Positions 1 through 64,000 of a stretch of DNA of 64,000 bases are shown one piece after another. Within the stretch, counting starts at the first letter, position 1; each line of letters opens with the position of its first letter. Both the position numbers and the translations under genes were made by a program. The notes beneath the pieces are model-generated. The model had not been told where the DNA came from, searched no databases, and was given only the letters and a program-made list of their open reading frames with translations. Source of the DNA: Flavihumibacter soli. GTDB lineage: Bacteria > Bacteroidota > Bacteroidia > Sphingobacteriales > Sphingobacteriaceae. The stretch is from positions 868,001-932,000 of the forward strand of contig NZ_JAAFZB010000096.1 of assembly GCF_010692725.1 (NCBI RefSeq). Reading direction: 5' to 3'.

Positions 1-360
1 CTGCCTGAATCCGGTGCCTGCATATCCCTTTTCCCCGATACTGAAGGCTACGGCTAAAGCGCGTCCTGCGCCGGGCATGCTTGCTACCTGGGTCCAAACT
101 CCCGTCGTTGTATTATACTCCCAAAAATCATTCAAAGCCGGGCCGCTTTCACAATATCCTGTACCCAGGTAACCCTTTGCACCGATACCAAAAGCTGCTG
201 CGTAATACCGGGCAGTGCCGGCAAAGTCTGCCAGCTGAACCCAGGATCCCTCGCCGGATTGAACAGTTTGCGACGGGTTGTCTGAAATAGTATCGGGTCC
301 TGGTTTTTCACAGGCCTGAATGCCCAGGATAAGTACAATAAGAATCGTTAACTTTTTCAC
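1..360 (-). CDS. Kelch-repeat lipoprotein, N-terminal part (cut by window edge)
   Basis: The frame is open from a GTG at 360 to the left edge, giving the first 120 codons of a longer gene. The start MKKLTILIVLILGIQAC is a lipoprotein signal with Cys-17 as the lipid anchor, so the protein is expected at the outer or inner membrane. After it come two kelch-type blades, YYAAAFGIGAKGYLGTGY and RALAVAFSIGEKGYAGTGF, of the beta-propeller kind found in Bacteroidota 'galactose oxidase-like' lipoproteins. GTG is preferred because the ATG two bases upstream is out of frame and closes at once. It lies just downstream of the DUF4907 gene on the same strand, a pairing typical of Bacteroidota, so the two are probably co-transcribed. 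Substrate or partner is unknown. Confidence 0.85.
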   Translation of the reverse strand, partial: MKKLTILIVLILGIQACEKPGPDTISDNPSQTVQSGEGSWVQLADFAGTARYYAAAFGIGAKGYLGTGYCESGPALNDFWEYNTTTGVWTQVASMPGAGRALAVAFSIGEKGYAGTGFRQ

Positions 361-382
361 ATCCGTAATTTTAATGTTTGTT

Positions 383-721
383 TCAATCAATGACTTTTAA
401 CTTTTTCATTTCCTCAATACTCACTGTGGGAGGAATTTCACCCTGCTGAATTTTGCTTATTACAAGCCGGGCCATCGTTGATGCCCTGACCTCTGTTTTA
501 AAACCAGTTCTACCCGGTAACCCGGGTACGAAGGGCTGGTCAATGAAGACCTGGTTTTTATTTAAGATCTGATAGCCGAAAGTATGGTCAGGTAACCTGA
601 TTATTTGGTACTTTAAGTCAGGAAACTTTTGGTACTTCAGTGGTGTCTGGACGGTGGTCCCAGGCAAAACAAAGAAAAGCAGGCAGCAAAGGGCTTTCAT
701 CATTCGCTTATTGATCTTCAT
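383..721 (-). CDS. DUF4907 domain-containing exported protein
   Basis: A 112-residue protein when started at the internal ATG (721), which puts a clean signal peptide (MKINKRMMKALCCLLFFVLPG) at the front; an upstream ATG at 766 would add 15 hydrophobic residues. The rest matches the DUF4907 family: a YQI...GYQIL opening, the QPFVPGLPG-GF-T core, and the conserved end with ISKIQQGEIPPTVSIEEMKKL. The function of the family is unknown. It ends 22 bp before the kelch lipoprotein on the same strand; DUF4907 and kelch genes are commonly neighbours in Bacteroidota, suggesting a shared envelope role. The family call is from recall of its motifs; the coordinates depend on the start choice. Confidence 0.8.
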   Translation of the reverse strand: MKINKRMMKALCCLLFFVLPGTTVQTPLKYQKFPDLKYQIIRLPDHTFGYQILNKNQVFIDQPFVPGLPGRTGFKTEVRASTMARLVISKIQQGEIPPTVSIEEMKKLKVID

Positions 722-970
722 GGGACTGTTAACCAGAAAAAGCTGAACCAGGTAGAGAAAAAGCACTCCCGTTAGTGGAACACAGGAGAACTTACATAAA
801 TAAATCTTTGTATAAATTTACGTTAATAAGTAGTCATCAAGCCATATCATATTGAAATTGTGAACTTTGTGATACTGTTATAATTGATTTCACATAGTGT
901 TAGAAAAGATACCTGGCGCGCTGATTCACGCTAACAACCCTGGCACCCACCTTTTAATTGAGAATCCTGT

Positions 971-2572
971 ATGAGCAAACACAACTCACTTCATTTTTTC
1001 CGCCTTTGTACATCCTTCACCAACGCAAAATTTTCTTTCACACTACTCCTCCCGGTCCTTCTTTCACTTAATTCCTGTAAGACTTTAAAAACACCCCCAC
1101 CGGGTGGTAATGATGATGGTCGCATCACGGTGAATTACCTGCTTGTGAATGATGTCTATGAGATAGCTCCCCTTGGGGGTGGCGCTGTGGGAGGTATGGC
1201 ACGGGTGGCAACGCTGAAAAAAGAATCCCTTCGCTTCAATCCAAACACTTACCTCATAATGGCCGGCGATTTTCTAAGCCCCTCGGTGTTCAACAGCCTA
1301 CAATATGATGGTAAGCGAATTCGCGGGCGTCAAATGGTTGAAACCATGAACGCGGCAGGTATGGACCTTGCTGTTTTCGGGAACCACGAGTTCGACATTA
1401 ATGAGCCGGAATTACAAGCACGTATCAACGAATCAACGTTCCGCTGGGTTGCTTCGAATACATTTCACAAAAAGAATCCGGCGATCGTTCCTTTCGCGAA
1501 AGAGACCAGCTCCGGCGAAGAGCCTTTCGCTGAAACCTGGATACAATCGGTGACTGATGCCGACGGAACACGGGCACGTATCGGTTATATCGGACTAACG
1601 CTGCCTTTTAATAAGGCTCCGTATGTCAGCTACACTGATCCCCTGGCAACTGCCGAGAAACTGTACAAGCAGCTTGAGGATTCCTGTGATGCGATTATCG
1701 CTGTCACTCATCAGCTGGTGGAAGATGATATTCTCCTTGCAAAAAGGCTGCCCGGCCTTGCTATGATACTCGGCGGGCATGAACATGATATGCGCATGGA
1801 GAAAGTCGGCAGCGTATATGTGCTGAAAGCACATGCGAACGCCCGGTCTGTCTATTCCGCCGAGCTGCTGATCGACAAGAAAAGAAAACGTCTGAAGGTA
1901 AAGCCTGAACTGAAGATGATCGACACGACGGTCGCTGATGATAAGGCCACAGCCGCTGTTGTAGAGAAATGGACCGATATCGCCAACAACAGCTACGCAG
2001 CCATTGGATTTGACCCCAGCAAGGTGGTACTGAAAAACTCTGAGCCACTCGACGGGCGTGAGTCAGAGATCAGGAAGCAAGCCACCAATATGTCCAGGCT
2101 GATCATTGCGGCAATGGAGGCAGCAGCACCGGAGGCAGAAGTATCTCTCATGAATGCCGGCTCTATCCGGGTGGATGACATTCTGCCGATGCCGGTGACT
2201 GAGTATGATATTCTTCGGGCGATGCCTTTCGGCGGAGGAATTCTTTTGGCAGATATAAAAGGCGGCCTCTTAATCCAGACACTTGAGGCGGGGCGTAAAA
2301 ACAGTGGCATCGGGGGCTTCCTTCATTATTCTGAAGCATTGAAGTATGATCCGGCAGCAGGCACATGGCTGCTTCAAGGCACAGCAATCGATCCCGGAAG
2401 GACTTACAGGGTTGCCTTGCCGGAGTTTCTCTTAAGCGGCGGAGAGGCGAACATGGACTTCCTGAAAAAAGAAAATCCGGACGTACTGAAAGTATATCCC
2501 TATGTAGCCAACCCTTCTGATCTGCGCTCAGATATTCGCCTTGCTATTGTCAAATACCTGGAAAAGAAATAA
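971..2572 (+). CDS. 5'-nucleotidase / metallophosphatase lipoprotein (UshA-like)
   Basis: A 533-residue two-domain phosphoesterase. The N-terminus has a hydrophobic segment ending in LSLNSC, a lipobox. The metallophosphatase domain (about residues 50-270) shows the metal-binding motifs GDFLSP, GNHEFD, the histidine of AVTHQ and GGHEHD. The C-terminal 5'-nucleotidase domain (about 340-510) carries NAGSIR, the family's substrate-binding motif. Such enzymes remove phosphate from nucleotides or related esters outside the cytoplasm. The first metal motif reads NDVYEI instead of the usual ND-x-H, so the first histidine is missing; I recall a subfamily with this form, but it may change metal use or substrate. 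Monocistronic as far as can be seen. Confidence 0.9.
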   Translation: MSKHNSLHFFRLCTSFTNAKFSFTLLLPVLLSLNSCKTLKTPPPGGNDDGRITVNYLLVNDVYEIAPLGGGAVGGMARVATLKKESLRFNPNTYLIMAGDFLSPSVFNSLQYDGKRIRGRQMVETMNAAGMDLAVFGNHEFDINEPELQARINESTFRWVASNTFHKKNPAIVPFAKETSSGEEPFAETWIQSVTDADGTRARIGYIGLTLPFNKAPYVSYTDPLATAEKLYKQLEDSCDAIIAVTHQLVEDDILLAKRLPGLAMILGGHEHDMRMEKVGSVYVLKAHANARSVYSAELLIDKKRKRLKVKPELKMIDTTVADDKATAAVVEKWTDIANNSYAAIGFDPSKVVLKNSEPLDGRESEIRKQATNMSRLIIAAMEAAAPEAEVSLMNAGSIRVDDILPMPVTEYDILRAMPFGGGILLADIKGGLLIQTLEAGRKNSGIGGFLHYSEALKYDPAAGTWLLQGTAIDPGRTYRVALPEFLLSGGEANMDFLKKENPDVLKVYPYVANPSDLRSDIRLAIVKYLEKK

Positions 2573-2601
2573 TTTGCTGATTCGGAAATGCAAGTTCTGT
2601 A

Positions 2602-3195
2602 TCAACCCTCCTGCCTGCTTATAATGAAACTTATCAGTTCGTCGAGGCTGAGCTCCGCCCTGCTGCAGGCGTCGGCAATATCCTCACGGGAAACGTTCGC
2701 CGCAAATGCCTTGTCCTTTAAGCGCTTTTTAACGCCTTTAAGGTCCATTGCTTCATAGCCATTGGGTCTCATCAATGAGTAAGCGTGGATAAAACCACTC
2801 AATTCATCAAAGGCATAAAGCATCTTATCCATCCGGGTTTCCGGCTCGACGCCAAAATGCAGGGGACCGTGGGAAGCTATCGCCCTGATGATCGCCGGGT
2901 CGACATGACGTGTTTCCAGCTCTTCAATGATCTTCCGGCAGTGCTGCTCTGGCCACTGATCCCAGTCGGCATCATGGAGAAGGCCTGCCAGCTCCCACCG
3001 CCATTGATCAGATTCACCAAGACCTTCCTGCTCTGCCGCCCATGCCCGCATCAGCCTGCCTACCTGGCGCATATGCAGCTGCAGACGGGGATTTAATACC
3101 CATTCATGAAACAGCTGTTCTGCTTCGGTTTTCGACAAGACATTGCCTTTGTTGGCAGGATCGCCGAAGGTGGTGCGGTTGAGTTGGAGAGACAT
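2602..3195 (-). CDS. HD-domain phosphohydrolase
   Basis: A 197-residue cytosolic protein with an HD-type metal-dependent phosphohydrolase fold. The HD pair is in LLHDADWDQWPEQH (about residues 72-85), preceded by a candidate first histidine in LHMRQVGRLM (about 41) and followed by AIASHG, which fits the later metal ligands. This resembles the small HDIG-type hydrolases often annotated 'HD domain-containing protein / HDIG'; the substrate is not known. It is convergent with the 5'-nucleotidase gene, with 29 bp between stop codons, and its upstream region is the repeat-rich 3.2-3.7 kb intergenic stretch. Confidence 0.8.
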   Translation of the reverse strand: MSLQLNRTTFGDPANKGNVLSKTEAEQLFHEWVLNPRLQLHMRQVGRLMRAWAAEQEGLGESDQWRWELAGLLHDADWDQWPEQHCRKIIEELETRHVDPAIIRAIASHGPLHFGVEPETRMDKMLYAFDELSGFIHAYSLMRPNGYEAMDLKGVKKRLKDKAFAANVSREDIADACSRAELSLDELISFIISRQEG

Positions 3196-3699
3196 GGGGG
3201 AATGTGATAATGTGATAATTTGCTAATTCGGCAATTGGTTAATTTCCTAATACGGTAATGTGCTAATTTAATAAGATCAGCGTAATCTGCGTTCCTTATC
3301 TGCGAACATCTGAGGGAAGTGTAATTTGCTAATTCGGCAATTTGCTAACCACCTCCGTCTCCCGATAAAGGATCGGGATCCACCTCCGCCGGCGGAGGAT
3401 AGTGCTTCGGATCGTCTCTAAGGATATTAAAGTTTGTTTGCCAGGAGGCTGCTTCTCATTTACATTCTTATGGAACACGCCCTTTACGATATTGCGGACT
3501 TTTGTTCCCGATCAATCGGGATGTCCGCAGGGCGGAGGTGGTCTCCATGTAATTTGCTACCATGTAAATTGTCCAAGTTGCCACTGTCTTTGAATGAAAG
3601 TGCTCTCCCTAAACCCATAAACCTCTAAACTCTCCCCCTAAACCTATAAACCTATAAACCCTAAACAATTTGTTAATTTTAACGCATAATCAAAATCCC
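3196..3699. other. Gene-free repeat-rich intergenic region
   Basis: About 500 bp without a credible gene. The left part (3200-3345) holds several degenerate copies of phrases like AATTTGCTAATTCGGCAATT; the right part (3610-3665) holds CCTATAAACC-type phrases. Between them lies the inverted-repeat element annotated separately at 3348-3542. Short open frames here are composed of repeat sequence and have no family features. Confidence 0.7.
3348..3542. repeat. 195-bp inverted-repeat element with internal hairpins (MITE/REP-like)
   Basis: The stretch begins with ACCACCTCCG (3348-3357) and ends with its reverse complement CGGAGGTGGT (3533-3542). Inside are two hairpins with the same arms, TCCCGAT/ATCGGGA, at 3360-3378 and 3506-3521, and a perfect 16-bp palindrome CCTCCGCCGGCGGAGG at 3383-3398. 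The mirror-like layout suggests a small non-autonomous element or a composite of REP-like units. No transposase is adjacent. Confidence 0.55.
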
Positions 3700-4893
3700 A
3701 TGCGCCGTATCCTCCTTATTCTTATCCTCCTTCTCCCCCTGGGCGCTTTCTCCCAGCAAACCTCATTAAAATGGTTCAAGGGCAATACGCACACCCATTC
3801 GCTTTGGAGCGATGGCAACGAATTCCCGGAAATGATCATTGACTGGTATAAATCTAATGGCTATGATTTTATTTCACTCTCTGACCATAATATCCTTGCA
3901 GACTCTGAAAAGTGGGTAAAACTTCCGAAGCATCCCTTCCGTCAGAAAGGCTTCCGGGATTACCTCGAGAAATACGGCAAGGAGTGGGTTAACTATAAAA
4001 CCGATACAGCCGGAATCATCAGTGTCAGACTGAAAACCCTGGCTGAGTACAGGCCGCTATTCGAAGAGAAGGACAAGTTCCTGATCATACAGGCCGAAGA
4101 GATCACCGATAAATTTGAAAAGAAGCCGATCCATATCGGGGCGGTGAACGTGAAAGAGCTGATCAGTCCGCAGGGCGGAAACAGCGTTGCACAGGTTATG
4201 CAGAATAACCTGAACAAGGTATATGAGCAGCGCGAACGTACCGGCCAGGCAATGTTTGCTCACATCAACCATCCAAACTTCGGATGGGCGGTCAAGGTGG
4301 AAGACATGATGCAGCTGAAGGGCGAACGCTTCTTCGAGGTATATAACGGGCATCCACACGTGCACAATTACGGCGATTCGACCACTATCGGCACGGAGGA
4401 ACTATGGGACCGGCTGCTGATCCACTATATCAATGAAGGGCGGGACCTAGTTTACGGACTGGCGACAGACGATGCACACGACTTTCTGGAATTTAACATT
4501 AAAACCAGCAACCCCGGTCGTGGCTGGATCATGGTACGAGCTGAAAAGCTCGAAGCTGAATCGCTGATCGCAGCCATGGAAAAAGGTGATTTCTATGCCA
4601 CCACCGGTGTGGAGCTCGATAAACTTGATTTCAGCGGGAAATCCCTGCATATAAAAGTTAAACAGGAATCAGGAGTCCAATACCGAATCCAATTCTGGGG
4701 AGCCGGAAAAACAAAAGGCAGCGAACAAGAGGGTATCCTTTTAAAAGAGATTAAAGGTATAGATGCAACATACAACCTGGGCAAAGAGGATCTTTATGTT
4801 CGGGCGAAAGTGATCTCAACTAAGGTTAAAGAAAATCCTTACGCCATCGGTGAAGTCGAGACCGCATGGACACAACCGGTGCGTGCTCGCTAA
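3700..4893 (+). CDS. Exported PHP-domain (histidinol-phosphatase-like) phosphoesterase
   Basis: Started at the ATG at 3700, the protein has 397 residues and a standard signal peptide MRRILLILILLLPLGAFSQ; an ATG at 3670 would put ten polar residues before it. The PHP metal motifs are clear: GNTHTHSLWSDG near residue 27, the LSDHN motif near 60, QAEEIT, AHINHPNFGW and ATDDAHDF in the second half. PHP proteins hydrolyse phosphoesters with a three-metal site; exported homologues in Bacteroidota are found near polysaccharide and phosphonate genes, but here the neighbours give no hint. Substrate unknown. Confidence 0.85.
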   Translation: MRRILLILILLLPLGAFSQQTSLKWFKGNTHTHSLWSDGNEFPEMIIDWYKSNGYDFISLSDHNILADSEKWVKLPKHPFRQKGFRDYLEKYGKEWVNYKTDTAGIISVRLKTLAEYRPLFEEKDKFLIIQAEEITDKFEKKPIHIGAVNVKELISPQGGNSVAQVMQNNLNKVYEQRERTGQAMFAHINHPNFGWAVKVEDMMQLKGERFFEVYNGHPHVHNYGDSTTIGTEELWDRLLIHYINEGRDLVYGLATDDAHDFLEFNIKTSNPGRGWIMVRAEKLEAESLIAAMEKGDFYATTGVELDKLDFSGKSLHIKVKQESGVQYRIQFWGAGKTKGSEQEGILLKEIKGIDATYNLGKEDLYVRAKVISTKVKENPYAIGEVETAWTQPVRAR

Positions 4894-4962
4894 TTCATCC
4901 TGCTCTGAACCTGAGGTGGATTTTGTAAATTAGTACCAGAGATCATCCATTAGTCCGGGCAG

Positions 4963-5655
4963 ATGAAACCGCTGCTGACCATATTACTTACATTCATTTT
5001 ATCAGGCGCCTGTATCTTCCAGGATTATAAGGTGCAGCGGGAAAATATGGTCAGCCAGCAGATCGAAGCCCGGGGCATCGATCACAAAGCCACCCTGGCG
5101 GCGATGCGCAAAGTGGAGCGGCATCTGTTCGTGCCACCGGAAGTCCGGAAGTTTTCCTATGACGATACAGCGCTGCCCATCGGTTTAGGGCAAACGATCT
5201 CACAGCCATTTATCGTGGCTACTATGACCCAGTTACTGAACCCACAACCGTCAGATCGTGTATTGGAGATTGGCACCGGCTCCGGATACCAGGCCGCTGT
5301 TCTTGCCGGGATCGTGAAGGAGGTCTATACCATCGAGATCGTAACAGAACTGGGTGAACGAAGTAAAGAATTGCTGGAAAGGCAGGGCTACCGAAACGTA
5401 AAGGTCATCATCGGCGACGGCTATAAGGGCCTGAAAGAAAAAGCCCCGTTCGACGGCATTATTGTGACCGCAGCACCGGAAGAGATCCCGCCACCCCTGA
5501 TCGAACAACTGAAGGAAGGGGGAAGAATGGTGATACCGGTCGGAGCACCCCGTGCTGTTCAAACGCTGATGCTGGTGGAAAAGAGAAAGGGGAAAATTGT
5601 CAAAAAACACGTAACGGAAGTACGTTTTGTCCCTTTTACACGCGAAAAGCAATAA
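4963..5655 (+). CDS. pcm: Protein-L-isoaspartate O-methyltransferase, exported form
   Basis: A 230-residue SAM-dependent methyltransferase that starts repair of isoaspartyl residues in aged proteins. Family motifs are all present: the substrate loop LGQTISQPFIVATMTQLL (usually ETISQP), the SAM site VLEIGTGSGYQAAVLA, and GRMVIPVG near the end. The N-terminus (MKPLLTILLTFILSGAC) is a signal peptide, with Cys-17 as possible but weak lipobox, so this copy probably acts in the periplasm, as reported for some Bacteroidota homologues. It starts 69 bp after the PHP gene on the same strand and is convergent with the next lipoprotein gene, the stop codons being 3 bp apart. Confidence 0.9.
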   Translation: MKPLLTILLTFILSGACIFQDYKVQRENMVSQQIEARGIDHKATLAAMRKVERHLFVPPEVRKFSYDDTALPIGLGQTISQPFIVATMTQLLNPQPSDRVLEIGTGSGYQAAVLAGIVKEVYTIEIVTELGERSKELLERQGYRNVKVIIGDGYKGLKEKAPFDGIIVTAAPEEIPPPLIEQLKEGGRMVIPVGAPRAVQTLMLVEKRKGKIVKKHVTEVRFVPFTREKQ

Positions 5656-5658
5656 CTT

Positions 5659-6570
5659 CTATTTAACTCCTTTAACATGCAGCGTGATAAGGCTTGGATG
5701 TTCCATGCCAAGGGTCTTCCCGGGACGTATTTCCAGCAGGTTTTGAAGATATACATCCATGATCCCCTTCATGACCCGGTTTTGCGATTCCTCAAATTCG
5801 GGCATCAGGTACACTGTGGATTTGCCGAAGTATAAACGGCCGTTCGTATCAACGGTTGCCGTAAAGGAATAGTTAAAATCCTTATAGGCCGGGGTGATAA
5901 CAACTTTGTATTCCGGCGATAGATATTCGTCCGACAAAGCCTGGGCACCGGCAGGATCTTTCTCCAGGGCGAGCTTCTCTACTTTTATTCGCGGGCTCTT
6001 TGGAATGAGCCTGACCGGTTCCCGGGCTCCAAAAGCGTGAGCAGGACGATTGCCCCCCTGCTTTATTTTATTGCGAACAAACAGACTGTCTTTAACATTT
6101 GGTTTCCTGAGCTGCTCAGCACTTGTCTTCAAACCGCTGATATACTGGTCGGAATAAAAGGTCATATAAATATTGGAACGTTCAGCAGAAACATTCCGCC
6201 CCTCGATTTGAAGTAACTGGAGTTTCAGGCTATCACGGGAAACGTTTTTTACGCGCAGCCAGACCCGTCCCATATTGATCACCGAATCATGATCGTAGTG
6301 TACATGGAAATTATAGCTCTGGTCTTCAAGCGGATTATAAAGCCTGACGGAATCATCAGACAGGAACTTCACCCGCCAGTCCGGTTCAAGCTGAAAGCCC
6401 TGCTTATCGAACGACAATCCGTTATCGAAGGCTCTTCGCACCTCGGTGAACTGGGTTCCTATAACTTCACGAAAAAAAGGCAGTGATTTGAAGCCTTTCG
6501 GCTGTTCCTTATTGCATGACGCTGAAAAAAGAACGAACAGAAGTAAAATGACAGCGCCTGGTACCTTCAT
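5659..6570 (-). CDS. Uncharacterised lipoprotein
   Basis: A 303-residue protein whose start MKVPGAVILLLFVLFSASC is a lipoprotein signal with the lipobox SASC. The mature part is mixed beta-rich sequence with many aromatic residues (for example DQSYNFHVHYDHD and FNYSFTATVDTNGRLYFG) and no motif I recognise. Two extended blocks (about 90-150 and 215-285) look like beta-sandwich sequence. It is alone between convergent pcm and the upstream GNAT gene, which is on the same strand 118 bp away. I cannot assign a function. Confidence 0.75.
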   Translation of the reverse strand: MKVPGAVILLLFVLFSASCNKEQPKGFKSLPFFREVIGTQFTEVRRAFDNGLSFDKQGFQLEPDWRVKFLSDDSVRLYNPLEDQSYNFHVHYDHDSVINMGRVWLRVKNVSRDSLKLQLLQIEGRNVSAERSNIYMTFYSDQYISGLKTSAEQLRKPNVKDSLFVRNKIKQGGNRPAHAFGAREPVRLIPKSPRIKVEKLALEKDPAGAQALSDEYLSPEYKVVITPAYKDFNYSFTATVDTNGRLYFGKSTVYLMPEFEESQNRVMKGIMDVYLQNLLEIRPGKTLGMEHPSLITLHVKGVK

Positions 6571-6688
6571 AGAGTTTTAGAATTCCCGAAAATCAGTTAA
6601 TTGACCGGAATTTCATAGCATGATTTGAAAATGATCGGGTAATTTGAAAATTGGGCGATCCCGCGATTTGACTATGACCACAAAAGTG

Positions 6689-6988
6689 CTACTCCAGCGG
6701 GCTATTCCAGATATCTGAGTATATCTCGGGATGCCGCTTAAACTGACCGAATACAAAAGGACAGAGCGCTGTTACCTTAAGGTGGTTCTCACGGGCGTAA
6801 TCCGCCATTCTGGCCATCAGGCGTTTCCCTAATTCCTTTCCTTCGCCTTTCGGGAAGACCTCCGTATGATGTGCTGTCAGCTCATCACCTGAAACACTTA
6901 CCACGAGCTGGGCTATCTGTTCCTGGCTATCCAACACATAGAACGAACCTTCACCATTATTATTTAGCCGGAGCTTAATTTCTTCCAT
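6689..6988 (-). CDS. Small GNAT-type N-acetyltransferase (COG2388/YjdJ-like)
   Basis: A 99-residue protein of the short acetyltransferase family. The acetyl-CoA loop is in TEVFPKGEGKELGKRLMARM, followed by ARENHLKVTALCPFVFGQFKRHPE, which is the typical ending of these mini-GNAT proteins. Length fits the family (90-100). The acceptor substrate is not known for most members. It is transcribed in the same direction as pirin, whose stop lies 65 bp upstream of its start. Confidence 0.85.
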   Translation of the reverse strand: MEEIKLRLNNNGEGSFYVLDSQEQIAQLVVSVSGDELTAHHTEVFPKGEGKELGKRLMARMADYARENHLKVTALCPFVFGQFKRHPEIYSDIWNSPLE

Positions 6989-7053
6989 GAGATACAGTTT
7001 TTGAGCCGAAATACCGACCCCGTTTCACCGTGAACTATTTAAAATATGGTAAT

Positions 7054-7908
7054 TTAATGATCCCAGGATCCGAATGCACCTTTTTCATAATCATTATATG
7101 CTTCCATGATCTCGTCCTGGGTGTTCATCACAAATGGCCCCTGGGCTACAATAGGTTCGTTGAATGGCTGTGCATGGCCAAGCAAAACGACAGAGTCTTC
7201 AAGTGCATCTATCTGCAGGTCTGTACCGTCATTATCAAATTCTACGAGGTCGTGCATTTTTGCCTGCCGGCCGTTCACTTCGAGTGCTCCTTTCACGACG
7301 TAGAAAAAAATGTTTCGCTCATCGGCTACGGCTTTCCTGTAAGAACCACCCGGCATGAAGTGCACCAGGGCGAGTTGTATATCGGTAAGCGGCGAGAATG
7401 CCCCTTTTCGCCCACCCCAGTTGCCGGACACCACATCGATATGCACCCGTCCTTCATCAAGTTCGAGCACCGGAATATCCTCCTTCTGCAGACCGGTATA
7501 GGCAGGATCAATCATTTTGAATTTCGCCGGAAGATTTATCCAGAGCTGCAAGATCTCCAGTTCCCCTCCATGGCGCTTAAAATCCGAGGAGGAAACTTCC
7601 GCATGGATCAGGCCTCTGCCAGCCGTCATCCACTGTATGCCTCCCGCCCCGATCACGCTTTCTGCGCCGCTACTGTCCCTGTGTGACAGATCACCTTTTA
7701 GAATGAACGTAACAGTCTCAAACCCGCGGTGCGGATGCGGACCAAACGGCAAGCCGCGGTTATTGGCCGGGTATACCTGGTAACCATGATGGTTTAAAAA
7801 GAGAAATGGGTCTATATGTTCGATCGACCGGGTAGGCAGTGCCCGATAGGTGACCAGGTCAGCTATCGGCGCGCTTACAGCCTGGTGAATATCTTTAATG
7901 GTTCTCAT
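7054..7908 (-). CDS. Pirin family protein
   Basis: A 284-residue bicupin. The N-terminal cupin has the pirin metal site in FGPHPHRGFETVTFIL (about residues 55-72), with two further ligands in the SHRDSSG / GRGLIHAE blocks; the C-terminal cupin is around 155-270. Some bacterial pirins oxidise quercetin-type flavonols, others modulate central metabolism, so the exact role is open. It heads the group of redox and electrophile-related genes that fills 7-16 kb. The 212-bp gap upstream contains the terminator of the following YceI gene. Confidence 0.9.
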   Translation of the reverse strand: MRTIKDIHQAVSAPIADLVTYRALPTRSIEHIDPFLFLNHHGYQVYPANNRGLPFGPHPHRGFETVTFILKGDLSHRDSSGAESVIGAGGIQWMTAGRGLIHAEVSSSDFKRHGGELEILQLWINLPAKFKMIDPAYTGLQKEDIPVLELDEGRVHIDVVSGNWGGRKGAFSPLTDIQLALVHFMPGGSYRKAVADERNIFFYVVKGALEVNGRQAKMHDLVEFDNDGTDLQIDALEDSVVLLGHAQPFNEPIVAQGPFVMNTQDEIMEAYNDYEKGAFGSWDH

Positions 7909-8065
7909 ACATCGCTGTTTTTAAAACAACCCGACCAAGGTCATTTTGATTGCATAAATTATAAACGATTTCAATCATGTGGTAGTCTAAACTCTTACAG
8001 GCTCAGCGAGGTCGGGATTACTCAGGTTAACATGATCTGAACAAGTCTGAATTTAAGCAATAAAA

Positions 8066-8101
8066 AAAAACGGCTTTTGCGCGCAGGCAAAAACCGTTTT
8101 T
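8066..8101 (-). terminator. Rho-independent terminator after the exported YceI gene
   Basis: Arms AAAAACGGCTTTTGC (8066-8080) and GCAAAAACCGTTTTT (8087-8101) pair over 15 bp with a single G-U, with a 6-base loop and A/T runs at both ends. It sits 20 bp downstream of the stop of the YceI gene on the minus strand and could work in both directions. Confidence 0.85.
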
Positions 8102-8120
8102 CTAACAAAGATGGAGCGAA

Positions 8121-8693
8121 TTATTTTCTCACAAACTCACCGTCTGCTTTGATCTGAACTTCATCGCTCAGCATCGGCGCAGGGAATTTGGGTCCAACCT
8201 CGAAATCGGAACGTTTGATGGTACCGGTAAGCTGGAAGCCGGAAGTTAAGGCTTTCGACTGCGGGTTTTCGATAGTACCCCTGTACCAAAGGTCCATAGT
8301 CACCGGTTTGGTGATACCACGCAGGGTCAGGTTACCTTTCAATTTATATTTGTCCTTAGCGGTTTTTGTAATACCGGTACTTTTGAAGGTCATCTTCGGA
8401 TATTTTTCAACTTCAAAGAAGTCTGCGCTTCTCAGGTGGTTGTCGCGCATTTCCACTTCGGTGTCGATGCTGTTCACATCTACTGACAGTTCGAATACGG
8501 CATCGCTGAAATCAGCTTTGTTTGCGGTAGCGGATGCTTCGAATTTTTTAAAGAGACCGGCTACATCAGAGATGCCTAAATGACCGGTACTGAACGTTAC
8601 TTTGGAATGCATCGGATCAGCGTTCCAACTCGTTTGTGCAAAAAGTGAGGTGCTTAATAAAGCAAGGATCACGAAAGAAAATACTTTTTTCAT
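8121..8693 (-). CDS. YceI family protein, periplasmic
   Basis: A 190-residue lipocalin-like protein that binds long isoprenoid or lipid-like molecules. The signal peptide MKKVFSFVILALLSTSLFAQ is cleaved after FAQ; the mature part begins with the family hallmark WNADPMHSKVTFSTGHLGIS and contains DNHLRSADFFEVEKYPKMTF, the most conserved YceI block, and GNLTLRGITKPV. It ends in the terminator at 8066-8101. A second YceI gene without a signal peptide lies at 14.6-15.1 kb, so the locus has one exported and one cytosolic member. Confidence 0.93.
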   Translation of the reverse strand: MKKVFSFVILALLSTSLFAQTSWNADPMHSKVTFSTGHLGISDVAGLFKKFEASATANKADFSDAVFELSVDVNSIDTEVEMRDNHLRSADFFEVEKYPKMTFKSTGITKTAKDKYKLKGNLTLRGITKPVTMDLWYRGTIENPQSKALTSGFQLTGTIKRSDFEVGPKFPAPMLSDEVQIKADGEFVRK

Positions 8694-8711
8694 AATTATC
8701 TATTGTTTGAT

Positions 8712-9368
8712 TTAATATGCTACTGTAAAACGGCGGCGAACTTGTTTGGGTGCTTCCGTTTCGTCCAAAATGGCCAGGGCCATATCTTCAACCGAAATAA
8801 TGCTCCGGTTATTTTCATCGAATACCGGATTTTCCTGACCGGTACGGTAAGTGCCTTTTCTTTCGCCGGAAGTCCCCGGGTGCATTTCGATAGCGGGGCT
8901 TAAGAAAGTCCATTCGAGTTCTTCCTCGTCCTTGATGATCGTCAGGTAGTCACGTGCGGCTGAAGCACCGGTACGGTAATCTTCGGGAAAATGCGGTGTA
9001 TCGAGTAACTGGACTCCGGGAGCAACAAACAGGCTGCCTGCACCGCCGACAACGATCAGCCGTTTAACGCCTGAATTTTTAACGGCTTCCTGTATTGACT
9101 GCGATCCTTTAATGAAATCAGAATAGAGTTCCGGATTTGTCCAGCCGGGGTTGTAAGCGCTGATGACTGCGTCATGCTCTTGAAGTATCCCTGCCAGTGT
9201 ACCGGTATTCATAATATCAGCCTGTTTCAGGGTTAGTTTCTCATCGTCAATTGTATTTAATTTTTCAGGATTGCGCGCGATGGCGGTTACCTCATGGCCT
9301 CTGTCCAATGCTTCCTTCAGGATCGCTGATCCTACAAAGCCGGATGCTCCTATTAATGCTATTTTCAT
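8712..9368 (-). CDS. NAD(P)-binding reductase, NmrA/YwnB-like
   Basis: A 218-residue atypical short-chain dehydrogenase. The N-terminal Rossmann motif GASGFVGSAILKEALDRGH (about residues 8-26) and VTAIARNP indicate NAD(P) binding; RLIVVGGAGSLFVAPG is the conserved middle strand and loop. These small proteins are often induced by oxidative or electrophile stress and resemble NAD(P)H-flavin or quinone-acting proteins, but no catalytic Tyr-x-x-x-Lys is evident. It sits 18 bp upstream of the YceI gene and 33 bp downstream of the DsbA-like gene, so the three probably form one operon. Confidence 0.85.
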   Translation of the reverse strand: MKIALIGASGFVGSAILKEALDRGHEVTAIARNPEKLNTIDDEKLTLKQADIMNTGTLAGILQEHDAVISAYNPGWTNPELYSDFIKGSQSIQEAVKNSGVKRLIVVGGAGSLFVAPGVQLLDTPHFPEDYRTGASAARDYLTIIKDEEELEWTFLSPAIEMHPGTSGERKGTYRTGQENPVFDENNRSIISVEDMALAILDETEAPKQVRRRFTVAY

Positions 9369-9401
9369 AATTATTATTTATGTGATTCTATAAAAGCCGT
9401 A

Positions 9402-10115
9402 TTATTTACATTCACCCTCGGTGTCGCAGCTCTGGCCTTCCGTTATCTGTAAACTGCCCTTATCAAGCTCGTATTCTGACCATGATTTTTCCAGCACCTG
9501 CAGGAACGTGGCGGGCGACTGCGCACCGGAAACGGCGTACTTGTCATTGAACACAAAGAATGGAACGCCTCTTACACCGATGGCCTGAGCCGCTTGCTCG
9601 TCCTGTCTAACCTCGTCTGAATAAGCCGCTGAATCCAGCATCTCTTTCACCTCGCTCTCACCCAAGCCGATAGAAATGCCGGTTTCCAGAAGCGTATTTT
9701 TGTCGTTAATATCTTTCCCTTCGGTGAAGTGTATCCTGAAGAGGGCTTCCTCAGACTCACTTCCCAGCCCTCTGGCTTTGGCCAGTTGGATCAGACGGTG
9801 AGCATTGAAGGAATTAGCAAGAACGGATGCCGGGATATTAAATTCCAGGCCTACCTCTTTGGCAATCGCGGTAACGTTGCTGAACATTTCTTCAGCCTGC
9901 TCATGCGACACTCCCTTAGCCCTGGTGAAATAACTGAATATATCCTCGCCCTGATGGGTTTCCAGTGCCGGGTCCAGCTGAAAGCTTTTCCAGGTTACTT
10001 CGACCTTATCCTTAGCAGGAAAACTTTCTAAAGCGGTTTCAAATTTTCGTTTCCCGATGTAACAGAACGGGCATCTCACATCTGACCAAATATCTACTTT
10101 CATAATTTTTGACAT
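9402..10115 (-). CDS. DsbA-family oxidoreductase, FrnE-like
   Basis: A 237-residue cytosolic thioredoxin-fold protein. The redox site is DVRCPFCYIGKRKFE (Cys-15, Cys-18), and the cis-proline loop is GVRGVPFFVF near 185, both typical of the FrnE / 2-hydroxychromene-carboxylate isomerase-like group. A second cysteine pair sits at the very end, CDTEGEC (Cys-230, Cys-236), reminiscent of the additional C-terminal Cys pair described in Deinococcus FrnE. It has no signal peptide. A second in-frame ATG four codons in is an equal start candidate. First gene of a likely operon with the NmrA-like and YceI genes, divergent from the monooxygenase at 10333. Confidence 0.9.
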   Translation of the reverse strand: MSKIMKVDIWSDVRCPFCYIGKRKFETALESFPAKDKVEVTWKSFQLDPALETHQGEDIFSYFTRAKGVSHEQAEEMFSNVTAIAKEVGLEFNIPASVLANSFNAHRLIQLAKARGLGSESEEALFRIHFTEGKDINDKNTLLETGISIGLGESEVKEMLDSAAYSDEVRQDEQAAQAIGVRGVPFFVFNDKYAVSGAQSPATFLQVLEKSWSEYELDKGSLQITEGQSCDTEGECK

Positions 10116-10332
10116 TCTTTAATTCACCTTCCCTCGCGAGCTAAGCGAAACATTATAAGGCAAAGGTAGCCTGCGATGGTAAAAGCTTCCATTGACATTA
10201 AACAGGAAAAATTCTTGACTTAGATCAACGAACCGGTCATCCGAATATCACCCTGATACTTGCCCGTTTAGCGCTGCCCGAACTTGACAATTGTTTTACA
10301 CCGATTCGTAATGTCATACCGTTCTTTGCTGG

Positions 10333-11346
10333 ATGAATTCCCAAAGCAACAATCTGCCGCTATCTGTTCTCGACCTCGTTCCGGTTCTCGCCGGCAAAAC
10401 TGTTCATGACGCTTTCGTCAATAGTCTGGGTCTTGCCCGCCACACCGAAAAACTTGGTTACCAGCGATTCTGGCTTGCTGAGCATCATAACATGCCCGGG
10501 ATTGCCAGTTCAGCCACTTCCGTACTGATCGGCTATATTGCCGGGGGAACTTCTACAATCAGGGTCGGCTCAGGCGGAGTCATGCTTCCGAATCATGCGC
10601 CGCTGGTAATTGCCGAGCAGTTCGGAACATTAGCTAATTTATATCCCGGCCGTATAGACCTTGGACTTGGACGGGCTCCAGGCACGGACCAGTTAACGGC
10701 TATGGCCCTTCGGCGTCACCTCGATATTGGTGTCGATGACTTCCCGCAGAATGTGCAGGAACTGAGAAGATACATCTCGGCCGATAACCAGCATTCAAAG
10801 GTCCGGGCAGTTCAGGCGGAAGGCACGGAGATCCCGGTATGGCTGCTCGGCTCGAGCTCCTACAGCGCACAGCTGGCTGCTATCTTAGGACTCCCCTTCT
10901 CTTTCGCCAGTCATTTTGCACCGAGCATGCTGTTCTCATCGCTAAAGCTCTACCGCGAGACGTTTCAGCCTTCCGATACGCTGGCCGCTCCCCATACGAT
11001 GGCGGTCATTAATGTGATCGCTGCCGAGACAGACGAAGAAGCCCGGCACCTTGCGACTTCACTTTACCAGGCATTTCTTAATGTGATCAAAGGTAAGGCT
11101 CTCCCAATGCAGCCTCCGGTTGATAATATGGATGATTTCTGGAACGAGTCAGAAAAGTATGCTGTTACCCAGATGCTGACCTATACTTTTATCGGGAGTG
11201 TGGCAACAGTGGAGAAACAGATCCGCCAGTTTCTTGAGCAGACTAGGGTGGATGAACTCATGGTGACAACACCTGTTTATGACCACCAGGCCCGTTTGCG
11301 TTCTTTTGAAATCCTTGCGGGGCTGTCACTGCAGAAAGCAAGGTAA
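10333..11346 (+). CDS. Luciferase-like (LLM class) flavin-dependent monooxygenase
   Basis: A 337-residue TIM-barrel flavoprotein of the MsnO8/YhbW type. Hallmarks are the opening [32 protein letters not shown] (about residues 45-64), [21 protein letters not shown] and the flavin site [13 protein letters not shown]. These enzymes use reduced FMN and oxygen; the substrate is not predictable. It is divergent from the FrnE-like gene with a 217-bp shared upstream region. Confidence 0.92.
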
Positions 11347-11398
11347 TTACCAATCATTAGCCCTCCGTATTTGTTAAGCTGACAATAGATTCGAAAAG

Positions 11399-11863
11399 AT
11401 GGCAAAAAAGAGTGCAGGCATATTGTTATTTCGCCGAACGAATGGATCACCCGAGGTTCTTCTGGTACACCCGGGAGGCCCTTTTTGGAAAAATAAAGAT
11501 ATTGGTGCATGGTCTGTTCCAAAAGGCGAATTTGATGATGATGAAAAGCCCCTTAGCGCCGCCATCCGGGAGGTCAGGGAAGAACTGGGGATCGACGTAG
11601 CAGGCGACTTTATTGAACTCCTGCCGCAAAAGCAAAAGAGCGGCAAGGTTATCTACAGCTGGGCGCTTGAGCAGGATACGGATGCGGACGCGATCGTCAG
11701 CAACACTTTTGAACTTGAATGGCCGCCACGATCAGGTAAGATGATCGAGATCCCGGAAGTTGACCGGGCGGACTGGCTTTCGCTGGACGAGGCGAAGATC
11801 AAAATAATCCCCGGGCAGGTACCCATCATTGAAAACTTAGAAAAGATATTATCGGAGAGCTGA
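11399..11863 (+). CDS. NUDIX hydrolase
   Basis: A 154-residue pyrophosphohydrolase. A complete Nudix box, GEFDDDEKPLSAAIREVREE followed by LGI, matches G-x5-E-x7-REUxEExGU. The start AKKSAGILLFRR and the block VLLVHPGGPFWKNKDIGAWS place it with the YfcD/diadenosine-type 'NUDIX with conserved HPGGPFW' group, which cleave nucleoside-diphosphate linkages; the substrate is unknown. Starts 52 bp after the monooxygenase on the same strand, so a shared transcript is possible. Confidence 0.92.
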   Translation: MAKKSAGILLFRRTNGSPEVLLVHPGGPFWKNKDIGAWSVPKGEFDDDEKPLSAAIREVREELGIDVAGDFIELLPQKQKSGKVIYSWALEQDTDADAIVSNTFELEWPPRSGKMIEIPEVDRADWLSLDEAKIKIIPGQVPIIENLEKILSES

Positions 11864-11920
11864 TGAATGCTTGCTGCCAGGGCTACGAAGCTTAGGCTTT
11901 CGCCGGATTATCGACTGCCT

Positions 11921-12277
11921 TTAATAGGTTATGAAAATGGAACTCCGCTCCTTTGCTTCCAGGTTTCTCGACCGGTGCCCTTTGCCGGTTACATCTTCTA
12001 CCTGCAGCACCTCCCCTGCCTGAAACTGTCTTTTATCACCCAATGAGGTTTCAACCTCAATTCCCACATCCAGCAGAACGATAAACTGCCGGTGTGGAGC
12101 GGTGTGGAAAGTGTAGTCGTAGTCGGGCTCAACTTTGCGGAAAATAATATTTTTCACAGGCATGCTTTCCGAAAGATAACCTATCGGCCCGGAGGCCGTA
12201 AGGGGCATGCTGAGAGCTTCGAAATGCGTATCCCCGTTCTCATCCGCATAGATCCTGGTCACATTAAATACTTTCAT
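11921..12277 (-). CDS. Cupin-fold protein
   Basis: A 118-residue single-domain protein. The sequence FHTAPHRQFIVLLDVGIEVETSLGDKRQFQAGEVLQVEDVTGKGH has the spacing of the two cupin motifs (G(x)5HxH...E and G(x)5PxG(x)2H) in weakened form, with His residues in HTAPHRQ and GKGH. This type is common in bacteria and often annotated simply 'cupin'. It ends the minus-strand run headed by the Crp/Fnr gene and may be co-transcribed with the MhqD-like hydrolase 29 bp upstream. Convergent with the NUDIX gene. Confidence 0.75.
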   Translation of the reverse strand: MKVFNVTRIYADENGDTHFEALSMPLTASGPIGYLSESMPVKNIIFRKVEPDYDYTFHTAPHRQFIVLLDVGIEVETSLGDKRQFQAGEVLQVEDVTGKGHRSRNLEAKERSSIFITY

Positions 12278-12306
12278 TTCTGATGCGGTCGGTTTTAAAT
12301 TGGAGT

Positions 12307-12930
12307 TTATACGAGCACCTGCTCATTGGCAAGCTCAAGCTCCTCGATTTGTATTGTGTGCACCCTCCCCCGGTAAACCTTAAGATCCACTCTGGCATTC
12401 ATTTTCTTTAAAATTGCGACGCTTTCCTCGACGCGGCTTAACGGAACATGCGGGTCCGGATCGCCGGTTGTAATAAGCACCGGGGTATTATTGAAATCAC
12501 CTTTATAATTTCCCTGCTCCAGTTCTTTACCGATAAGCCCGCCGGTGAATGCGATCATTCCTCCGTAAGTATCTGCATGGCGGGTCACATATTCGAGCGC
12601 CAGGCAGGCACCCTGCGAAAAGCCCAGAAAGTAAATATTCTTACGTTCTATACCTTGAGCCACAACATCATCAACGAGGCCGTTGATCACGGATAACGCT
12701 GAATCAAGGGCCGGCTGATTATCTTCCACCGGTGCCATAAAGCTGTAGGGATACCAGCTGTTGTTGGCAGCCCTGGGTGCCAGGATAGCTGTATCGATCA
12801 GGTAAAGGTGTTCTTCCAGGGAAATGATACTCTCAGGCGTGGCCCCCCGGCCATGAATCATGATCAGGGCCCTTTTCGCATCCTTGAGCGGAACTCCGCT
12901 CCGGACGACATCTTTGCTGTGCGTATACAT
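12307..12930 (-). CDS. Phospholipase/carboxylesterase-family hydrolase (MhqD-like)
   Basis: A 207-residue alpha/beta hydrolase started at the ATG at 12930, which is one base after the stop of the dioxygenase gene; an earlier ATG inside that gene would add 17 residues of poor quality. The oxyanion region ALIMIHGRGATPESI and the nucleophile elbow LGFSQGACLALEY (Ser in GFSQG) are clear, with Asp in ITTGDPDPHVP and His in YRGRVHTI completing the triad. The tight coupling to a VOC ring-cleaving dioxygenase reproduces the Bacillus mhqO-mhqD pair used against quinones and other electrophiles, from which I infer the role. Confidence 0.88.
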   Translation of the reverse strand: MYTHSKDVVRSGVPLKDAKRALIMIHGRGATPESIISLEEHLYLIDTAILAPRAANNSWYPYSFMAPVEDNQPALDSALSVINGLVDDVVAQGIERKNIYFLGFSQGACLALEYVTRHADTYGGMIAFTGGLIGKELEQGNYKGDFNNTPVLITTGDPDPHVPLSRVEESVAILKKMNARVDLKVYRGRVHTIQIEELELANEQVLV

Positions 12931-12931
12931 C

Positions 12932-13867
12932 TTAATCCAGTTTAGGTAAAACTGCTGCGATCTCTTCCCGGTGGCTTTCATACTGCGCAGGCAGCTTCAG
13001 GCCGGTACCTAAGTCCTCGACATTTTCATCGATGGCAAAGCCGGGATTGTCTGAGGCAATTTCGAATAAGACGCCGCCCGGCTCCCTGAAATATAAGGAG
13101 TAGAAATAATTGCGGTCGATCTTGTCAGTGATCTGTAAACCGGCTGCGGCAACCTTGTCCCGGAACTTCATCAGGATGTTATCGTCTTTAACACGGAAGG
13201 CAACGTGGTGAACAGATCCGCCGGCAACATGCCCGGCACCTTCGCCCGGTACTTCCACAACATCCACGATGTTAGCGTTATCAACCGCATCGGTAATAAA
13301 ACGATAGCGGTTCACATGGGTCTCCAGCAGTTTGTATCCGAATATGTGCGTCAGCACATCGGCTGTCGGTTGTAGTTTATTTGTTGTAATGGTCACATTG
13401 TGAAATCCCCTCGTAGCGAACTCCGCAGGCACTTCATCAGTTTCCCATGGGAGACGGTTATCAGGATTTTTCGATGCGGTAAGCTCCAGCTTTAAGCCGT
13501 CGGGATCAATAAACGTCAGGTATTGCTCGCCGAACTTCTCGGAGACCTTGTTATAGATCACATTCTTTTTTTCAAAACGTTTCAGCCAGAAGTCAAAGCT
13601 GTTTTCGGGAACTGAATAACCGATCTCGGTAACCTGGCGTGCACCTCTGCGACCAGTCTGAACTCCTTCCCAGGGAAAGAAAGTAAGAATGGAACCGGGA
13701 GTACCTACTTTATCACCATAGTAAAAGTGGTATGTATTCGGGTCATCAAAGTTGACCGTCTTCTTCACCAGCCGTAATCCTAATACGCCTGTATAAAAAT
13801 TGTGATTGCGTTTTGCTTCACCAGCTATCGCCGTGATATGATGAAGTCCTAAAATTCTATCTTCCAT
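12932..13867 (-). CDS. VOC-family ring-cleaving dioxygenase (MhqO-like)
   Basis: A 311-residue protein built of two vicinal-oxygen-chelate repeats. Metal ligands fit LGLHHITAIAG (His near residue 9), GGSVHHVAFRV (about 215) and PGGVLFEIASD (Glu near 267). The block YTGVLGLRLVKKTVNFDDP is characteristic of the MhqA/MhqO group, which opens hydroquinone-type rings during quinone detoxification in Bacillus. A TAAATTTG box at 13906-13913 and the gap of 87 bp suggest it has its own promoter, although the Crp/Fnr gene lies upstream on the same strand. Confidence 0.9.
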   Translation of the reverse strand: MEDRILGLHHITAIAGEAKRNHNFYTGVLGLRLVKKTVNFDDPNTYHFYYGDKVGTPGSILTFFPWEGVQTGRRGARQVTEIGYSVPENSFDFWLKRFEKKNVIYNKVSEKFGEQYLTFIDPDGLKLELTASKNPDNRLPWETDEVPAEFATRGFHNVTITTNKLQPTADVLTHIFGYKLLETHVNRYRFITDAVDNANIVDVVEVPGEGAGHVAGGSVHHVAFRVKDDNILMKFRDKVAAAGLQITDKIDRNYFYSLYFREPGGVLFEIASDNPGFAIDENVEDLGTGLKLPAQYESHREEIAAVLPKLD

Positions 13868-13905
13868 CTTTTAAAGTATTAACAAACTATCCTGTAATTG
13901 TTAAA

Positions 13906-13913
13906 CAAATTTA
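13906..13913 (-). promoter_or_regulatory. Candidate -7 box for the MhqO-MhqD transcript
   Basis: On the minus strand the sequence reads TAAATTTG, matching the Bacteroidota -7 consensus TAnnTTTG, 39 bp upstream of the dioxygenase ATG. Directly upstream is a small hairpin, CAGCCT/AGGCTG, that could be an operator or the end of the regulator transcript. No good -33 box was found, so confidence is modest. Confidence 0.4.
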
Positions 13914-13954
13914 CAGCCTGCCGAAAGGCTGACTCTTGATGCAGGATAAGAAAA

Positions 13955-14536
13955 TTATTTTTTCTTAAGCATTTGAGTTTTTATCCTGCTCAGGGATTCC
14001 GGGGTAATGCCAAGGTAGGATGCGATCTGTTGCTGTGGTACCCGCTGAGGCAGGGAGGGATATCTTTTCAAAAATTCCTGGTAGCGGCTTTCTGCCGAAT
14101 GAGATACGGTAGCATAGAACCGGCTCTCCAGAACGGAGTATGCCCTTTGCACCATGATCCGAAATGCCCGTTCAAGTTTGGGAATCTCCCGGAAGAGCTT
14201 CTCCTTGCTTTCAAAATCAACCGTCAGCAGCTCTGTATCTTCCAGCGTCTCAATAAATAAATTCGAGGGTCTTTGTTCCGAAAAGCTGCCTATGTCGCTG
14301 ATCCACCAGTCCTCTACCGCAAACTGCAGGATCACCTGGTCGCCGTTCTGATCAATATAGTATTTTTTGACACAGCCTTTAACAATATAAGCCTCAAAGC
14401 GGCATACTTCTCCCTGCCGGAGGAGCATGGTTTTCTTTTTAACCGACATATGCTTCAGCCGGGAATTAAAAATCTGTAATTCTTCGTCAGAAACAGGTGT
14501 ACACCGGCTGATATGACGGTCGATTTCACTGAACAT
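13955..14536 (-). CDS. Crp/Fnr-family transcriptional regulator
   Basis: A 193-residue regulator started at ATG 14536 (a TTG two codons earlier is less likely). The N-terminal cyclic-nucleotide-binding-like barrel spans about 20-125 (LLRQGEVCRFEAYIVKGCVK), and the C-terminal helix-turn-helix is QQIASYLGITPESLSRIKTQ (about 170-190). The effector pocket lacks an obvious cAMP signature, as in most Bacteroidota homologues, which form a large family of unknown ligands. Its place between mhqO/mhqD-like genes and the cytosolic YceI suggests it controls this stress-related cluster. Confidence 0.9.
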   Translation of the reverse strand: MFSEIDRHISRCTPVSDEELQIFNSRLKHMSVKKKTMLLRQGEVCRFEAYIVKGCVKKYYIDQNGDQVILQFAVEDWWISDIGSFSEQRPSNLFIETLEDTELLTVDFESKEKLFREIPKLERAFRIMVQRAYSVLESRFYATVSHSAESRYQEFLKRYPSLPQRVPQQQIASYLGITPESLSRIKTQMLKKK

Positions 14537-14604
14537 TATCAAATATAAAAGTACTTACCGGTTGGCAAGTACTTTTACGTTGAATATTTGGCTGATCGGA
14601 TTTG

Positions 14605-15135
14605 TTATGCTTGTTTCACAAACTGAACCTCGGCGTGCAGCCTGATATCATCACTGACCACAACAGCACCGGCTTCGGTTACCGCATTCCACAAAAGACC
14701 AAATTCTTTCCTGCTGATCTTGCCGGTCACCGTAAATCCGGCTTTGGTCTGTCCGTAAGGATCTACCACTGTTCCGCCATACTCCACTTTCAGCGTAATG
14801 GGACGTGTGGTTCCACGTATTGTCAGGTCGCCATGAAGTTTTGCTTCATCGCCGTTTAACTCATATTTTGTTCCAACAAAATTCAGTTGCTCATGCTCTT
14901 CCGCATTAAAGAAATCTGCTGATTTAAGGTGTGTATCCCTTTGCTCATTGTTGGTACTGATCGAGCTGATGTCAGCAGTGAATACGATGTTTGATGCTGT
15001 ATGAATATCGTCTCCTTCAGTTTCTAATGATGCATCAAAAGTTTCGAAATACCCAGTAACATTAGTGATCATCAGGTGTTTTACTTTGAACTGGACCTCA
15101 CTGTGCGTCGGGTCAATTTTCCATTTAGTTGCCAT
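14605..15135 (-). CDS. YceI family protein, cytosolic
   Basis: A 176-residue YceI lipocalin-like protein without a signal peptide (starts MATKWKIDPTHSEVQFKVKH). Conserved blocks are DTHLKSADFFNAEEHEQLNF and GDLTIRGTTRPITL. Its exported paralogue is at 8.1-8.7 kb. A perfect inverted repeat and a -7-like box lie directly upstream (see 15164-15194). It precedes the Crp/Fnr gene on the same strand with a gap of 68 bp, so the regulator may be read from the same promoter. Confidence 0.93.
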   Translation of the reverse strand: MATKWKIDPTHSEVQFKVKHLMITNVTGYFETFDASLETEGDDIHTASNIVFTADISSISTNNEQRDTHLKSADFFNAEEHEQLNFVGTKYELNGDEAKLHGDLTIRGTTRPITLKVEYGGTVVDPYGQTKAGFTVTGKISRKEFGLLWNAVTEAGAVVVSDDIRLHAEVQFVKQA

Positions 15136-15468
15136 AGCTTTTTAATTAATTTCATTCATAACACAAAACGTTGCGTTTTGATAGAACAAAATTAGCCAGC
15201 TCAAATTTCCTGACCCTTGATCCAGGTTAAGAAATGTGGAGGTGGAAGGAGGGAAGGTGGAAGGTATTAGGTATCAGGTAGATGATCTCGTTCATACCTG
15301 AACACTCCTTATTTAAGTGCAAATGTTCAGCTTTTATACAATGGAACTGAAAGGCTTTACAGATTATCCACGTTTAGAAGAACTGAATCTGAACTAATTT
15401 GTAGTATAGGTTACATATTGCGCTGGCAGGCTACATAGTCTGCCAGCAAAGTTTTAAAACCCTGGATT
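15136..15468. other. Divergent intergenic region with two inverted repeats
   Basis: This 333-bp gap separates the YceI gene (minus) from the DJ-1/PfpI gene (plus). It holds a -7-like TAATTTTG box on the minus strand at 15187-15194, the inverted repeat CAAAACG-TTG-CGTTTTG at 15164-15180, and GCTGGCAG/CTGCCAGC arms at 15422-15429 and 15440-15447, 22 bp before the DJ-1 ATG. The middle (15236-15290) is degenerate phrase sequence (GGTATTAGGTATCAGGTA). No gene is seen. Confidence 0.6.
15164..15180. promoter_or_regulatory. Inverted repeat, candidate operator of the cytosolic YceI gene
   Basis: CAAAACG (15164-15170) and CGTTTTG (15174-15180) are perfect 7-bp arms around TTG. It lies between a TAATTTTG -7-like box (15187-15194, minus strand) and the YceI ATG, a position where a bound protein would block transcription. 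The nearby Crp/Fnr regulator is a candidate binder, but the motif is not the classical TTGAT-N4-ATCAA. Confidence 0.4.
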
Positions 15469-16149
15469 ATGAAAATATTAATCGTATTGACTTCGCATAG
15501 CGAGCTTGGAAACACCGGTCACAAAACCGGTTTCTGGATTGAAGAGTTTGCAGCACCGTACTATGTATTGAGTGATGCGGGTGCTCAGATAAGCATTGCA
15601 TCTCCGAAGGGTGGCCAGCCCCCGATTGATCCTAAAAGCGCAGAACCTGAAAACCAGACCGAAGCCACTAAACGATTTAATGCAGACCCGGATTTGCAAA
15701 AGCGGCTGGCGAATACAGAAAAGTTGTCGGCGGTATCTCCGGAAGATTTTGATGCTGTATTTTACCCGGGAGGCCACGGGCCCTTATGGGACCTCACAAA
15801 TGACCCGGATTCGATAAGATTAATCGAAACGCTCTGGAATGCGGGAAAACCTGTAGCGGCAGTCTGCCATGCACCCGCAGTACTACTTAATGTAAGAGAT
15901 TCTAATGGCGACGCGCTGGTTAAGGGCAAGCAGGTAACCGGTTTCACGAACAGCGAAGAAGAAGCCGTACAGCTCACTAAGGTCGTTCCATTCCTCCTGG
16001 AAGATGAATTAAAGACTCGGGGTGGTATTTTTTCTAAAAAAGAAGACTGGGCCTCCTACTCAGTAAAAGACGGACAGTTAATTACCGGTCAGAACCCTGC
16101 ATCATCCGAAGCGGTGGCAAAAGAGCTACTTAAAATTCTGTCTGATTAA
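15469..16149 (+). CDS. DJ-1/PfpI (Hsp31-like) type 1 glutamine amidotransferase-fold protein
   Basis: A 226-residue protein of the DJ-1/PfpI superfamily. The nucleophile elbow is AAVCHAPAVLLNV with Cys-133; HGPLWDL and the early Glu in the GFWIEEFAAPYYVL block complete the Hsp31/glyoxalase III-like site. Members act as chaperones, deglycases or glutathione-independent glyoxalases against methylglyoxal. The PGGHGPLWDL block and KPVAAVCHAP are typical for the subgroup annotated 'type 1 glutamine amidotransferase domain-containing protein'. It fits the electrophile-stress theme of its neighbours. Confidence 0.92.
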   Translation: MKILIVLTSHSELGNTGHKTGFWIEEFAAPYYVLSDAGAQISIASPKGGQPPIDPKSAEPENQTEATKRFNADPDLQKRLANTEKLSAVSPEDFDAVFYPGGHGPLWDLTNDPDSIRLIETLWNAGKPVAAVCHAPAVLLNVRDSNGDALVKGKQVTGFTNSEEEAVQLTKVVPFLLEDELKTRGGIFSKKEDWASYSVKDGQLITGQNPASSEAVAKELLKILSD

Positions 16150-16241
16150 TTACCTGCTGTAAGCACGTCAACATATTAGCATATTAACACTTAGCACATT
16201 AACCCATTAACATATTCGCACATTAGCATATTAGCAATTCT
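16150..16241. repeat. Degenerate tandem phrase tract
   Basis: From about 16165 to 16232 the sequence is a run of near-repeats of CATATTAGCA / CACATTAACC units of 9-10 bases. It lies between the convergent DJ-1 and topB genes. Similar tracts with other phrases end several transcription units in this window. Confidence 0.6.
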
Positions 16242-18074
16242 CTACTTCGCAAGCAGCCCGGACAATCCGGCTCCTGCCTGCAAGAGTTCCTGCGTAATGT
16301 TCCGCGTGTAGGTCTTGATCTCTTCGTTAAATTCATGAACTGAAGCACCCGAGCGGATCTCTTCCAGGCGTTTTTCCCATGCTCCTGTCAGTTCCGCCTG
16401 GGCTATTTTTTTATCTTTCACGATCTCGTAAACCGCAAGTCCCCTGGGAGTGGGTACGAGGTTTTTTTTCTCACGAAGTATATACTCTCTTTTAATGAGA
16501 GTTTCAATGATAGAGGCACGGGTTGCCGGGGTCCCTAGCCCGCTGTCTTTCATCGCATACCGCAGCTCTTCATCTTCTATCTCTTTTCCGGATGTTTCCA
16601 GTGCCTTCAGCAGGGAGGCCTCGTTGTAGAGCGGCTTCGGTTTCGTTTGCTTTTCCAGCAGGGTCTTTTCAACAATTGGCAGCAATTCGCCTGCAGTGAC
16701 TTTTGGAAGGGAGGCATTCTCTTCATCCTTCTTCTCCTCATCAGCCTCATTGAACACGGATCGCCAGCCTGCAGAACGTATGACCGTGCCGTTGGCAACA
16801 AACGTTGCACCGGACTCCACTGTGATCTTCGTGATCTCTTTGATGCACTCCTTGTGAAATGCTTCCAGCATCCGGCCGGCAACCATGTCGTATATCGCTT
16901 GCTTATCAGCTGAAAGATGTGTAGCCCTTTCTCCGGTAGGCAACAGTGCATGGTGATCGGTGACCTTTTTGGCGTTCACGCTCCGCTTATTCAGAGGAAT
17001 ACTGAGAAGAACTTCAGCCTGCTTACCAAAATCGGGATGATCTTTGAGTTTATCTATCAGTGCCGGAACGCCTGCAAAAACGTCGTCACCGATATAGCGG
17101 CTGCCTGTACGCGGATAAGTGATCAGTTTACTTTCATATAAATTCTGGAGGAGATTAAGGGTCTGATCAGCAGTAAAGCCCTTTCGCTTGTTGGCTTCCT
17201 GCTGAATGCTGCTCAGATCGTGAAGCAGGGGCGGCTGTTCCTTGCGTGGCTTTGATTCGACATTGACAATATGACCACCCGTTGGAAAGCCGGCTGCTAC
17301 ATCCTGTATTTTATCAAATACTTCCTGGGCTTTCATTTTATCCTTAAAACTGTCAACAGATAGTGCCTTAAATACCTGCTCGTCCTTGGCCAGTTGAATA
17401 CTTACCTGGTAGTAGATCTGCGGAACAAAGTTCTTGCTTTCCACATAGCGTGAGCAGATCATTGCCAGGGTGGGAGTCTGTACCCGGCCTAAAGAAAGAA
17501 CGGAACGTCCGCCCGCAGAGATGCTAAGCGCCTGCGTCGCGTTCATACCCACCAGCCAGTCTGATTCTGAGCGGCAGTGAGCAGAGTTGAAGAGAGTGTC
17601 GTAATCAGTGCCCGGCTTAAGATTCCGAAACCCTTCCTTAATGGCTTCGTCCGTCTGGGAGGATATCCAGAGTCTGCGGAACGGCTTCTTACATTTGAGA
17701 TAATAGTAGATGTACCGAAAGATGAGTTCCCCTTCCCGTCCCGCATCCGTCGCTACGATAATCTCGGTTGCACTATCGAAAAGCATTTTGATAGTGTCGA
17801 GCTGCTTTCTTACGCCGGGATCTTCAACCACGCCATCCTTGGTCTTGATCTTACGGACAGCCAGTTTAAAGCGCTGCGGCAACATAGGGAGGTGTTGTAT
17901 CCGCCAGCCGTAGAAACCATAATCCTGTGGTGGCGCCAGCTGCAATAAATGACCGAAGGCCCAGGTGAATGAATAACCCTTGCCTTCTATATAACCATCT
18001 TTTTTAGTGGTTGCTCCAAACACTTTGGCTAATTCACGTGCAACAGAGGGCTTTTCAGCAATAACGATCTTCAT
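16242..18074 (-). CDS. topB: DNA topoisomerase III
   Basis: A 610-residue type IA topoisomerase that passes single strands through a transient break and decatenates replication intermediates. The TOPRIM domain starts MKIVIAEKPSVARELAKVFG and has the acidic triplet in IIVATDAGREGELIFRYIYY. The catalytic tyrosine is in SKLITYPRTGSRYIG around residue 320. GLGTPATRASIIETLIKREY is the conserved block of domain I's end. It ends shortly after the core with no zinc-ribbon tail and is somewhat shorter than E. coli TopB (653). It is alone on its transcript. Confidence 0.95.
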   Translation of the reverse strand: MKIVIAEKPSVARELAKVFGATTKKDGYIEGKGYSFTWAFGHLLQLAPPQDYGFYGWRIQHLPMLPQRFKLAVRKIKTKDGVVEDPGVRKQLDTIKMLFDSATEIIVATDAGREGELIFRYIYYYLKCKKPFRRLWISSQTDEAIKEGFRNLKPGTDYDTLFNSAHCRSESDWLVGMNATQALSISAGGRSVLSLGRVQTPTLAMICSRYVESKNFVPQIYYQVSIQLAKDEQVFKALSVDSFKDKMKAQEVFDKIQDVAAGFPTGGHIVNVESKPRKEQPPLLHDLSSIQQEANKRKGFTADQTLNLLQNLYESKLITYPRTGSRYIGDDVFAGVPALIDKLKDHPDFGKQAEVLLSIPLNKRSVNAKKVTDHHALLPTGERATHLSADKQAIYDMVAGRMLEAFHKECIKEITKITVESGATFVANGTVIRSAGWRSVFNEADEEKKDEENASLPKVTAGELLPIVEKTLLEKQTKPKPLYNEASLLKALETSGKEIEDEELRYAMKDSGLGTPATRASIIETLIKREYILREKKNLVPTPRGLAVYEIVKDKKIAQAELTGAWEKRLEEIRSGASVHEFNEEIKTYTRNITQELLQAGAGLSGLLAK

Positions 18075-18215
18075 TTATAGGTGTGAAATTAAAGACCGCA
18101 AATTTTGGGATAATTATCCGGATAAAGCCATAAGAATGTGATATCACGAAAGCTTTCGTCGTAATCTCATCGTTACCAAACATCTATGGCAATGCAGATT
18201 CTTAAATGATCAGCA

Positions 18216-18752
18216 TTACTTTTTCTTCATCTGCATCATTTTCATCATCTCCCGCGGATCATCAAAACTCCAGTGTTCTACCGCCATGCCGTTTTCAATT
18301 CTTACCACATCAACGCTCATCCTGTCAACAGGGGTATTAGCCGGCAGGCCCATAGTGGCATCTTTAGTAGTTCCTGTCATTCTGCCCAATGCGAAATGAT
18401 ACATTCCGTCAGCAGACACGGCATCACTGATGAGTGTCAACTTCAGACTGCTGAAATGATTGTGAATATCTGCCAGCATTTTTTTCACGTTCTCCAAACC
18501 CTTGACATCCTGCGGCCCGCCATGATCTACAATATCCTTCGAAACGAATTTATCCATTACACTGAGGTCACCCGTTTCAATGCCTTTGTAAACGGCCATC
18601 GTATTTTGACGGCCCATGGTACTTTGACTATTTTTTACCGTGTCAGATAAAGCAGCTGTGTAGCCCTTCTTTTCTGATGCGTCAATACGGACGGTAAACG
18701 ACAGCAGGAAGCAGCCTGCAATTACCGTTGCCGGGATAATAAAGTTTTTCAT
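18216..18752 (-). CDS. Exported SnoaL-like (ester cyclase / NTF2-fold) protein
   Basis: A 178-residue protein with a signal-anchor-like start (MKNFIIPATVIAGCFLLSFT) followed by a SnoaL/NTF2-type domain of about 120 residues: VYKGIETGDLSVMDKFVSKDIVDHGGP, MLADIHNHFSSLKLTL and IENGMAVEHWSFDDPREMM. The HWSFDD and VDHGG motifs match the 'ester cyclase' annotation used for small proteins in Bacteroidota. A catalytic role is unproven. The gene stands alone between topB and ligD on the same strand. Confidence 0.8.
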   Translation of the reverse strand: MKNFIIPATVIAGCFLLSFTVRIDASEKKGYTAALSDTVKNSQSTMGRQNTMAVYKGIETGDLSVMDKFVSKDIVDHGGPQDVKGLENVKKMLADIHNHFSSLKLTLISDAVSADGMYHFALGRMTGTTKDATMGLPANTPVDRMSVDVVRIENGMAVEHWSFDDPREMMKMMQMKKK

Positions 18753-18922
18753 AATGATTTTATTGAGGTGTGAATGTTTAAACCGGGAGAGGGCTTATCT
18801 CAATAAGTATCGCGACTGGTCTATCTTAATTTAAGGAAATATTAGCACTTTCCTCCTATGGAACTTTAAATATCCGGAACCCCAAGGCAGGGAATTTAAA
18901 CCCTATTCCTGGCTGCAGAAAC

Positions 18923-21643
18923 TTAGGAGCCGAAGAGGCTCTTTGCCTTTTCGACCACTTTTTCCAGGTCAACACCTTTTCCCATTACTCCTTTAAAGAG
19001 ATCGCCTTCCCTTCTCAGTCGTTCAATGGAGTTAAAGATTGTGAAGTCCTTCATTTTTAAACCCGGCTTTACCTCATCCCAGTGCAGCGGCATGGAAACT
19101 GTAGCGCCAACTTTAGGTCGTAGGGAGTATGGACCGGCAATGGTAGCCCCGGGTCGGTTCTGTAAGAAATCCAGGTACATCTTCCCATTGCGGTTGGCGA
19201 CCATCCTCTCAATGCTTGTAAAATCAGGAAGATTCTTATGTACGATGTTCACAATGATGCGCGCAAACATCTGCGACTGGTCAAAGGTGTACTTAGCTCC
19301 GAGCGGAATGTAGATATGCATACCGGTCGAGCCGGAGGTTTTAACGTAGGAGGGGACATCTATCTCATCGAGGACACGTTTCACTTCCTGTGCAGCTTCA
19401 ATCACCTGGTCGAACGTGTTCTTATCCGGATCCAGGTCAATTACACAATAATCCGGGTTGTCCGGAGACTGTACCCTGCTGAACCACGGGTTCATCTCGA
19501 TGCAGCCTAAAGAAGCTGCCCACAATAGTGTTGCCTCGTCATCTCCAACCAGGTATTCCTTGGCCTCCCCATCGCTGGTACTGTAGGGAAATGTCTTTGC
19601 CCATTCGGGAGCTTTACCCTTTACATCCTTCTGGTAAAAGCTTGACGCATGAATGCCGCCTGGATACCGGTTCAGGGAAAGCGGGCGGTCTTTTAAGTAG
19701 GGTAATATATATTCGGCGACCTGGTAATAAAAGTTGAACATATCCCGCTTGGTAACATTATCTTCCGGCCAGTATACCTTGCTCAGGTTGGTAAACTTGA
19801 GATCATGACCGCAGACCTTTCGAACCTGCGTTTCGTCGGTCGGGTTAAGCAATGTTTTTCGTTGCTTGCTCTTTGGAGGCTTAACTGCAGTCTTATGCCT
19901 GGAGTGTTTGGGCTGTGTTGTTTCCTCAGTTTCCTCCAATACTTCCTCTACCTCTTCCGGAGTTTCCCTTATCACTTCTGAGGCCTTTTTGTCTTCACGC
20001 ATCCCCTGGAAAGAAGGATGCCGAAATACACCATCGCTGGTGACCTCTGCAAAGGCTACTTCGCAAACCAGTTCCGGTTTCAGCCATGTGGCTTTAGCCT
20101 TCGGAGGATTTGGTCGGAAACGAGATGGTTTATTTACGTCTGGCAGGAAGCTGAAGGGATTCTTATCGGTGATCAGCGGCTTAAATAAAGCCATCATCTC
20201 CTTTTGGGTTTTATCAGAAAACCCGGTGCCTACCTTTCCGACATATTGAAGCTCCTTATTTTCATATACTCCCAGAAGCAGGGAACTAAAGTGCTTGCGT
20301 GTATCCTCGTTCTTTGTAAAACCGGCAATGATGACTTCCTGCCGCTTACTCACCTTGATCTTCAGCCATTCCCGCGAGCGGTTATTTGCGGAGTATGTAC
20401 TATCTGCTTTTTTAGCGATTATACCCTCCAGCCCCATCCGCTCGGCGGCCTGAAAGAAGTCAGTCCCCTTCGCATGAAACACCTTGCTTAAGCGGATACG
20501 GTCATCATCTGTCGGTAGTATTTCCTTAAGAACTACCTGTCTTTCGATCAGCGGCAGATCCATCAGGCTCTTACCGTCATACCAAAGAAGGTCAAACACA
20601 TAGAAAATCAATTCGCCGTCAGCTTCACTGCGCCAGTTCTGTAAGTTGCCGAAATTGGAAATCCCTTTATCGTTGATCACCAGGATCTCCCCGTCGAGGA
20701 CGGCATCCATCTTCCATTCTTTTAGAACCTGGTGGATAGGATAGAACTTGGAATCAAAGCTCTTGTTGTTACGTGATAACAATTCCACCTCACCCTTATT
20801 GACAAATGCAAGCGCTCGGTAGCCATCCCATTTTACTTCGTACACCCAATCCGGATCGTCAAATGGCTTGTCGACCAGGGTCGCGAGCATCGGTTTAATC
20901 CCTTCAGGGATCTTTGCTTTTTTTGCCTTTTTTAAAATTGACTGAGCGTCAGCGACCTCCTCCTCCTCAGAGTCTTCATCATTTGTTTCTTCAACCAGTT
21001 TCCTTTTGCCTGATCGTTTCTCCTTTTCAATGGTCTGTTCTTTCCCACCCTTCCACACTTTGTCACTGGTCTTCTCCATGGACTCTATGGTTTTGCCCGA
21101 AATAACAGACTTGTCCTTTTGGGTAATATCATCTGCGGAGGCAAATTCGTCCTTATGCTTAATAAGAAGCCAGCCGTTCTCACCCATTCCGTTTGTCTTC
21201 ACAAGTGCATATTCGCCCTGGAGCTTCTTCCCGTGAAGCATCAGTTTCAATGAACCGTCCTTCAGCTGCTTAAGAAGATGCTTCTCCTGGGCTTTTTTAC
21301 CCTTGATCTTCTCTATAGGCTCGTACGTGCCCTCATCCCAAACGATGACAGTTCCACCACCATAATTACCTTTAGGAATGATGCCCTCAAATAAACGATA
21401 ATCATAGGGATGATCTTCCACCATCATAGCCAGGCGTTTGTTCTTCGGATCGGTGGATGGCCCTTTCGGTACTGCCCAGCTTTTAAGAACACCTTCCATC
21501 TCAAGCCTGAAATCATAGTGCAGACGTGTAGCATCGTGCTTCTGTATGACAAAATGGAGTTTATCCTTATCGGTGCTTTTCCCGGACTTCGGTTCAGAAG
21601 TTTTCGAGAAATCCCGCTTTTTGACATATTTTTCCAGACTCAT
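18923..21643 (-). CDS. ligD: ATP-dependent DNA ligase D (non-homologous end joining)
   Basis: A 906-residue three-domain NHEJ enzyme in the order phosphoesterase - ligase - polymerase. The PE domain (about 30-150) has HDATRLHYDFRLEMEG and DHPYDYRLFEG; the ligase nucleotidyl-lysine is in YEVKWDGYRAL near residue 270; the primase-like polymerase (about 615-890) has CVIDLDPD near 734. It ends, repairs and seals double-strand breaks with Ku, which is not in this window. A highly charged linker (about 205-240) and another (about 565-610) join the domains. The ATG overlaps the stop of the DUF3606 gene by four bases, so translation is coupled. Confidence 0.96.
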   Translation of the reverse strand: MSLEKYVKKRDFSKTSEPKSGKSTDKDKLHFVIQKHDATRLHYDFRLEMEGVLKSWAVPKGPSTDPKNKRLAMMVEDHPYDYRLFEGIIPKGNYGGGTVIVWDEGTYEPIEKIKGKKAQEKHLLKQLKDGSLKLMLHGKKLQGEYALVKTNGMGENGWLLIKHKDEFASADDITQKDKSVISGKTIESMEKTSDKVWKGGKEQTIEKEKRSGKRKLVEETNDEDSEEEEVADAQSILKKAKKAKIPEGIKPMLATLVDKPFDDPDWVYEVKWDGYRALAFVNKGEVELLSRNNKSFDSKFYPIHQVLKEWKMDAVLDGEILVINDKGISNFGNLQNWRSEADGELIFYVFDLLWYDGKSLMDLPLIERQVVLKEILPTDDDRIRLSKVFHAKGTDFFQAAERMGLEGIIAKKADSTYSANNRSREWLKIKVSKRQEVIIAGFTKNEDTRKHFSSLLLGVYENKELQYVGKVGTGFSDKTQKEMMALFKPLITDKNPFSFLPDVNKPSRFRPNPPKAKATWLKPELVCEVAFAEVTSDGVFRHPSFQGMREDKKASEVIRETPEEVEEVLEETEETTQPKHSRHKTAVKPPKSKQRKTLLNPTDETQVRKVCGHDLKFTNLSKVYWPEDNVTKRDMFNFYYQVAEYILPYLKDRPLSLNRYPGGIHASSFYQKDVKGKAPEWAKTFPYSTSDGEAKEYLVGDDEATLLWAASLGCIEMNPWFSRVQSPDNPDYCVIDLDPDKNTFDQVIEAAQEVKRVLDEIDVPSYVKTSGSTGMHIYIPLGAKYTFDQSQMFARIIVNIVHKNLPDFTSIERMVANRNGKMYLDFLQNRPGATIAGPYSLRPKVGATVSMPLHWDEVKPGLKMKDFTIFNSIERLRREGDLFKGVMGKGVDLEKVVEKAKSLFGS

Positions 21644-21834
21644 AGGTTTGTCAAGGGTTTACTCTTCTTTAAGTACTCTTCAACATCTTTTGCCATGGGG
21701 CCGACGGCTTTAACCGCTTGCTTTAGTTCTTCGTGGCTAACTCCATATTTCTCTGACCAATGCTTTAATTCATGATCCTGATTTACATTGATGCGGTCCC
21801 TGTCCTGACTTCCAACATTTTGCTTATTATCCAT
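21640..21834 (-). CDS. DUF3606 domain-containing small protein
   Basis: A 64-residue protein, RDRINVNQDHELKHWSEKYG followed by VSHEELKQAVKAVGPMAKDVEEYL, which matches DUF3606. The family is of unknown function and often appears near DNA repair or stress genes. Its stop codon overlaps the ligD start (ATGA), so the two are one operon and perhaps translated in a coupled way. Its presence as first cistron argues for a link to end joining, which is inference only. Confidence 0.85.
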   Translation of the reverse strand: MDNKQNVGSQDRDRINVNQDHELKHWSEKYGVSHEELKQAVKAVGPMAKDVEEYLKKSKPLTNL

Positions 21835-21894
21835 AATGAGTTGAATTTAATCGTAGAACAATAAATTGCTGTGCCTGTTTCCAAAACGATAAAC

Positions 21895-23178
21895 CTATTT
21901 ACCGGATACCGGCGAAAGGCGTAACAGTTCGCCATCCTTATAGTCTGTAAGCAGCCATATAGAACCATCCGGCGCCTGGATTACATCTCTGACCCGCTTG
22001 TTCACCGGCAGACGCTCTTCAGCGCTAACCTTATTATCCTTAAGGGTTAGTTTGATCACCGCCTGAGAAGAAAGTCCGCCTATAAAAACATTACCCTGCC
22101 ATTTGCTGAACAGGCTGCCGGTATAGAACATCAGGCCAGATGGAGAAATAGCCGGATGCCAAAAATACAGGGGTCCGGTGAAAGACGGCTGGGTGTCGTG
22201 ATCGGGGATCTTCGTACCATCGTAATGAGTGCCGTTACTTACAAGCGGCCATCCGTAATTCTTTCCAGCTTCAATAACATTCAGTTCATCGCCATGCATG
22301 GGCCCCATTTCATGCATCCATAACTGTTTGGTAACGGGATTGATCGCCGCTCCAAGGGGATTGCGGTGACCAAGTGTATAAATATCCGGCCGGAAGCCTT
22401 TCCTGTTTACAAAGGGGTTATCTTTAGGTATAGTGCCGTCGGAATTGATCCGGATGATCTTACCGAGCGTGGCACTCGAATCCTGTGCAGGTTCGAAGCG
22501 CTGGCGATCACCGGAAGTGATAAAGAGTTTACCGTCCGGAGCAAATACGAGTCTCCCTCCAAAGTGACCTCTGCCAATCTGCATAGGTTCCTGGCGCCAG
22601 ATGACTTTAAGGTCTTTCAGGGTGTTACCCTCAAACCTTGCCCGCGCAACGGCGCCTCCTTTCAGAATAACATGTGTAAGGTCCTGGCCAGGTCCCAAAC
22701 GATGATCAGGGGTGTCACTTTTAACATCAGGCTGTTTTTCGGCTGCTTCAGTGAAATAAAGATACAGCAGCTTATTACTTGCAAAAGCCGGATCTATCTC
22801 CACATCCAATAGCCCTCCCTGGCCGTGGTATAAAACTTTCGGCACCCCTGCGATCGGTTCAGACAGCTTACCCTTTTCGAATATGCGCAGGCGCCCCGGT
22901 TTTTCGGTCAGAAGCAGGCGGCCATCCGGGAGGAAGGTCATTCCCCATGGTTCAACGAGCGTTGCTAAGCGCTCAACCTTAACCTGTCCGTCTTTTGCCT
23001 GCAGTACGAAAGTAGATGAGTCAGGACTGCTCTGAGCGTAAGCATTCACAACATTCAGGCAGCCGAGAACGCATAATGTTAGTAGTTTTCGCTTATTGGA
23101 ATGTTTCGCCCAGAGATTAAAGAGCCACTGAGCTAATTTAAAAGAATAGACAACCGGGGAAAGGAAAAATACGTTCAT
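21895..23178 (-). CDS. PQQ-dependent sugar (glucose/sorbosone) dehydrogenase-like protein
   Basis: A 427-residue six-bladed beta-propeller started at ATG 23178 (a TTG five codons earlier is possible). The N-terminus contains a long hydrophobic stretch ending NAYAQ, an export signal after an unusually long n-region (KHSNKRKLLTLCVLG). Family motifs are EPWGMTFLPDGRLLLTEKPG, GGLLDVEIDP, GHFGGRLVFAPDGKLFIT, YTLGHRNPLGAAINP, HEMGPMHGDELN and KNYGWPLVSNG, as in soluble aldose sugar dehydrogenases. It probably oxidises sugars in the periplasm with PQQ; no PQQ synthesis genes are here. Confidence 0.9.
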   Translation of the reverse strand: MNVFFLSPVVYSFKLAQWLFNLWAKHSNKRKLLTLCVLGCLNVVNAYAQSSPDSSTFVLQAKDGQVKVERLATLVEPWGMTFLPDGRLLLTEKPGRLRIFEKGKLSEPIAGVPKVLYHGQGGLLDVEIDPAFASNKLLYLYFTEAAEKQPDVKSDTPDHRLGPGQDLTHVILKGGAVARARFEGNTLKDLKVIWRQEPMQIGRGHFGGRLVFAPDGKLFITSGDRQRFEPAQDSSATLGKIIRINSDGTIPKDNPFVNRKGFRPDIYTLGHRNPLGAAINPVTKQLWMHEMGPMHGDELNVIEAGKNYGWPLVSNGTHYDGTKIPDHDTQPSFTGPLYFWHPAISPSGLMFYTGSLFSKWQGNVFIGGLSSQAVIKLTLKDNKVSAEERLPVNKRVRDVIQAPDGSIWLLTDYKDGELLRLSPVSGK

Positions 23179-23278
23179 AACAGGTTCGATCAAAAAGCAT
23201 TAAAGCAAGGTGATTAACGTAACAATCAAAGTCGGCCGAAAGTTTACCCCCGGCCTTCGAACGCCGGCTGTGTAATAA

Positions 23279-23304
23279 AAAAGGCCCCTGTCATGGGGCC
23301 TTTT
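23279..23304 (-). terminator. Rho-independent terminator after the PepSY-like gene
   Basis: Perfect arms AAAAGGCCCC (23279-23288) and GGGGCCTTTT (23295-23304) around TGTCAT, flanked by A/T runs. It lies 25 bp after the stop of the PepSY-like gene and probably works in both directions. Confidence 0.9.
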
Positions 23305-23329
23305 AAATAAAACCGGATCACCGGATTAG

Positions 23330-23791
23330 TTAGAGATTTGCTTTAACCTCTTTAGTCTCAAGCATCTTACCGTCGGCAGAGTACTTTACCTTTTTATCAG
23401 GAGATCCATCCAGGCTGATCTTATAGATGGTTTTACCTTCTTTTTCGATCACCCATGCCTCATCAATCTTATAAGCTGCATGATCTTTCTTCACGGAAGT
23501 CAAAACAGCCGATGGAAGTTCCGCTTCCTTTATCTCCTTGCCTTTGTAAATCAGCTTACCTGTGGAAGTGAACATGGCATGCTGATCGACATCGCCGATC
23601 TCAAAAGACACGTTATAATCGGCATCCTTTTTTTTCCATTCCACATCGGTTGCGTTGGCAAACGTACTGGAAAAAGCAGTCATTACTTCCTGCGGCACAT
23701 CCTTCGCGTCGACCTTCGTCTTGTCGTCCTGCGCTTTAACACCTAGTGTTATTCCTGCGAGTAACAGGAACGCTAAAATTGTTTTTCTCAT
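23330..23791 (-). CDS. Exported PepSY-like domain protein
   Basis: A 153-residue protein started at ATG 23791, which gives the signal peptide MRKTILAFLLLAGITLGVKA; the longer frame to 23872 has a non-hydrophobic front. The mature part consists of two copies of a roughly 60-residue PepSY-like unit: PQEVMTAFSSTFANATDVEW with SFEIGDVDQHAMFTSTGKL, then LPSAVLTSVKKDHAAYKIDE with IYKISLDGSPDKKVKYSADG. Such small periplasmic proteins are frequent in Bacteroidota and of unknown role (often annotated PepSY-like or DUF2874). It is divergent from the rtcB-prfH operon. Confidence 0.85.
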   Translation of the reverse strand: MRKTILAFLLLAGITLGVKAQDDKTKVDAKDVPQEVMTAFSSTFANATDVEWKKKDADYNVSFEIGDVDQHAMFTSTGKLIYKGKEIKEAELPSAVLTSVKKDHAAYKIDEAWVIEKEGKTIYKISLDGSPDKKVKYSADGKMLETKEVKANL

Positions 23792-24099
23792 AGTAAAACG
23801 TTTAGGGAGTGCATCAGCGGCAGATGCCATAACACTAGCTCTGCTGCCGATAACCGCCTCCCGGTTAAACACTTAAATTGGTATCCGCTAAAACCCACAA
23901 AAATGAGACCTTGACAGGCTTTCATTTGTAAAAAATGAGATATAGACGACAAACGCAGAAAAGGAAGTGCCCGAGCGCCGGCAAATATCCTGGTCAGGAA
24001 AATCATGAGAATAGTATAAAATCGAATCATCACATAGCTATCTAATAGCGTAATTATTCGGCACACTGGAGATTTTTACAGGAAATTAGAAAATTATTG

Positions 24100-24107
24100 T
24101 ACCTTTG
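24100..24107 (+). promoter_or_regulatory. Candidate -7 box of the rtcB-prfH operon
   Basis: TACCTTTG matches the Bacteroidota -7 consensus TAnnTTTG. A T-rich patch at 24072-24078 occupies the -33 region but has no clean TTG. If used, transcription would start near 24113 and leave a 250-base leader before the first long gene. Confidence 0.45.
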
Positions 24108-24146
24108 AATTAATTCCTTAATTGTTAAACTTAATAACAAGGAACC

Positions 24147-24191
24147 ATGAAGCATCTTACTTCCATATCGCCCCTTTCGCTTATTGCCTAA
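24147..24191 (+). CDS. Possible 14-codon leader peptide upstream of the rtcB-prfH operon
   Basis: ATG at 24147 opens MKHLTSISPLSLIA and stops at TAA 24189-24191. An AAGGA sequence at 24139-24143 is a reasonable ribosome-binding site, which is rare in this genome and makes translation more credible. It follows the -7-like box by about 40 bases and its stop is directly against the left arm of the stem at 24193. It could be a regulatory leader that senses ribosome progress, or chance. There is no homologue I recognise. Confidence 0.35.
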   Translation: MKHLTSISPLSLIA

Positions 24192-24192
24192 A

Positions 24193-24322
24193 CGGCAGGC
24201 CAAATACTATTCATTTTCTTGAGAATATAAGTGGTGCAATTTCGCAGTTGTAGCGTATTTATTACCTGCCGACATCCTTTAGGTTTTTGAGCATACGCAA
24301 AGGGTATATCTCTACCAGAGAT
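24193..24322 (+). other. Structured RNA leader before the rtcB-prfH operon
   Basis: A closing stem pairs CGGCAGG (24193-24199) with CCTGCCG (24265-24271) and, after a small internal loop, AAATAC (24202-24207) with GTATTT (24255-24260), enclosing a small TATTC/GAATA hairpin. Downstream are CCTTT/AAAGG (24276-24303) and a perfect ATCTCT-ACC-AGAGAT hairpin (24308-24322). No terminator-like T-run follows the big stem. The pairing is seen by eye only; no known RNA family was recognised. Confidence 0.35.
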
Positions 24323-24369
24323 GAAGTTTAAAATCACAAAATTTTAGAATTTCTTAATACCCGGATCCA

Positions 24370-25089
24370 ATGGACCCACAGGAATGGCTGTATCGTTTAA
24401 GATCGGCCAGACAAAAGAAACGACTCGTCAGAAAAGATCGGGATAAACAATTGATTAGACTGGACAGAAGACAATCTGAGTTATTGAAAATACGCTGGAG
24501 CCTGCCGATGATCCCACTTGATCGCCCTTATCAGAAGGGTTGGAAGCGATTATTTGTGCTCAGAGACGATGTTCAAAGGTCTTCAAACGAAGCCTTTCAT
24601 CAGGCCTTACTGGATAAGATCAATACGGTTATCTATCATTTCGATAAGTCATTCAAAGTAAAGAAACGGCGCAAAAGAAGATATGGCCAGAAGACTATTC
24701 CTCAATCACTTCGGGAAATTTCCGATTACGATTGGCAAAGGAATCATTTCAAGTTAACAGAAGAAGAGCAGGCATATTTCCTGAAAACAGAGACCATGCA
24801 CCTGAAGACCCGGTATACGGAAGTAAGATACGTTTACACAGAGACCTGGCGCTTTGTCCTTAAGGTGATGCCTCACATAATTACAGAGGTAAAAATGCTT
24901 GATGAAATCCTGGAACAGGAAATAAAGTCTATTGATAATCACATCGACAGTAACAACTTATGGCCCAGGATAAGGCGCTTAACAAATGGAAGAAGCTACC
25001 GTCCCTGGGAATATGTCGAAAAGCCGAAGTATCATAACGAATTAAAGAACATGCCAGCGTACGGTGATAAAGAAGCCTACTTGGATTAA
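24370..25089 (+). CDS. Uncharacterised basic protein, first gene of the rtcB-prfH operon
   Basis: A 239-residue cytosolic protein I cannot assign to a family. It is strongly basic and probably mostly helical: RLRSARQKKRLVRKDRDKQL at the N-terminus, KVKKRRKRRYGQ near residue 100, then a segment rich in aromatic residues (KTRYTEVRYVYTETWRFVLK). No signal peptide, membrane segment or catalytic motif is visible. It is 15 bp upstream of rtcB on the same strand. The charge suggests binding to RNA or the ribosome, and the position suggests a third member of the repair operon; I have a vague recollection of such a gene next to rtcB in other Bacteroidota. Function unknown. Confidence 0.85.
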   Translation: MDPQEWLYRLRSARQKKRLVRKDRDKQLIRLDRRQSELLKIRWSLPMIPLDRPYQKGWKRLFVLRDDVQRSSNEAFHQALLDKINTVIYHFDKSFKVKKRRKRRYGQKTIPQSLREISDYDWQRNHFKLTEEEQAYFLKTETMHLKTRYTEVRYVYTETWRFVLKVMPHIITEVKMLDEILEQEIKSIDNHIDSNNLWPRIRRLTNGRSYRPWEYVEKPKYHNELKNMPAYGDKEAYLD

Positions 25090-25104
25090 AAAAAATAGAC
25101 CCAA

Positions 25105-26502
25105 ATGGGAAATTTAAAAACAAAACAATTAAATAAACTAGGCTACACCAACAATCAGTTAAGAAGCCTTGTGATCAATGTAGTTTCAAAACACTTTAAG
25201 CATTATAACAATGAGCAGATCATTGATTTATTAACCGCCATTAAAAATAATCCGGAGAACTACATTGATGATGTACACACCGGGAAAATCGCCGCGAAGA
25301 TAATTGGTAAAGTAGATGAACCAGGTTTTAAGTCTTACGATTTACGGGACGATGCTGTGCCCTACAAAGTATATGGTGCCAGGGACATCGAAGCAAGCGC
25401 CATCAAGCAAATGGAACTCGCAGCGAGACTACCGGTAAGCGTACAGGGTGCTTTAATGCCTGATGCACGCATGGGATTTGGCTTGCCTATCGGTGGAGTA
25501 CTCGCTACCAGGAGCGCAGTTATTCCTTACGCCGTTGGAATGGATATCGGTTGCCGAATGGCCTTGTCGATCATTGATGAAACTGATGCTTTTATCAAAC
25601 GCTCAGAATACCAGATCAAACAGGCCCTGAAAAACTTTACCCACTTTGGTATGGAAGGAGGACTCGAGGTCCGGCAGGAACATGAGGTGCTTGACAGCCC
25701 TGTTTTCCAGCAATTGGCTTTCCTGAAACCGCTGCGAGGTAAGGCAGTAAGACAATTGGGTACATCCGGTAACGGTAACCATTTTGTGGAGTTTGGTGAA
25801 ATCGAGCTCGCAGAAAACAACACATTGGGATTACCTGCGAAGAAGTACACTGCCTTACTATCACATTCTGGTAGTCGCGGACTAGGTGCGGCAATAGCAA
25901 AGCATTATACCCAGGTGGCGATGAATACCTGCAAACTACCGCGGCACGCAAAACAACTCGCCTGGCTCGATATGGATAGTGAGGCTGGTCAGGAATACTG
26001 GCTGGCGATGACACTGGCTGGCGATTACGCCAAAGCCTGCCACGAACAGATCCATGCTAACCTGCTTAAAGCCCTGGGACTAAAAGCCATTCAGGTTATT
26101 GAGAACCATCACAATTTTGCCTGGAAAGAGATGCATGATGGAAAGGAGGTGATTGTTCACCGCAAAGGCGCAACACCAGCAAACAGGGGAGAATTGGGAA
26201 TCATTCCCGGCAGTATGATCTCACCTGCCTACCTGGTAGCAGGGAAAGGTGTCAATACTGCTCTGAATTCTGCTTCGCATGGGGCTGGCCGTGTCATGAG
26301 CCGCCAGAAAGCCAAAGACAATATGACGGTTTCGGCAATGAGAAAGCTCTTGCTAAATGCCGGAGTAACACTTATCGGTGGCAGCGTCGAGGAAAACCCT
26401 TTAGCCTATAAAGACATCGAAAAGGTAATTCAGGCGCAAAGGGATCTGGTTGATATTCAAGGGAAGTTTACACCCCGTATTGTAAGAATGAACAAGGATT
26501 AA
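25105..26502 (+). CDS. rtcB: RtcB-family RNA ligase (RtcB2 type)
   Basis: A 465-residue GTP-dependent RNA ligase that joins 2',3'-cyclic phosphate (or 3'-phosphate) to 5'-OH ends. Metal-site motifs are VGMDIGCRM (Cys-150), GNGNHFVEF and HSGSRGLG; the guanylylated histidine is in ASHGAGRVMSR (about residue 392). The family's C-terminal IGGSVEENPLAYKDIEKV is intact. It is followed 3 bp later by prfH. RtcB2-PrfH operons repair 16S rRNA cut in the decoding centre by ribotoxins such as colicin E3 and then release stalled ribosomes, so this copy is best read as an rRNA repair enzyme rather than a tRNA-splicing ligase. Confidence 0.95.
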   Translation: MGNLKTKQLNKLGYTNNQLRSLVINVVSKHFKHYNNEQIIDLLTAIKNNPENYIDDVHTGKIAAKIIGKVDEPGFKSYDLRDDAVPYKVYGARDIEASAIKQMELAARLPVSVQGALMPDARMGFGLPIGGVLATRSAVIPYAVGMDIGCRMALSIIDETDAFIKRSEYQIKQALKNFTHFGMEGGLEVRQEHEVLDSPVFQQLAFLKPLRGKAVRQLGTSGNGNHFVEFGEIELAENNTLGLPAKKYTALLSHSGSRGLGAAIAKHYTQVAMNTCKLPRHAKQLAWLDMDSEAGQEYWLAMTLAGDYAKACHEQIHANLLKALGLKAIQVIENHHNFAWKEMHDGKEVIVHRKGATPANRGELGIIPGSMISPAYLVAGKGVNTALNSASHGAGRVMSRQKAKDNMTVSAMRKLLLNAGVTLIGGSVEENPLAYKDIEKVIQAQRDLVDIQGKFTPRIVRMNKD

Positions 26503-26505
26503 GCT

Positions 26506-27123
26506 ATGAAGAAGGTAATTATACAACTCACATCAGGAAAAGGCCCGGCAGAATGTTGCCGGGCAGTTTTCCGAATTCGTGAAATCATGATTAAACAAGC
26601 TTCCGCACAAGGAATCAATATTGTCGAGATTGATAGCAAAAAGGCAGATAGAGATGCCACGTTGCTTTCGGTTACCCTTGCCGCCCAGGGTGACAACCTG
26701 CAAGCATTCATTCAGGAATGGAAGGGTACAATTCAATGGATAGCTAAAAGCCCCTATCGTCCATACCATCAACGTAAAAACTGGTTTGCCGGCGTTTCAA
26801 TCTTTGATGTTAAGGAGTTCGCTGAATGGAATCCGCATGAGGTAAAAATAGAAACCTGCAGAGCCTCCGGCCCGGGTGGCCAAAATGTCAATAAAGTGGA
26901 AACGGCAGTTAGAGGCACGCATATTCCCTCAGGTATTCAGGTGTTCGCTATGGACAGCCGTTCGCAGCTGGAAAACAAAAAGTTGTGTTTGAGCAGGCTG
27001 GAAGCTAAAGTGATGAGCTGGCAGGCGGAACAATTAGCACAAAATCAAGTAAATCAGTGGCTATCTCATCTTTCTTTAAGCAGAGGAAATCCGATAAAAA
27101 CTTTTAGGATGGACCTGAGTTAG
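26506..27123 (+). CDS. prfH: Peptide chain release factor-like protein PrfH
   Basis: A 205-residue release-factor homologue. The catalytic GGQ is present in ASGPGGQNVNKVETAVRG (Gly-124, Gly-125, Gln-126), and the ending LSLSRGNPIKTFRMDLS is typical of PrfH. Domain I and the stop-codon recognition part of RF1/RF2 are reduced, as expected for PrfH, which acts on ribosomes with damaged decoding centres. The start is 3 bp after the rtcB stop, the canonical arrangement of the rtcB2-prfH pair. The gene is complete and intact. Confidence 0.95.
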   Translation: MKKVIIQLTSGKGPAECCRAVFRIREIMIKQASAQGINIVEIDSKKADRDATLLSVTLAAQGDNLQAFIQEWKGTIQWIAKSPYRPYHQRKNWFAGVSIFDVKEFAEWNPHEVKIETCRASGPGGQNVNKVETAVRGTHIPSGIQVFAMDSRSQLENKKLCLSRLEAKVMSWQAEQLAQNQVNQWLSHLSLSRGNPIKTFRMDLS

Positions 27124-27497
27124 TTAGGCCAGTAAAATGCAGGATGCTATTAGTTTCAGCTAAATATATTTTTATTCAGGGTTACTTATTTTGAATTTGA
27201 GTATTAATTACAAAGAAATTATAAAATAAAAAATATTAAGTTAAAAAGAGTGTAAAAAACTTCAAAACTGTTACTTTTAAGGTGATTTCTATCTCCCTGC
27301 CACTTTATAATGTGACATTGTATTTAACGCTGATTTTCTTTAAAATTAATTATAAGCATGGAACTATTTTATTCTTCGAGGATATCTATTGCCTTAAAAC
27401 ACCGTGGTTCAACGAAAAATGCATTTCTAATATCTTCTTTGCAAGCCTAACTCCAGAAGTAAACAACATCAATTTATAAACCTAAACACCAACGAAA
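27124..27497. other. AT-rich intergenic region without recognisable features
   Basis: The 374 bp between prfH and the DUF4349 gene are very AT-rich. I see no convincing hairpin with a T-run and no motif-bearing short gene. A TTACTTTTA near 27270 is a weak -7 candidate for the downstream lipoprotein. Confidence 0.5.
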
Positions 27498-28361
27498 ATG
27501 AAAATGACAAAATTCTCATTAGGGATTTGTATTGCCCTGACTTTTGCAGCATGTAGCAGTAACAGATCCGAAGAATCCGAGTTGGCATCGGCTGATACAT
27601 TAAATACAACAGCAGGTCTGGTCGCTGATCTTCCTGAAAATTCGGATAAACTGGTTAAAACAGCAGATCTTGATTTCCAGGTAAAAGATGTTTATAAAAG
27701 CAGTAGCAATATCCAGAAGAACGTTAAGAACCTTGGGGGCCTGGTAATGTACACTGATATCAAGACTTCAGAGATGGATAGTAAAACAATACCCGTCTCG
27801 AATGACTCATTACAGGTTATTTCTACTTATAAGATAGAAGCGCAGATGACCGTAAGGGTGCCTTCAGAAAATTTAAATGATTTTGTGCAGGCGGTAGCTC
27901 TTGACGCCACGCTGATTTACAGCGCATTAGTTAATATTGATGACCGTAGTATAGATTATTTAGGCAGTACCCTGAAACAACAAAGCAGGCAGCAAATCCT
28001 CAATAAAGAACTGAATAAGGATACACTTAGAACCAATGATGCGCTTCAACTAGCCGATCAACAGGATGCTATCATAGATGGGAAAATGAATAATCGCAGA
28101 ACAGATCTAGGTGTACGATATAGTACGGTTAGCCTACGTTTTTATCAAAACAGTTTATTAAGAAAAGAGATTATACCCAACAACGACCTAAGTGCTTACC
28201 AGCTCCCTGTTTATAGACGTTTCGTAGATGCGTTGGGTTCCGGCTTCAACTTCTTCCTTTCCATTATCATAGGCATAGCACATGTTTGGCCTGTTTTTAT
28301 TTTTGGAGCAGGAGGATGGCTGTCTTACCGCTATATACAAAGGATAAAAGTTAAAATTTAA
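27498..28361 (+). CDS. DUF4349 domain lipoprotein with C-terminal membrane segment
   Basis: A 287-residue protein. The start MKMTKFSLGICIALTFAACS contains the lipobox FAAC. The middle carries the DUF4349 pattern: KLVKTADLDFQVKDVYKSSS, a strand-rich block TYKIEAQMTVRVPSENLNDF, SRSIDYLGS-like DDRSIDYLGS, and the long helical coiled stretch (about 165-210) of the family. A hydrophobic helix near the C-terminus (FNFFLSIIIGIAHVWPVFIF) is also usual. The family's role is unknown. It stands alone before the GbsR-type operon. Confidence 0.85.
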   Translation: MKMTKFSLGICIALTFAACSSNRSEESELASADTLNTTAGLVADLPENSDKLVKTADLDFQVKDVYKSSSNIQKNVKNLGGLVMYTDIKTSEMDSKTIPVSNDSLQVISTYKIEAQMTVRVPSENLNDFVQAVALDATLIYSALVNIDDRSIDYLGSTLKQQSRQQILNKELNKDTLRTNDALQLADQQDAIIDGKMNNRRTDLGVRYSTVSLRFYQNSLLRKEIIPNNDLSAYQLPVYRRFVDALGSGFNFFLSIIIGIAHVWPVFIFGAGGWLSYRYIQRIKVKI

Positions 28362-28436
28362 GTGTCATCCCACTACCCTCCTCCTTTACGCCCGGACTAA
28401 AAACCAATTATTAATATCAAGTCGGACTAAGTATTA

Positions 28437-28466
28437 TTAAACTTTCAATATATTTTGAAAGTTTAA
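28437..28466. promoter_or_regulatory. Perfect inverted repeat, operator of the GbsR/MarR operon
   Basis: TTAAACTTTCAA (28437-28448) and TTGAAAGTTTAA (28455-28466) are perfect 12-bp arms around TATATT, 22 bp before the regulator ATG. The repeat overlaps a -7-like TATATTTTG, so a bound dimer would shut the promoter. A weaker copy, ACTTTCA-N8-TGAAAAT, lies in front of the next gene at 29013-29034, supporting autoregulation by the encoded winged-helix protein. Confidence 0.75.
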
Positions 28467-28487
28467 TAACTTCCTCTATATTGTTCC

Positions 28488-28994
28488 ATGGAACTGGCAG
28501 AAGCAAAGAAAAAGTTTATTGAGACCTGGGGAAAGTTGGGATCTGAATGGGGCATAAACCGTACCATGGCACAGGTACATGCTTTATTGCTGATTTCACC
28601 AGAGGCTCTCACTACCGAAGAGATCATGGAAACATTAAGCATCTCCAGAGGGAATGCGAACATGACTTTAAGGGATTTAATAGGCTGGGGATTGATTGAA
28701 AAGCAACATAAGGCAGGCGAGCGAAAGGAATATTTCTATGCTGATAAAGATACCTGGAACATTGCCCGCCAGGTAGCTAAAGAGCGGCGGAAAAGAGAGC
28801 TGGACCCGATGTTAAAAGCGCTGGATGAATTATCAAAGGTAGAGGGAGATGTAAACGATCCCGATTACAAGACATTTAATAAGTCAGTTACCGATATCAA
28901 TAAGCTGGCTAAGAACGTGGATAAAACATTGGATACAATGCTTAAGGCAGAAGAAAACTGGTTTTGGGGCTCCCTATTTAAAATATTCAAGTAG
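28488..28994 (+). CDS. GbsR/MarR-family transcriptional regulator
   Basis: A 168-residue winged-helix protein. ELAEAKKKFIETWGKLGSEW followed by GINRTMAQVHALLLI is the GbsR-type N-terminus, and the DNA-binding helices are in TEEIMETLSISRGNANMTLR (about residues 46-65), followed by the wing KAGERKEYFYAD. It heads an operon with a DCC-type thiol oxidoreductase, a TIGR01777 epimerase-like protein, an SRPBCC protein and a small membrane protein, an arrangement I know from other Bacteroidota. The perfect palindrome upstream is its likely binding site. The signal sensed is not known. Confidence 0.92.
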   Translation: MELAEAKKKFIETWGKLGSEWGINRTMAQVHALLLISPEALTTEEIMETLSISRGNANMTLRDLIGWGLIEKQHKAGERKEYFYADKDTWNIARQVAKERRKRELDPMLKALDELSKVEGDVNDPDYKTFNKSVTDINKLAKNVDKTLDTMLKAEENWFWGSLFKIFK

Positions 28995-29012
28995 AATATT
29001 TTTTTATAAATA

Positions 29013-29034
29013 ACTTTCAATTTTTACTGAAAAT
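29013..29034. promoter_or_regulatory. Second, imperfect operator-like repeat
   Basis: ACTTTCA (29013-29019) and TGAAAAT (29028-29034) repeat the inner arms of the 28437-28466 palindrome with one mismatch. It lies in the 76-bp gap before the DCC gene and may be a second binding site of the GbsR-type protein. Confidence 0.4.
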
Positions 29035-29070
29035 TCAATAAGTATAAACAAATAAACTATAGCAAGTGTG

Positions 29071-29895
29071 ATGAAAACGCTTAAGAACCACCTTATCCTT
29101 TTCGACGCCGAATGCCCCATGTGCCGGATGTATACTCATGCCTTTGTAGAAATCGGAATGCTGGATAACAATGGAAGAACAGCCTACCAGGAAATTCCGG
29201 CGCAGGCTTGTCCGATGCTCGACAGGCAGCGTGCAGTAAATGAGATCGCACTGGTCAATCAGGAAACCGGTGAAGTAACCTACGGAGTAGAAAGTTTGTT
29301 CAAAGTGTTCGCCGCTTCCTTTCCTTTCCTAAAGCCTTTGTTTTTATTCAGCCCGTTCGTTTGGCTGATGAGCAAAATCTATGCGTTTATTGCATTCAAC
29401 CGCCGGGTTATCATTCCTGCGCCAATTGAAACAAACAGCTTTGAACTTCAACCCACATTCAGGCTGGATTACCGGATCGCATATCTTTTTGTAACATGGA
29501 TCATTACGGCATTTATCCTTTCTGCTTACGCGGCGCTAATGAATGGCCTGCTACCTGCAGGAAATGCATATCGGGAGTATTTAATCTGCGGCGGTCAGAT
29601 ATTTTTCCAGGGAGCAATCATCAGCATAATTCACAAGGACAAAGGCTGGGATTACTTGGGAAATATGATGACGATTTCCTTCGGAGTCGCCCTGCTCCTA
29701 CTACCCGTTCTGCTTTTAGCACAATGGCTAAATCTTCATCCGATCTTTTACGCCGTATGGTTTATGGGAGTAGCAGGTCTTATGCTCCTGGAGCACATCC
29801 GCAGAAGCAGGCTTTTAGAACTGGGTTGGATTTTAACAAGCAGTTGGGTGCTGTATCGTATTCTGGTTCTTTTATTCATCCTTTTAACAAACTAA
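29071..29895 (+). CDS. DCC (DUF393) thiol-disulfide oxidoreductase-like membrane protein
   Basis: A 274-residue protein started at ATG 29071 (the preceding GTG is possible). The N-terminal DCC domain has the name-giving pattern LILFDAECPMCRMYTHAFVE (CPMC, about residues 12-22), fused to a C-terminal part with about four or five membrane segments (ITAFILSAYAALMN, FGVALLLLPVLLLAQWL, GLMLLEHIRR). Second gene of the GbsR operon. DCC proteins are predicted to act on thiols, but activity is not shown. Stop and next ATG are one base apart. Confidence 0.88.
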   Translation: MKTLKNHLILFDAECPMCRMYTHAFVEIGMLDNNGRTAYQEIPAQACPMLDRQRAVNEIALVNQETGEVTYGVESLFKVFAASFPFLKPLFLFSPFVWLMSKIYAFIAFNRRVIIPAPIETNSFELQPTFRLDYRIAYLFVTWIITAFILSAYAALMNGLLPAGNAYREYLICGGQIFFQGAIISIIHKDKGWDYLGNMMTISFGVALLLLPVLLLAQWLNLHPIFYAVWFMGVAGLMLLEHIRRSRLLELGWILTSSWVLYRILVLLFILLTN

Positions 29896-29896
29896 C

Positions 29897-30823
29897 ATGA
29901 AGTACAAAAAAATAGTCCTGGCCGGAGGTAATGGATACCTTGGCGGAGTGCTGGCCGAATATTATAAGCCTCTTGCACACACCGTGATTATTCTAAGCCG
30001 GAAGGTCAAGGCAGACGACGAGAATATACAAACTGTGCTATGGGACGGTCGTACAGAAGGAGAATGGATAGACAGCTTGAATGGTGCAGATATGTTAATC
30101 AACCTTTGCGGTAAAAATGTCAACTGCAGATACACGGAAGAGAATAAAGCTGAAATCATCAATTCAAGGATAATTCCAACAGCACTTTTAGGGAAAGCGA
30201 TCGCAGAGATGGAGAATCCGCCAAAGCTTTGGATTAATGTTACTTCTGCAACCATTTACAGGCATGCCGAAGATCGTCCACAGGATGAAGAAAACGGAGA
30301 AACAGGTTACGGATTTTCAATTGATGTTTGTCGCAAATGGGAAGAAGCTTTCTTTAGTACCAATACCCCTCATACCCGAAAGATTGCACTGCGCATGGGC
30401 ATTGTACTTGGGCGCAAAGACGCGGCTTTCCCACGCTTGCTTGCCCTGGTAAAATGCGGACTGGGTGGGAAGCAGGGCGATGGCGAGCAGTATATTTCAT
30501 GGGTACACGAACAAGATGCCGCAAAGTGTACTGAATGGTTAATGAATCACAATGAACTCAACGGGGTGATCAACTGTACAGCACCAGAGCCGGTAAAAAA
30601 TGCCGCCTTAATGTATGCAATTCGCAATGCATATGGAGTTCCTTTCGGTTTACCAGCTCCGGCATGGTTACTTGAAATCGGAGCGAAATTAATCGGGACA
30701 GAGACTGAATTGATTTTGAAAAGCAGGTGGGTATTACCAAAGCGACTGACTGATAGTGGTTATACTTTTCTGTTTTCAAAAGCAGAACATGCGGTGAAAG
30801 ACCTTTTAAGTATCAGAAATTGA
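29897..30823 (+). CDS. TIGR01777-family epimerase-like NAD(P)-binding protein
   Basis: A 308-residue extended short-chain dehydrogenase (SDR39U1-like). The cofactor motif is LAGGNGYLGGVLAEYYKP; LINLCGKNVNCRY, ATIYRHAEDRP and the C-terminal YTFLFSKAEHAVKDLL follow the TIGR01777 pattern. The substrate of the family is unknown. It starts one base after the DCC gene and is followed 58 bp later by the SRPBCC gene. In other bacteria similar proteins lie with DCC and SRPBCC partners, which agrees with a joint role. Confidence 0.9.
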   Translation: MKYKKIVLAGGNGYLGGVLAEYYKPLAHTVIILSRKVKADDENIQTVLWDGRTEGEWIDSLNGADMLINLCGKNVNCRYTEENKAEIINSRIIPTALLGKAIAEMENPPKLWINVTSATIYRHAEDRPQDEENGETGYGFSIDVCRKWEEAFFSTNTPHTRKIALRMGIVLGRKDAAFPRLLALVKCGLGGKQGDGEQYISWVHEQDAAKCTEWLMNHNELNGVINCTAPEPVKNAALMYAIRNAYGVPFGLPAPAWLLEIGAKLIGTETELILKSRWVLPKRLTDSGYTFLFSKAEHAVKDLLSIRN

Positions 30824-30881
30824 GTTATGAGAAGAACACTCACTACCAGTTCCAGCATTCATCTAAATAAATCAACTAAAT

Positions 30882-31352
30882 ATGCCAAATATCCTCCTAA
30901 GCACCCGGATAAATGCTCCGGTTGAAGTCTGTTTCAATCTTGCCCGAAGTATCGATCTCCATCTGGACACGATGAAGCATACCGGCGAAAGAGCGATTGC
31001 CGGAACTACCAGTGGTTTGATCGGACTGCATGAGACTGTAACATGGAAAGCCCGTCATTTTGGAGTATCTCTAAAATTAACCAGCAAGATCACGGAATGT
31101 GTCTATCCGGTAACCTTTGCTGATGAAATGGTTGACGGTCCCTTCAAAATGATGAAGCACAGGCATGTATTTGAACAAATGCAAGGATATACCTTAATGA
31201 CAGACAAATTTGTGTATGAGTCGCCTTTGGGCATACTCGGCTACCTTGCAGATCTGTTGTTTCTCAGAAAGTATATGCAGAACCTCATCGAACACCGTAA
31301 TCAGGTTATAAAACAAAAAGCAGAATCAACAACCGCAAATCTGGTCATATGA
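30882..31352 (+). CDS. SRPBCC-fold (START-like) protein
   Basis: A 156-residue small-ligand-binding fold. It opens ILLSTRINAPVEVCFNLARS, the START/SRPBCC beginning, with the block VTWKARHFGVSLKLTSKITE and the ending FLRKYMQNLIEHRNQVIKQK typical of the cell-division-inhibitor-like group paired with TIGR01777 proteins. Lipid or hydrophobic ligand binding is likely. Its stop overlaps the next ATG by four bases. Confidence 0.88.
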   Translation: MPNILLSTRINAPVEVCFNLARSIDLHLDTMKHTGERAIAGTTSGLIGLHETVTWKARHFGVSLKLTSKITECVYPVTFADEMVDGPFKMMKHRHVFEQMQGYTLMTDKFVYESPLGILGYLADLLFLRKYMQNLIEHRNQVIKQKAESTTANLVI

Positions 31353-31852
31353 AAACTCCTGAGCAGCGATTAAAAAGTAAAATTAAGCGATTGATGATCT
31401 TCTTTATCGCGGCACTCGTCCTGAGTGGAATTACCGCTTTCCCTATAGAAAGTCAGCTTGCTGTCGCGATGAATTACCTGGACATCTTCCCTGTGACTAT
31501 TCAACATTGGCTCATTACGATTTATGATGCGGTTAAATCAACAAACGATAATTACCCCTATCTGGCGTATGGTACGGACTGGCTGGCATTTGCCCATATC
31601 GTAATTGCCACAGCTTTTATCGGGCCTCTTCGAGATCCTGTAAGAAATATCCGGGTGGTTCAGTTTGGTATGATAGCCTGCATGATGGTGATCCCTTTAG
31701 CATTCATCGCAGGCCCAATAAGGAATATCCCCTTGTTTTGGCAACTAATAGATTGCTCTTTCGGAGTAATTGGTATAATTCCTCTATACATATGCTACAG
31801 AAATATCAAAAGATTAGAATATCTCCAACACAATTCCCTTACTCCACAATAG
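31349..31852 (+). CDS. Small integral membrane protein, last gene of the GbsR operon
   Basis: A 167-residue protein with about four membrane helices (MIFFIAALVLSGITAF; WLAFAHIVIATAFIG; GMIACMMVIPLAFIAG; CSFGVIGIIPLYICY). It starts inside the stop of the SRPBCC gene (ATGA), so translation is coupled. No family with known activity is recognised. Operon position suggests a role with the DCC and TIGR01777 proteins at the inner membrane. Confidence 0.8.
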   Translation: MKTPEQRLKSKIKRLMIFFIAALVLSGITAFPIESQLAVAMNYLDIFPVTIQHWLITIYDAVKSTNDNYPYLAYGTDWLAFAHIVIATAFIGPLRDPVRNIRVVQFGMIACMMVIPLAFIAGPIRNIPLFWQLIDCSFGVIGIIPLYICYRNIKRLEYLQHNSLTPQ

Positions 31853-31926
31853 TCCGATAGAACTGGATTGTGAGCCCGAATAATGACTATAAATGAGGAG
31901 TGTTTATCATACGATCCTTCAAAAAA

Positions 31927-33705
31927 TCACAGAAACGTTATTCCTGCACTCCAGCCAAGCCATCCTCTGGGAGATTTATTACCAGAGCTCACCGGACCGA
32001 TCCGCTTTTTAAATCCCTCAGCACTTGAAACATTCGGGTCTGTATAATAAATATTGTAAGCCGGCCCGGCGAAAAGACTGATCCCTTTCACAATTTTGAC
32101 CTGGGCATTAAGCTGCGCTCTGCTGAGAATGTTCGCTGCATCAAAATTTCCTAAGTATAAACCCTGTGACGATATTTCCATGGAGGCCGACAAACGGTTA
32201 TTGAAAATAAAGTCGTGCCCGAAGCCCAACCCTGCTGAGTATACTTTTTCACCCTCCTTGAACGTTGCCGCACCGATCAGAATAGAATAAAGTTTAGCAT
32301 TACCTGTTTTTATGCCCGCCTGATAATTAAATACATCATTAGACGAAAGGCTCACCTTATGGTAGCCTTTATTCACCCAATTGATCAAGCCAACACTTAC
32401 ACCGGAAGAGCTGTCCGCATAATTGATCAGCCCGATCTGAACACCATTCATCTTTTTAGCATGGTTGAAAATAGCGGCAATCTGCATCCCCTGCATTTCG
32501 TGCCTTGCTACATTTGAAATTGCGGAAATCTGCAGCCCATCCATGTTTTTCGCCACATTTCCGATCCCGGCAAGCTGTACTCCCCGTACCTTATTAGAAA
32601 CTATGTTAGAAATGCCCGCCACCTGAACGCCTTTGAAATCTTTGCGAACGTGGTTAAGGATACCGGCTGCCTGCCATCCATCCATATTCTTCCGTACATC
32701 ATTCATGATACCCCCGGCCTGGAAGCCCCGAACACTATCGAGAACTGAATTCCCTATTCCGCCTGCCTGGAACCCACGCACTGAACCACCTACAAGGTTT
32801 GTAAGGCCTGCAAGCTGTACATGCTTAACATCCCCTTTGTTTATATTAAACAGGCCCGCTACTTCAATCCCATTAACTCCGGCTGTATAACCACCAAACA
32901 CATTTAAGGAGGCCTTATTCACAACCTGAGAACTAAACATTCCATGCGAGCTTATGCCCGGTAACAAAGAAGCCTGGAATGGGCTGCTCGCCATAAACCC
33001 GGGGATATTTAAACTTTGGATCTGTTGCTTTGCCGACACGAGGAATCGTCCGAGGCCGAGGCGCTCTACAATATTTGAAGTATAGCCAGAGTAATCCTCA
33101 TCCTTATAAACATAACCTTCAGGCTTAATGGTGACAGTAGAAAGGAACATGATGCTGGTATCCCGGTAAGCCTCCTTACTCACGGTAAGTACAACCGACT
33201 GAAGATCTCCACGAATCCGCATGCGGAAATAGCCATCTTCATTGGTAAGGGTAGATACAAGTAACTGCTTCTCGTATACACTGGCATCCGGAACCGTTTT
33301 TCCTGTATAAACATCCACTACCTTGCCCGTAATCAGATAATGCCGTGAATCAGTTGTTATCAAGTCAGGCTCGATAGCGAAATGCAGAAGTGTCGACCTC
33401 AGAATGATATAGTTATTGCTCTCCCGGTAATCAACCGTCCCAAGAAAGATCTTATCCAGAACATCCCGGACAGTTTGATTTTTTACATTCAGACTGATCA
33501 GGCTGTCCCTATTAAACGCATTGCCGCTGTAAGAGAAATAGAAGTCCCCCCTTTTACTTATCTGATCCAGAACGTCTCCGACAGGCTGACGTGAAATATC
33601 AAGGGAAACCCGTTTGTATAAATTCGGAAGATATGAAGTATGCTGAGCATACGAGCCAGAAACAAAGCCTAGAATAATCAGTACGAGGATAACTTTCTTG
33701 CTCAT
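31927..33705 (-). CDS. STN-domain protein with LA_2272-type surface repeats
   Basis: A 592-residue exported protein (signal MSKKVILVLIILGFVSGSYA). After the signal comes a secretin/TonB N-terminal (STN) domain (about 33-103: VSLDISRQPVGDVLDQISKR), then a carboxypeptidase-regulatory-like beta domain (about 124-195: ITGKVVDVYTGKTVPDASVY), then about nine repeats of 18-20 residues (about 271-443) of the form G-hydrophobic-Q-x-AG-I-x-N, e.g. GVQVAGISNIV and RGVQLAGIGNVA. The C-terminal part looks like an outer-membrane strand region. There is no TonB box, plug or 22-strand barrel, so it is not a transporter. It lies 6 bp after fecR. The repeat part matches the LA_2272 surface repeat family from recall. 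Confidence 0.85.
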   Translation of the reverse strand: MSKKVILVLIILGFVSGSYAQHTSYLPNLYKRVSLDISRQPVGDVLDQISKRGDFYFSYSGNAFNRDSLISLNVKNQTVRDVLDKIFLGTVDYRESNNYIILRSTLLHFAIEPDLITTDSRHYLITGKVVDVYTGKTVPDASVYEKQLLVSTLTNEDGYFRMRIRGDLQSVVLTVSKEAYRDTSIMFLSTVTIKPEGYVYKDEDYSGYTSNIVERLGLGRFLVSAKQQIQSLNIPGFMASSPFQASLLPGISSHGMFSSQVVNKASLNVFGGYTAGVNGIEVAGLFNINKGDVKHVQLAGLTNLVGGSVRGFQAGGIGNSVLDSVRGFQAGGIMNDVRKNMDGWQAAGILNHVRKDFKGVQVAGISNIVSNKVRGVQLAGIGNVAKNMDGLQISAISNVARHEMQGMQIAAIFNHAKKMNGVQIGLINYADSSSGVSVGLINWVNKGYHKVSLSSNDVFNYQAGIKTGNAKLYSILIGAATFKEGEKVYSAGLGFGHDFIFNNRLSASMEISSQGLYLGNFDAANILSRAQLNAQVKIVKGISLFAGPAYNIYYTDPNVSSAEGFKKRIGPVSSGNKSPRGWLGWSAGITFL

Positions 33706-33711
33706 TTCAAA

Positions 33712-34662
33712 TCATCGGAGTATGATCTTACCGTCCTTTTTAACAGCCGTGATCTTAAAAGTTTCAGTAATGACATGAATGATATTATCAAGCGAGTCGT
33801 CCCTGAAAGTGGTGGTCAGACGCAGGTCTTTAATTTGAGCGTTTTCGATAATTATTTTGCTGTCATATGCTTCATTGAGAATTTCAACAACCCTCCATAA
33901 AGGTGTATTATCAGCTACAAACAATTTGCTTCTGTAATAATTATAAAGCTGGTCGGTATTTGCCTCCTTGCGAAGGTCGGAGTTTTTATCCCTGATCAAA
34001 ACTTTTTCGCCACGCGTCAATCGGATCATCTGCTTGTCCATACTCACCTGTACCAGGCCTGTTTCTACTATAACTTCCGTGCTTTCCTTATTATGTTTCA
34101 CATTGAACGACGTACCAACCACCGTTACAGTAACGTCGTCCGCTTCAATAACAAAAGGCTTCGATTTATCCGGACTAACTTTAAAGAATGCTTCCCCATT
34201 TTCAAGCTTTACATCCCGGGTTTCGCCTTTGAAATTCTTGCGGTAGGAAAGGAAAGTATTTCTATTAAGAGTCACTTCAGAACCGTCAGGGAGTATTTCT
34301 GTACGTACGAGGTCACCGGCTTCGATGGTATTATATCCGCTATTAAAAACAGAATAAAAGGACCATACCCCTGCAACAATGAAAAATACTGCCGCAATTG
34401 TGAGCCAGCCACGACGCCGGCCCAAAAAACCGACAACCTTATTCCTTCCGGTTTTGGACACCCTGGCCTTGAAATTAACCCATGCTACCTCGGTATCCAG
34501 AACACTCTTTTGTTCAAGTTTTTTACTGCTATCCCATATCAGTTTTAAACGGGAAAATTCCTTTTCATTTTCCGGGCTGGCAGAACTCCATTCCCGGACC
34601 TGTTCCTCCTCCTCCCGGCTGGCTTCTCTTAGAAGATATTTTATAATCAGATCATCATTCAT
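33712..34662 (-). CDS. FecR-family anti-sigma factor
   Basis: A 316-residue inner-membrane regulator. It has a short cytosolic start (DLIIKYLLREASREEEEQVR), a single membrane helix (WLTIAAVFFIVAGVWSFYSV, about 88-107), a periplasmic FecR domain (IEAGDLVRTEILPDGSEVTL, SFNVKHNKESTEVIVETG) and the C-terminal DUF4974 region (FVADNTPLWRVVEILNEAYD). It would sequester the adjacent sigma factor and receive signals from an STN-domain protein at the outer membrane. Stop and start distances of 6 bp (STN gene) and 15 bp (sigma gene) show an operon. Confidence 0.95.
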   Translation of the reverse strand: MNDDLIIKYLLREASREEEEQVREWSSASPENEKEFSRLKLIWDSSKKLEQKSVLDTEVAWVNFKARVSKTGRNKVVGFLGRRRGWLTIAAVFFIVAGVWSFYSVFNSGYNTIEAGDLVRTEILPDGSEVTLNRNTFLSYRKNFKGETRDVKLENGEAFFKVSPDKSKPFVIEADDVTVTVVGTSFNVKHNKESTEVIVETGLVQVSMDKQMIRLTRGEKVLIRDKNSDLRKEANTDQLYNYYRSKLFVADNTPLWRVVEILNEAYDSKIIIENAQIKDLRLTTTFRDDSLDNIIHVITETFKITAVKKDGKIILR

Positions 34663-34677
34663 GCTCGGTCATCCCTG

Positions 34678-35256
34678 TTATAAATCCTTATAGTGCATAA
34701 ACAATAATATTATCGGCAGAAAATCTACGAGTTTAACCCGCAGGATCCGCAAAGCTTTTCCCATCTGGTTTTCTACGGTCTTGATCGATATCCCAAGCGC
34801 TTCCGCTATTTCCCTGTACTTTAATTCTTCAAAACGGCTCATCTGGAAAATTGTACGGCATTGCTCCGGCAATTCGTTCAATGCAGCCTGCAAGCGGTCC
34901 TGAAGTTCACCAAGAACTAATTTATCCGATGTGTTTTCTATCTGATCGTTCATTGTAAGGGCCGCATGATCCTGGTACTTCGTTTTAATCTTGTGATGTT
35001 TGAGGTAATTGAGACAGTCATTGTGTACACATTTGTAGAGATAGGCCTTAATAGATATTTGCACATCCAACAGAGCCCTTTTCTCCCATAATCTGACAAA
35101 CATACTCTGCACAATCTCTTCTGCATGGCTGTCCTGATAAAGCATTACGCTTGCATAGGAATGCAATGCCTTGAAATGAGCTTTAAACAGTTCCTCAAAA
35201 GCATGGTCGTCATACCCTGTTACTGTACCCGCCTTGTTTGTTGCTATTAATTCCAC
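34678..35256 (-). CDS. ECF sigma factor (FecI/RpoE-like)
   Basis: A 192-residue sigma-70 family member. Region 2 is FKAHFKALHSYASVMLYQDS, followed by AEEIVQSMFVRLWEKRALL; region 4 has LPEQCRTIFQMSRFEELKYR and the helix-turn-helix EIAEALGISIKTVENQMGKA. The start is a GTG at 35256, as no ATG precedes region 2; a TATATTTG -7 box 16 bp upstream supports it. Unusually hydrophobic C-terminal tail (VDFLPIILLFMHY). It heads the sigma-FecR-STN operon and should drive genes of this locus when the anti-sigma factor releases it. Confidence 0.95.
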   Translation of the reverse strand: MELIATNKAGTVTGYDDHAFEELFKAHFKALHSYASVMLYQDSHAEEIVQSMFVRLWEKRALLDVQISIKAYLYKCVHNDCLNYLKHHKIKTKYQDHAALTMNDQIENTSDKLVLGELQDRLQAALNELPEQCRTIFQMSRFEELKYREIAEALGISIKTVENQMGKALRILRVKLVDFLPIILLFMHYKDL

Positions 35257-35271
35257 CGGTTAACTGTTGTT

Positions 35272-35279
35272 CAAATATA
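35272..35279 (-). promoter_or_regulatory. Candidate -7 box for the sigma-fecR operon
   Basis: TATATTTG on the minus strand fits TAnnTTTG and lies 16 bases before the GTG start of the sigma gene, giving a very short leader. No convincing -33 element was found. Confidence 0.5.
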
Positions 35280-35428
35280 TCAGATTTAGGTAGTGTATCT
35301 GAATGATTTGTTCATCACAGGCCGGTTATTACGTGAGTTCAGCGTTCGACCAACTACTTCATGTTTTTTTAACTTGTATTTATATATTTCCTCGCGACGC
35401 ATCAAGATACTGATAGATAAGCTGCTTG

Positions 35429-36079
35429 TTAAAACCGGATAACTTTTCCGCTGCCGCTAATTTCTGAATCCACTGTAGCATCCCCGTGATAGTAAACTTC
35501 TCCACTGCCACTGATACGCACCTTAAGGGAATTTTGAACTGTCATACGAACGTCGCCGCTGCCGCTGATCCTAACATCACCCTTTTTTGCCTGAATATTT
35601 TCAAGGTTTGCATCGCCGGAGCCCGAAATATCAACATTCACTTCGTTCGCAGAAAACGCTCCTCTAACAGTGGTTTTAGATGAGCCACTGATGCTTAATC
35701 GGAAAAGATCCGACGAAGGGAAATTTCCATCAATCCAAAGTCCACCGCTTCCGCTCATAGACACTTTTTTTAGTTCTGGAAGGGTAACGAATACTTCAAT
35801 ATCATTATCGTGTACATTTACACGCTCGAATCCAAGACTAAGAACCCCGTTATTGATATTTGACTTATATCTTGGGATCAGGTTCGCAGACCCTTTAACC
35901 TCCACTTTATACTCTGTTCCATAAGTAATCGTAAGTGGATTTGCCCCGCTGCTATGGACCTCTGTAAAAGTTCCCGGTTTACGTACTTCGGTGATGATGT
36001 TCCCGTCAGCTGTTAATCTGTCTTTTTTACATGAAATGCTGAATAAGCTGATGATTGCGATAAATAATATAGTTCTCAT
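35429..36079 (-). CDS. GIN-domain (DUF2807) lipoprotein
   Basis: A 216-residue lipoprotein (signal MRTILFIAIISLFSISC). The rest is a right-handed beta-helix-like GIN domain with several copies of SGSG/SGSS turns: VSMSGSGGLWIDG, LSISGSSKTTVRG, VDISGSGDANLEN, VRISGSGDVRMTV, VRISGSGEVYYHG. These proteins are frequent in Bacteroidota at the outer surface; the role is unknown. Same strand as, and just upstream of, the sigma-fecR-STN genes (172-bp gap), so it may belong to the regulon or the unit. Confidence 0.9.
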   Translation of the reverse strand: MRTILFIAIISLFSISCKKDRLTADGNIITEVRKPGTFTEVHSSGANPLTITYGTEYKVEVKGSANLIPRYKSNINNGVLSLGFERVNVHDNDIEVFVTLPELKKVSMSGSGGLWIDGNFPSSDLFRLSISGSSKTTVRGAFSANEVNVDISGSGDANLENIQAKKGDVRISGSGDVRMTVQNSLKVRISGSGEVYYHGDATVDSEISGSGKVIRF

Positions 36080-36143
36080 AGTGTGTATTGTTTTAAATGT
36101 GTATTGCTTTAATTGTCTATTGTTATCTCGTTGATACTTGTTA

Positions 36144-37304
36144 CTAAAAAAGAATATTCACTCCACCGGTATAGCCCACATATATCGCCTCAAAGTTATT
36201 CCCCCACCGGTTCTCCCAGGTTTTGATATAGTTGTCAGTTAAGGCCTGCCCCTCCGTTGTGTTCGTGATCATATAATTAAATACCGGTCCGCCGAACAAC
36301 TCTATATGCCTGGAAGGCCTGATCGACGGCATTAGCTTAAAGGAGCTTTTGAAATATCCTCCAGACCAGAAATCTTCGAGTGTTAATAAGCTTAGTTCTG
36401 TATTGATCCTGAACACTCGCGTGTTGATCATGTGGGCGCCAAAACCGGCCTCCAGAGCATATACTGCATCTTTGTTCTTGAAATTGTAACCGCCACCAAT
36501 GATCCCGTATAGTATTCTACCGCCTGAACGGAAGGAGGCGACTGCTGTCTGGCTTTCGTCAATGCTAAAACCTATTGATTTTTCACCCTTCCTGATGATA
36601 TTTATAAGGCCAATTGGATGATCGCTGCTGTCAGCGATATTAATAAAAGCTGCTATCTGAACGCCTTTAACTTTTTTAGCGACGTTAAAAAACCCGGCTA
36701 TTTGTGAACCCGTCACATCGCCGGCGGTATTAGTGAACCCGGCTATCTGAGTTCCTTTAACATTTCTGGCAACATTACTAAAGCCAGCGATCTGGGTTCC
36801 GACAACATCCCGTGAAGTATTTAGAAAACCCGCGAACTGGGTACCTTTAACATCAGCTGCCCGGCTAAAAAAGCCGGAGAACTGAAGTCCCTCCACATTA
36901 TTTGTAGCGATGTTTGTAAATCCGGCGAATTGCACACCTTTCCCTTCACCATAAGTATTGATGAATCCGGCGAACATCATGCCTTCCACCTTTTTGCCGA
37001 CATGATTTGAGAATCCCGCGAATTGCATACCCTTGGCATCGTATCGTACTACATTCGAAAATCCTGCAAAGGTGAATCCCTTCTCAGCAGCTGAAACTCC
37101 GGCTAACAGATTGAATGAAAACAGATTTGTATCCGCAGCTGCATGCGTACCATTTGTACTGATCGGATAGATAAGACCTATATTAACTTTATCTGGAATA
37201 ATTACCTGAGCATTTGAACTAAGGTAAAGAGCCATTAACGCGAGAAATGCGATAAGCATTTTTAGCGACCGTTCTAATCTTGGTTGTGTAATTTGTATTT
37301 TCAT
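36144..37304 (-). CDS. LA_2272-type surface-repeat protein
   Basis: A 386-residue exported protein (hydrophobic stretch MLIAFLALMALYLSSNAQ after a 15-residue n-region). About nine repeats of 19-20 residues run from 65 to 235, each with the core G-x-QFAGF-x-N or G-TQIAGF-x-N (KGMQFAGFSN, KGTQIAGFTN, KGVQIAAFIN). The C-terminal 140 residues alternate aromatic and small residues like an outer-membrane barrel (FELFGGPVFNYMI-type strands). It is a paralogue of the repeat half of the STN-domain protein at 31.9-33.7 kb, without STN domain. Both genes flank the sigma/FecR pair, so it could be its target. Confidence 0.85.
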   Translation of the reverse strand: MKIQITQPRLERSLKMLIAFLALMALYLSSNAQVIIPDKVNIGLIYPISTNGTHAAADTNLFSFNLLAGVSAAEKGFTFAGFSNVVRYDAKGMQFAGFSNHVGKKVEGMMFAGFINTYGEGKGVQFAGFTNIATNNVEGLQFSGFFSRAADVKGTQFAGFLNTSRDVVGTQIAGFSNVARNVKGTQIAGFTNTAGDVTGSQIAGFFNVAKKVKGVQIAAFINIADSSDHPIGLINIIRKGEKSIGFSIDESQTAVASFRSGGRILYGIIGGGYNFKNKDAVYALEAGFGAHMINTRVFRINTELSLLTLEDFWSGGYFKSSFKLMPSIRPSRHIELFGGPVFNYMITNTTEGQALTDNYIKTWENRWGNNFEAIYVGYTGGVNILF

Positions 37305-37654
37305 TCATCCTATTTCGGGATGAGACAACCCTAAACGACTTTACCCCTACGCCCAGGGAGAAAAAAATTACTGCCCAGTTGATTATTATCGTTCAGCTTG
37401 CAGGACGCTTGTGTGTGTTAAGGTTGAAGTATACAAATTCAAAGTGAACGCACATTCCAAATTGTAGACATTACTCCCTTAATCAGGTTTATAATATTTA
37501 TAATGGAGGGAAATAATTAAAGGGTCGCTCTAAGAAGCTGGGTGAAGTATTCAAGCCGCGTTTTATCAACCCTGAAACCTTCGGCCCTTTACAACATTTT
37601 AAAAACAAGCCCAAATTGCCTATAATGAACCATCTTAACAACAGATTTATCCGT
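37305..37654. other. Divergent intergenic region
   Basis: About 350 bp between the surface-repeat gene (minus) and the small exported protein (plus). It contains an imperfect inverted repeat around ATTACTCCCTT and GAGGGAAATAATT (37468-37520) but no convincing promoter or RNA. The frame extending upstream of 37655 (to TTG 37616) is part of the next gene. Confidence 0.4.
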
Positions 37655-38173
37655 ATGAGAATCCAACTTTTTTTTATAACACTCGGGTCGCTGATCAGTG
37701 TAGGATGCTATGCGCAGAACATGTTTAAAGAAGGCGTTTCCAAGGTTAAAAACGAGCAATTTAAGATTGAATATGCTGGCCTGGACAATGATATGATTGT
37801 TATTTATAACTTAAAAAGCAAGCATGCAAAAGGAGGGCCCGTAAGTGATAACCCCCTTGCCGCGCCTTTAAAACGGGAAGATTTCCATTTTGATAGATCA
37901 GCTGCCTACGCCATTATACAAGGAATAGTGAAGGCCAAACTTGAAAATCTTCGTAAAAATGAAGATTTCGTCCAGGTCATTTTAACGTTTGAAAAGTCTG
38001 GTAAACTAACTGATATAGGTTATGGATTAAAGAAAACGACCCTGGTCAGCTTGGGAGAGATTGCCGAGATAGACGCCCGGCTGCGAGACTCCATTGTGGC
38101 AACATTTACTGGCAATACCTACAAAGAATATAACTTTCTGATTTACAGCCTTGGTATTATTAAGTTTGAGTAG
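37655..38173 (+). CDS. Small exported protein of unknown function
   Basis: A 172-residue protein when started at ATG 37655, which begins a good signal peptide MRIQLFFITLGSLISVGCYA; an ATG ten codons earlier (37625) and a TTG (37616) are alternatives. The mature part has alternating short strands and a helix (AYAIIQGIVKAKLENLRKNE) and ends in a compact alpha/beta region with NEDFVQVILTFEKSGKLTDI. No family recognised. It stands alone before the tRNA pair; the terminator at 38275-38307 lies behind it. Confidence 0.7.
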   Translation: MRIQLFFITLGSLISVGCYAQNMFKEGVSKVKNEQFKIEYAGLDNDMIVIYNLKSKHAKGGPVSDNPLAAPLKREDFHFDRSAAYAIIQGIVKAKLENLRKNEDFVQVILTFEKSGKLTDIGYGLKKTTLVSLGEIAEIDARLRDSIVATFTGNTYKEYNFLIYSLGIIKFE

Positions 38174-38274
38174 GTATACTGGTATAGTGAAATCTGTCCT
38201 TTTACCTAGTATGATTGTCCGCGGGATACTGGCAGAGGAAAGAGCGACATCCAATGTGACATCATTAAAATTAA

Positions 38275-38307
38275 AAACCCGCTAACTTATTAAAAGTTAG
38301 CGGGTTT
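38275..38307 (-). terminator. Terminator of the tRNA-Glu unit (probably bidirectional)
   Basis: AAACCCGCTAAC (38275-38286) pairs perfectly with GTTAGCGGGTTT (38296-38307) across 9 bases. T-rich sequence follows on the minus strand, so it ends the tRNA transcript, and it may also stop the gene ending at 38173. Confidence 0.85.
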
Positions 38308-38320
38308 CTTCATTTAAACG

Positions 38321-38392
38321 TAGCCCGTAGGGGAATCGAACCCCTGTTTCCAGAATGAAAATCTGGCGTCCTCACCCCTAGACGAACGGGCC
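38321..38392 (-). tRNA. tRNA-Glu (anticodon TTC)
   Basis: On the minus strand a complete 72-base cloverleaf reads from GGCCCGTTCGTCTAGGGG through the anticodon loop with TTC between GATTT and ATTC, the T-loop GGTTCGATTCC, to the acceptor ACGGGCT-A. The 1:72 pair is G-U. No CCA is encoded. It is followed by the terminator at 38275-38307. Confidence 0.95.
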
Positions 38393-38401
38393 TCTCAAAA
38401 A

Positions 38402-38425
38402 AAAGTTGAAGCGTACTTCAACTTT
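38402..38425 (-). terminator. Terminator between the two tRNA genes
   Basis: Perfect arms AAAGTTGAAG and CTTCAACTTT with a 4-base loop; on the minus strand a run of T follows. It separates the initiator tRNA-Met from tRNA-Glu, so they are expressed separately or with partial read-through. Confidence 0.85.
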
Positions 38426-38428
38426 AGG

Positions 38429-38501
<73 letters not shown>

Positions 38502-38614
38502 CTGTTTTGGTGACCTTTTCAAAGCTTAAGATTAATATCCTGTTCCTTTAAATTGGTCTGCAAAGATATATTTCGTTTCTTTGCACTCCAAATAAATTTT
38601 AAAATAATTTTTTC

Positions 38615-39493
38615 ATGTCGCATAAAGCCGGATTTGTTAGTTTGATAGGGAAGCCAAACGTAGGGAAATCAACACTGATGAACGCCCTGGTTGGCGAAAA
38701 GCTTTCTATAATCACTCCAAAGGCACAAACTACACGCCATCGTATTTTGGGAATCGTGAACGAGCCTGATTATCAGATCGTCTTCTCTGACACCCCGGGG
38801 GTGATCAAGCCTGTCTATGGAATGCAGGAATCCATGATGAGTTTCGTTAATAGCTCCATTGTGGATGCCGATATCATCCTGTTTGTTACGGACATCAACG
38901 AAAAGTATGATGAAAGTGACGTAATAGAAAAACTTTCAAAAACCACTTCACCGCTTGCCGTCATTGTCAACAAGATCGATAAATCGGACGAAGAAGCCGT
39001 TAAGGAAAAGATAGAATACTGGAATGAGACCTTAAAGCCGCAGGCAGTCTTTGCGGTCTCGGCTCTTCATGATCATAATGTACCGGCAGTCATGCAGTTC
39101 ATTATGGACAACCTTCCCGAACACCCGGCTTATTACGAGAAGGATGCCCTGACTGATAAGAATGAGCGCTTTTTTGTTTCAGAAATAATCAGGGAGAAGA
39201 TCTTCAAACTTTACGAAAAGGAGATCCCCTACAGTACGGAGATCATCATCACAGCGTTTAAAGATGAACCTAATATAATCCGGATCAGTTCAGAAATAAT
39301 CGTTGAACGTGACTCCCAGAAGAACATCATCATTGGCAAAGCAGGCGAAATGCTTAAGAAAGTAGGAACCTACGCCCGTAAGGATATGGAGGAGTTTTTG
39401 CAAAAGAAAGTGTTCCTTGAAATGTTCGTCAAAGTGATCCCCGACTGGCGGAACCGGAAGAACTACCTGAAGCAGTTTGGGTACGAAGGATAG
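38615..39493 (+). CDS. era: GTPase Era
   Basis: A 292-residue essential GTPase that helps mature 16S rRNA and the 30S subunit. The G1 motif is [21 protein letters not shown]2/G3 are KAQTTRHR and DTPGVIKPV, G4 is IVNKIDK; the C-terminal KH domain has IIVERDSQKNIIIGKAGEML. Length fits Era (about 290-300). It is followed by the four-helix-bundle cassette and der, the second ribosome-assembly GTPase; in many relatives these two are closer together. Confidence 0.97.
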   Translation: MSHKAGFVSLIGKPNVGKSTLMNALVGEKLSIITPKAQTTRHRILGIVNEPDYQIVFSDTPGVIKPVYGMQESMMSFVNSSIVDADIILFVTDINEKYDESDVIEKLSKTTSPLAVIVNKIDKSDEEAVKEKIEYWNETLKPQAVFAVSALHDHNVPAVMQFIMDNLPEHPAYYEKDALTDKNERFFVSEIIREKIFKLYEKEIPYSTEIIITAFKDEPNIIRISSEIIVERDSQKNIIIGKAGEMLKKVGTYARKDMEEFLQKKVFLEMFVKVIPDWRNRKNYLKQFGYEG

Positions 39494-39510
39494 AGAGTAG
39501 CAGATTTAAA

Positions 39511-39540
39511 GTATCTGGTATAAAGTATCAGGTATCAGGA
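39511..39540. repeat. Left 30-bp inverted repeat of the four-helix cassette
   Basis: GTATCTGGTATAAAGTATCA followed by GGTATCAGGA. It is the reverse complement, with three mismatches in 30, of 39931-39960. Together they bracket the four-helix-bundle gene. Confidence 0.85.
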
Positions 39541-39585
39541 AGGGAGAAAAATTAAAAAAAACATAAAAAAAAACAGATAGTCAAT

Positions 39586-39936
39586 ATGCATAATTTCAAA
39601 GATTTAAGGGTTTGGCAGAAGTCAATCGAACTAACCACTGAAATTTATGCGTTATTATCCACCTTCCCCCCTGAAGAAAAATTCGGGCTAATCTCTCAGA
39701 TGAAGCGTGCGGCTGTTTCGATACCTTCCAACATTGCGGAAGGTGCTGGAAGAAATTCCAACAAAGAATTTAAACACTTTTTATCCGTCAGTTTGGGCTC
39801 ATTATTTGAAATTGAAACCCAACTCATAATCGCAAACCGTTTAGGTTTAATTAATACAGAAGTAACACAAGAAACAAATGTTAAAATATCTGACTTACAA
39901 AGAATGATTTTCGCCTTAGAGAAAACCATATCCTGA
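39586..39936 (+). CDS. Four-helix-bundle protein (23S rRNA intervening-sequence type)
   Basis: A 116-residue protein of the S23/'four helix bundle' family: LRVWQKSIELTTEIYALL, the conserved FGLISQMKRAAVSIPSNIAE plus GAGRN, and the last helix LQRMIFALEKTI. Relatives are encoded inside intervening sequences of 23S rRNA genes and are structurally close to Avd of diversity-generating retroelements; they probably bind nucleic acid. The gene is enclosed by 30-bp inverted repeats, the right one covering its stop codon, and sits between two essential GTPase genes. This points to a mobile cassette rather than a native operon member. Confidence 0.9.
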   Translation: MHNFKDLRVWQKSIELTTEIYALLSTFPPEEKFGLISQMKRAAVSIPSNIAEGAGRNSNKEFKHFLSVSLGSLFEIETQLIIANRLGLINTEVTQETNVKISDLQRMIFALEKTIS

Positions 39937-39960
39937 TACCAGATACTTTATACTAAATAC
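39931..39960. repeat. Right 30-bp inverted repeat of the four-helix cassette
   Basis: TCCTGATACCAGATACTTTA followed by TACTAAATAC; inverted copy of 39511-39540 with three differences. The stop codon TGA of the four-helix gene lies inside it (39934-39936), and der starts 7 bp after its end. Confidence 0.85.
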
Positions 39961-39966
39961 CAAAGA

Positions 39967-41268
39967 ATGAGTAACATAGTAGCAATAGTTGGCCGCCCGA
40001 ATGTGGGTAAATCAACATTATATAATCGTTTAACAGAAACGCGTAAAGCGATTGTTGATGATTTCAGCGGGGTAACCCGCGACCGCCATTACGGAACGGC
40101 CGAATGGACAGACAAAAACTTCACGGTGATCGACACCGGGGGATACGTAGCCAACTCGGAAGACGTTTTCGAAGCAGCTATCCGCGAGCAGGTAGTAATA
40201 GCTATAGAGGAAGCGACAGTCATACTTTTCATGGTTGACGTTACCACGGGTATTACTGACCTGGATGATGAGATCGCCAAATTACTGAGACGCAGTAAAA
40301 AGCCTGTATTTGTAGTAGTTAATAAAGTAGACAACAACCAGCGCCTGAATGATGCGAATGTCTTTTACAGCCTTGGTTTGGGTGAACTTTATTCTCTTTC
40401 TTCCATAACCGGATCCGGAACGGGTGAATTACTCGACGATGTGATCAAACACTTCGAAGAGGTACCTGAAGAAGATAATCAGCTTCCCAAGTATGCCATC
40501 GTTGGCCGTCCGAATGTGGGCAAATCATCGCTGATCAATGCGCTGATAGGCAGGGAACGTAATATCGTTACGCCGATCGCCGGTACCACCCGCGATTCAA
40601 TCCATATTCACTATAATCAGTTTGGTCACGAATTCATGCTGATCGACACTGCCGGTCTGCGTAAAAAGACCAAGGTGAAGGAAAACATCGAGTTTTATTC
40701 CGTGATGCGTACCATCAAGGCTTTGGAAGAAGCAGATGTAACCATCCTGATGATCGATGCGATCGAAGGCATCGAATCGCAGGACATCAACATCTTTCAC
40801 CTTGCCGAGAAAAACAAAAAAGGTGTGGTTATCCTGGTGAACAAATGGGACCTGGTAGAAAAAGACACCAAAACAACGAAGGAATTCGAAGAAAAGATCC
40901 GGCATAAGCTGGCGCCTTTCAATGACGTGCCTATCGTTTTCACTTCTGTCGTAGAGAAACAGCGTATCTATAAGGCTGTCGAAGCCGCTTCTAAAGTGTA
41001 TGAGAATAAACTCAAGAAGATACCTACATCAAAGCTGAACGACGTACTGCTGCCATTAATTGAGAAGTTTCCACCACCTGCCCTTAAAGGCAAATATGTA
41101 AAGATCAAGTACATCACGCAGATCAACGGGTCATCCCCGATGTTTGCATTCTTCTGTAACCTGCCCCAGTATGTTAAGGAGCCTTACAAGCGTTTTTTAG
41201 AAAATAAGCTAAGGGAGCAATTCGACTTTACTGGGGTGCCGATACAGATATTCTTCAGACAAAAGTAG
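39967..41268 (+). CDS. der: GTPase Der (EngA)
   Basis: A 433-residue tandem GTPase needed for 50S subunit assembly. The two G domains start with [15 protein letters not shown] (about residue 8) and [17 protein letters not shown] (about 180); DTGGYV and DTAGLRKK are the G3 motifs, NKVDNN and NKWDLV the G4 motifs, and the KH-like C-terminal domain ends in [11 protein letters not shown]. Complete, usual length. It begins 7 bp after the right repeat of the four-helix cassette, so part of its leader came with the cassette. Confidence 0.97.
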
Positions 41269-41367
41269 GAATGGCGGCATGGTTTATAGGTTTATAAAGT
41301 TATAGGTTTATAAATTTGCCAGCTCTTAAATTCGAACAAGTACTTTTATTTAATTCAAACACCGACT

Positions 41368-41559
41368 ATGAAAAGAATTATCATGATGTTTTTTGCTGTT
41401 ATTGCCATTACAGCCTGCAATACGGAAAAGAAAAGTGATGCAAAGGAAGATTCAATTGCCGCACAGGCAGCGGCGGACTCCATGCTGAATGAAGCTCTGA
41501 AAACTGACTCACTGCATTCAGATACGGATTCTCTAAATTCAGATACAGGTTCTCTTTAG
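41368..41559 (+). CDS. Small acidic lipoprotein
   Basis: A 63-residue protein with a lipoprotein signal (MKRIIMMFFAVIAITAC) and a 46-residue mature part rich in Ser, Asp and Ala, ending in three related units DSLHSDTDSLNSDTGSL. Such short acidic lipoproteins are common downstream of housekeeping genes in Bacteroidota; no function is known. A strong terminator follows at 41642-41674. Confidence 0.7.
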   Translation: MKRIIMMFFAVIAITACNTEKKSDAKEDSIAAQAAADSMLNEALKTDSLHSDTDSLNSDTGSL

Positions 41560-41641
41560 GCAGATTCTAGTAAATAAAAAAGGCCCTTTAAGGGTCTGGC
41601 CGCCAAAAGCTGACCTATTAAAATTACGTTAAATTAAGTTT

Positions 41642-41674
41642 ATGAGCCCGATATTCTATCGGGCTCATTTTTTT
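41642..41674 (+). terminator. Rho-independent terminator
   Basis: ATGAGCCCGA (41642-41651) pairs with TCGGGCTCAT (41659-41668) with a 7-base loop and a run of T after it. It ends the plus-strand transcript that contains the small lipoprotein gene and possibly der. Confidence 0.9.
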
Positions 41675-41804
41675 AGATTCAGATCCTATCCACGGGTTTA
41701 TGGTTCCTTAAAGTTAAAGGAAGCGTAAAAGATCTTCAAACGGATAGATGGATTTGTATGTATCGAAGGACTAATTAGGAGCGGAATGGCTAGGGTCTGC
41801 TAGG

Positions 41805-41833
41805 GGTTAGTCCACTAATTTAGTGGACTAACC
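41805..41833. repeat. Perfect 29-bp palindrome
   Basis: GGTTAGTCCACTAA (41805-41818) and TTAGTGGACTAACC (41820-41833) are exact inverted copies with one base between. No T-run follows in either direction, so it is not a typical terminator. It may be a protein-binding site or remnant. Confidence 0.7.
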
Positions 41834-41960
41834 TTTACATGAGTGCTACATGAGCTGTTGCAAGACCTAACTTGAACAATAATGAAATGGCGTAAATCTG
41901 GCACATCTTTAGCCAACAGGGGCTATGACAAAGCAGTGAATGAAATTAACGCGGCTAAAT

Positions 41961-41987
41961 AAAAAAGACCCTTCTAGAGTCTTTTTT
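41961..41987 (-). terminator. Terminator overlapping the S41 peptidase stop
   Basis: AAAAAAGACCC and GAGTCTTTTTT pair around TTCTA; on the minus strand the hairpin begins within the stop codon of the peptidase gene and ends in T residues. Confidence 0.75.
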
Positions 41988-43599
41988 ATTTTAATACTTC
42001 TATAGATCTTGCGATCACACGGTCGCCGGCATTAAGCGCCCGGTAGAAACCCTCATCGCCGAAATAATAGCGCGCGAGTAACGCTTTTAAATCCGACTCA
42101 ACCAATTTTCTCGAAAGAACAGCCTGACGTTCATTCTCCTGAATATCACGCTTTACGGCTATCTGTTTCAGCTTTAGGTAACCTGCATCCGAAAGCCTGA
42201 AATCCTTTATCAGTTGATCGACAGTTTTATACTGGCTTTCGTTTGAAGCGAGATATTTGAAAACGAAATCATTCAATACGCCTTTCGCACTTAACTCATA
42301 GTAATAAGGCGTGTAACCGCTTGTATCAACAGGAACGTATATATCAGGCATAATGCCGCCGCCGCCATAGACCACCTTGCCGTTTTTTGTCACGTAAGTA
42401 TGCTCTTTATCATAAAGGGTATCACTTAAATGCTTTCCGTCAGAAGAAAGTTCGCCGTTCTTCATTCGAAGGCCCACTTCCCCGTAGTAGTCATCAGTTC
42501 CCTTCTTATAAGACTTTTGAATTGACCTTCCTGAGGGAGTATAGTAACGGGCGACAGTCAGGCTTAGTGCTGAGCCATCACCGAAGTCAAACTGTTCCTG
42601 AACAAGCCCTTTTCCAAAAGAACGCCTGCCGATGATCGTACCACGATCCAGATCCTGAACCGCACCGGCTACGATCTCACTTGCGGAAGCGGAGTTCTCG
42701 TCAATCAGCACAATCAGCTTACCCTGCTCGAACCGGCCTTCCGATGTCGCGTAATATTCTGTTCTTGGCTCATGTGCCCCCTCTGTGTAAACAATCAGTT
42801 TCTTATTTCCAAGGAACTGATCCGCCAGTTCAGTTGCTGAATTCAGGTAGCCTCCGCCATTCTGCCTAAGATCAAGTACCAGGTTCTTTAGCCCGGCCTT
42901 TTGAAGACGCAACAGCGAAGCGATGAAATCCTCGTCCGTCTGATCACCAAATCTGCTGATCTTGACATAGCCTGTTTCATTATTAAGCATATAGGAGGCA
43001 TCGATGCTGCTGATCGTGATCTGTTCGCGGACGACATCCACGATTTTCACATTATTGGCACGCTTGATCTTCAGGCGAACACTGGTGCCCGTCTTCCCAC
43101 GGATGTTCTGAACGATCTGCGTGGCGCTTGCATGACTGCCTGAGGAGCTGAAGTTATTGATCTTCAATATCTGATCGCCCCGCAATAATCCCGATTTATC
43201 TGCCGGTCCACCGGGAGTCACTGAGGTCACAAGGATCGTGTCATTTAATATATAATATTCAATCCCGATACCGTTGAAATTACCCTCCAAATCCTCCGCC
43301 AGCAGTTTTGCTTCAGTAGGCGCAAGGTAGGTTGTATGCGGATCCAGCTGGTTGACTATCTCTTCAATCGCTTTATCCTCAAGCGTGTCGACAGCTATCG
43401 AGTCCACATAATTCTCGTCGATCGTCCTTAAGAGTCTTTCGATCTTCTCTGACCTGTCCCCCAGTCCAAACGGCAAAAACGACCCGTTTCTTGTATTTTT
43501 ATTTTCCCCGGAAAATTTGGGACCCAACACCATTCCCGCAATTAAAACTGAAGCATATGCTGCCGCAATAAGTAAGTTTTTTCTGGTCAACGATCCCAT
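41986..43599 (-). CDS. S41-family C-terminal processing peptidase (Ctp-like)
   Basis: A 537-residue exported serine protease. An N-terminal signal-anchor (LLIAAAYASVLIAGMVLG) is followed by an N-terminal helical region, a PDZ domain (about 100-190: GNFNGIGIEYYILNDTILVT, SGLLRGDQILKINN) and the S41 catalytic domain, with the nucleophile in DENSASASEIVAGAVQDLDR (Ser of SASASE) and the Lys in SFGKGLVQEQFDFG. It cleaves C-terminal tails of periplasmic proteins. Transcribed alone from the near-leaderless promoter at 43613-43643. Confidence 0.94.
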   Translation of the reverse strand: MGSLTRKNLLIAAAYASVLIAGMVLGPKFSGENKNTRNGSFLPFGLGDRSEKIERLLRTIDENYVDSIAVDTLEDKAIEEIVNQLDPHTTYLAPTEAKLLAEDLEGNFNGIGIEYYILNDTILVTSVTPGGPADKSGLLRGDQILKINNFSSSGSHASATQIVQNIRGKTGTSVRLKIKRANNVKIVDVVREQITISSIDASYMLNNETGYVKISRFGDQTDEDFIASLLRLQKAGLKNLVLDLRQNGGGYLNSATELADQFLGNKKLIVYTEGAHEPRTEYYATSEGRFEQGKLIVLIDENSASASEIVAGAVQDLDRGTIIGRRSFGKGLVQEQFDFGDGSALSLTVARYYTPSGRSIQKSYKKGTDDYYGEVGLRMKNGELSSDGKHLSDTLYDKEHTYVTKNGKVVYGGGGIMPDIYVPVDTSGYTPYYYELSAKGVLNDFVFKYLASNESQYKTVDQLIKDFRLSDAGYLKLKQIAVKRDIQENERQAVLSRKLVESDLKALLARYYFGDEGFYRALNAGDRVIARSIEVLK

Positions 43600-43612
43600 C
43601 TCCTGTAAATTC

Positions 43613-43643
43613 CAAAATTATCAAACTTCTATTACAAACAATG
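43613..43643 (-). promoter_or_regulatory. Promoter of the S41 peptidase gene
   Basis: On the minus strand, CATTG (-33; 43643-43639) and TAATTTTG (-7; 43620-43613) are separated by 18 bases, matching the Bacteroidota sigma-ABfr consensus. The ATG at 43599 is 14 bases after the -7 box, so the leader would be only about 7 bases long. Confidence 0.6.
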
Positions 43644-43801
43644 TAACGATTAGTTCATAAATCACTTAAATTGAAAATAAATCATCATCTGGATATCAAA
43701 TTTTCTAATTTGATACAGACGCCGGCTTAATAAAACAATTAAATAATAACCAGAGTTTTACATCTGTCAGAATAATACTTTATCAGGTCAAGGACGAAAT
43801 C

Positions 43802-43828
43802 GGGCTTATTTTATTAAGCCCTAATTTT
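43802..43828 (+). terminator. Terminator-like hairpin upstream of murQ
   Basis: GGGCTTA (43802-43808) pairs with TAAGCCC (43815-43821), followed by TAATTTTTT. It is 45 bp before murQ, in a divergent region with no plus-strand gene upstream, so it may be an attenuator or a stop for stray transcripts. No leader peptide was found. Confidence 0.4.
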
Positions 43829-43872
43829 TTGCTTTTATAGAATATTCCGATTTTTACTGATATTATTGAACC

Positions 43873-44685
43873 ATGAAACGGATTACTGAACAGTCTTCGC
43901 ATTATAACGACCTTGAGAAAATGTCGATCGGCGAACTACTTCAGGGAATGAACAAGGAAGACAGGTCGGTACCCTACGCTGTTGAAAAAGAAATACCCCG
44001 CATTGAAAAACTCGTTGAAGTCATTTCTGAAAAAATGAAGAATGGCGGACGCCTCTTCTATATAGGAGCAGGCACCAGTGGCCGCCTGGGAATTCTGGAC
44101 GCATCAGAATGCCCGCCAACTTACGGCGTTCCATTTGATATGGTTGTCGGCATTATAGCCGGTGGTGACACTGCCATCCGCAAAGCTGTTGAAAATGCTG
44201 AGGATGATGAAGAGCAGGCCTGGAAGGACCTTCTGGTCTATGATATTAGTCCGGCAGATGTTCTGATCGGTATAGCCGCTTCGGGCACAACCCCTTATGT
44301 TATCGGCGGTTTAAGAAAGGCAAATGAAATGGGTATTGTAACCGGATGTATTGTCTGCAATGAGGGAAGTCCCGTAGCAGCTGAAGCTAAATATCCGGTT
44401 GAAGTTGTCGTAGGCCCCGAATTTGTTACCGGCTCGACCCGCATGAAGTCAGGCACAGCACAAAAGCTCGTGCTGAACATGATCAGCACCTCCGTAATGA
44501 TACAGTTGGGACGTGTAAAAGGCAACAAAATGTTCGATATGCAGTTAACTAACCATAAACTGGTTGGCCGGGCTGTGAATATGATCATGGAATCAACCCA
44601 TTCAGACAGGGAAACCGCCTACCAGCTCTTAGAAAAATACGGAAGTGTGCGCAAAGCTGTTGAGAACTTCCAGGCAATAAAATAA
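43873..44685 (+). CDS. murQ: N-acetylmuramic acid 6-phosphate etherase
   Basis: A 270-residue SIS-domain enzyme that cleaves the D-lactyl ether of MurNAc-6-P to give GlcNAc-6-P, used in cell-wall recycling. Motifs: GGRLFYIGAGTSGRLGILDA followed by SECPPTYGVPFD, GIAASGTTPYVIGGL, TGSTRMKSGTAQKLVLNMIS. The catalytic Glu in DASECPPT is present. Length is usual. It is followed 38 bp later by a conserved hypothetical on the same strand. Confidence 0.97.
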   Translation: MKRITEQSSHYNDLEKMSIGELLQGMNKEDRSVPYAVEKEIPRIEKLVEVISEKMKNGGRLFYIGAGTSGRLGILDASECPPTYGVPFDMVVGIIAGGDTAIRKAVENAEDDEEQAWKDLLVYDISPADVLIGIAASGTTPYVIGGLRKANEMGIVTGCIVCNEGSPVAAEAKYPVEVVVGPEFVTGSTRMKSGTAQKLVLNMISTSVMIQLGRVKGNKMFDMQLTNHKLVGRAVNMIMESTHSDRETAYQLLEKYGSVRKAVENFQAIK

Positions 44686-44723
44686 ACCTCCTGACAAGAG
44701 GGGAAATTGGGAAGGCTGTCATC

Positions 44724-45290
44724 ATGCAGGATATAGAACCATATTACCAGTGGAGAGACGATTATATTGCAGCTGAAGACGAACGCTCGCCTTTTTTCGA
44801 GACGCAATACAGCGAATTCGTCTACGACAAGCAGATCTACAATTACTATATCCACCCCCAGTGGGATTTCTTCGGCTCCCAGACACTTTATCTCAAAGTT
44901 ATCTACGCGGATTACGATCGCGGCTTTGCCATAATCGAATTTATCGGCGAATGGAATGACGCCCTGTATAATGATATCATGACGCTCAAACGGGAAATCC
45001 TGGAACTCATGATCGATGAAGGCCTGAACAAGTTTATCCTGATTGGGGAGAATGTTCTGAATTTTCACTCTTCGGATGATTGCTATTACGAGGAATGGTT
45101 CCAGGATGTGGAGGATGGCTGGATAGCCGGCATCAATTTCCGGGAACATGTGATCAGCGAATTCAAACGCAACAACCTCGACTACTACATCAATTTCGGC
45201 GGCGTACTTGACTCCATGAACTGGCGAAACCTGAAACCTTTACAGTTCTTCAAGCTCGTTGAAGCGCAGCTCACCAGGCGGCTTAATTAA
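44724..45290 (+). CDS. Conserved protein of unknown function downstream of murQ
   Basis: A 188-residue acidic cytosolic protein, unusually rich in aromatic residues (YIAAEDERSPFFETQYSEFV, YDKQIYNYYIHPQWDFFGSQ). The middle alternates strands and helices (RGFAIIEFIGEWNDALYNDI, LMIDEGLNKFILIGENVLNF) in a way that suggests an alpha/beta fold. I do not recognise a family, though similar proteins are conserved in Bacteroidota. It lies between murQ and the Bax-inhibitor-like gene on the same strand, 38 and 52 bp away, so the three may be co-transcribed. Confidence 0.85.
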   Translation: MQDIEPYYQWRDDYIAAEDERSPFFETQYSEFVYDKQIYNYYIHPQWDFFGSQTLYLKVIYADYDRGFAIIEFIGEWNDALYNDIMTLKREILELMIDEGLNKFILIGENVLNFHSSDDCYYEEWFQDVEDGWIAGINFREHVISEFKRNNLDYYINFGGVLDSMNWRNLKPLQFFKLVEAQLTRRLN

Positions 45291-45342
45291 GCTTAACTGT
45301 TGGATCTGACGATTTTTATTATTTTAGTGAAAAAATAATAAA

Positions 45343-46080
45343 ATGACAGAACAGGAATCTTCTTACAAATTCGATCCGAATTCAATCGTCCAGTATGATA
45401 ACGGGATAACCTCACGGAATTTCTTACCCAATGTTTTCCTCTGGATGTTCGTGGCCCTGGGCCTTTCCGCAGCATTCGCTTATTATTTTTCAGTTGATGA
45501 AACTTTAATGCGACAGCTGGTAGATTTCGAAACAGGATCAAGGACCATGCTTGGCACGGTGACCATGTTCGCGCCGCTGGCTTTCGTATTAGCGATGTCC
45601 TTCGGATTAAACCGCCTCTCCTTTCCCGTTCTTGCGTTGCTTTTTGTTGCTTACTCCGCAATTACCGGGATCAGTCTCAGCTTTATTTTGCTGATCTATT
45701 CCAGTTCATCCGTATTCACCTGCTTTATTTCAGCCTCCGTATTATTTGGTGTGATGGCCTTCGCAGGTTACACGACTAACCAGGACCTGACAAAGTTCGG
45801 CTCTATCCTGATGATGTTCCTGGTGGGTATCATCATCGCCAGTATTGTGAACTGGTTCCTGAACAGCAGCCAGCTTGACTATATCATCAGCTTCGTCGGG
45901 GTGGCCGTATTTGTCGGCCTTACCGCTTACGATGTTCAAAAACTCAAACGTATCGGCGAAGGAATCGAATACGGAGACGCCTCGGCGCGCAAGATGGTCA
46001 TCATGGGCGCACTGACACTCTACCTCGATTTCATCAACCTGTTCCTTATGTTGCTGCGCTTATTTGGCAGCCGGAAGTAG
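45343..46080 (+). CDS. Bax inhibitor-1/YccA-family membrane protein
   Basis: A 245-residue seven-helix membrane protein of the TMBIM family. It begins with a cytosolic segment, NGITSRNFLPNVFLWMFVAL, the entry to helix 1, and has the family signatures SFGLNRLSFPVLALLFVAYS, AITGISLSFILLIY, LTAYDVQKLKRIGEGIEYGD and the final ALTLYLDFINLFLMLLRLFG, which carries the Asp and aromatic residues of the pH-sensing site. Relatives leak Ca2+ and interact with quality-control proteases. The gene is probably last in the murQ transcript. Confidence 0.95.
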   Translation: MTEQESSYKFDPNSIVQYDNGITSRNFLPNVFLWMFVALGLSAAFAYYFSVDETLMRQLVDFETGSRTMLGTVTMFAPLAFVLAMSFGLNRLSFPVLALLFVAYSAITGISLSFILLIYSSSSVFTCFISASVLFGVMAFAGYTTNQDLTKFGSILMMFLVGIIIASIVNWFLNSSQLDYIISFVGVAVFVGLTAYDVQKLKRIGEGIEYGDASARKMVIMGALTLYLDFINLFLMLLRLFGSRK

Positions 46081-46344
46081 GTAGATACCATCTCAGGGGC
46101 TAAAGCCCCTACAGTACTACCTCTCTATTAACTCCGCCTTAAAAGGCGGAGTTAATGATATTATCTAGGTAGTGAGCGGAATACCAGTACCAGGCCCTCC
46201 CTAACTCCGCCTTTTAAGGCGGAGCTGTGAATGAAGTAACAACTGCCGGGCAATAAGCCCAATCTATGTATAAACCGCCTTTCAAGGCGGAGCGGAGAGA
46301 GCAAACTAGTAAGTCAACGGGCTTTAGCCCCTAATCTAACTGAT
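46081..46344. repeat. Cluster of REP-like hairpins upstream of a Y1 transposase
   Basis: Five hairpins in 240 bp: AGGGGC-TAAA-GCCCCT (46095-46110), TTAACTCCGCCTT-AA-AAGGCGGAGTTAA (46128-46155), CTCCGCCTT-TT-AAGGCGGAG (46205-46224), CCGCCTT-TC-AAGGCGG (46275-46290) and GGGCT-TT-AGCCC (46319-46330). The first and last are inverted copies of one another. A further copy, CTCCGC...GCGGAG, follows the transposase at 46783-46802. The shared CTCCGCCTT arm shows one repeat family. Confidence 0.85.
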
Positions 46345-46770
46345 ATGCCCTATACAAAGATCATGATCCATGCTGTCTGGGGAACCAAGAACAGAACTCC
46401 CTTCCTCACCCCTGACATTCGCCGGAAAATCATCCATCACATTAAAGAAAATGCTGCTTCAAAAGGGATTTATATTGACCGAATTAATGGTCATACCGAA
46501 CACCTTCACTGTCTGTTCAGTTTAAACGCTGATATGAGCATCAGTAAAGCGATGCAATTGATCAAGGGCGAATCTGCCTTCTGGCTGAATAAACAAAATC
46601 TCATTCCCGCCAAATTCGAATGGGCAGATGAATATTTCGCCTCATCTGTCAGCGAATCTGTCCTTAACAGGGTCAGGGCTTATATTGACCGGCAGGAAGA
46701 ACACCACCGAAAAGTACATTTCGCTGATGAGTTCCAGGAATTCTTAAGGATACATATGGCTAGCTCATAA
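46345..46770 (+). CDS. IS200-type / REP-associated Y1 transposase
   Basis: A 141-residue HUH-Y1 transposase. The HUH motif is HTEHLHCLFSLN (His-x-His), and the nucleophilic tyrosine is in RVRAYIDRQEEHHRK (about residue 113). The start MPYTKIMIHAVWGTKNRTPF is typical for single-domain Transposase_17 proteins in Bacteroidota. The gene is flanked on both sides by hairpins with the same CTCCGCC arms, the arrangement of REP-associated transposases (RAYT) and of IS200/IS605 elements. It is intact. TnpB is absent. Confidence 0.92.
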   Translation: MPYTKIMIHAVWGTKNRTPFLTPDIRRKIIHHIKENAASKGIYIDRINGHTEHLHCLFSLNADMSISKAMQLIKGESAFWLNKQNLIPAKFEWADEYFASSVSESVLNRVRAYIDRQEEHHRKVHFADEFQEFLRIHMASS

Positions 46771-46991
46771 CCCCGCCTCTAACTCCGCCTTTCAATGCGG
46801 AGATATTGATACCCTGACTCTGAACTGACCCGGTTCGACCCGACTGCTGATACTCAATCTGAAGCAACTACCCCCTCATCAACCAAAGATTGTTTCCCGC
46901 TAAAGTACATTCGTGTTCGCAGGCGGAACAAAATTTTGCAGAAATCGCTAATTATTTGCAATTCAGCAAAAAACACTGCACTTTTGCACTG

Positions 46992-47090
46992 CTTATTAAG
47001 AAAGACGGAGGGATTAGACCCTGCGAAGTCTTAGCAACCTGTGCTAACAAGGTGCTACATTCTATTCCGGATGATCCGGAAACAGATAAG
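46992..47090 (+). promoter_or_regulatory. SAM-I (S-box) riboswitch
   Basis: The conserved SAM-I core is present in order: P1 left arm CTTAT, GGAGGGA, AGACC, GAAGTCTTAGCAACC (family form GAAxCCxGCAACC), AAGGTGCTACATTC (family AAGGTGCTAATTCC), a P4-like TTCCGGAT-G-ATCCGGAA hairpin and the P1 right arm ATAAG. It binds S-adenosylmethionine and should repress the downstream metH-metF genes when SAM is plentiful. The expression platform may be the inverted repeat at 47147-47221. Confidence 0.88.
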
Positions 47091-47146
47091 TGAAAGTCCA
47101 TTATTACCCGACTTTTCGAAGATAAGCCTGTTTGAGATTTTCGATC

Positions 47147-47221
47147 TGAGATATTAGACCTGAGACAATTGTGCGCGAGCGCCATAGTCTGCTTTTCTAA
47201 CATCTCAGACCTCATATCTCA
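47147..47221 (+). promoter_or_regulatory. Inverted repeat between the SAM riboswitch and metH
   Basis: TGAGATATTAGACCTGAGA (47147-47165) and TCTCAGACCTCATATCTCA (47203-47221) pair over 19 bases with three mismatches. It ends 11 bases before the metH ATG, so it could hide the translation start. No T-run follows, which argues against a transcription terminator. It also resembles the degenerate phrase repeats seen elsewhere, so its role is uncertain. Confidence 0.45.
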
Positions 47222-47232
47222 TATCTATAACC

Positions 47233-50200
47233 ATGAGCATTAGAGAAGAATTAAAGAAACGCATACTGGTGATTGATGGTGCCATGGGCACCATGATCCA
47301 GCGATACCAATTAACGGAGAAGGACTTCAGGGGGGAACGGTTTAAAGATCACCCCTGTGATGTGCAGGGCAATAATGACCTGCTTAATCTCACACGTCCC
47401 GATATCATTAAAGCCATTCATGGCGAATACCTGGCAGCAGGAGCTGATATCATTGAAACCAATACATTCAGCACCCAGCGAATCTCCCTGGCCGATTACC
47501 GCATGGAGGATCTCGCTTACGAGCTTAGTTTTGAAGGTGCACGGCTGGCAAGGGAAGCTGCTGATGAATTTGCAGTAGCCAATCCCGGAAAGCCACGTTT
47601 TGTAGCCGGCGCTGTCGGTCCGACAAATCGTACAGCCTCTCTGTCACCGAATGTAAATGACCCGGGTTACCGGGCCGTAACCTTCGATGATCTTGTGGAA
47701 GCTTATTACGAACAAGTGCGCGGACTGGTGGACGGCGGCGCTGATGTGCTCCTCGTCGAAACCATATTCGACACACTGAATGCAAAAGCAGCGCTTTTTG
47801 CTATCAAAAAATACGAGGTAGAATTAAAATCAAAGCCTCTTGAGGTGATGATATCGGGTACCATAACTGATGCCAGTGGCCGTACCCTTTCAGGACAGAC
47901 TGTAGAAGCCTTCCTGAATTCTGTATCACATGCCAACCTGCTTAGTGTTGGTTTAAATTGTGCATTGGGCGCGAAGGAAATGCGTCCGCATATTGAAGAA
48001 CTTTCCGATAAAGCGACCTGCTTCATTTCGGCTTACCCTAACGCAGGTCTTCCGAACGAGTTCGGTGAATATGATGAAGTACCACACCAGACCGCGCACC
48101 TCGTTGAGGACTTTATTCAAAGCGGCTTTGTAAATATTGTCGGCGGATGTTGCGGTACCACACCTGACCATATAAAATGTATTGCTGAAAAAGCGGCGAA
48201 GTACCCGCCAAGGGTCCCCCCTGTCGTTGAGCCCTATCTGCGCTTAAGCGGCCTTGAGCCGGTTACCTTAACACCCGATACGAACTTTGTTAATATAGGT
48301 GAGCGGACGAATATTACCGGCTCGCCAAAGTTCTCCAAGCTTATCCTTGGTGATGATTTCGAAGGCGCTTTGTCTGTAGCCAGGCAGCAGGTGGAAGGCG
48401 GCGCGCAGATCATCGACGTCAATATGGATGAAGGGATGATCGATTCCGAAGCATCGATGACGAGATTCCTCAATCTCATTGCTTCTGAACCCGATATTTC
48501 CAAACTGCCGATAATGGTCGATTCCTCTAAATGGACCGTTATTGAGGCTGGCTTGAAATGCCTGCAGGGTAAAGGCATTGTGAACTCAATTTCCCTCAAG
48601 GAGGGTGAAGAAAGCTTTAAGGAATATGCACGCAAAATACGTCAGTATGGAGCTGCGGCAGTAGTGATGGCTTTTGACGAGCAGGGACAGGCAGATTCCC
48701 TGGAACGCCGTATTGAAATATGTAAGCGCTCGTATGATATCCTGGTAAATGAGATCGACTTCCCGGCACAGGACATTATCTTCGACCCGAATATCTTGAC
48801 AGTTGCTACCGGTTTGGAAGAGCATAACAATTACGCTGTCGACTTTATTGAAGCTACCCGCTGGATCAAGCAGAACCTCCCGCTGGCGAAAGTGAGTGGA
48901 GGTGTCAGCAATATCTCTTTTTCATTCCGGGGAAATAATACGGTCCGGGAAGCGATGCATTCCGCATTCCTCTTCCATGCCATCAATGCCGGCCTGGATA
49001 TGGGTATTGTAAATGCAGGAATGCTGGAAGTCTACGAACAGATTCCCAAAGACCTTCTGGAGCTGGTGGAGGATGTTCTTTTAAACCGACGCAAGGACGC
49101 CACAGAGCGACTGGTTGAATTCGCGGAAACCATTAAATCGAAGGGGAAAGTCCTGGTTAAGGATGAAGAATGGCGGAAGGGAACTGTCGAAGAACGCCTC
49201 TCTCATTCTTTGGTTAAAGGAATTATTGAATACCTCGATGAGGATGTGGAAGAAGCACGGCAGAAGTATGCCAAGCCTCTGGAAGTTATCGAGGGACCAT
49301 TAATGGATGGCATGGGCATAGTCGGCGACCTGTTCGGTTCAGGCAAAATGTTCTTACCGCAGGTTGTTAAGTCTGCCCGGGTAATGAAAAAGGCGGTGGC
49401 CTACCTCCTGCCCTATATTGAAGAAGAGAAATTAAAGAATGCGGACAGTTCTCAGCGGAAAAATGCCGGTAAAGTCTTACTGGCTACTGTAAAGGGAGAT
49501 GTACATGACATTGGAAAAAATATTGTCGGCGTAGTACTTGCCTGCAATAATTTCGAAGTGATAGACCTCGGCGTCATGGTGCCAGCCCAGCGTATCATTG
49601 AGGAGGCTAAAAAACAACAGGTTGATATTATTGGCCTGAGCGGATTGATCACTCCCTCTCTTGATGAAATGGTTCATTTCGCGAAAGAGATGGAACGGCA
49701 GCAATTTACTGTGCCTTTGATCATCGGCGGAGCAACAACTTCCAGAATCCATGCAGCGGTAAAAGTTGCACCCGGTTATTCAGGTCCTACTGTTCACGTC
49801 CTGGATGCTTCGCGAAGCGTAACTGTATGCAGCACGCTGATGAGTGAGGAAAACCGCGACACCTATATAGCAGGCATTCGTGATGAGTATGAAAAAACAC
49901 GGGTAGCGCATCTAAATAAACGGGCTGATAAACGTTATAAATCTATCGAGGAAGCCCGTCGAAATAAATTCGAGATCAACCTTGACGGGCAGATAGCACC
50001 GAAACCGGCGTTTCTGGGCCAGCGCTTATTCGAAAAGTACCCGCTCGAAGAACTTGTACCTTATATAGACTGGACTCCGTTTTTCCACACCTGGGAATTA
50101 CGAGGCAGTTATCCGCGCATATTCGAAGATGAATTTGTGGGTACGGAAGCTAAGAAGCTTTTCGACGACGCGCAGGTGCTCCTACAGAAGATCGTTGATG

Positions 50201-50910
50201 AAAAGCTGCTTACTGCAAACGGCGTGATAGGTTTCTGGCCTGCAAATGCTACAGGGGATGATATAGAACTTTACACGGACGAAACCCGGACTGAGGTTTA
50301 TAACAAAATCCACACCCTTCGGCAGCAGACCGAAAAGATGAAATCGGAGCCTTACTATGCCTTATCTGATTTCGTTGCTCAGAAGGGGACCGGTAAACCT
50401 GACTACTTTGGGGGCTTTGCTGTGACAACCGGGATAGGCTGTGATGAACTTGTCGCAGGATTCGAAAAAGATCATGATGACTACAACAGTATCCTGGCGA
50501 AGGCGCTAGCGGACAGGCTTGCTGAAGCCTTTGCCGAACGGATGCACGAACGCGTACGTAAAGAGTTTTGGGGCTATGCGCCGGAAGAGCACCTCGACAA
50601 TGAAGACCTGATCAAGGAAAAGTACACCGGTATACGTCCGGCACCAGGCTACCCAGCATGCCCTGACCATACGGAAAAGCGAACGCTGTTTGACATCCTG
50701 GATGCAGAAGCCGCAGCGGGTATTCACCTGACGGATCATTACGCTATGCATCCCGCAGCAGCTGTAAGCGGATTCTACTTCGCACACCCGCAGTCACGCT
50801 ATTTCGGATTAGGAAAGATCGGAAAGGATCAGGTTGAAGATTACGCCGTGCGGAAGAATATGACCATTGAGGAAGCGGAAAAATGGCTGGGACCTAATTT
50901 AAGTTACTAG
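47233..50910 (+). CDS. metH: Cobalamin-dependent methionine synthase
   Basis: A 1225-residue four-module enzyme that moves a methyl group from methyltetrahydrofolate to homocysteine. Homocysteine module (1-330) with [12 protein letters not shown] at the start (residues 11-22) and the zinc cysteines in NCAL and [11 protein letters not shown]; pterin module (about 350-620) with [15 protein letters not shown] and [10 protein letters not shown]; cobalamin module with [16 protein letters not shown] (His-758 as lower axial ligand) and [12 protein letters not shown]; activation module (about 900-1225) with [15 protein letters not shown] and [18 protein letters not shown]. Complete. Controlled by the SAM-I riboswitch. 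Confidence 0.98.
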
Positions 50911-50964
50911 CGTATCACCCACACATTATAGAAACTCACAGACGATTACAGCTGACAACAAGGA

Positions 50965-51921
50965 ATGAAGATAACTGACCATATAGCGAACGCAAACGGC
51001 AAAACGCTTTTCTCATTTGAATTACTGCCTCCGGTTAAAGGCCAGAGTATCCAGGGAATTTATGACGCCATCGACCCCTTAATGGAGTTTAAGCCGCCAT
51101 TCATTGATGTTACTTATCACCGTGAAGATTATATCTACAAACAACACGACAACGGCCTTCTTGAAAAAGTGTCCTATCGGAAGCGACCGGGAACGGTAGC
51201 TATCTGCGCAGCTATCATGAACCGCTATAAAGTGGATGCCGTTCCTCACCTGATCTGCGGAGGCTTCACAAAAGAGGAAACAGAGAATGCCCTTATTGAT
51301 CTCCAGTTCCTTGGCATAGACAATGTTCTTGTATTACGCGGTGACGCAAGAAAGGCGGATGCTTCATTTATACCCACGCCCGGAGGCCATACTTATGCCT
51401 GTGACCTGCTTCAGCAGGTGAGCAATATGAATAACGGTCTTTACCTCCATGAAGACCATGACAGTTCCTTCAGCACGAACTTCTGTATCGGAGTAGCCGG
51501 CTATCCTGAAAAACATTTTGAAGCGCCGAATATGAAAGCGGATTTCAAATACCTGAAGCAGAAGGTTGACATGGGCGCTGAATTTATCGTAACTCAGATG
51601 TTCTTTGATAACTCGAAGTACTGCAGCTTCGTAAAGCGCTGCCGGGAAGAGGGAATTAACGTTCCAATCATTCCTGGTCTTAAACCTATTACTTCATCCA
51701 AGCAGCTTATTTCACTCGCCAAGTTCTTTCACATCGATATCCCCGAAGAGCTCAGCGACGCCATTTTAAAGTGCAAATCAGAAAAAGAAGTAAAGGATGT
51801 TGGAATCGAGTTCATGATCGAGCAATGTAAGGAACTGGTGAAGTTTGGCGTACCGGTACTTCATTTCTATACCATGAGCAATCCCGGGCCTACTAAGAGA
51901 ATTGCTGAGGCTATATTCTAA
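50965..51921 (+). CDS. metF: Methylenetetrahydrofolate reductase
   Basis: A 318-residue FAD enzyme that reduces methylene-THF to methyl-THF, the methyl donor of MetH. It starts TLFSFELLPPVKGQSIQGIY (catalytic Glu in FELLPP), has PFIDVTYHREDY, CAAIMNRYKVDAVPHLICGG, GIDNVLVLRGDARKAD, and EFIVTQMFFDNSKYCSFV; ends in FYTMSNPGPTKRI. It starts 54 bp after metH on the same strand, so both are probably under the SAM riboswitch. It is convergent with thrC. Confidence 0.97.
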   Translation: MKITDHIANANGKTLFSFELLPPVKGQSIQGIYDAIDPLMEFKPPFIDVTYHREDYIYKQHDNGLLEKVSYRKRPGTVAICAAIMNRYKVDAVPHLICGGFTKEETENALIDLQFLGIDNVLVLRGDARKADASFIPTPGGHTYACDLLQQVSNMNNGLYLHEDHDSSFSTNFCIGVAGYPEKHFEAPNMKADFKYLKQKVDMGAEFIVTQMFFDNSKYCSFVKRCREEGINVPIIPGLKPITSSKQLISLAKFFHIDIPEELSDAILKCKSEKEVKDVGIEFMIEQCKELVKFGVPVLHFYTMSNPGPTKRIAEAIF

Positions 51922-51928
51922 GCATTCT

Positions 51929-53239
51929 TCAATTGCCAGCCAGCAAAAAGCTTTTAAACGTTTCAAAATCAGGCTCAATAGTATCATAGACAGCTTGCTT
52001 ACTTTTTAACCCGGTCACTTGTTCAGGTATAGTAAGCAGGCTGGATACTTCCTGCGGGATCACTTCCGGGAATTTACACGGATGCGCGGTTGACAGGAAT
52101 ACGCCCTCCACCACATCATCCGGGTTCTGCTTAAACCAATCTTCTAAAGCCATCCATGCAATAGCAGTATGCGGACAGGCTACATATCCGTAACGCTTTC
52201 CGATGATATCCATTGCATCTACTGTTTGAGCGTCGGTATAACTATATCCTGTCACAAGCTGCTTTAACAGATTAATATCGCCTTTAAAAAGTTCCATGAT
52301 CCTGATCCAGTTACTTGGATCACCGACATCCATCGCGTTGGAGTAGGTCTGAACGGATGCCTTTGGTTTAAATTCGCCCGTTTTAAGGAATACCGGAACC
52401 GTATCATTGACGTTGGTTGCCGCCAGGAACTGTTTTACCGGAAGGCCCATCTTCCAGGCCAGCAGACCTGCGGCTATATTTCCGAAATTGCCGCTGGGGA
52501 CAGAAAACACAACGTCCGATCTTCCCTCCCTTTTCAACTGAGCAAAGGCATTAAAGTAATAAAAGGTCTGCGGAATGAGCCTGGCGATATTAATGGAATT
52601 TGCAGATGTCAGTCGCAGAGTATTGCTTAACTCAGGATCTGTGAAAGCTTGCTTGACCAGTGCCTGGCAGTCATCGAAAGTTCCCTTTACAGCCAATGCC
52701 CGGATATTTTGATCATTGGTAGTCAACTGCAGCTCCTGGATCTCACTCACTTTCCCTTCGGGATACAATATCGTAACCCTGGTACCAGGAACACCCAGGA
52801 ATCCGAGGGCTACAGCTCCCCCCGTATCACCCGAGGTAGCAACCAGTATATCGAGCAGCTTCTCATCTTGCCGGAGGTAATAACTCATCACCCTGCTCAT
52901 AAAGCGTGCTCCAAAGTCCTTAAATGCCAAAGAAGGTCCGTGGAATAGCTCGAGTACATATGTGTTGTCTCCCAGTTTCACAATCGGCGCAGGGAAGTTA
53001 ATGGCATCCTCAATCAGAAGACGAAGGTCCGTGTCAGGAATACTTCCTGTCAACAGCGTTCGGGCTATTTCAAACGCAATCTCCTGCAACGAATATTTCT
53101 CTATATTCTGAATAAAGAGTTCCTCCAGCTTGGGAATATCTTCCGGCATATATAGACCTTTATCCAGGGGAAAGCTGTTAAACACTGCCTCTTTAAAATC
53201 GACTTTTAATGATGGTGAGTTCGTGCTGTAAAATTTCAT
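51929..53239 (-). CDS. thrC: Threonine synthase
   Basis: A 436-residue PLP enzyme that converts phosphohomoserine to threonine. The PLP lysine is in FHGPSLAFKDFGARFM, and VATSGDTGGAVALGFLGVPG and SVPSGNFGNIAAGLLAWKMG are the phosphate-binding loops. The type is the short, bacterial threonine synthase. Its start overlaps the stop of thrB by four bases. It is last in the thrA-thrB-thrC operon. Confidence 0.97.
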   Translation of the reverse strand: MKFYSTNSPSLKVDFKEAVFNSFPLDKGLYMPEDIPKLEELFIQNIEKYSLQEIAFEIARTLLTGSIPDTDLRLLIEDAINFPAPIVKLGDNTYVLELFHGPSLAFKDFGARFMSRVMSYYLRQDEKLLDILVATSGDTGGAVALGFLGVPGTRVTILYPEGKVSEIQELQLTTNDQNIRALAVKGTFDDCQALVKQAFTDPELSNTLRLTSANSINIARLIPQTFYYFNAFAQLKREGRSDVVFSVPSGNFGNIAAGLLAWKMGLPVKQFLAATNVNDTVPVFLKTGEFKPKASVQTYSNAMDVGDPSNWIRIMELFKGDINLLKQLVTGYSYTDAQTVDAMDIIGKRYGYVACPHTAIAWMALEDWFKQNPDDVVEGVFLSTAHPCKFPEVIPQEVSSLLTIPEQVTGLKSKQAVYDTIEPDFETFKSFLLAGN

Positions 53240-54171
53240 TGATCAAGTACTTTAGGCCCTTCAGCATTTATTTCGGAAACAAAAGAAAGGCTTTTCACCC
53301 CCAGGCTTTTTAAATGTTCCTGCAGGGCGTTTGTAATCCTTGTAGAAGTTTGTTTGTCCCTTGTAAAGGAAAATACGGAGGGACCGGAACCGGATATGCC
53401 AAAGCTAACTGCACCGTTATCATGCGCTATCCGTCTCAAAGTCTCAAATCCGGGAATGAGGATCGAACGGGTAGGCTCAACGATGATGTCTTTCATGCTT
53501 CGCCCAATCAGCTCTACATCGTGCATACATAAGCCGCTGACTAATCCGGCAATATTTCCCCATTGCGTAACCGCATCCTTCAAGAGAACCTTACTCCTGA
53601 TCATCCGCCGCGCATCTTTCGTCGGAACATCAACATCAGGGAATACGATAGCGCAATGCAGATCGGAAGGATAAGGCAGGCGAATTACATCGAGAGGATC
53701 ATAGCTCCGGATCAAAACGAATCCGCCCATCAAAGCAGGAGCGACATTGTCCGCATGCCCGGTGCCACATGCCATCTCTTCGCCTTTCATGGCGTACGGG
53801 AGTAACTGGCAGCTCGACAGCTTCCGGCCCATCAGTTCGTTCAGGGCGAAGAGTCCGGCGACCGTACTTGCTGAACTGGAGCCCAGGCCGCTGCCTATGG
53901 GCATCTTCTTGTGGAGTTCTATTTCAACACCCGTATCAGGCTTGTCAATTCCATTCAGATAATGGTATACGCTTACCCCAACGGTATTCCTTTGGGGATC
54001 CAATGGCAGCTTCCCATTATCTCCGGTGATCTTTGTAATGCGTATCCCCGGCTTATCTGTCAGACGGAGGATAACTTCATCTCCGGGCTCGTTGACTGCA
54101 AATCCGAGGACGTCATAGCCGCACACCACATTCGCGACGGTTGCGGGAGCAAAAACTCTTATTGTTTCCAT
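53236..54171 (-). CDS. thrB: Homoserine kinase
   Basis: A 311-residue GHMP kinase that phosphorylates homoserine. Motifs: VFAPATVANVVCGYDVLGFA, the ATP loop PIGSGLGSSSASTVAGLFAL (about 90-110) and GISGSGPSVFSFTRD near residue 258. It directly abuts thrA (no bases between) and overlaps thrC by four, so the three form one transcript with coupled translation. Confidence 0.97.
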   Translation of the reverse strand: METIRVFAPATVANVVCGYDVLGFAVNEPGDEVILRLTDKPGIRITKITGDNGKLPLDPQRNTVGVSVYHYLNGIDKPDTGVEIELHKKMPIGSGLGSSSASTVAGLFALNELMGRKLSSCQLLPYAMKGEEMACGTGHADNVAPALMGGFVLIRSYDPLDVIRLPYPSDLHCAIVFPDVDVPTKDARRMIRSKVLLKDAVTQWGNIAGLVSGLCMHDVELIGRSMKDIIVEPTRSILIPGFETLRRIAHDNGAVSFGISGSGPSVFSFTRDKQTSTRITNALQEHLKSLGVKSLSFVSEINAEGPKVLDQ

Positions 54172-56622
54172 CTAGTTCGCTCCCACGTTTACCAGGTCAG
54201 CGAACACACCGGCAGCAGTGACCTCGGCTCCCGCTCCCGGGCCTTTGACTACCATAGGGCGATCAATATACCGGTCTGTATTAAAAGAAATAATGTTATC
54301 GCTGCCTGACAGCATATAGAAAGGATGAGACTCGTCGACCATTTGCAGTGAAATACTAACCTTACCGTCCTCCAGCTTTCCTATATAACGAAGTACTTTT
54401 CCGGAACTTTCAGCTTTTGCCTTCAGCTCATTGAAGTAGTGGGCGGAAGCTTTCAGCTGCTCGTAAAAGTCAGCAACAGATTCTGCTTCCATACATGCCG
54501 CCGGTAACATGTTCTCCAGTTCTATGTCCTCCGGTTCCATAGCATGGCCGGCATCACGAGACAGTATGAGCATCTTTCTCATAAAGTCCGTACCATTGAG
54601 ATCATCTCTTGGATCCGGTTCCGTGTAGCCTTTCTCCTGTGCCAGCTTCACTATATCATGAAAATCCGCATTCCCTTTAAAATTATTAAATATGAATGAG
54701 ATGGTTCCTGAAAGAATAGCTTCAATCTTTCTCACCCGGTCACCACTCATCATCAGGTCTTTCAGGGTTTTGACAATCGGAAGGCCTGCCCCCACATTGG
54801 TCTCATAAAAGAAGTCAACGTTATGTTTTCGGGCCGCGTCTTTAAATCTACGGTACTGCTCGTACGAGCCGCTGTTGCCAACCTTATTGCAGGTAACTAC
54901 GGATATACTTGCATTCAATACTTTTTCATAGAAACTTACCGGTTCGGCACTGGCCGTGTTATCCACCAGGACACAATCCGGAAGGTTTAGCGAAATCATA
55001 TGATCGATAAATTTGGGGAGGTCTGCCGCTGTACCCATTCCGAGTAATTCCTCCTGCCAGCTTTCCAGGGCTATGCCTTCAGGCTTAATAAACATTTTAC
55101 GGGTATTGCTAATACCGATCACCCTAACATGAATATCATTGTTTTCCTGGAGAAAGTCCTGGTGCGAATGTAACTGCTGGAAGAGAGTAGTACCAATCTG
55201 ACCGGTTCCAAGACAAAAGACGTTTAGCGTTTTCTTAAGCTGCGTAAAAAAGGACTGATGTACAGCATTTAATGCCTTTGCAAGGTCTACCCTGCTGACA
55301 ATGACCGTGATATTGTACTCTGAAGACCCCTGGGCTATCGCCCTGACATTAACCCCATTTCGACCCAGCGCATGAAATAAGCGCCCGGCCATTCCCGGCG
55401 TATGACGCATATTCTCGCCTACAATGGCCAGAGCCGAAAGGTCATCCTCTATGACCAGCTCATCCAGCTTTTGGGCGCGGAGTTCGAGTTCAAATTCGAT
55501 GGAAATAAGACGCTTGGCTTTGACAGCATCCGCCGGGTTAACCGCAAAGGTGATACTATGCTCGGAAGAAGACTGGGTTATCAGGATGACGTTTATCTGC
55601 TCCCTGGCAAGCAGTGAAAATAGCCGGCCGCTGAATCCCGCCTTACCCACCATACCACTCCCCTGGAGATTGATCAGGCTGATCTCGTTTATAGACGATA
55701 TGCCTTTTATCGGGAGATTGGACGGACTGCAGTCTGCGCGTATAACGGTACCTTTAAATTCGGGTTCAAAAGTGTTCCTGATAACGATAGGTATCTTCTT
55801 CAAAAATGCCGGTATCATTGTCGGCGGATAGATAACCTTTGCACCAAAGAACGAGAGCTCCATTGCCTCGGTATAGGAGAGCTCCGGAAGCGGAAATGCC
55901 TTTTTGACTATACGGGGATCAGCGGTCATCATGCCGTTCACATCCGTCCAGATCTGGATCTCTTCAGCATTTAAGGCAGCTCCGAAGATTGCCGCGGTAT
56001 AGTCACTGCCGCCCCTTCCCAGCGTGGTGATCTTCCCTTCCGTATTACTAGCAATAAACCCGGTTACAAATAATACTTTGCCTGTGTTCTCAGCAAAATA
56101 GCTTTGAATCAGCAGGTTTGAAACCTCTGTATCAACCTTAGCATGCCCGAAGGTGCTGTCAGTTTTGATCAGCATAGTGGCATCCGTATAAAGAGCTCCC
56201 GGTATCGATTCCTCCGCTATTTTACTGACGAGCACGGTGGAACAACGTTCGCCGTAACTAAGAATAAGATCCCGGGTTCTGTCAGTTAGTTCCGAAAGAC
56301 TTTTAACTCCCTGCAAAATATCCTCGAGTTCATTAAAGAGCAACTTTAACCTCGTGATTACGGGGTTCTGGTGTTGCGGACCAATGAAGGCTCTGAGGGT
56401 ATCAAAGTGCCGGGCTTCCAGCTGCTTTAACTCAGCTTCAAAGTCCTGGCCCGCTACTGCCTGCTCAGCCATACGCGACAGCATATTGGTCACTCCTCCC
56501 ATGGCGGAAAGCACAACTACCGGCGCCGAACCTGAAGCAAGTTCTGTTTTCAATATTTTAAGGAGGGAATGAATGCTGTCAATTGAACCGACAGAGGTAC
56601 CGCCAAATTTCAGAATCTTCAT
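54172..56622 (-). CDS. thrA: Bifunctional aspartate kinase / homoserine dehydrogenase
   Basis: An 816-residue fusion. The aspartokinase half (1-290) begins MKILKFGGTSVGSIDSIHSL and has GRGGSDYTAAIFGAAL; two ACT domains (about 310-455) carry SISEINEISLIN-like and LAIVGENMRHTPGMAGRLFH segments for threonine feedback; homoserine dehydrogenase (about 465-816) has VFCLGTGQIGTTLFQQLHSH, CNKVGNSGSYEQY, YETNVGAGLPIVKTLKDL and ILSGTISFIFN. It commits aspartate to homoserine for threonine and methionine. First gene of the thr operon, behind the thrL-type attenuator. Confidence 0.97.
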   Translation of the reverse strand: MKILKFGGTSVGSIDSIHSLLKILKTELASGSAPVVVLSAMGGVTNMLSRMAEQAVAGQDFEAELKQLEARHFDTLRAFIGPQHQNPVITRLKLLFNELEDILQGVKSLSELTDRTRDLILSYGERCSTVLVSKIAEESIPGALYTDATMLIKTDSTFGHAKVDTEVSNLLIQSYFAENTGKVLFVTGFIASNTEGKITTLGRGGSDYTAAIFGAALNAEEIQIWTDVNGMMTADPRIVKKAFPLPELSYTEAMELSFFGAKVIYPPTMIPAFLKKIPIVIRNTFEPEFKGTVIRADCSPSNLPIKGISSINEISLINLQGSGMVGKAGFSGRLFSLLAREQINVILITQSSSEHSITFAVNPADAVKAKRLISIEFELELRAQKLDELVIEDDLSALAIVGENMRHTPGMAGRLFHALGRNGVNVRAIAQGSSEYNITVIVSRVDLAKALNAVHQSFFTQLKKTLNVFCLGTGQIGTTLFQQLHSHQDFLQENNDIHVRVIGISNTRKMFIKPEGIALESWQEELLGMGTAADLPKFIDHMISLNLPDCVLVDNTASAEPVSFYEKVLNASISVVTCNKVGNSGSYEQYRRFKDAARKHNVDFFYETNVGAGLPIVKTLKDLMMSGDRVRKIEAILSGTISFIFNNFKGNADFHDIVKLAQEKGYTEPDPRDDLNGTDFMRKMLILSRDAGHAMEPEDIELENMLPAACMEAESVADFYEQLKASAHYFNELKAKAESSGKVLRYIGKLEDGKVSISLQMVDESHPFYMLSGSDNIISFNTDRYIDRPMVVKGPGAGAEVTAAGVFADLVNVGAN

Positions 56623-56634
56623 ATTTGATTGAAT

Positions 56635-56709
56635 AAAAAAAGCCTTCCCTTTTTAGAAGGAAGGCCTTGAGTGTTTAAGTATGTCGCTTTACACCAAAGG
56701 GTTACTTCC
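56635..56709 (-). promoter_or_regulatory. Transcription attenuator of the thr operon
   Basis: Terminator: GCCTTCC (minus strand; 56665-56659) pairs with GGAAGGC (56648-56642), followed by seven T (56641-56635). Antiterminator: GGAAG (56709-56705, the end of the leader gene) with CTTCC (56663-56659), and inside it CCTTTGGTGT (56700-56691) with ACACTCAAGG (56674-56665). The two structures use the same CTTCC and cannot coexist. A ribosome stalled on the Thr/Ile codons leaves GGAAG free and favours read-through; one that finishes the leader covers it and lets the terminator form. Confidence 0.85.
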
Positions 56710-56770
56710 ATCGAGTCGTTTCTGACGTAATGGATGTAATCGTAATAATGGTGCTAATGTTGTTATTCAT
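56702..56770 (-). CDS. thrL: Threonine/isoleucine-rich leader peptide (thrL-like)
   Basis: A 22-residue frame starting ATG 56770 with core ISTIITITSITSETT; 6 Thr and 5 Ile make up half of it. Codons alternate ACC/ACG/ACA/ACT with ATT. Stop TAA 56704-56702 lies next to the GGAAG of the antiterminator, as expected for a control peptide. It resembles the E. coli thr leader in content and position but not in sequence. The symbol is by analogy. Confidence 0.85.
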   Translation of the reverse strand: MNNNISTIITITSITSETTRWK

Positions 56771-56922
56771 GATATTGCTACTTTTGTAAAGTAAGGTGTT
56801 TCCGGTTAAGATGTCAATACATCAATTGATTTTTAAAAACTTCGAAATAAAACCCGCATCATCTGCAAATGCAATTAATAAAAGCAGCTATAACAATGGT
56901 CAAATTATAACTTTACCAATTC

Positions 56923-57843
56923 ATGCAGGGATTAATCATCAAATCAACTGGAAGTTGGTACCGGGTTTTAGCGGAAGACGGGCAAGAAATTGACAGCCGG
57001 ATCAAGGGTAAATTCAGAACTAAAGGCATTACTACAACAAATCCGCTGGCGGTCGGCGATATGGTTGATTATGAATTTGAACCGGATCAGGACACCGCAG
57101 TGATCACCAAATTACATGAGCGTAAGAATTATATTATCCGTAAATCCATTAATCTTTCCAAGCAGGGGCAGATCATAGCTGCTAATCTCGACCAGGCATT
57201 TCTGATCGTTACGCTTGCATCCCCTCGTACTTCCCTAGGATTTATAGACCGTTTCCTGGTTACAGCTGAAGCATACCATATACCGGCAAAGCTTATTTTC
57301 AATAAACTCGATCTTTTCAGTGAAGAGGGACTTGAAATACTGGCGGAATACCGGGCGATCTACGAGAGCATCGGATATCCCTGCTATACAACTTCCGCAT
57401 TGCAAAAAACCCACCTTGATGAGATCAACGAGCTTCTCAAAAATAATGTGACGCTGGTAACTGGTCATTCCGGTGTTGGAAAGTCGACACTCATCAACGC
57501 ATTGCTTCCCGGTTCAGAACTTAAGACCGGCGAAATATCCGACTGGAGTGATAAAGGCAAACATACTACCACCTTTGCTGAGATGTTCACATTGCCCATG
57601 GGCGGCTACCTGATCGATACCCCCGGAATCCGGGAACTGGGTATAATTGATATAGAGAAAGCAGAGCTGGGACCACTATTCCCAGAATTCAGGGAACTGA
57701 TGGGGCAATGCAAATTTCATAACTGCCGTCATATTAATGAGCCGGGTTGCGCAGTTCTTGATGCCCTGGGTGATGAAGAGATCACTCCATCGAGATACAA
57801 TAGCTACCTGAGTATCTACAATGGCAATGAAACAAGAAGCTAA
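56923..57843 (+). CDS. rsgA: Ribosome small subunit-dependent GTPase A
   Basis: A 306-residue circularly permuted GTPase that acts in 30S maturation. N-terminal OB-fold (1-85: GLIIKSTGSWYRVLAEDGQE), G4 motif FNKLDLF, P-loop GHSGVGKSTLINALLPG (about residue 183), switch DTPGIRELG, and the C-terminal zinc module CKFHNCRHINEPGC. Divergent from the thr operon leader. It precedes dtd on the same strand across a 116-bp tract of degenerate AATTGACAAATT-type phrases. Confidence 0.97.
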   Translation: MQGLIIKSTGSWYRVLAEDGQEIDSRIKGKFRTKGITTTNPLAVGDMVDYEFEPDQDTAVITKLHERKNYIIRKSINLSKQGQIIAANLDQAFLIVTLASPRTSLGFIDRFLVTAEAYHIPAKLIFNKLDLFSEEGLEILAEYRAIYESIGYPCYTTSALQKTHLDEINELLKNNVTLVTGHSGVGKSTLINALLPGSELKTGEISDWSDKGKHTTTFAEMFTLPMGGYLIDTPGIRELGIIDIEKAELGPLFPEFRELMGQCKFHNCRHINEPGCAVLDALGDEEITPSRYNSYLSIYNGNETRS

Positions 57844-57959
57844 ATTCAATTTGCCAATTAGACAATTCGGCCATTTGTCAATGTTATGCATCCGATTTAG
57901 TATTCTTATCACACCAATTGACAAATAGACTAATTAACAAATTGACAAATTGATAATTG
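57844..57959. repeat. Degenerate phrase tract
   Basis: The space between rsgA and dtd is filled by near-copies of CAATTTGTCAATT / AATTGACAAATTGA in both orientations (about 57848-57955), able to fold back on themselves. Comparable tracts with different phrases lie at 3.2, 6.6, 16.2, 41.3 and 59.9 kb. Confidence 0.6.
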
Positions 57960-58418
57960 ATGAGAGCAGTAATTCAGAGAGTTTCCGAGGCTTCCGTAAA
58001 AGTTGATAACCAGGTAACCGGCCAAATTAAGCAGGGCTTCCTGATCCTGTTAGGAATTGAGAGCGATGACGAGGAGACGGACCTTACATGGCTGGCTCAA
58101 AAGATCGCCAATCTGAGAGTATTCAATGACGAAAACTACCAGATGAACAAGTCGCTGGCCGATATTGACGGCCGAATACTACTGATCTCCCAGTTTACGT
58201 TATTCGCCCAGACAAAAAAGGGTAACCGACCGGGGTTTACACGCGCCGCCCGGCCTGAAAAAGCTATCCCTTTATATGAGAAGATGCAGCAAGAGCTTGA
58301 ACGAATAACTGATACAAAAGTAGAAGCAGGAATTTTCGGTGCTGATATGAAAGTCAGCTTGATGAACGACGGACCAGTGACGATTATTATGGATACAAGG
58401 GATAAGGATAATCACTAA
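57960..58418 (+). CDS. dtd: D-aminoacyl-tRNA deacylase
   Basis: A 152-residue enzyme that removes D-amino acids from tRNA. Started at ATG 57960 (a TTG just before is unlikely). Signatures: MRAVIQRVSEASVKVDNQVT, LLISQFTLFAQTKKGNRPGF (SQ(F)TL active-site block) and MNDGPVTIIMDT (GP motif). Complete. Same strand as rsgA and the MazG-like gene, but with 300-bp gaps; no operon link is certain. Confidence 0.97.
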   Translation: MRAVIQRVSEASVKVDNQVTGQIKQGFLILLGIESDDEETDLTWLAQKIANLRVFNDENYQMNKSLADIDGRILLISQFTLFAQTKKGNRPGFTRAARPEKAIPLYEKMQQELERITDTKVEAGIFGADMKVSLMNDGPVTIIMDTRDKDNH

Positions 58419-58713
58419 TAAGTTTTTGATTTTTTAAGGAGCATGGATTTCACTAATTGCGCAAATTAATCGAAGTGTTTCACCTATGCGGCTTCAATTG
58501 CGAAATAAATTCACGGTAGAGCGCTAAGTAAAATTGCAAAGAACGCGTTGGCCGATTAAGCTTTGCGTCCTCTGCGCTAATCTTGCATGCTTTGCGTGAA
58601 ACCAAGTTGGTGCCTATAATCTGAAACCCCCAATTAGCCCCTAATCAAAATAAATTCGCTTAATTCGTGCAATTGGTGTCTATAAGTGATAACCCATCCA
58701 ATTAGCCTTTCTA
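58419..58713. other. Intergenic region without clear features
   Basis: About 295 bp between dtd and the MazG-like gene. It contains AT-rich sequence with degenerate words (CTTTGCGTCCTCTGCGCTAA and relatives) but no strong hairpin, promoter or gene. Confidence 0.4.
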
Positions 58714-59043
58714 ATGACTATTAAAGAAGCACAGCAAACAGTCGACACCTGGATCAATACTACAGGGGTTCGTTATTTCAGTGAATTGACCAATATGGCG
58801 ATACTCACCGAAGAAGTCGGGGAAGTAGCCCGAATTATCAGCAGGAAATACGGCGAACAGTCATTCAAGAAATCGGATGAAAAGGCTGACCTTGGAGATG
58901 AACTGGCAGATGTTTTATTTGTACTCATCTGCCTGGCTAATCAGACCGGGATTGATCTGACTGAGGCACTGCATAAAAATCTTGAAAAGAAAAGTACCAG
59001 GGACGCGGTAAGGCATCAGAATAATGAAAAGCTGAAGGGGTAA
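58714..59043 (+). CDS. MazG-like nucleotide pyrophosphohydrolase
   Basis: A 109-residue all-helical NTP-PPase. The metal motif EVGEVARIISRKYGE (E-x-x-E) and the second acidic pair DLGDELADVLFVLICLANQT (E-x-x-D) fit the MazG/RS21-C6-like fold. Likely house-cleaning of aberrant nucleotides. Alone in its unit; convergent with comB. Confidence 0.92.
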   Translation: MTIKEAQQTVDTWINTTGVRYFSELTNMAILTEEVGEVARIISRKYGEQSFKKSDEKADLGDELADVLFVLICLANQTGIDLTEALHKNLEKKSTRDAVRHQNNEKLKG

Positions 59044-59139
59044 AACTCAATTAAGAATTAAGAATGTAGAATTAAGTACCAAGGGCCAAGCATCAAGGAT
59101 CAGGAACAAAAGGCCGGACCTGCGCTTTAAGCCTGCAGG

Positions 59140-59874
59140 TCATTTCTCAATAAGTTCCGTCACTTCCATGCGCACAAGCCTGTCGCCATCCAGGACCGGG
59201 ATGGTCGTCGTGAGGTCGACATTTAGGCAGAACCTGATATCTTCTTCGATGCCAAGTTTCTTAAGTCTCTCGCTGTGCGAGGTTTTCTTTAGATATTCGT
59301 TCAGGTCGTGCTTACCGGCCACATACAGATCCTCAGCGCCGATTGCGGAATCATCCAATTTATAGCACTCATCTTTCAACTGATGTACTACTGCCCCGGC
59401 AAACAAGGTATCTTCCAGGTTAAAGTTGTTTTTCCATCCCGCACAAACCAACAGTACATCGTGAGGCTGCGATTTTAACCAATGGCTCAGCGCCGATAAA
59501 TTCAGAAAAGAACCAATTACAACTTTACGGGCTTCGCGCGATTCGTTAATGGCATGCGTGCCGTTGGTGGTCGTTAATACAACAATTTTCCCCTGCACCT
59601 TATCCGAAGCATAGGCAAAGGGAGAATTTCCGAAATCGAAGCCATCAACCACTTCTCCGTTACGCTCAGCCGCCAGCAGGTAATCTGTATGGCGGTATGA
59701 TTCGCAACTTTCCACTGAAGCGACCGGGATAATAGCTTCAACGCCGTTCTCTATTCCATAACAAATCGATGAAGTCGCTCTGAATATATCAATTACCACG
59801 ACGATGCTTTCGCGAATATTATAAAGGTGAAGCAGGGCCGGTGTCAGGCATACTTCCAGTTTGCGGTCAGACAT
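59140..59874 (-). CDS. comB: 2-phosphosulfolactate phosphatase
   Basis: A 244-residue ComB-family protein. VVVIDIFRATSSICYGIENG and VVLTTTNGTHAINESREAR are the characteristic phosphatase blocks, and LVCAGWKNNFNLEDTLFAGA follows. ComB hydrolyses 2-phospho-3-sulfolactate in coenzyme M formation in archaea; many bacteria carry it without CoM synthesis, so the real substrate here is unclear. Same strand as gcvT, 57 bp downstream of it. Confidence 0.92.
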   Translation of the reverse strand: MSDRKLEVCLTPALLHLYNIRESIVVVIDIFRATSSICYGIENGVEAIIPVASVESCESYRHTDYLLAAERNGEVVDGFDFGNSPFAYASDKVQGKIVVLTTTNGTHAINESREARKVVIGSFLNLSALSHWLKSQPHDVLLVCAGWKNNFNLEDTLFAGAVVHQLKDECYKLDDSAIGAEDLYVAGKHDLNEYLKKTSHSERLKKLGIEEDIRFCLNVDLTTTIPVLDGDRLVRMEVTELIEK

Positions 59875-59930
59875 AGAGTAGAAGGGTGAGAGGGTTATTG
59901 GGTTATAGAGTTAGGTTTAGGGTTATACAG

Positions 59931-61007
59931 CTATTTAAAAGGGAACTTTACAACCTTTGCTTTTACCTTTTTATCACGGATATTTATAAATATCTCCGTT
60001 CCTTCTTTAGCAAAGTCTTTTGAAACATACCCCAGGCCAACAGCTCTCTGTAAGGATGGGGATTGGGTACCGGAAGTCACCTTACCTATATTATTGCCTT
60101 CCGAATCAACAATTTCATAATCGTGACGGGGAATACCGCGGTCTACCATTTCGAAGCCTATCAACTTTCGGCTAACCCCATTTTCTTTTTGAGCGGCAAG
60201 GTTCTGGCTATTAACAAAGTCTTTAGTAAACTTGGTGATCCAGCCTAAGCCTGCTTCCAGCGGTGAAGTGCTGTCATCGATATCGTTTCCATACAGGCAA
60301 AACCCCATCTCCAGGCGCAGTGTATCGCGTGCTGCCAATCCTATCGGTTTAATGCCAAACGATTCGCCGGCTTCAAAGATCTTGTTCCAGATCTCTTCCG
60401 CATGCTCATTGTCAAAGTAAAGTTCAAAGCCACCGGCGCCTGTATAACCTGTGGCTGAGATCAGCACATTGTCAACACCTGCAAAGGTTCCTTTTTTGAA
60501 TGTATAATACTCCATGGCCGACAGATCGATATCGGTGAGGCTTTGAAGAGCTTCAGCAGCCTTCGGTCCCTGCACTGCCAGCAGCGAAGTGCGGTCAGAA
60601 ATATCCTTAATATCGACACCAAAGGTATTGTACTTTGATATCCAGTTAAGGTCTTTTTCAATGTTAGAAGCGTTAACGACCAGCATATAGGTTTTCTCAT
60701 CTATCCTATAAACAAGCAGATCGTCCACAATCCCCCCCTCCTCATTAGGCAGGCAGGAATACTGGATCTTACCATCAAATAACCTGGAAGCATCATTGCT
60801 TGTAACTTTCTGGATCAGGTCTAATGCACCCTCGCCTTTCAGAATAAATTCGCCCATATGGCTGACATCAAACACCCCAACGGCCTTGCGTACAGTTTCA
60901 TGCTCGGCATTTACCCCTGCATATTGCACGGGCATATTGAAACCTGCAAATGGGACCATTTTAGCTCCTAAATCTGTATGAATATCATTCAACGCTACGT
61001 TCTTCAT
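59931..61007 (-). CDS. gcvT: Glycine cleavage system T protein (aminomethyltransferase)
   Basis: A 358-residue folate-dependent enzyme that transfers the aminomethyl carbon to tetrahydrofolate. Motifs: [91 protein letters not shown] (usual length 360-370). It feeds methylene-THF to the metF-metH branch. A TAATTTG sequence about 30 bp upstream may be its -7 box. Downstream comes comB. Confidence 0.97.
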
Positions 61008-61061
61008 GTGTTATATTTTCCGGGATTTTTGCGCAAATTAATTAAAAAACCCCGAAACGGA

Positions 61062-62264
61062 TTATTGAAGGGTTAATTTCTGATAGAAGTTCATCATCCG
61101 TTTGGCAACGGGCTCGATATGATGATCCTTTTCAAATAATAGACGCGCGTACTCCCCAATTCGTTCCACAAGCCCGCTGTCCGTGGTACACTGGAGAATG
61201 TACCGGTAAAAATCGTCGGCTGTATCCGCTATCAAAATATTCTTTCCATGCTCATAACGAATCCCTTCGGCACCAAGGGATGTAGATATGATACATTTCT
61301 TCATAGCCATCCCTTCAATTATTTTTACACGCATTCCGCTCCCTGACTGCAAGGGCACGACCATGATGGATTTGGAGTTCATAAAGCTTTTAGCGTCATC
61401 CAGGTGCGGGTATACCTTTATCTCGTGATCCGCAAGTTCCTCTATCTCCTGCGGAATATTGGTACCCGCTATATGGAAGGTCAGACCTACATTTAATTTT
61501 TGCAGATCATCCCAAACATGCTCAAGAAACCATTGCAGGCCTTCCTGATTCGGAAGCCATTCCATAGAGCCGAGATGAAATATCGATAAGGCTTCCGTCG
61601 GAGCAGCATCAGGCCTGTAATCATCCGGATCTAACATCACTGAAAAATTGTCCATTCGCACGCTGCAACCCTGGTATTTTAGTTCACGCAGGTCCGCTTC
61701 ATTCAGGGTTACAACAGCGTCAAACTTGTTCATATTATCAAACTCAAACTGCCGGAGCTGGCTGGAAAGATAGGTTAGATAAAATTTTCTTATCGGAAAT
61801 GTTTCAGCGAATGCCTGCTGTTCCCATATCCTGTATTCTATGTTATGCGCCCGGTATACCACCATTGCCTGGCTAAGTTGACGAATCAAAGGCAGGTAAG
61901 GAACTACAAACAAGCCTTCAAACTGAATGATATCGAACTTATTTTTCCTCAGGATGTTTTTCAGCTGGCTTATCGCAGCAGCTTTATAATACCTGAAAAC
62001 ATGGGGCGACCTTTTAGACATCACACTCTTAACCTCTTCCCATGCGTTTACATCGATATTGATAGAGCAGGTGACAAATGAGATGCTATCCAGTAGAGGA
62101 TCCTTCACTGTCCGGACGGACACATGATGCTTATTCGTGTTCAAGCTGAAAAGCGTTACTTCCGCACCCTCATTTAAGGCTCCCTTTATCGAATTATACA
62201 CCACTATCGGATAGCCACCATGGGGAGGAAACGGAACTCGATTAGTAATGTATAGTATTCTCAT
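61062..62264 (-). CDS. Glycosyltransferase family 4-type protein
   Basis: A 400-residue GT-B fold glycosyltransferase. N-terminal acceptor part opens MRILYITNRVPFPPHGGYPI, with YRAHNIEYRIWEQQ in the middle; the C-terminal nucleotide-sugar part has LSIFHLGSMEWLPNQEGLQW, IAGTNIPQEI, SIMVVPLQSGSGMRVKIIEG and the E-x7-E motif (KIIEGMAMKKCIIST). It probably adds a sugar to a surface glycan. No glycan cluster surrounds it; it is on the minus strand, 102 bp after rnhB. Confidence 0.92.
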   Translation of the reverse strand: MRILYITNRVPFPPHGGYPIVVYNSIKGALNEGAEVTLFSLNTNKHHVSVRTVKDPLLDSISFVTCSINIDVNAWEEVKSVMSKRSPHVFRYYKAAAISQLKNILRKNKFDIIQFEGLFVVPYLPLIRQLSQAMVVYRAHNIEYRIWEQQAFAETFPIRKFYLTYLSSQLRQFEFDNMNKFDAVVTLNEADLRELKYQGCSVRMDNFSVMLDPDDYRPDAAPTEALSIFHLGSMEWLPNQEGLQWFLEHVWDDLQKLNVGLTFHIAGTNIPQEIEELADHEIKVYPHLDDAKSFMNSKSIMVVPLQSGSGMRVKIIEGMAMKKCIISTSLGAEGIRYEHGKNILIADTADDFYRYILQCTTDSGLVERIGEYARLLFEKDHHIEPVAKRMMNFYQKLTLQ

Positions 62265-62365
62265 AACTCGCTCTTGAATCTAAGACGCCGAGACAATCGC
62301 CTCCAGTCAACATGATGAAAAGCCAATTTACGGCTTTTCATATCAACAGCTGGTACACAATTGTT

Positions 62366-62965
62366 TTAACCAAAAAGTTCGAGTTGGGGATCTGTAATCC
62401 GGAAGGTTCGGCGATGATAGGGCGACATACCAAATTCTATGACCGCCTCACGATGACGGGCTGTAGCATAGCCTTTGTTTGTAAACCAGTGATACATTGG
62501 AAACTCCTCAGATAACTTATGCATATAGTCGTCACGGTAAGTCTTTGCCAGAATAGAAGCTGCGGCAATAGAAAAGTACTTTCCGTCGCCCTGCACGATG
62601 CATTCATGCGGAATATTGGAATAAGCCTTAAACCTGTTACCGTCAACCAGGATAAGTTCGGGAATGAGATTTAACTGTTCAAGTGCTTTGTGCATAGCCA
62701 GGAAAGAGGCATTCAGAATATTGATCCTGTCAATTTCTTCATGATCGACCTGGGCGACCGCAAAGGCGAGGGCTTTGGCTTCAATATAATCCCGGAGTTC
62801 ATACCGTTCCTTTTCTGTCAGCTGTTTAGAGTCCGTTAAAACTTCATGTTGAAAATCCCGCGGCAGGATAACAGCCGCTGCAAATACCGGCCCGGCAAGA
62901 CAGCCTCGCCCGGCTTCATCGCAACCGGCCTCAATCAGTTCATATTGATAGTAGGGTAATAGCAT
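62366..62965 (-). CDS. rnhB: Ribonuclease HII
   Basis: A 199-residue enzyme that removes ribonucleotides from DNA and RNA from hybrids. The catalytic acidic residues are in [20 protein letters not shown] (Asp-Glu) and ILVDGNRF (Asp), and the GRG motif is intact; [17 protein letters not shown] is the conserved helix. Complete, usual length. On the minus strand between the glycosyltransferase and the phosphatase. Confidence 0.97.
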
Positions 62966-63059
62966 TCAGGTAGTTAGATCCAGCAATGTGAGCTGATAAG
63001 TTGCCGCAAATTTAACCGAATGGGGATTATAAATGAAAGGGTTACCGAATTTTAATTCT

Positions 63060-64000
63060 CTACAAAATGCGAATCGATAACATGGTGATATCATCCGAGT
63101 TCATCTCTGCCTTGTAGGTGCTTTTTATGTTACCAAGGATCTTTGTATTCAGATCATCAACCGGCAGGTGCATCGATTTCTTCAGGCTCGCGACCAGCTC
63201 TTCATCGGAAATAAAGACATTTTCTTCCGCACTCTCTACAAGCCCATCAGTATAATGAAAGATCAGGGTGCCGGGCGAGAGCGTCTCGTAACCGGTCTGA
63301 ATAAAGGGAAGTTGGTCAAACGCACCTATCATGGTGGTGCCTTTCTTCAGGAACTTAACATCGTTATTACACAGTAGTATAGGCGCATTGTGCCCCGCAT
63401 TCACATATTGAAATTCCCTGCTCTTTTCGTTATACCTGCCCATAAACAAGGTAATAAAACGCTCGCCATTCGTGTTCGCAGTGACGATTTCATTCAGTTT
63501 AAGAACAACTTTTGCCATGTCACTTTCTACAGAAGCCCATGCACGTAAGCTTGCCTGCAGGTTGGCCATCAGCAATGCGGCTGACACGCCCTTGCCGGAT
63601 ACATCTGCAATACACCAGACAAACTCGCCGGGTCTAACCTCTATAAAATCGAAATAATCGCCGCCGATATTCTGGTTCGGAAGATAGGTGGAACCTACTT
63701 CAACAGATCCTGTCTTAGGCAGTCTCTGCGGCACAAGCATATTCTGTACTTCACCTGCGAGTTCCATATCCCGCTGCATGAGTTCCCTTTGCACACTTTC
63801 CTTAAAGAGCTTTTTATTTTCAAGCGCAACAACGATCACATTGATCAGGGTTTGGACAAAACTAAGGTCATTCCCTATTAACTCCGGTTTGACATTAAAA
63901 TCTCCAAGGAGAACGAAAGCCTGCGAATCTTCCTTATGAAAAATCGGGACGAAATAATCGTAGATACAGACGAGCGGATGAGGATGGGATTTCAGTTCGC
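63060..64000 (-). CDS. SpoIIE/RsbU-type PP2C phosphatase, C-terminal part (cut by window edge)
   Basis: The frame is open to the right edge, giving the last 312 residues. The upstream part reads like the end of a GAF domain (DYFVPIFHKEDSQAFVLLGD), then a linking helix (NKKLFKESVQRELMQRDMEL) and the phosphatase: GGDYFDFIEV, WCIADVSGKGVSAALLMANL, YVNAGHNAPILL, FHYTDGLVESAEENVF and NSDDITMLSIRI. These enzymes dephosphorylate anti-anti-sigma or similar proteins and relay a sensed signal. No RsbV/RsbW genes are in the window. The start lies beyond 64000. Confidence 0.92.
   Translation of the reverse strand, partial: ELKSHPHPLVCIYDYFVPIFHKEDSQAFVLLGDFNVKPELIGNDLSFVQTLINVIVVALENKKLFKESVQRELMQRDMELAGEVQNMLVPQRLPKTGSVEVGSTYLPNQNIGGDYFDFIEVRPGEFVWCIADVSGKGVSAALLMANLQASLRAWASVESDMAKVVLKLNEIVTANTNGERFITLFMGRYNEKSREFQYVNAGHNAPILLCNNDVKFLKKGTTMIGAFDQLPFIQTGYETLSPGTLIFHYTDGLVESAEENVFISDEELVASLKKSMHLPVDDLNTKILGNIKSTYKAEMNSDDITMLSIRIL

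Follow-up and report, generated by a model that had tools for sequence, protein, structure and literature searches.

Two questions are raised by a three-gene rtcB-prfH operon in Flavihumibacter soli: what does its first gene do, and when is such an operon switched on? The operon lies in the window, which is the whole 64,000-nt stretch of contig NZ_JAAFZB010000096.1 that was analysed, and all coordinates below are positions within it. We propose, with a probability of roughly 0.6 for the account as a whole, that a repair operon stands under a translated leader that reads the state of the ribosome, and that the first gene encodes an adaptor of RtcB.

The operon and its basic protein

The features of the locus are as follows.

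24100..24107, + strand: TAnnTTTG box, TACCTTTG (sequence; box in 24/27 leaders)
24110..24339, + strand: type A leader RNA, about 230 nt (model R1, 157.9 bits, with the window in the training set)
24113..24145, + strand: helix P0, 24113-24118 with 24140-24145, directly 5' of the leader start codon
24147..24191, + strand: putative leader ORF, 14 codons, MKHLTSISPLSLIA, with constant spacing between start codon and ATAT motif
24172..24304, + strand: helix P1, 24172-24177 with 24299-24304, 5' strand inside the leader ORF
24194..24270, + strand: helix P2, 24194-24199 with 24265-24270 (alignment and sequence)
24308..24322, + strand: helix P3, 24308-24313 with 24317-24322 (alignment and sequence)
24370..25089, + strand: basic accessory protein, 239 aa, the third gene of the original prediction (ORF list; alignment; linkage counts)
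25105..26502, + strand: rtcB, RNA ligase, 465 aa (ORF; PF01139 match; active-site residues aligned)
26506..27123, + strand: prfH, peptide chain release factor H, 205 aa (ORF; TIGR03072 match; GGQ)

The three genes are intact and stand in tight tandem on the + strand, with intergenic gaps of 15 and 3 bp. The window RtcB matches the Pfam RtcB family (PF01139) at E 9.1e-77 (cut-off 27 bits), and its C150, H226, H254, H335 and H392, which we take to be the active-site positions, align with the equivalent residues in solved chains of RtcB. The window PrfH scores 229.6 bits against TIGR03072, above the cut-off of 166.65, and its GGQ, beginning at residue 124, aligns with the GGQ of solved PrfH chains. 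The original prediction, made from the letters of the locus, had described an operon of a basic gene, rtcB and prfH with a 15-bp gap, an RtcB with intact Cys-150 and His-392 and a PrfH with intact GGQ; the ORF coordinates and the alignments to solved chains confirm each of these. No archease that might serve as a missing RtcB helper was found in the organism's own genome, which says little by itself.

Is this a ribosome repair system? In E. coli, RtcB2-PrfH rescues and religates ribosomes with cut 16S rRNA, according to the available text of PMC9223846. Both systems have rtcB and prfH in tandem, and the window PrfH is a TIGR03072 member. However, the E. coli plasmid locus examined has two genes only while the window has the basic gene too, and the window RtcB falls below the curated cut-off of TIGR03073, the model of the proteobacterial-type RtcB of PrfH operons that matches E. 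coli RtcB2 (145.3 versus 271.8 bits). From the operon and active sites found here, and by analogy with the E. coli activity, the window operon is a putative RtcB-PrfH ribosome repair system. A leader, attenuation or a third gene is not mentioned in the available text of PMC9223846.

The first protein of the window has a net charge of +18 and a pI of 9.9. It belongs to a conserved family, of which 27 members were aligned (the window included, the fragment L061 left out); all 27 are basic, with net charges from +16 to +32, and P53, G57 and Y154 are invariant. The window protein has no NCBIfam match at E <= 1 and none in PADLOC at E <= 0.01, the latter being the same for six proteins tested, and the best PHROG match among the 27 members is at E 0.014. 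The best Pfam match among them, to DNA_meth_N (E 0.0044; 17.5 bits against a cut-off of 25), covers 24 residues in 1/27 members and was put down to chance, and the PDB profile matches, just E 0.18 and 0.2, were rejected. By tblastn, relatives were found neither in plasmids (72,556 records) nor in phages (50,697 records), and there were none in viral contigs with the window protein and one relative as queries. The protein is strongly basic, as had been claimed, and it matches no known family.

It had also been called unrecognised, which is not supported. In the available text of section 2.4 of Burroughs & Aravind (2019; PMC6514570), RFH-RtcB operons are listed with four accessory genes, whose products are a TPR protein, an NTase of the Pol-beta type, a ZnR protein whose C-terminal helical region is charged, and a protein that lacks detectable homologues and has highly charged helical regions. 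The window protein is likewise charged, without known homologues and beside RtcB and PrfH, and so the gene was probably already listed there, a match made by description only. Relatives of the window operon carry TPR, NTase-like and zinc-ribbon genes, a set that resembles the list. The available part of that paper mentions no leader, whereas here the gene is counted, is seen with rtcB without prfH, and is placed under a leader RNA.

Two leader RNAs before the operon

The original prediction began its locus at 24100, which is the TACCTTTG box heading a leader RNA that it left undescribed. What is new here is this conserved type A leader of about 230 nt, which holds a 14-codon ORF and four helices, precedes this operon in the family and has no Rfam match. 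In Rfam 15, the stretch 23900-24480 of the window gives nothing over threshold; three matches of 14.9-17.8 bits were rejected as the identity of the leader, being far below the required 39-41. The type A leader may represent a new RNA family. A profile from which the window and the same-genus row were left out finds it at 24112-24326 (E 1.9e-28), and finds no second type A leader within the 64 kb.

For comparison, 27 type A leaders were selected with a pattern requiring an ATG no more than 35 nt ahead of the ATAT motif, the fixed spacing of 17 nt not being part of it; the set includes one identical pair and further near-duplicates. This pattern missed L050, L057, L058, L059, L060, L076, L126, L180 and L181, all of which but L060 are recovered by model R1, and A3 took 24 of the 27. 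A TAnnTTTG box, presumably the -7 promoter element of Bacteroidota, lies just upstream of P0 in 24 of them. Among the 201 family genomes (E < 1e-4), leader A occurs at 32 places in 30 genomes: 26 are before the operon, four before the basic-protein gene or a fragment of it standing alone, one before a broken rtcB-prfH and one before a lone TPR gene (L180).

The four helices have 88.1% of cells paired, the last pair of P0 being non-standard in the window. Their covariation score is 0.144, against 0.107 in shuffles, of which 0/500 reach it, and no more than 0.103 when slid; the pairs changed on both sides number 11, not above the +1 slide (12), the count of further pair types is reached by 17/500 shuffles, and RNAalifold gives 15 pairs with a covariation term of just 0.04. 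The short putative ORF overlaps P1, the putative regulatory helix, as is characteristic of leader-peptide attenuators. Nine leaders were folded in different states of the ribosome. In 9/9, P1 increases when a footprint is placed at the leader start; with no ribosome P1 is weak in 7/9 (expected pairs < 1); and with a ribosome at the leader stop it is lost, a result forced by the block itself. A switch that hides the start of the first gene was not adopted, since predicted access to that start hardly changes (at most 0.09 in any folded state). No intrinsic terminator was seen before the first gene when the type A leaders were read by eye.

Most other operons have a second leader, type B, in place of type A. 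Its ORF has 24-28 codons and is accompanied by an intrinsic terminator, in the arrangement of a 1:2 / 2:3 / 3:4 attenuator. Segments 1:2 have a mean energy of -10.8 kcal/mol (shuffled -4.0; p < 0.05 in 29/29 loci) and segments 2:3 a mean of -13.3 kcal/mol (shuffled -5.3; p < 0.05 in 27/29 loci), while 3:4 is the terminator, so that leader ORF, competing helices and terminator are all present. Type B was found in 29/37 loci by pattern and in 36/37 by model R2 (L133 at just 41.7 bits). The pattern missed L076, which is type A, and L078, L079, L083, L125, L130, L133 and L138, and R2 finds all but L076; A4 took 26 of the 29 pattern-found loci, L064, L073 and L136 being left out as near-duplicate or degenerate. 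Taken together, the models find A or B in 58/59 PrfH genomes (27/27 in the phylum sample, 32/33 in the family sample). The sole genome without a model match, G058 (locus L060), has an upstream stretch that is similar by eye only.

Is there a precedent for such leaders? In the available texts of PMC12057347, PMC3516279 and PMC13041342, the P. aeruginosa operon of PA5471 (armZ, RtcB-like) and PA5470 (prfH) is described as induced via the 13-aa leader peptide PA5471.1, whose ORF lies about 250 bp before the operon; segments 3:4 form a terminator, and stalling turns the operon on. A review among these sources states that the mechanism still awaits confirmation. Type B leaders share this arrangement and are likened to it by layout and not by sequence. 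The window ORF, compared with the 13 aa of PA5471.1, has 14 codons and ends 178 nt before the first gene, but no terminator is seen in type A, and leader, phylum and operon content differ.

Could the type A leader instead bind a ligand or a protein, either as a riboswitch-like element or as one through which RtcB, PrfH or the basic protein regulates its own synthesis, while the short ORF is incidental? Such an element would suit a structured RNA in which the GGTATAT motif outside the ORF is invariant save one column, the peptide sequence varies and is down to 7 codons in 5/27 leaders, and a terminator is not seen. It would not suit a start codon whose spacing from the ATAT motif is constant in 27/27 leaders, each with an in-frame stop no more than 15 codons away; the second leader type, laid out at the same position as a translation-read attenuator, and the P. 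aeruginosa leader peptide also argue against it. We consider a binding element rather unlikely. A stall-sensing leader is the likely reading for the type A of the window and a highly probable one for the type B of its relatives.

Linkage of the basic protein to rtcB

Does the basic protein belong to the operon? It is whole in 24 genomes of two samples and lies directly 5' of rtcB in 21 of them; rtcB accompanies it in 21/24 and prfH in 18/24. In the phylum sample it is present in 11/395 genomes, all of which belong to the 27 whose PrfH exceeds the cut-off, and its 12 copies are all at the operon. In the family sample it is whole in 14/201 genomes, with rtcB directly 3' in 11 of those. The distances of the basic protein and of RtcB correlate, with r 0.64 over 23 loci and 0.86 over 13 family loci (0/2000 permutations). 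The basic protein is a true, conserved partner of the operon, as the original prediction had supposed; the count across Bacteroidota bears this out, and the homologues do not lie mostly away from rtcB-prfH. Its link goes to rtcB first, before prfH, because three genomes (G127, G180 and G178) have the basic protein and rtcB with no PrfH match at E <= 1e-40, and at two Pedobacter loci the stretch examined contains no prfH.

The gene is optional, being present in 18/59 PrfH genomes, and of the 46 loci without a third gene two (L126 and L137) hold clear remnants of it, further suspected remnants being not significant. The gene can thus be lost while leader, rtcB and prfH stay, as would be expected of a passenger that sits beside rtcB by position alone and has no function in repair. 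Against this, in several families the gene adjoins rtcB with an identity of about 40%, and 0/368 phylum-sample genomes without PrfH carry it; a mere passenger is very improbable. It is less improbable, though still doubtful, that the protein has its own role under the same control, for example as a ribosome-protection or rRNA-binding factor, and is no adaptor of RtcB. At L048 and L055 the leader and the basic protein occur with no rtcB nearby (tblastn E <= 1) in genomes without a PrfH match (E <= 1e-40), and the lone TPR gene under leader A at L180 indicates that members of the set can stand alone. However, the genomes with leader and basic protein but no rtcB 3' number 3/24, of which G110 and G172 possess RtcB elsewhere and G155 has a general-type rtcB head to head with the basic protein, and the gene accompanies rtcB even where prfH is absent. 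We infer that the protein probably serves RtcB as an RNA-binding adaptor; an RtcB-linked RNA-binding role has about even odds.

A proposed scenario of stall-induced repair

The genes, their linkage, and the leader with its ORF and helices in its position before the operon are observed directly. How might they work together? Stall-induced repair is the best reading, since ribosomes stalling on a leader peptide reportedly induce the rtcB-like/prfH operon of P. aeruginosa. The transcript would start near 24110, and working ribosomes would translate the leader ORF through to its stop codon. There they would mask the 5' strand of P1, which could then not form because the ribosomes cover it, and the operon would stay low. 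Damaged or jammed ribosomes would halt at the leader start or close to it, P1 would be able to form, and the operon would be made; it is in this way that we infer the direction of the type A switch and the action of P1 on expression. PrfH would then release the stalled ribosome and RtcB would reseal the cut rRNA, while the basic protein would keep RtcB in contact with the cut RNA on the ribosome.

A wider scenario is offered tentatively. The rtcB-prfH operons of Bacteroidota may form a small regulon with two unrelated stall-measuring leaders, type A being a new terminator-less RNA class, and the basic, TPR, zinc-ribbon and NTase-like proteins may dock RtcB on ribosomes with a cut decoding centre. 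With toxin-cut ribosomes stalling at the leader start, the damage itself would induce the repair.

The finding bears on when RtcB-PrfH repair is switched on, a question that the conserved two-form leader makes testable with reporters. It also bears on how RtcB reaches cut rRNA, where the basic protein points to an RtcB-specific partner, since it stays with rtcB where prfH is missing. A leader before the operon would tie two phyla to one logic, in which stalled ribosomes summon their own repair.

The operon and its first gene

The original prediction described three genes ending in rtcB and prfH, and the reading frames bear this out, with gaps of 15 bp (first gene to rtcB) and 3 bp (rtcB to prfH):

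24370-25089, + strand, ORF of 239 aa, basic accessory protein (the basic protein)
25105-26502, + strand, ORF of 465 aa, rtcB (RtcB by profile)
26506-27123, + strand, ORF of 205 aa, prfH (PrfH above the TIGR03072 cut-off)

The motifs that had been called intact are retained, C150 and H392 in RtcB and GGQ in PrfH, and RtcB also keeps H226, H254 and H335-336; we take these residues to be catalytic. The source genome has a single copy of the basic protein gene, and its second RtcB, of the general type, is on a different contig. A minus-strand ORF of 906 aa at 18923-21643 of the window resembles ATP-dependent DNA ligase D, a name given from reading alone.

Is the first gene really a partner of this operon? 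The whole protein was found in 14 of the 201 family-sample genomes and a fragment in one (G120), a count that may be too low since a single basic protein was the query there, while profile A1 (E <= 0.001) was used for the 395 genomes of the phylum sample. In 11 of the 14, rtcB lies directly 3' on the same strand, with prfH too in 8 of the 11; one of the 11 (locus L051 of G167) has an internal stop in rtcB and an otherwise complete operon. The arrangement is missing in G110, G172 and G155, and in G155 a general-type rtcB stands head to head with the basic protein gene. In the phylum sample 11 genomes carry the protein, all of them among the 27 with PrfH over the cut-off, in 12 copies, G286 holding a tandem pair. 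The two copies in G286 are divergent from each other, and a leader of type B (see below) lies between them. When both samples are joined, with the source genome counted once, the basic protein is present in 24 genomes, 18 of which have prfH, and in 18 of the 59 PrfH genomes; rtcB is 3' in 21 of the 24, which bears out the predicted partnership with the operon.

The gene and rtcB also occur without prfH: no PrfH match at E <= 1e-40 was found genome-wide in G127, G180 and G178, and no prfH inside the stretch examined of loci L016 and L017. Thus RtcB is the first partner of the basic protein. Distances among basic proteins correlate with those among RtcB proteins (r 0.64 for 23 loci, 0.86 for 13 family loci; 0 of 2000 permutations), part of this agreement coming from shared descent alone. 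The linkage to rtcB and the net charge, +16 to +32 across 27 members, suggest that the protein may serve as an adaptor. The only named relatives are two Pedobacter records (Sphingobacteriaceae, Bacteroidota). The gene can also be lost with leader, rtcB and prfH retained; its end is still encoded before rtcB in 2 of the 46 loci that lack it (L126, E 3.3e-5; L137, E 3.8e-5).

The gene order in the loci of other families (phylum sample) is [basic protein] - rtcB - [zinc-ribbon or NTase-like protein] - prfH - TPR-like protein, with the TPR-like gene in 25 of the 26 loci apart from the window; the TPR and NTase assignments are Pfam matches under the cut-offs, and the zinc ribbon was assigned by eye from CxxC motifs. 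Section 2.4 of PMC6514570 describes an accessory set of the same kinds of genes. The basic protein corresponds, by description only, to the fourth gene of that set, so the first gene is probably not the unrecognised one it had been called. The section already suggests rRNA contact by such charged regions, which resembles the RNA-binding reading proposed here.

The type A leader

A stretch of about 230 nt is common to the upstream sequences of the relatives and the window (type A leader). Model R1, built from alignment A3 of 24 leaders including the window, matches the window at 24110-24339; a profile that leaves out both the window and the row from its own genus gives 24112-24326 (E 1.9e-28), the sole match in the 64 kb. 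An Rfam search of the window leader gave no match near threshold. At E < 1e-4, R1 matches 30 of the 201 family genomes, at 32 places in all; weaker matches, with E-values up to 0.01 and 22-26 bits, are taken as noise. Basic-protein/rtcB or rtcB genes follow at 26 places, the basic protein or a fragment alone at four, a broken rtcB-prfH at one (L181, fragmented rtcB and prfH downstream of a weak leader) and a lone TPR gene at one (L180). Matches outside the training set include G121, G178, G089, G155, G025 and G031:C42. R1 finds nothing at L147-L149, the loci where G110, G172 and the source genome carry their general-type rtcB.

A leader ORF was studied in 27 leaders picked by an ATG at most 35 nt before an ATAT motif. 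The start codon lies 17 nt before the motif in all 27, a distance not asked for by the pattern, and the ORF has 14 codons in 18 leaders, 7 in five, 15 in three and 12 in one. The four-helix structure (P0-P3), defined from one member (L056), is retained in 88.1% of cells. Its covariation score is 0.144; each of 500 shuffles falls below this value (mean 0.107), and so does every slid version (maximum 0.103). The pairs with both sides changed number 11, versus 12 for the +1 slide, further pair types were matched by 17 of 500 shuffles, and the RNAalifold structure has 15 pairs, its covariation term being 0.04.

Folding with ribosome footprints covered 9 of the 27 leaders. Helix P1, whose 5' strand is inside the leader ORF, is weak without a ribosome in 7 of the 9, increases in 9/9 with a footprint at the leader start, and is zero in 9/9 with a footprint at the stop, forced by the block itself. 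Thus P1 can, as predicted by folding, report ribosome position. The predicted access to the first-gene start shifts by at most 0.09.

The type B leader and the Pseudomonas comparison

A second, terminator-bearing layout (type B) was found by pattern search in 29 of 37 other loci tried, with its segments in fixed order. Segment 1 is CGAAG or CGGAG immediately before the start codon of a 24-28-codon ORF; segment 2 is CTTCGTG or CTTCGCG across the LRG/LRA codons of this ORF; segments 3 and 4 form a hairpin followed by a T run, mostly CCCGAAG...TTCGGG and degenerate in L136. Against single-letter shuffles of the segments, the pairing energy is -10.8 versus -4.0 kcal/mol for 1:2 and -13.3 versus -5.3 kcal/mol for 2:3. 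Taking segment 2 from another group weakens 1:2 to -8.3. For 2:3, an AAGCCC-type segment 2 pairs poorly with an AAACCC-type segment 3 (-7.9) and the reverse pairs well (-13.1); because only one swap direction is poor, the covariation is one-sided. The covariation scores were matched by 1 of 500 shuffles for 2:3 and 0 of 500 for 3:4, coming mainly from one pair each, and pairs changed on both sides (one each) are not above shuffles.

In the 395 phylum genomes, the type B model R2 has pre-operon matches (E <= 1.1e-6) in 25, each among the 27 PrfH genomes. Its best match away from the operon is in G224:C1 (50.7 bits, E 4.1e-6) and its best in a PrfH-less genome is in G228 (47.9 bits), with about two dozen weaker rows below. 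As many of these loci are in the R2 training set, this is evidence of specificity, not recall.

According to PMC12057347, PMC3516279 and PMC13041342, ribosome-targeting drugs induce both PA5471 (RtcB-like) and PA5470 (prfH) of P. aeruginosa by way of a leader peptide of 13 aa, encoded about 250 bp upstream. In the model given there, full leader translation leads to the 3:4 terminator and stalling blocks it; a review asks for more proof. Type B leaders share the layout of the PA5471 leader described there. By likeness to this case, the type A switch would be on when P1 is formed. In the open-access journal literature, no Bacteroidota leader for the operon was found among the matches listed, and the P. 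aeruginosa review alone matched RtcB with attenuation and leader peptide.

Leaders across PrfH genomes and beyond

Among the 27 PrfH genomes of the phylum sample, 25 have type B, and the source genome and G216 have type A (the latter at L076, 65 bits, E 7e-16, outside training). In the 33 of the family sample, type A is found in 21 and type B in 11 (L133 at only 41.7 bits), and neither by model in G058. Together, a leader of either type was found by model in 58 of the 59 PrfH genomes, a count made with rough RNA-model E-values and with strict filters in the R1 and R2 searches.

The lone TPR-like gene right after a type A leader (L180:2265-2986, 172 aa) encodes a protein 63-64% identical to those of TPR genes from three rtcB operon loci, which suggests that the regulon extends past one operon. 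Short ORFs were also seen upstream of rtcB in three of the four plasmid loci examined:

L192 from 1300, E. coli plasmid, 15-codon ORF before rtcB
L194 from 1280, Shinella plasmid, 13-codon ORF before rtcB
L195 from 1845, Aureibacter, 10-codon ORF before rtcB

The Aureibacter region carries ATATCGCCC, like type A, and has no R1 match; the Thiodictyon plasmid locus has no convincing short ORF before rtcB. A leader ORF may be more widespread among rtcB-prfH operons.
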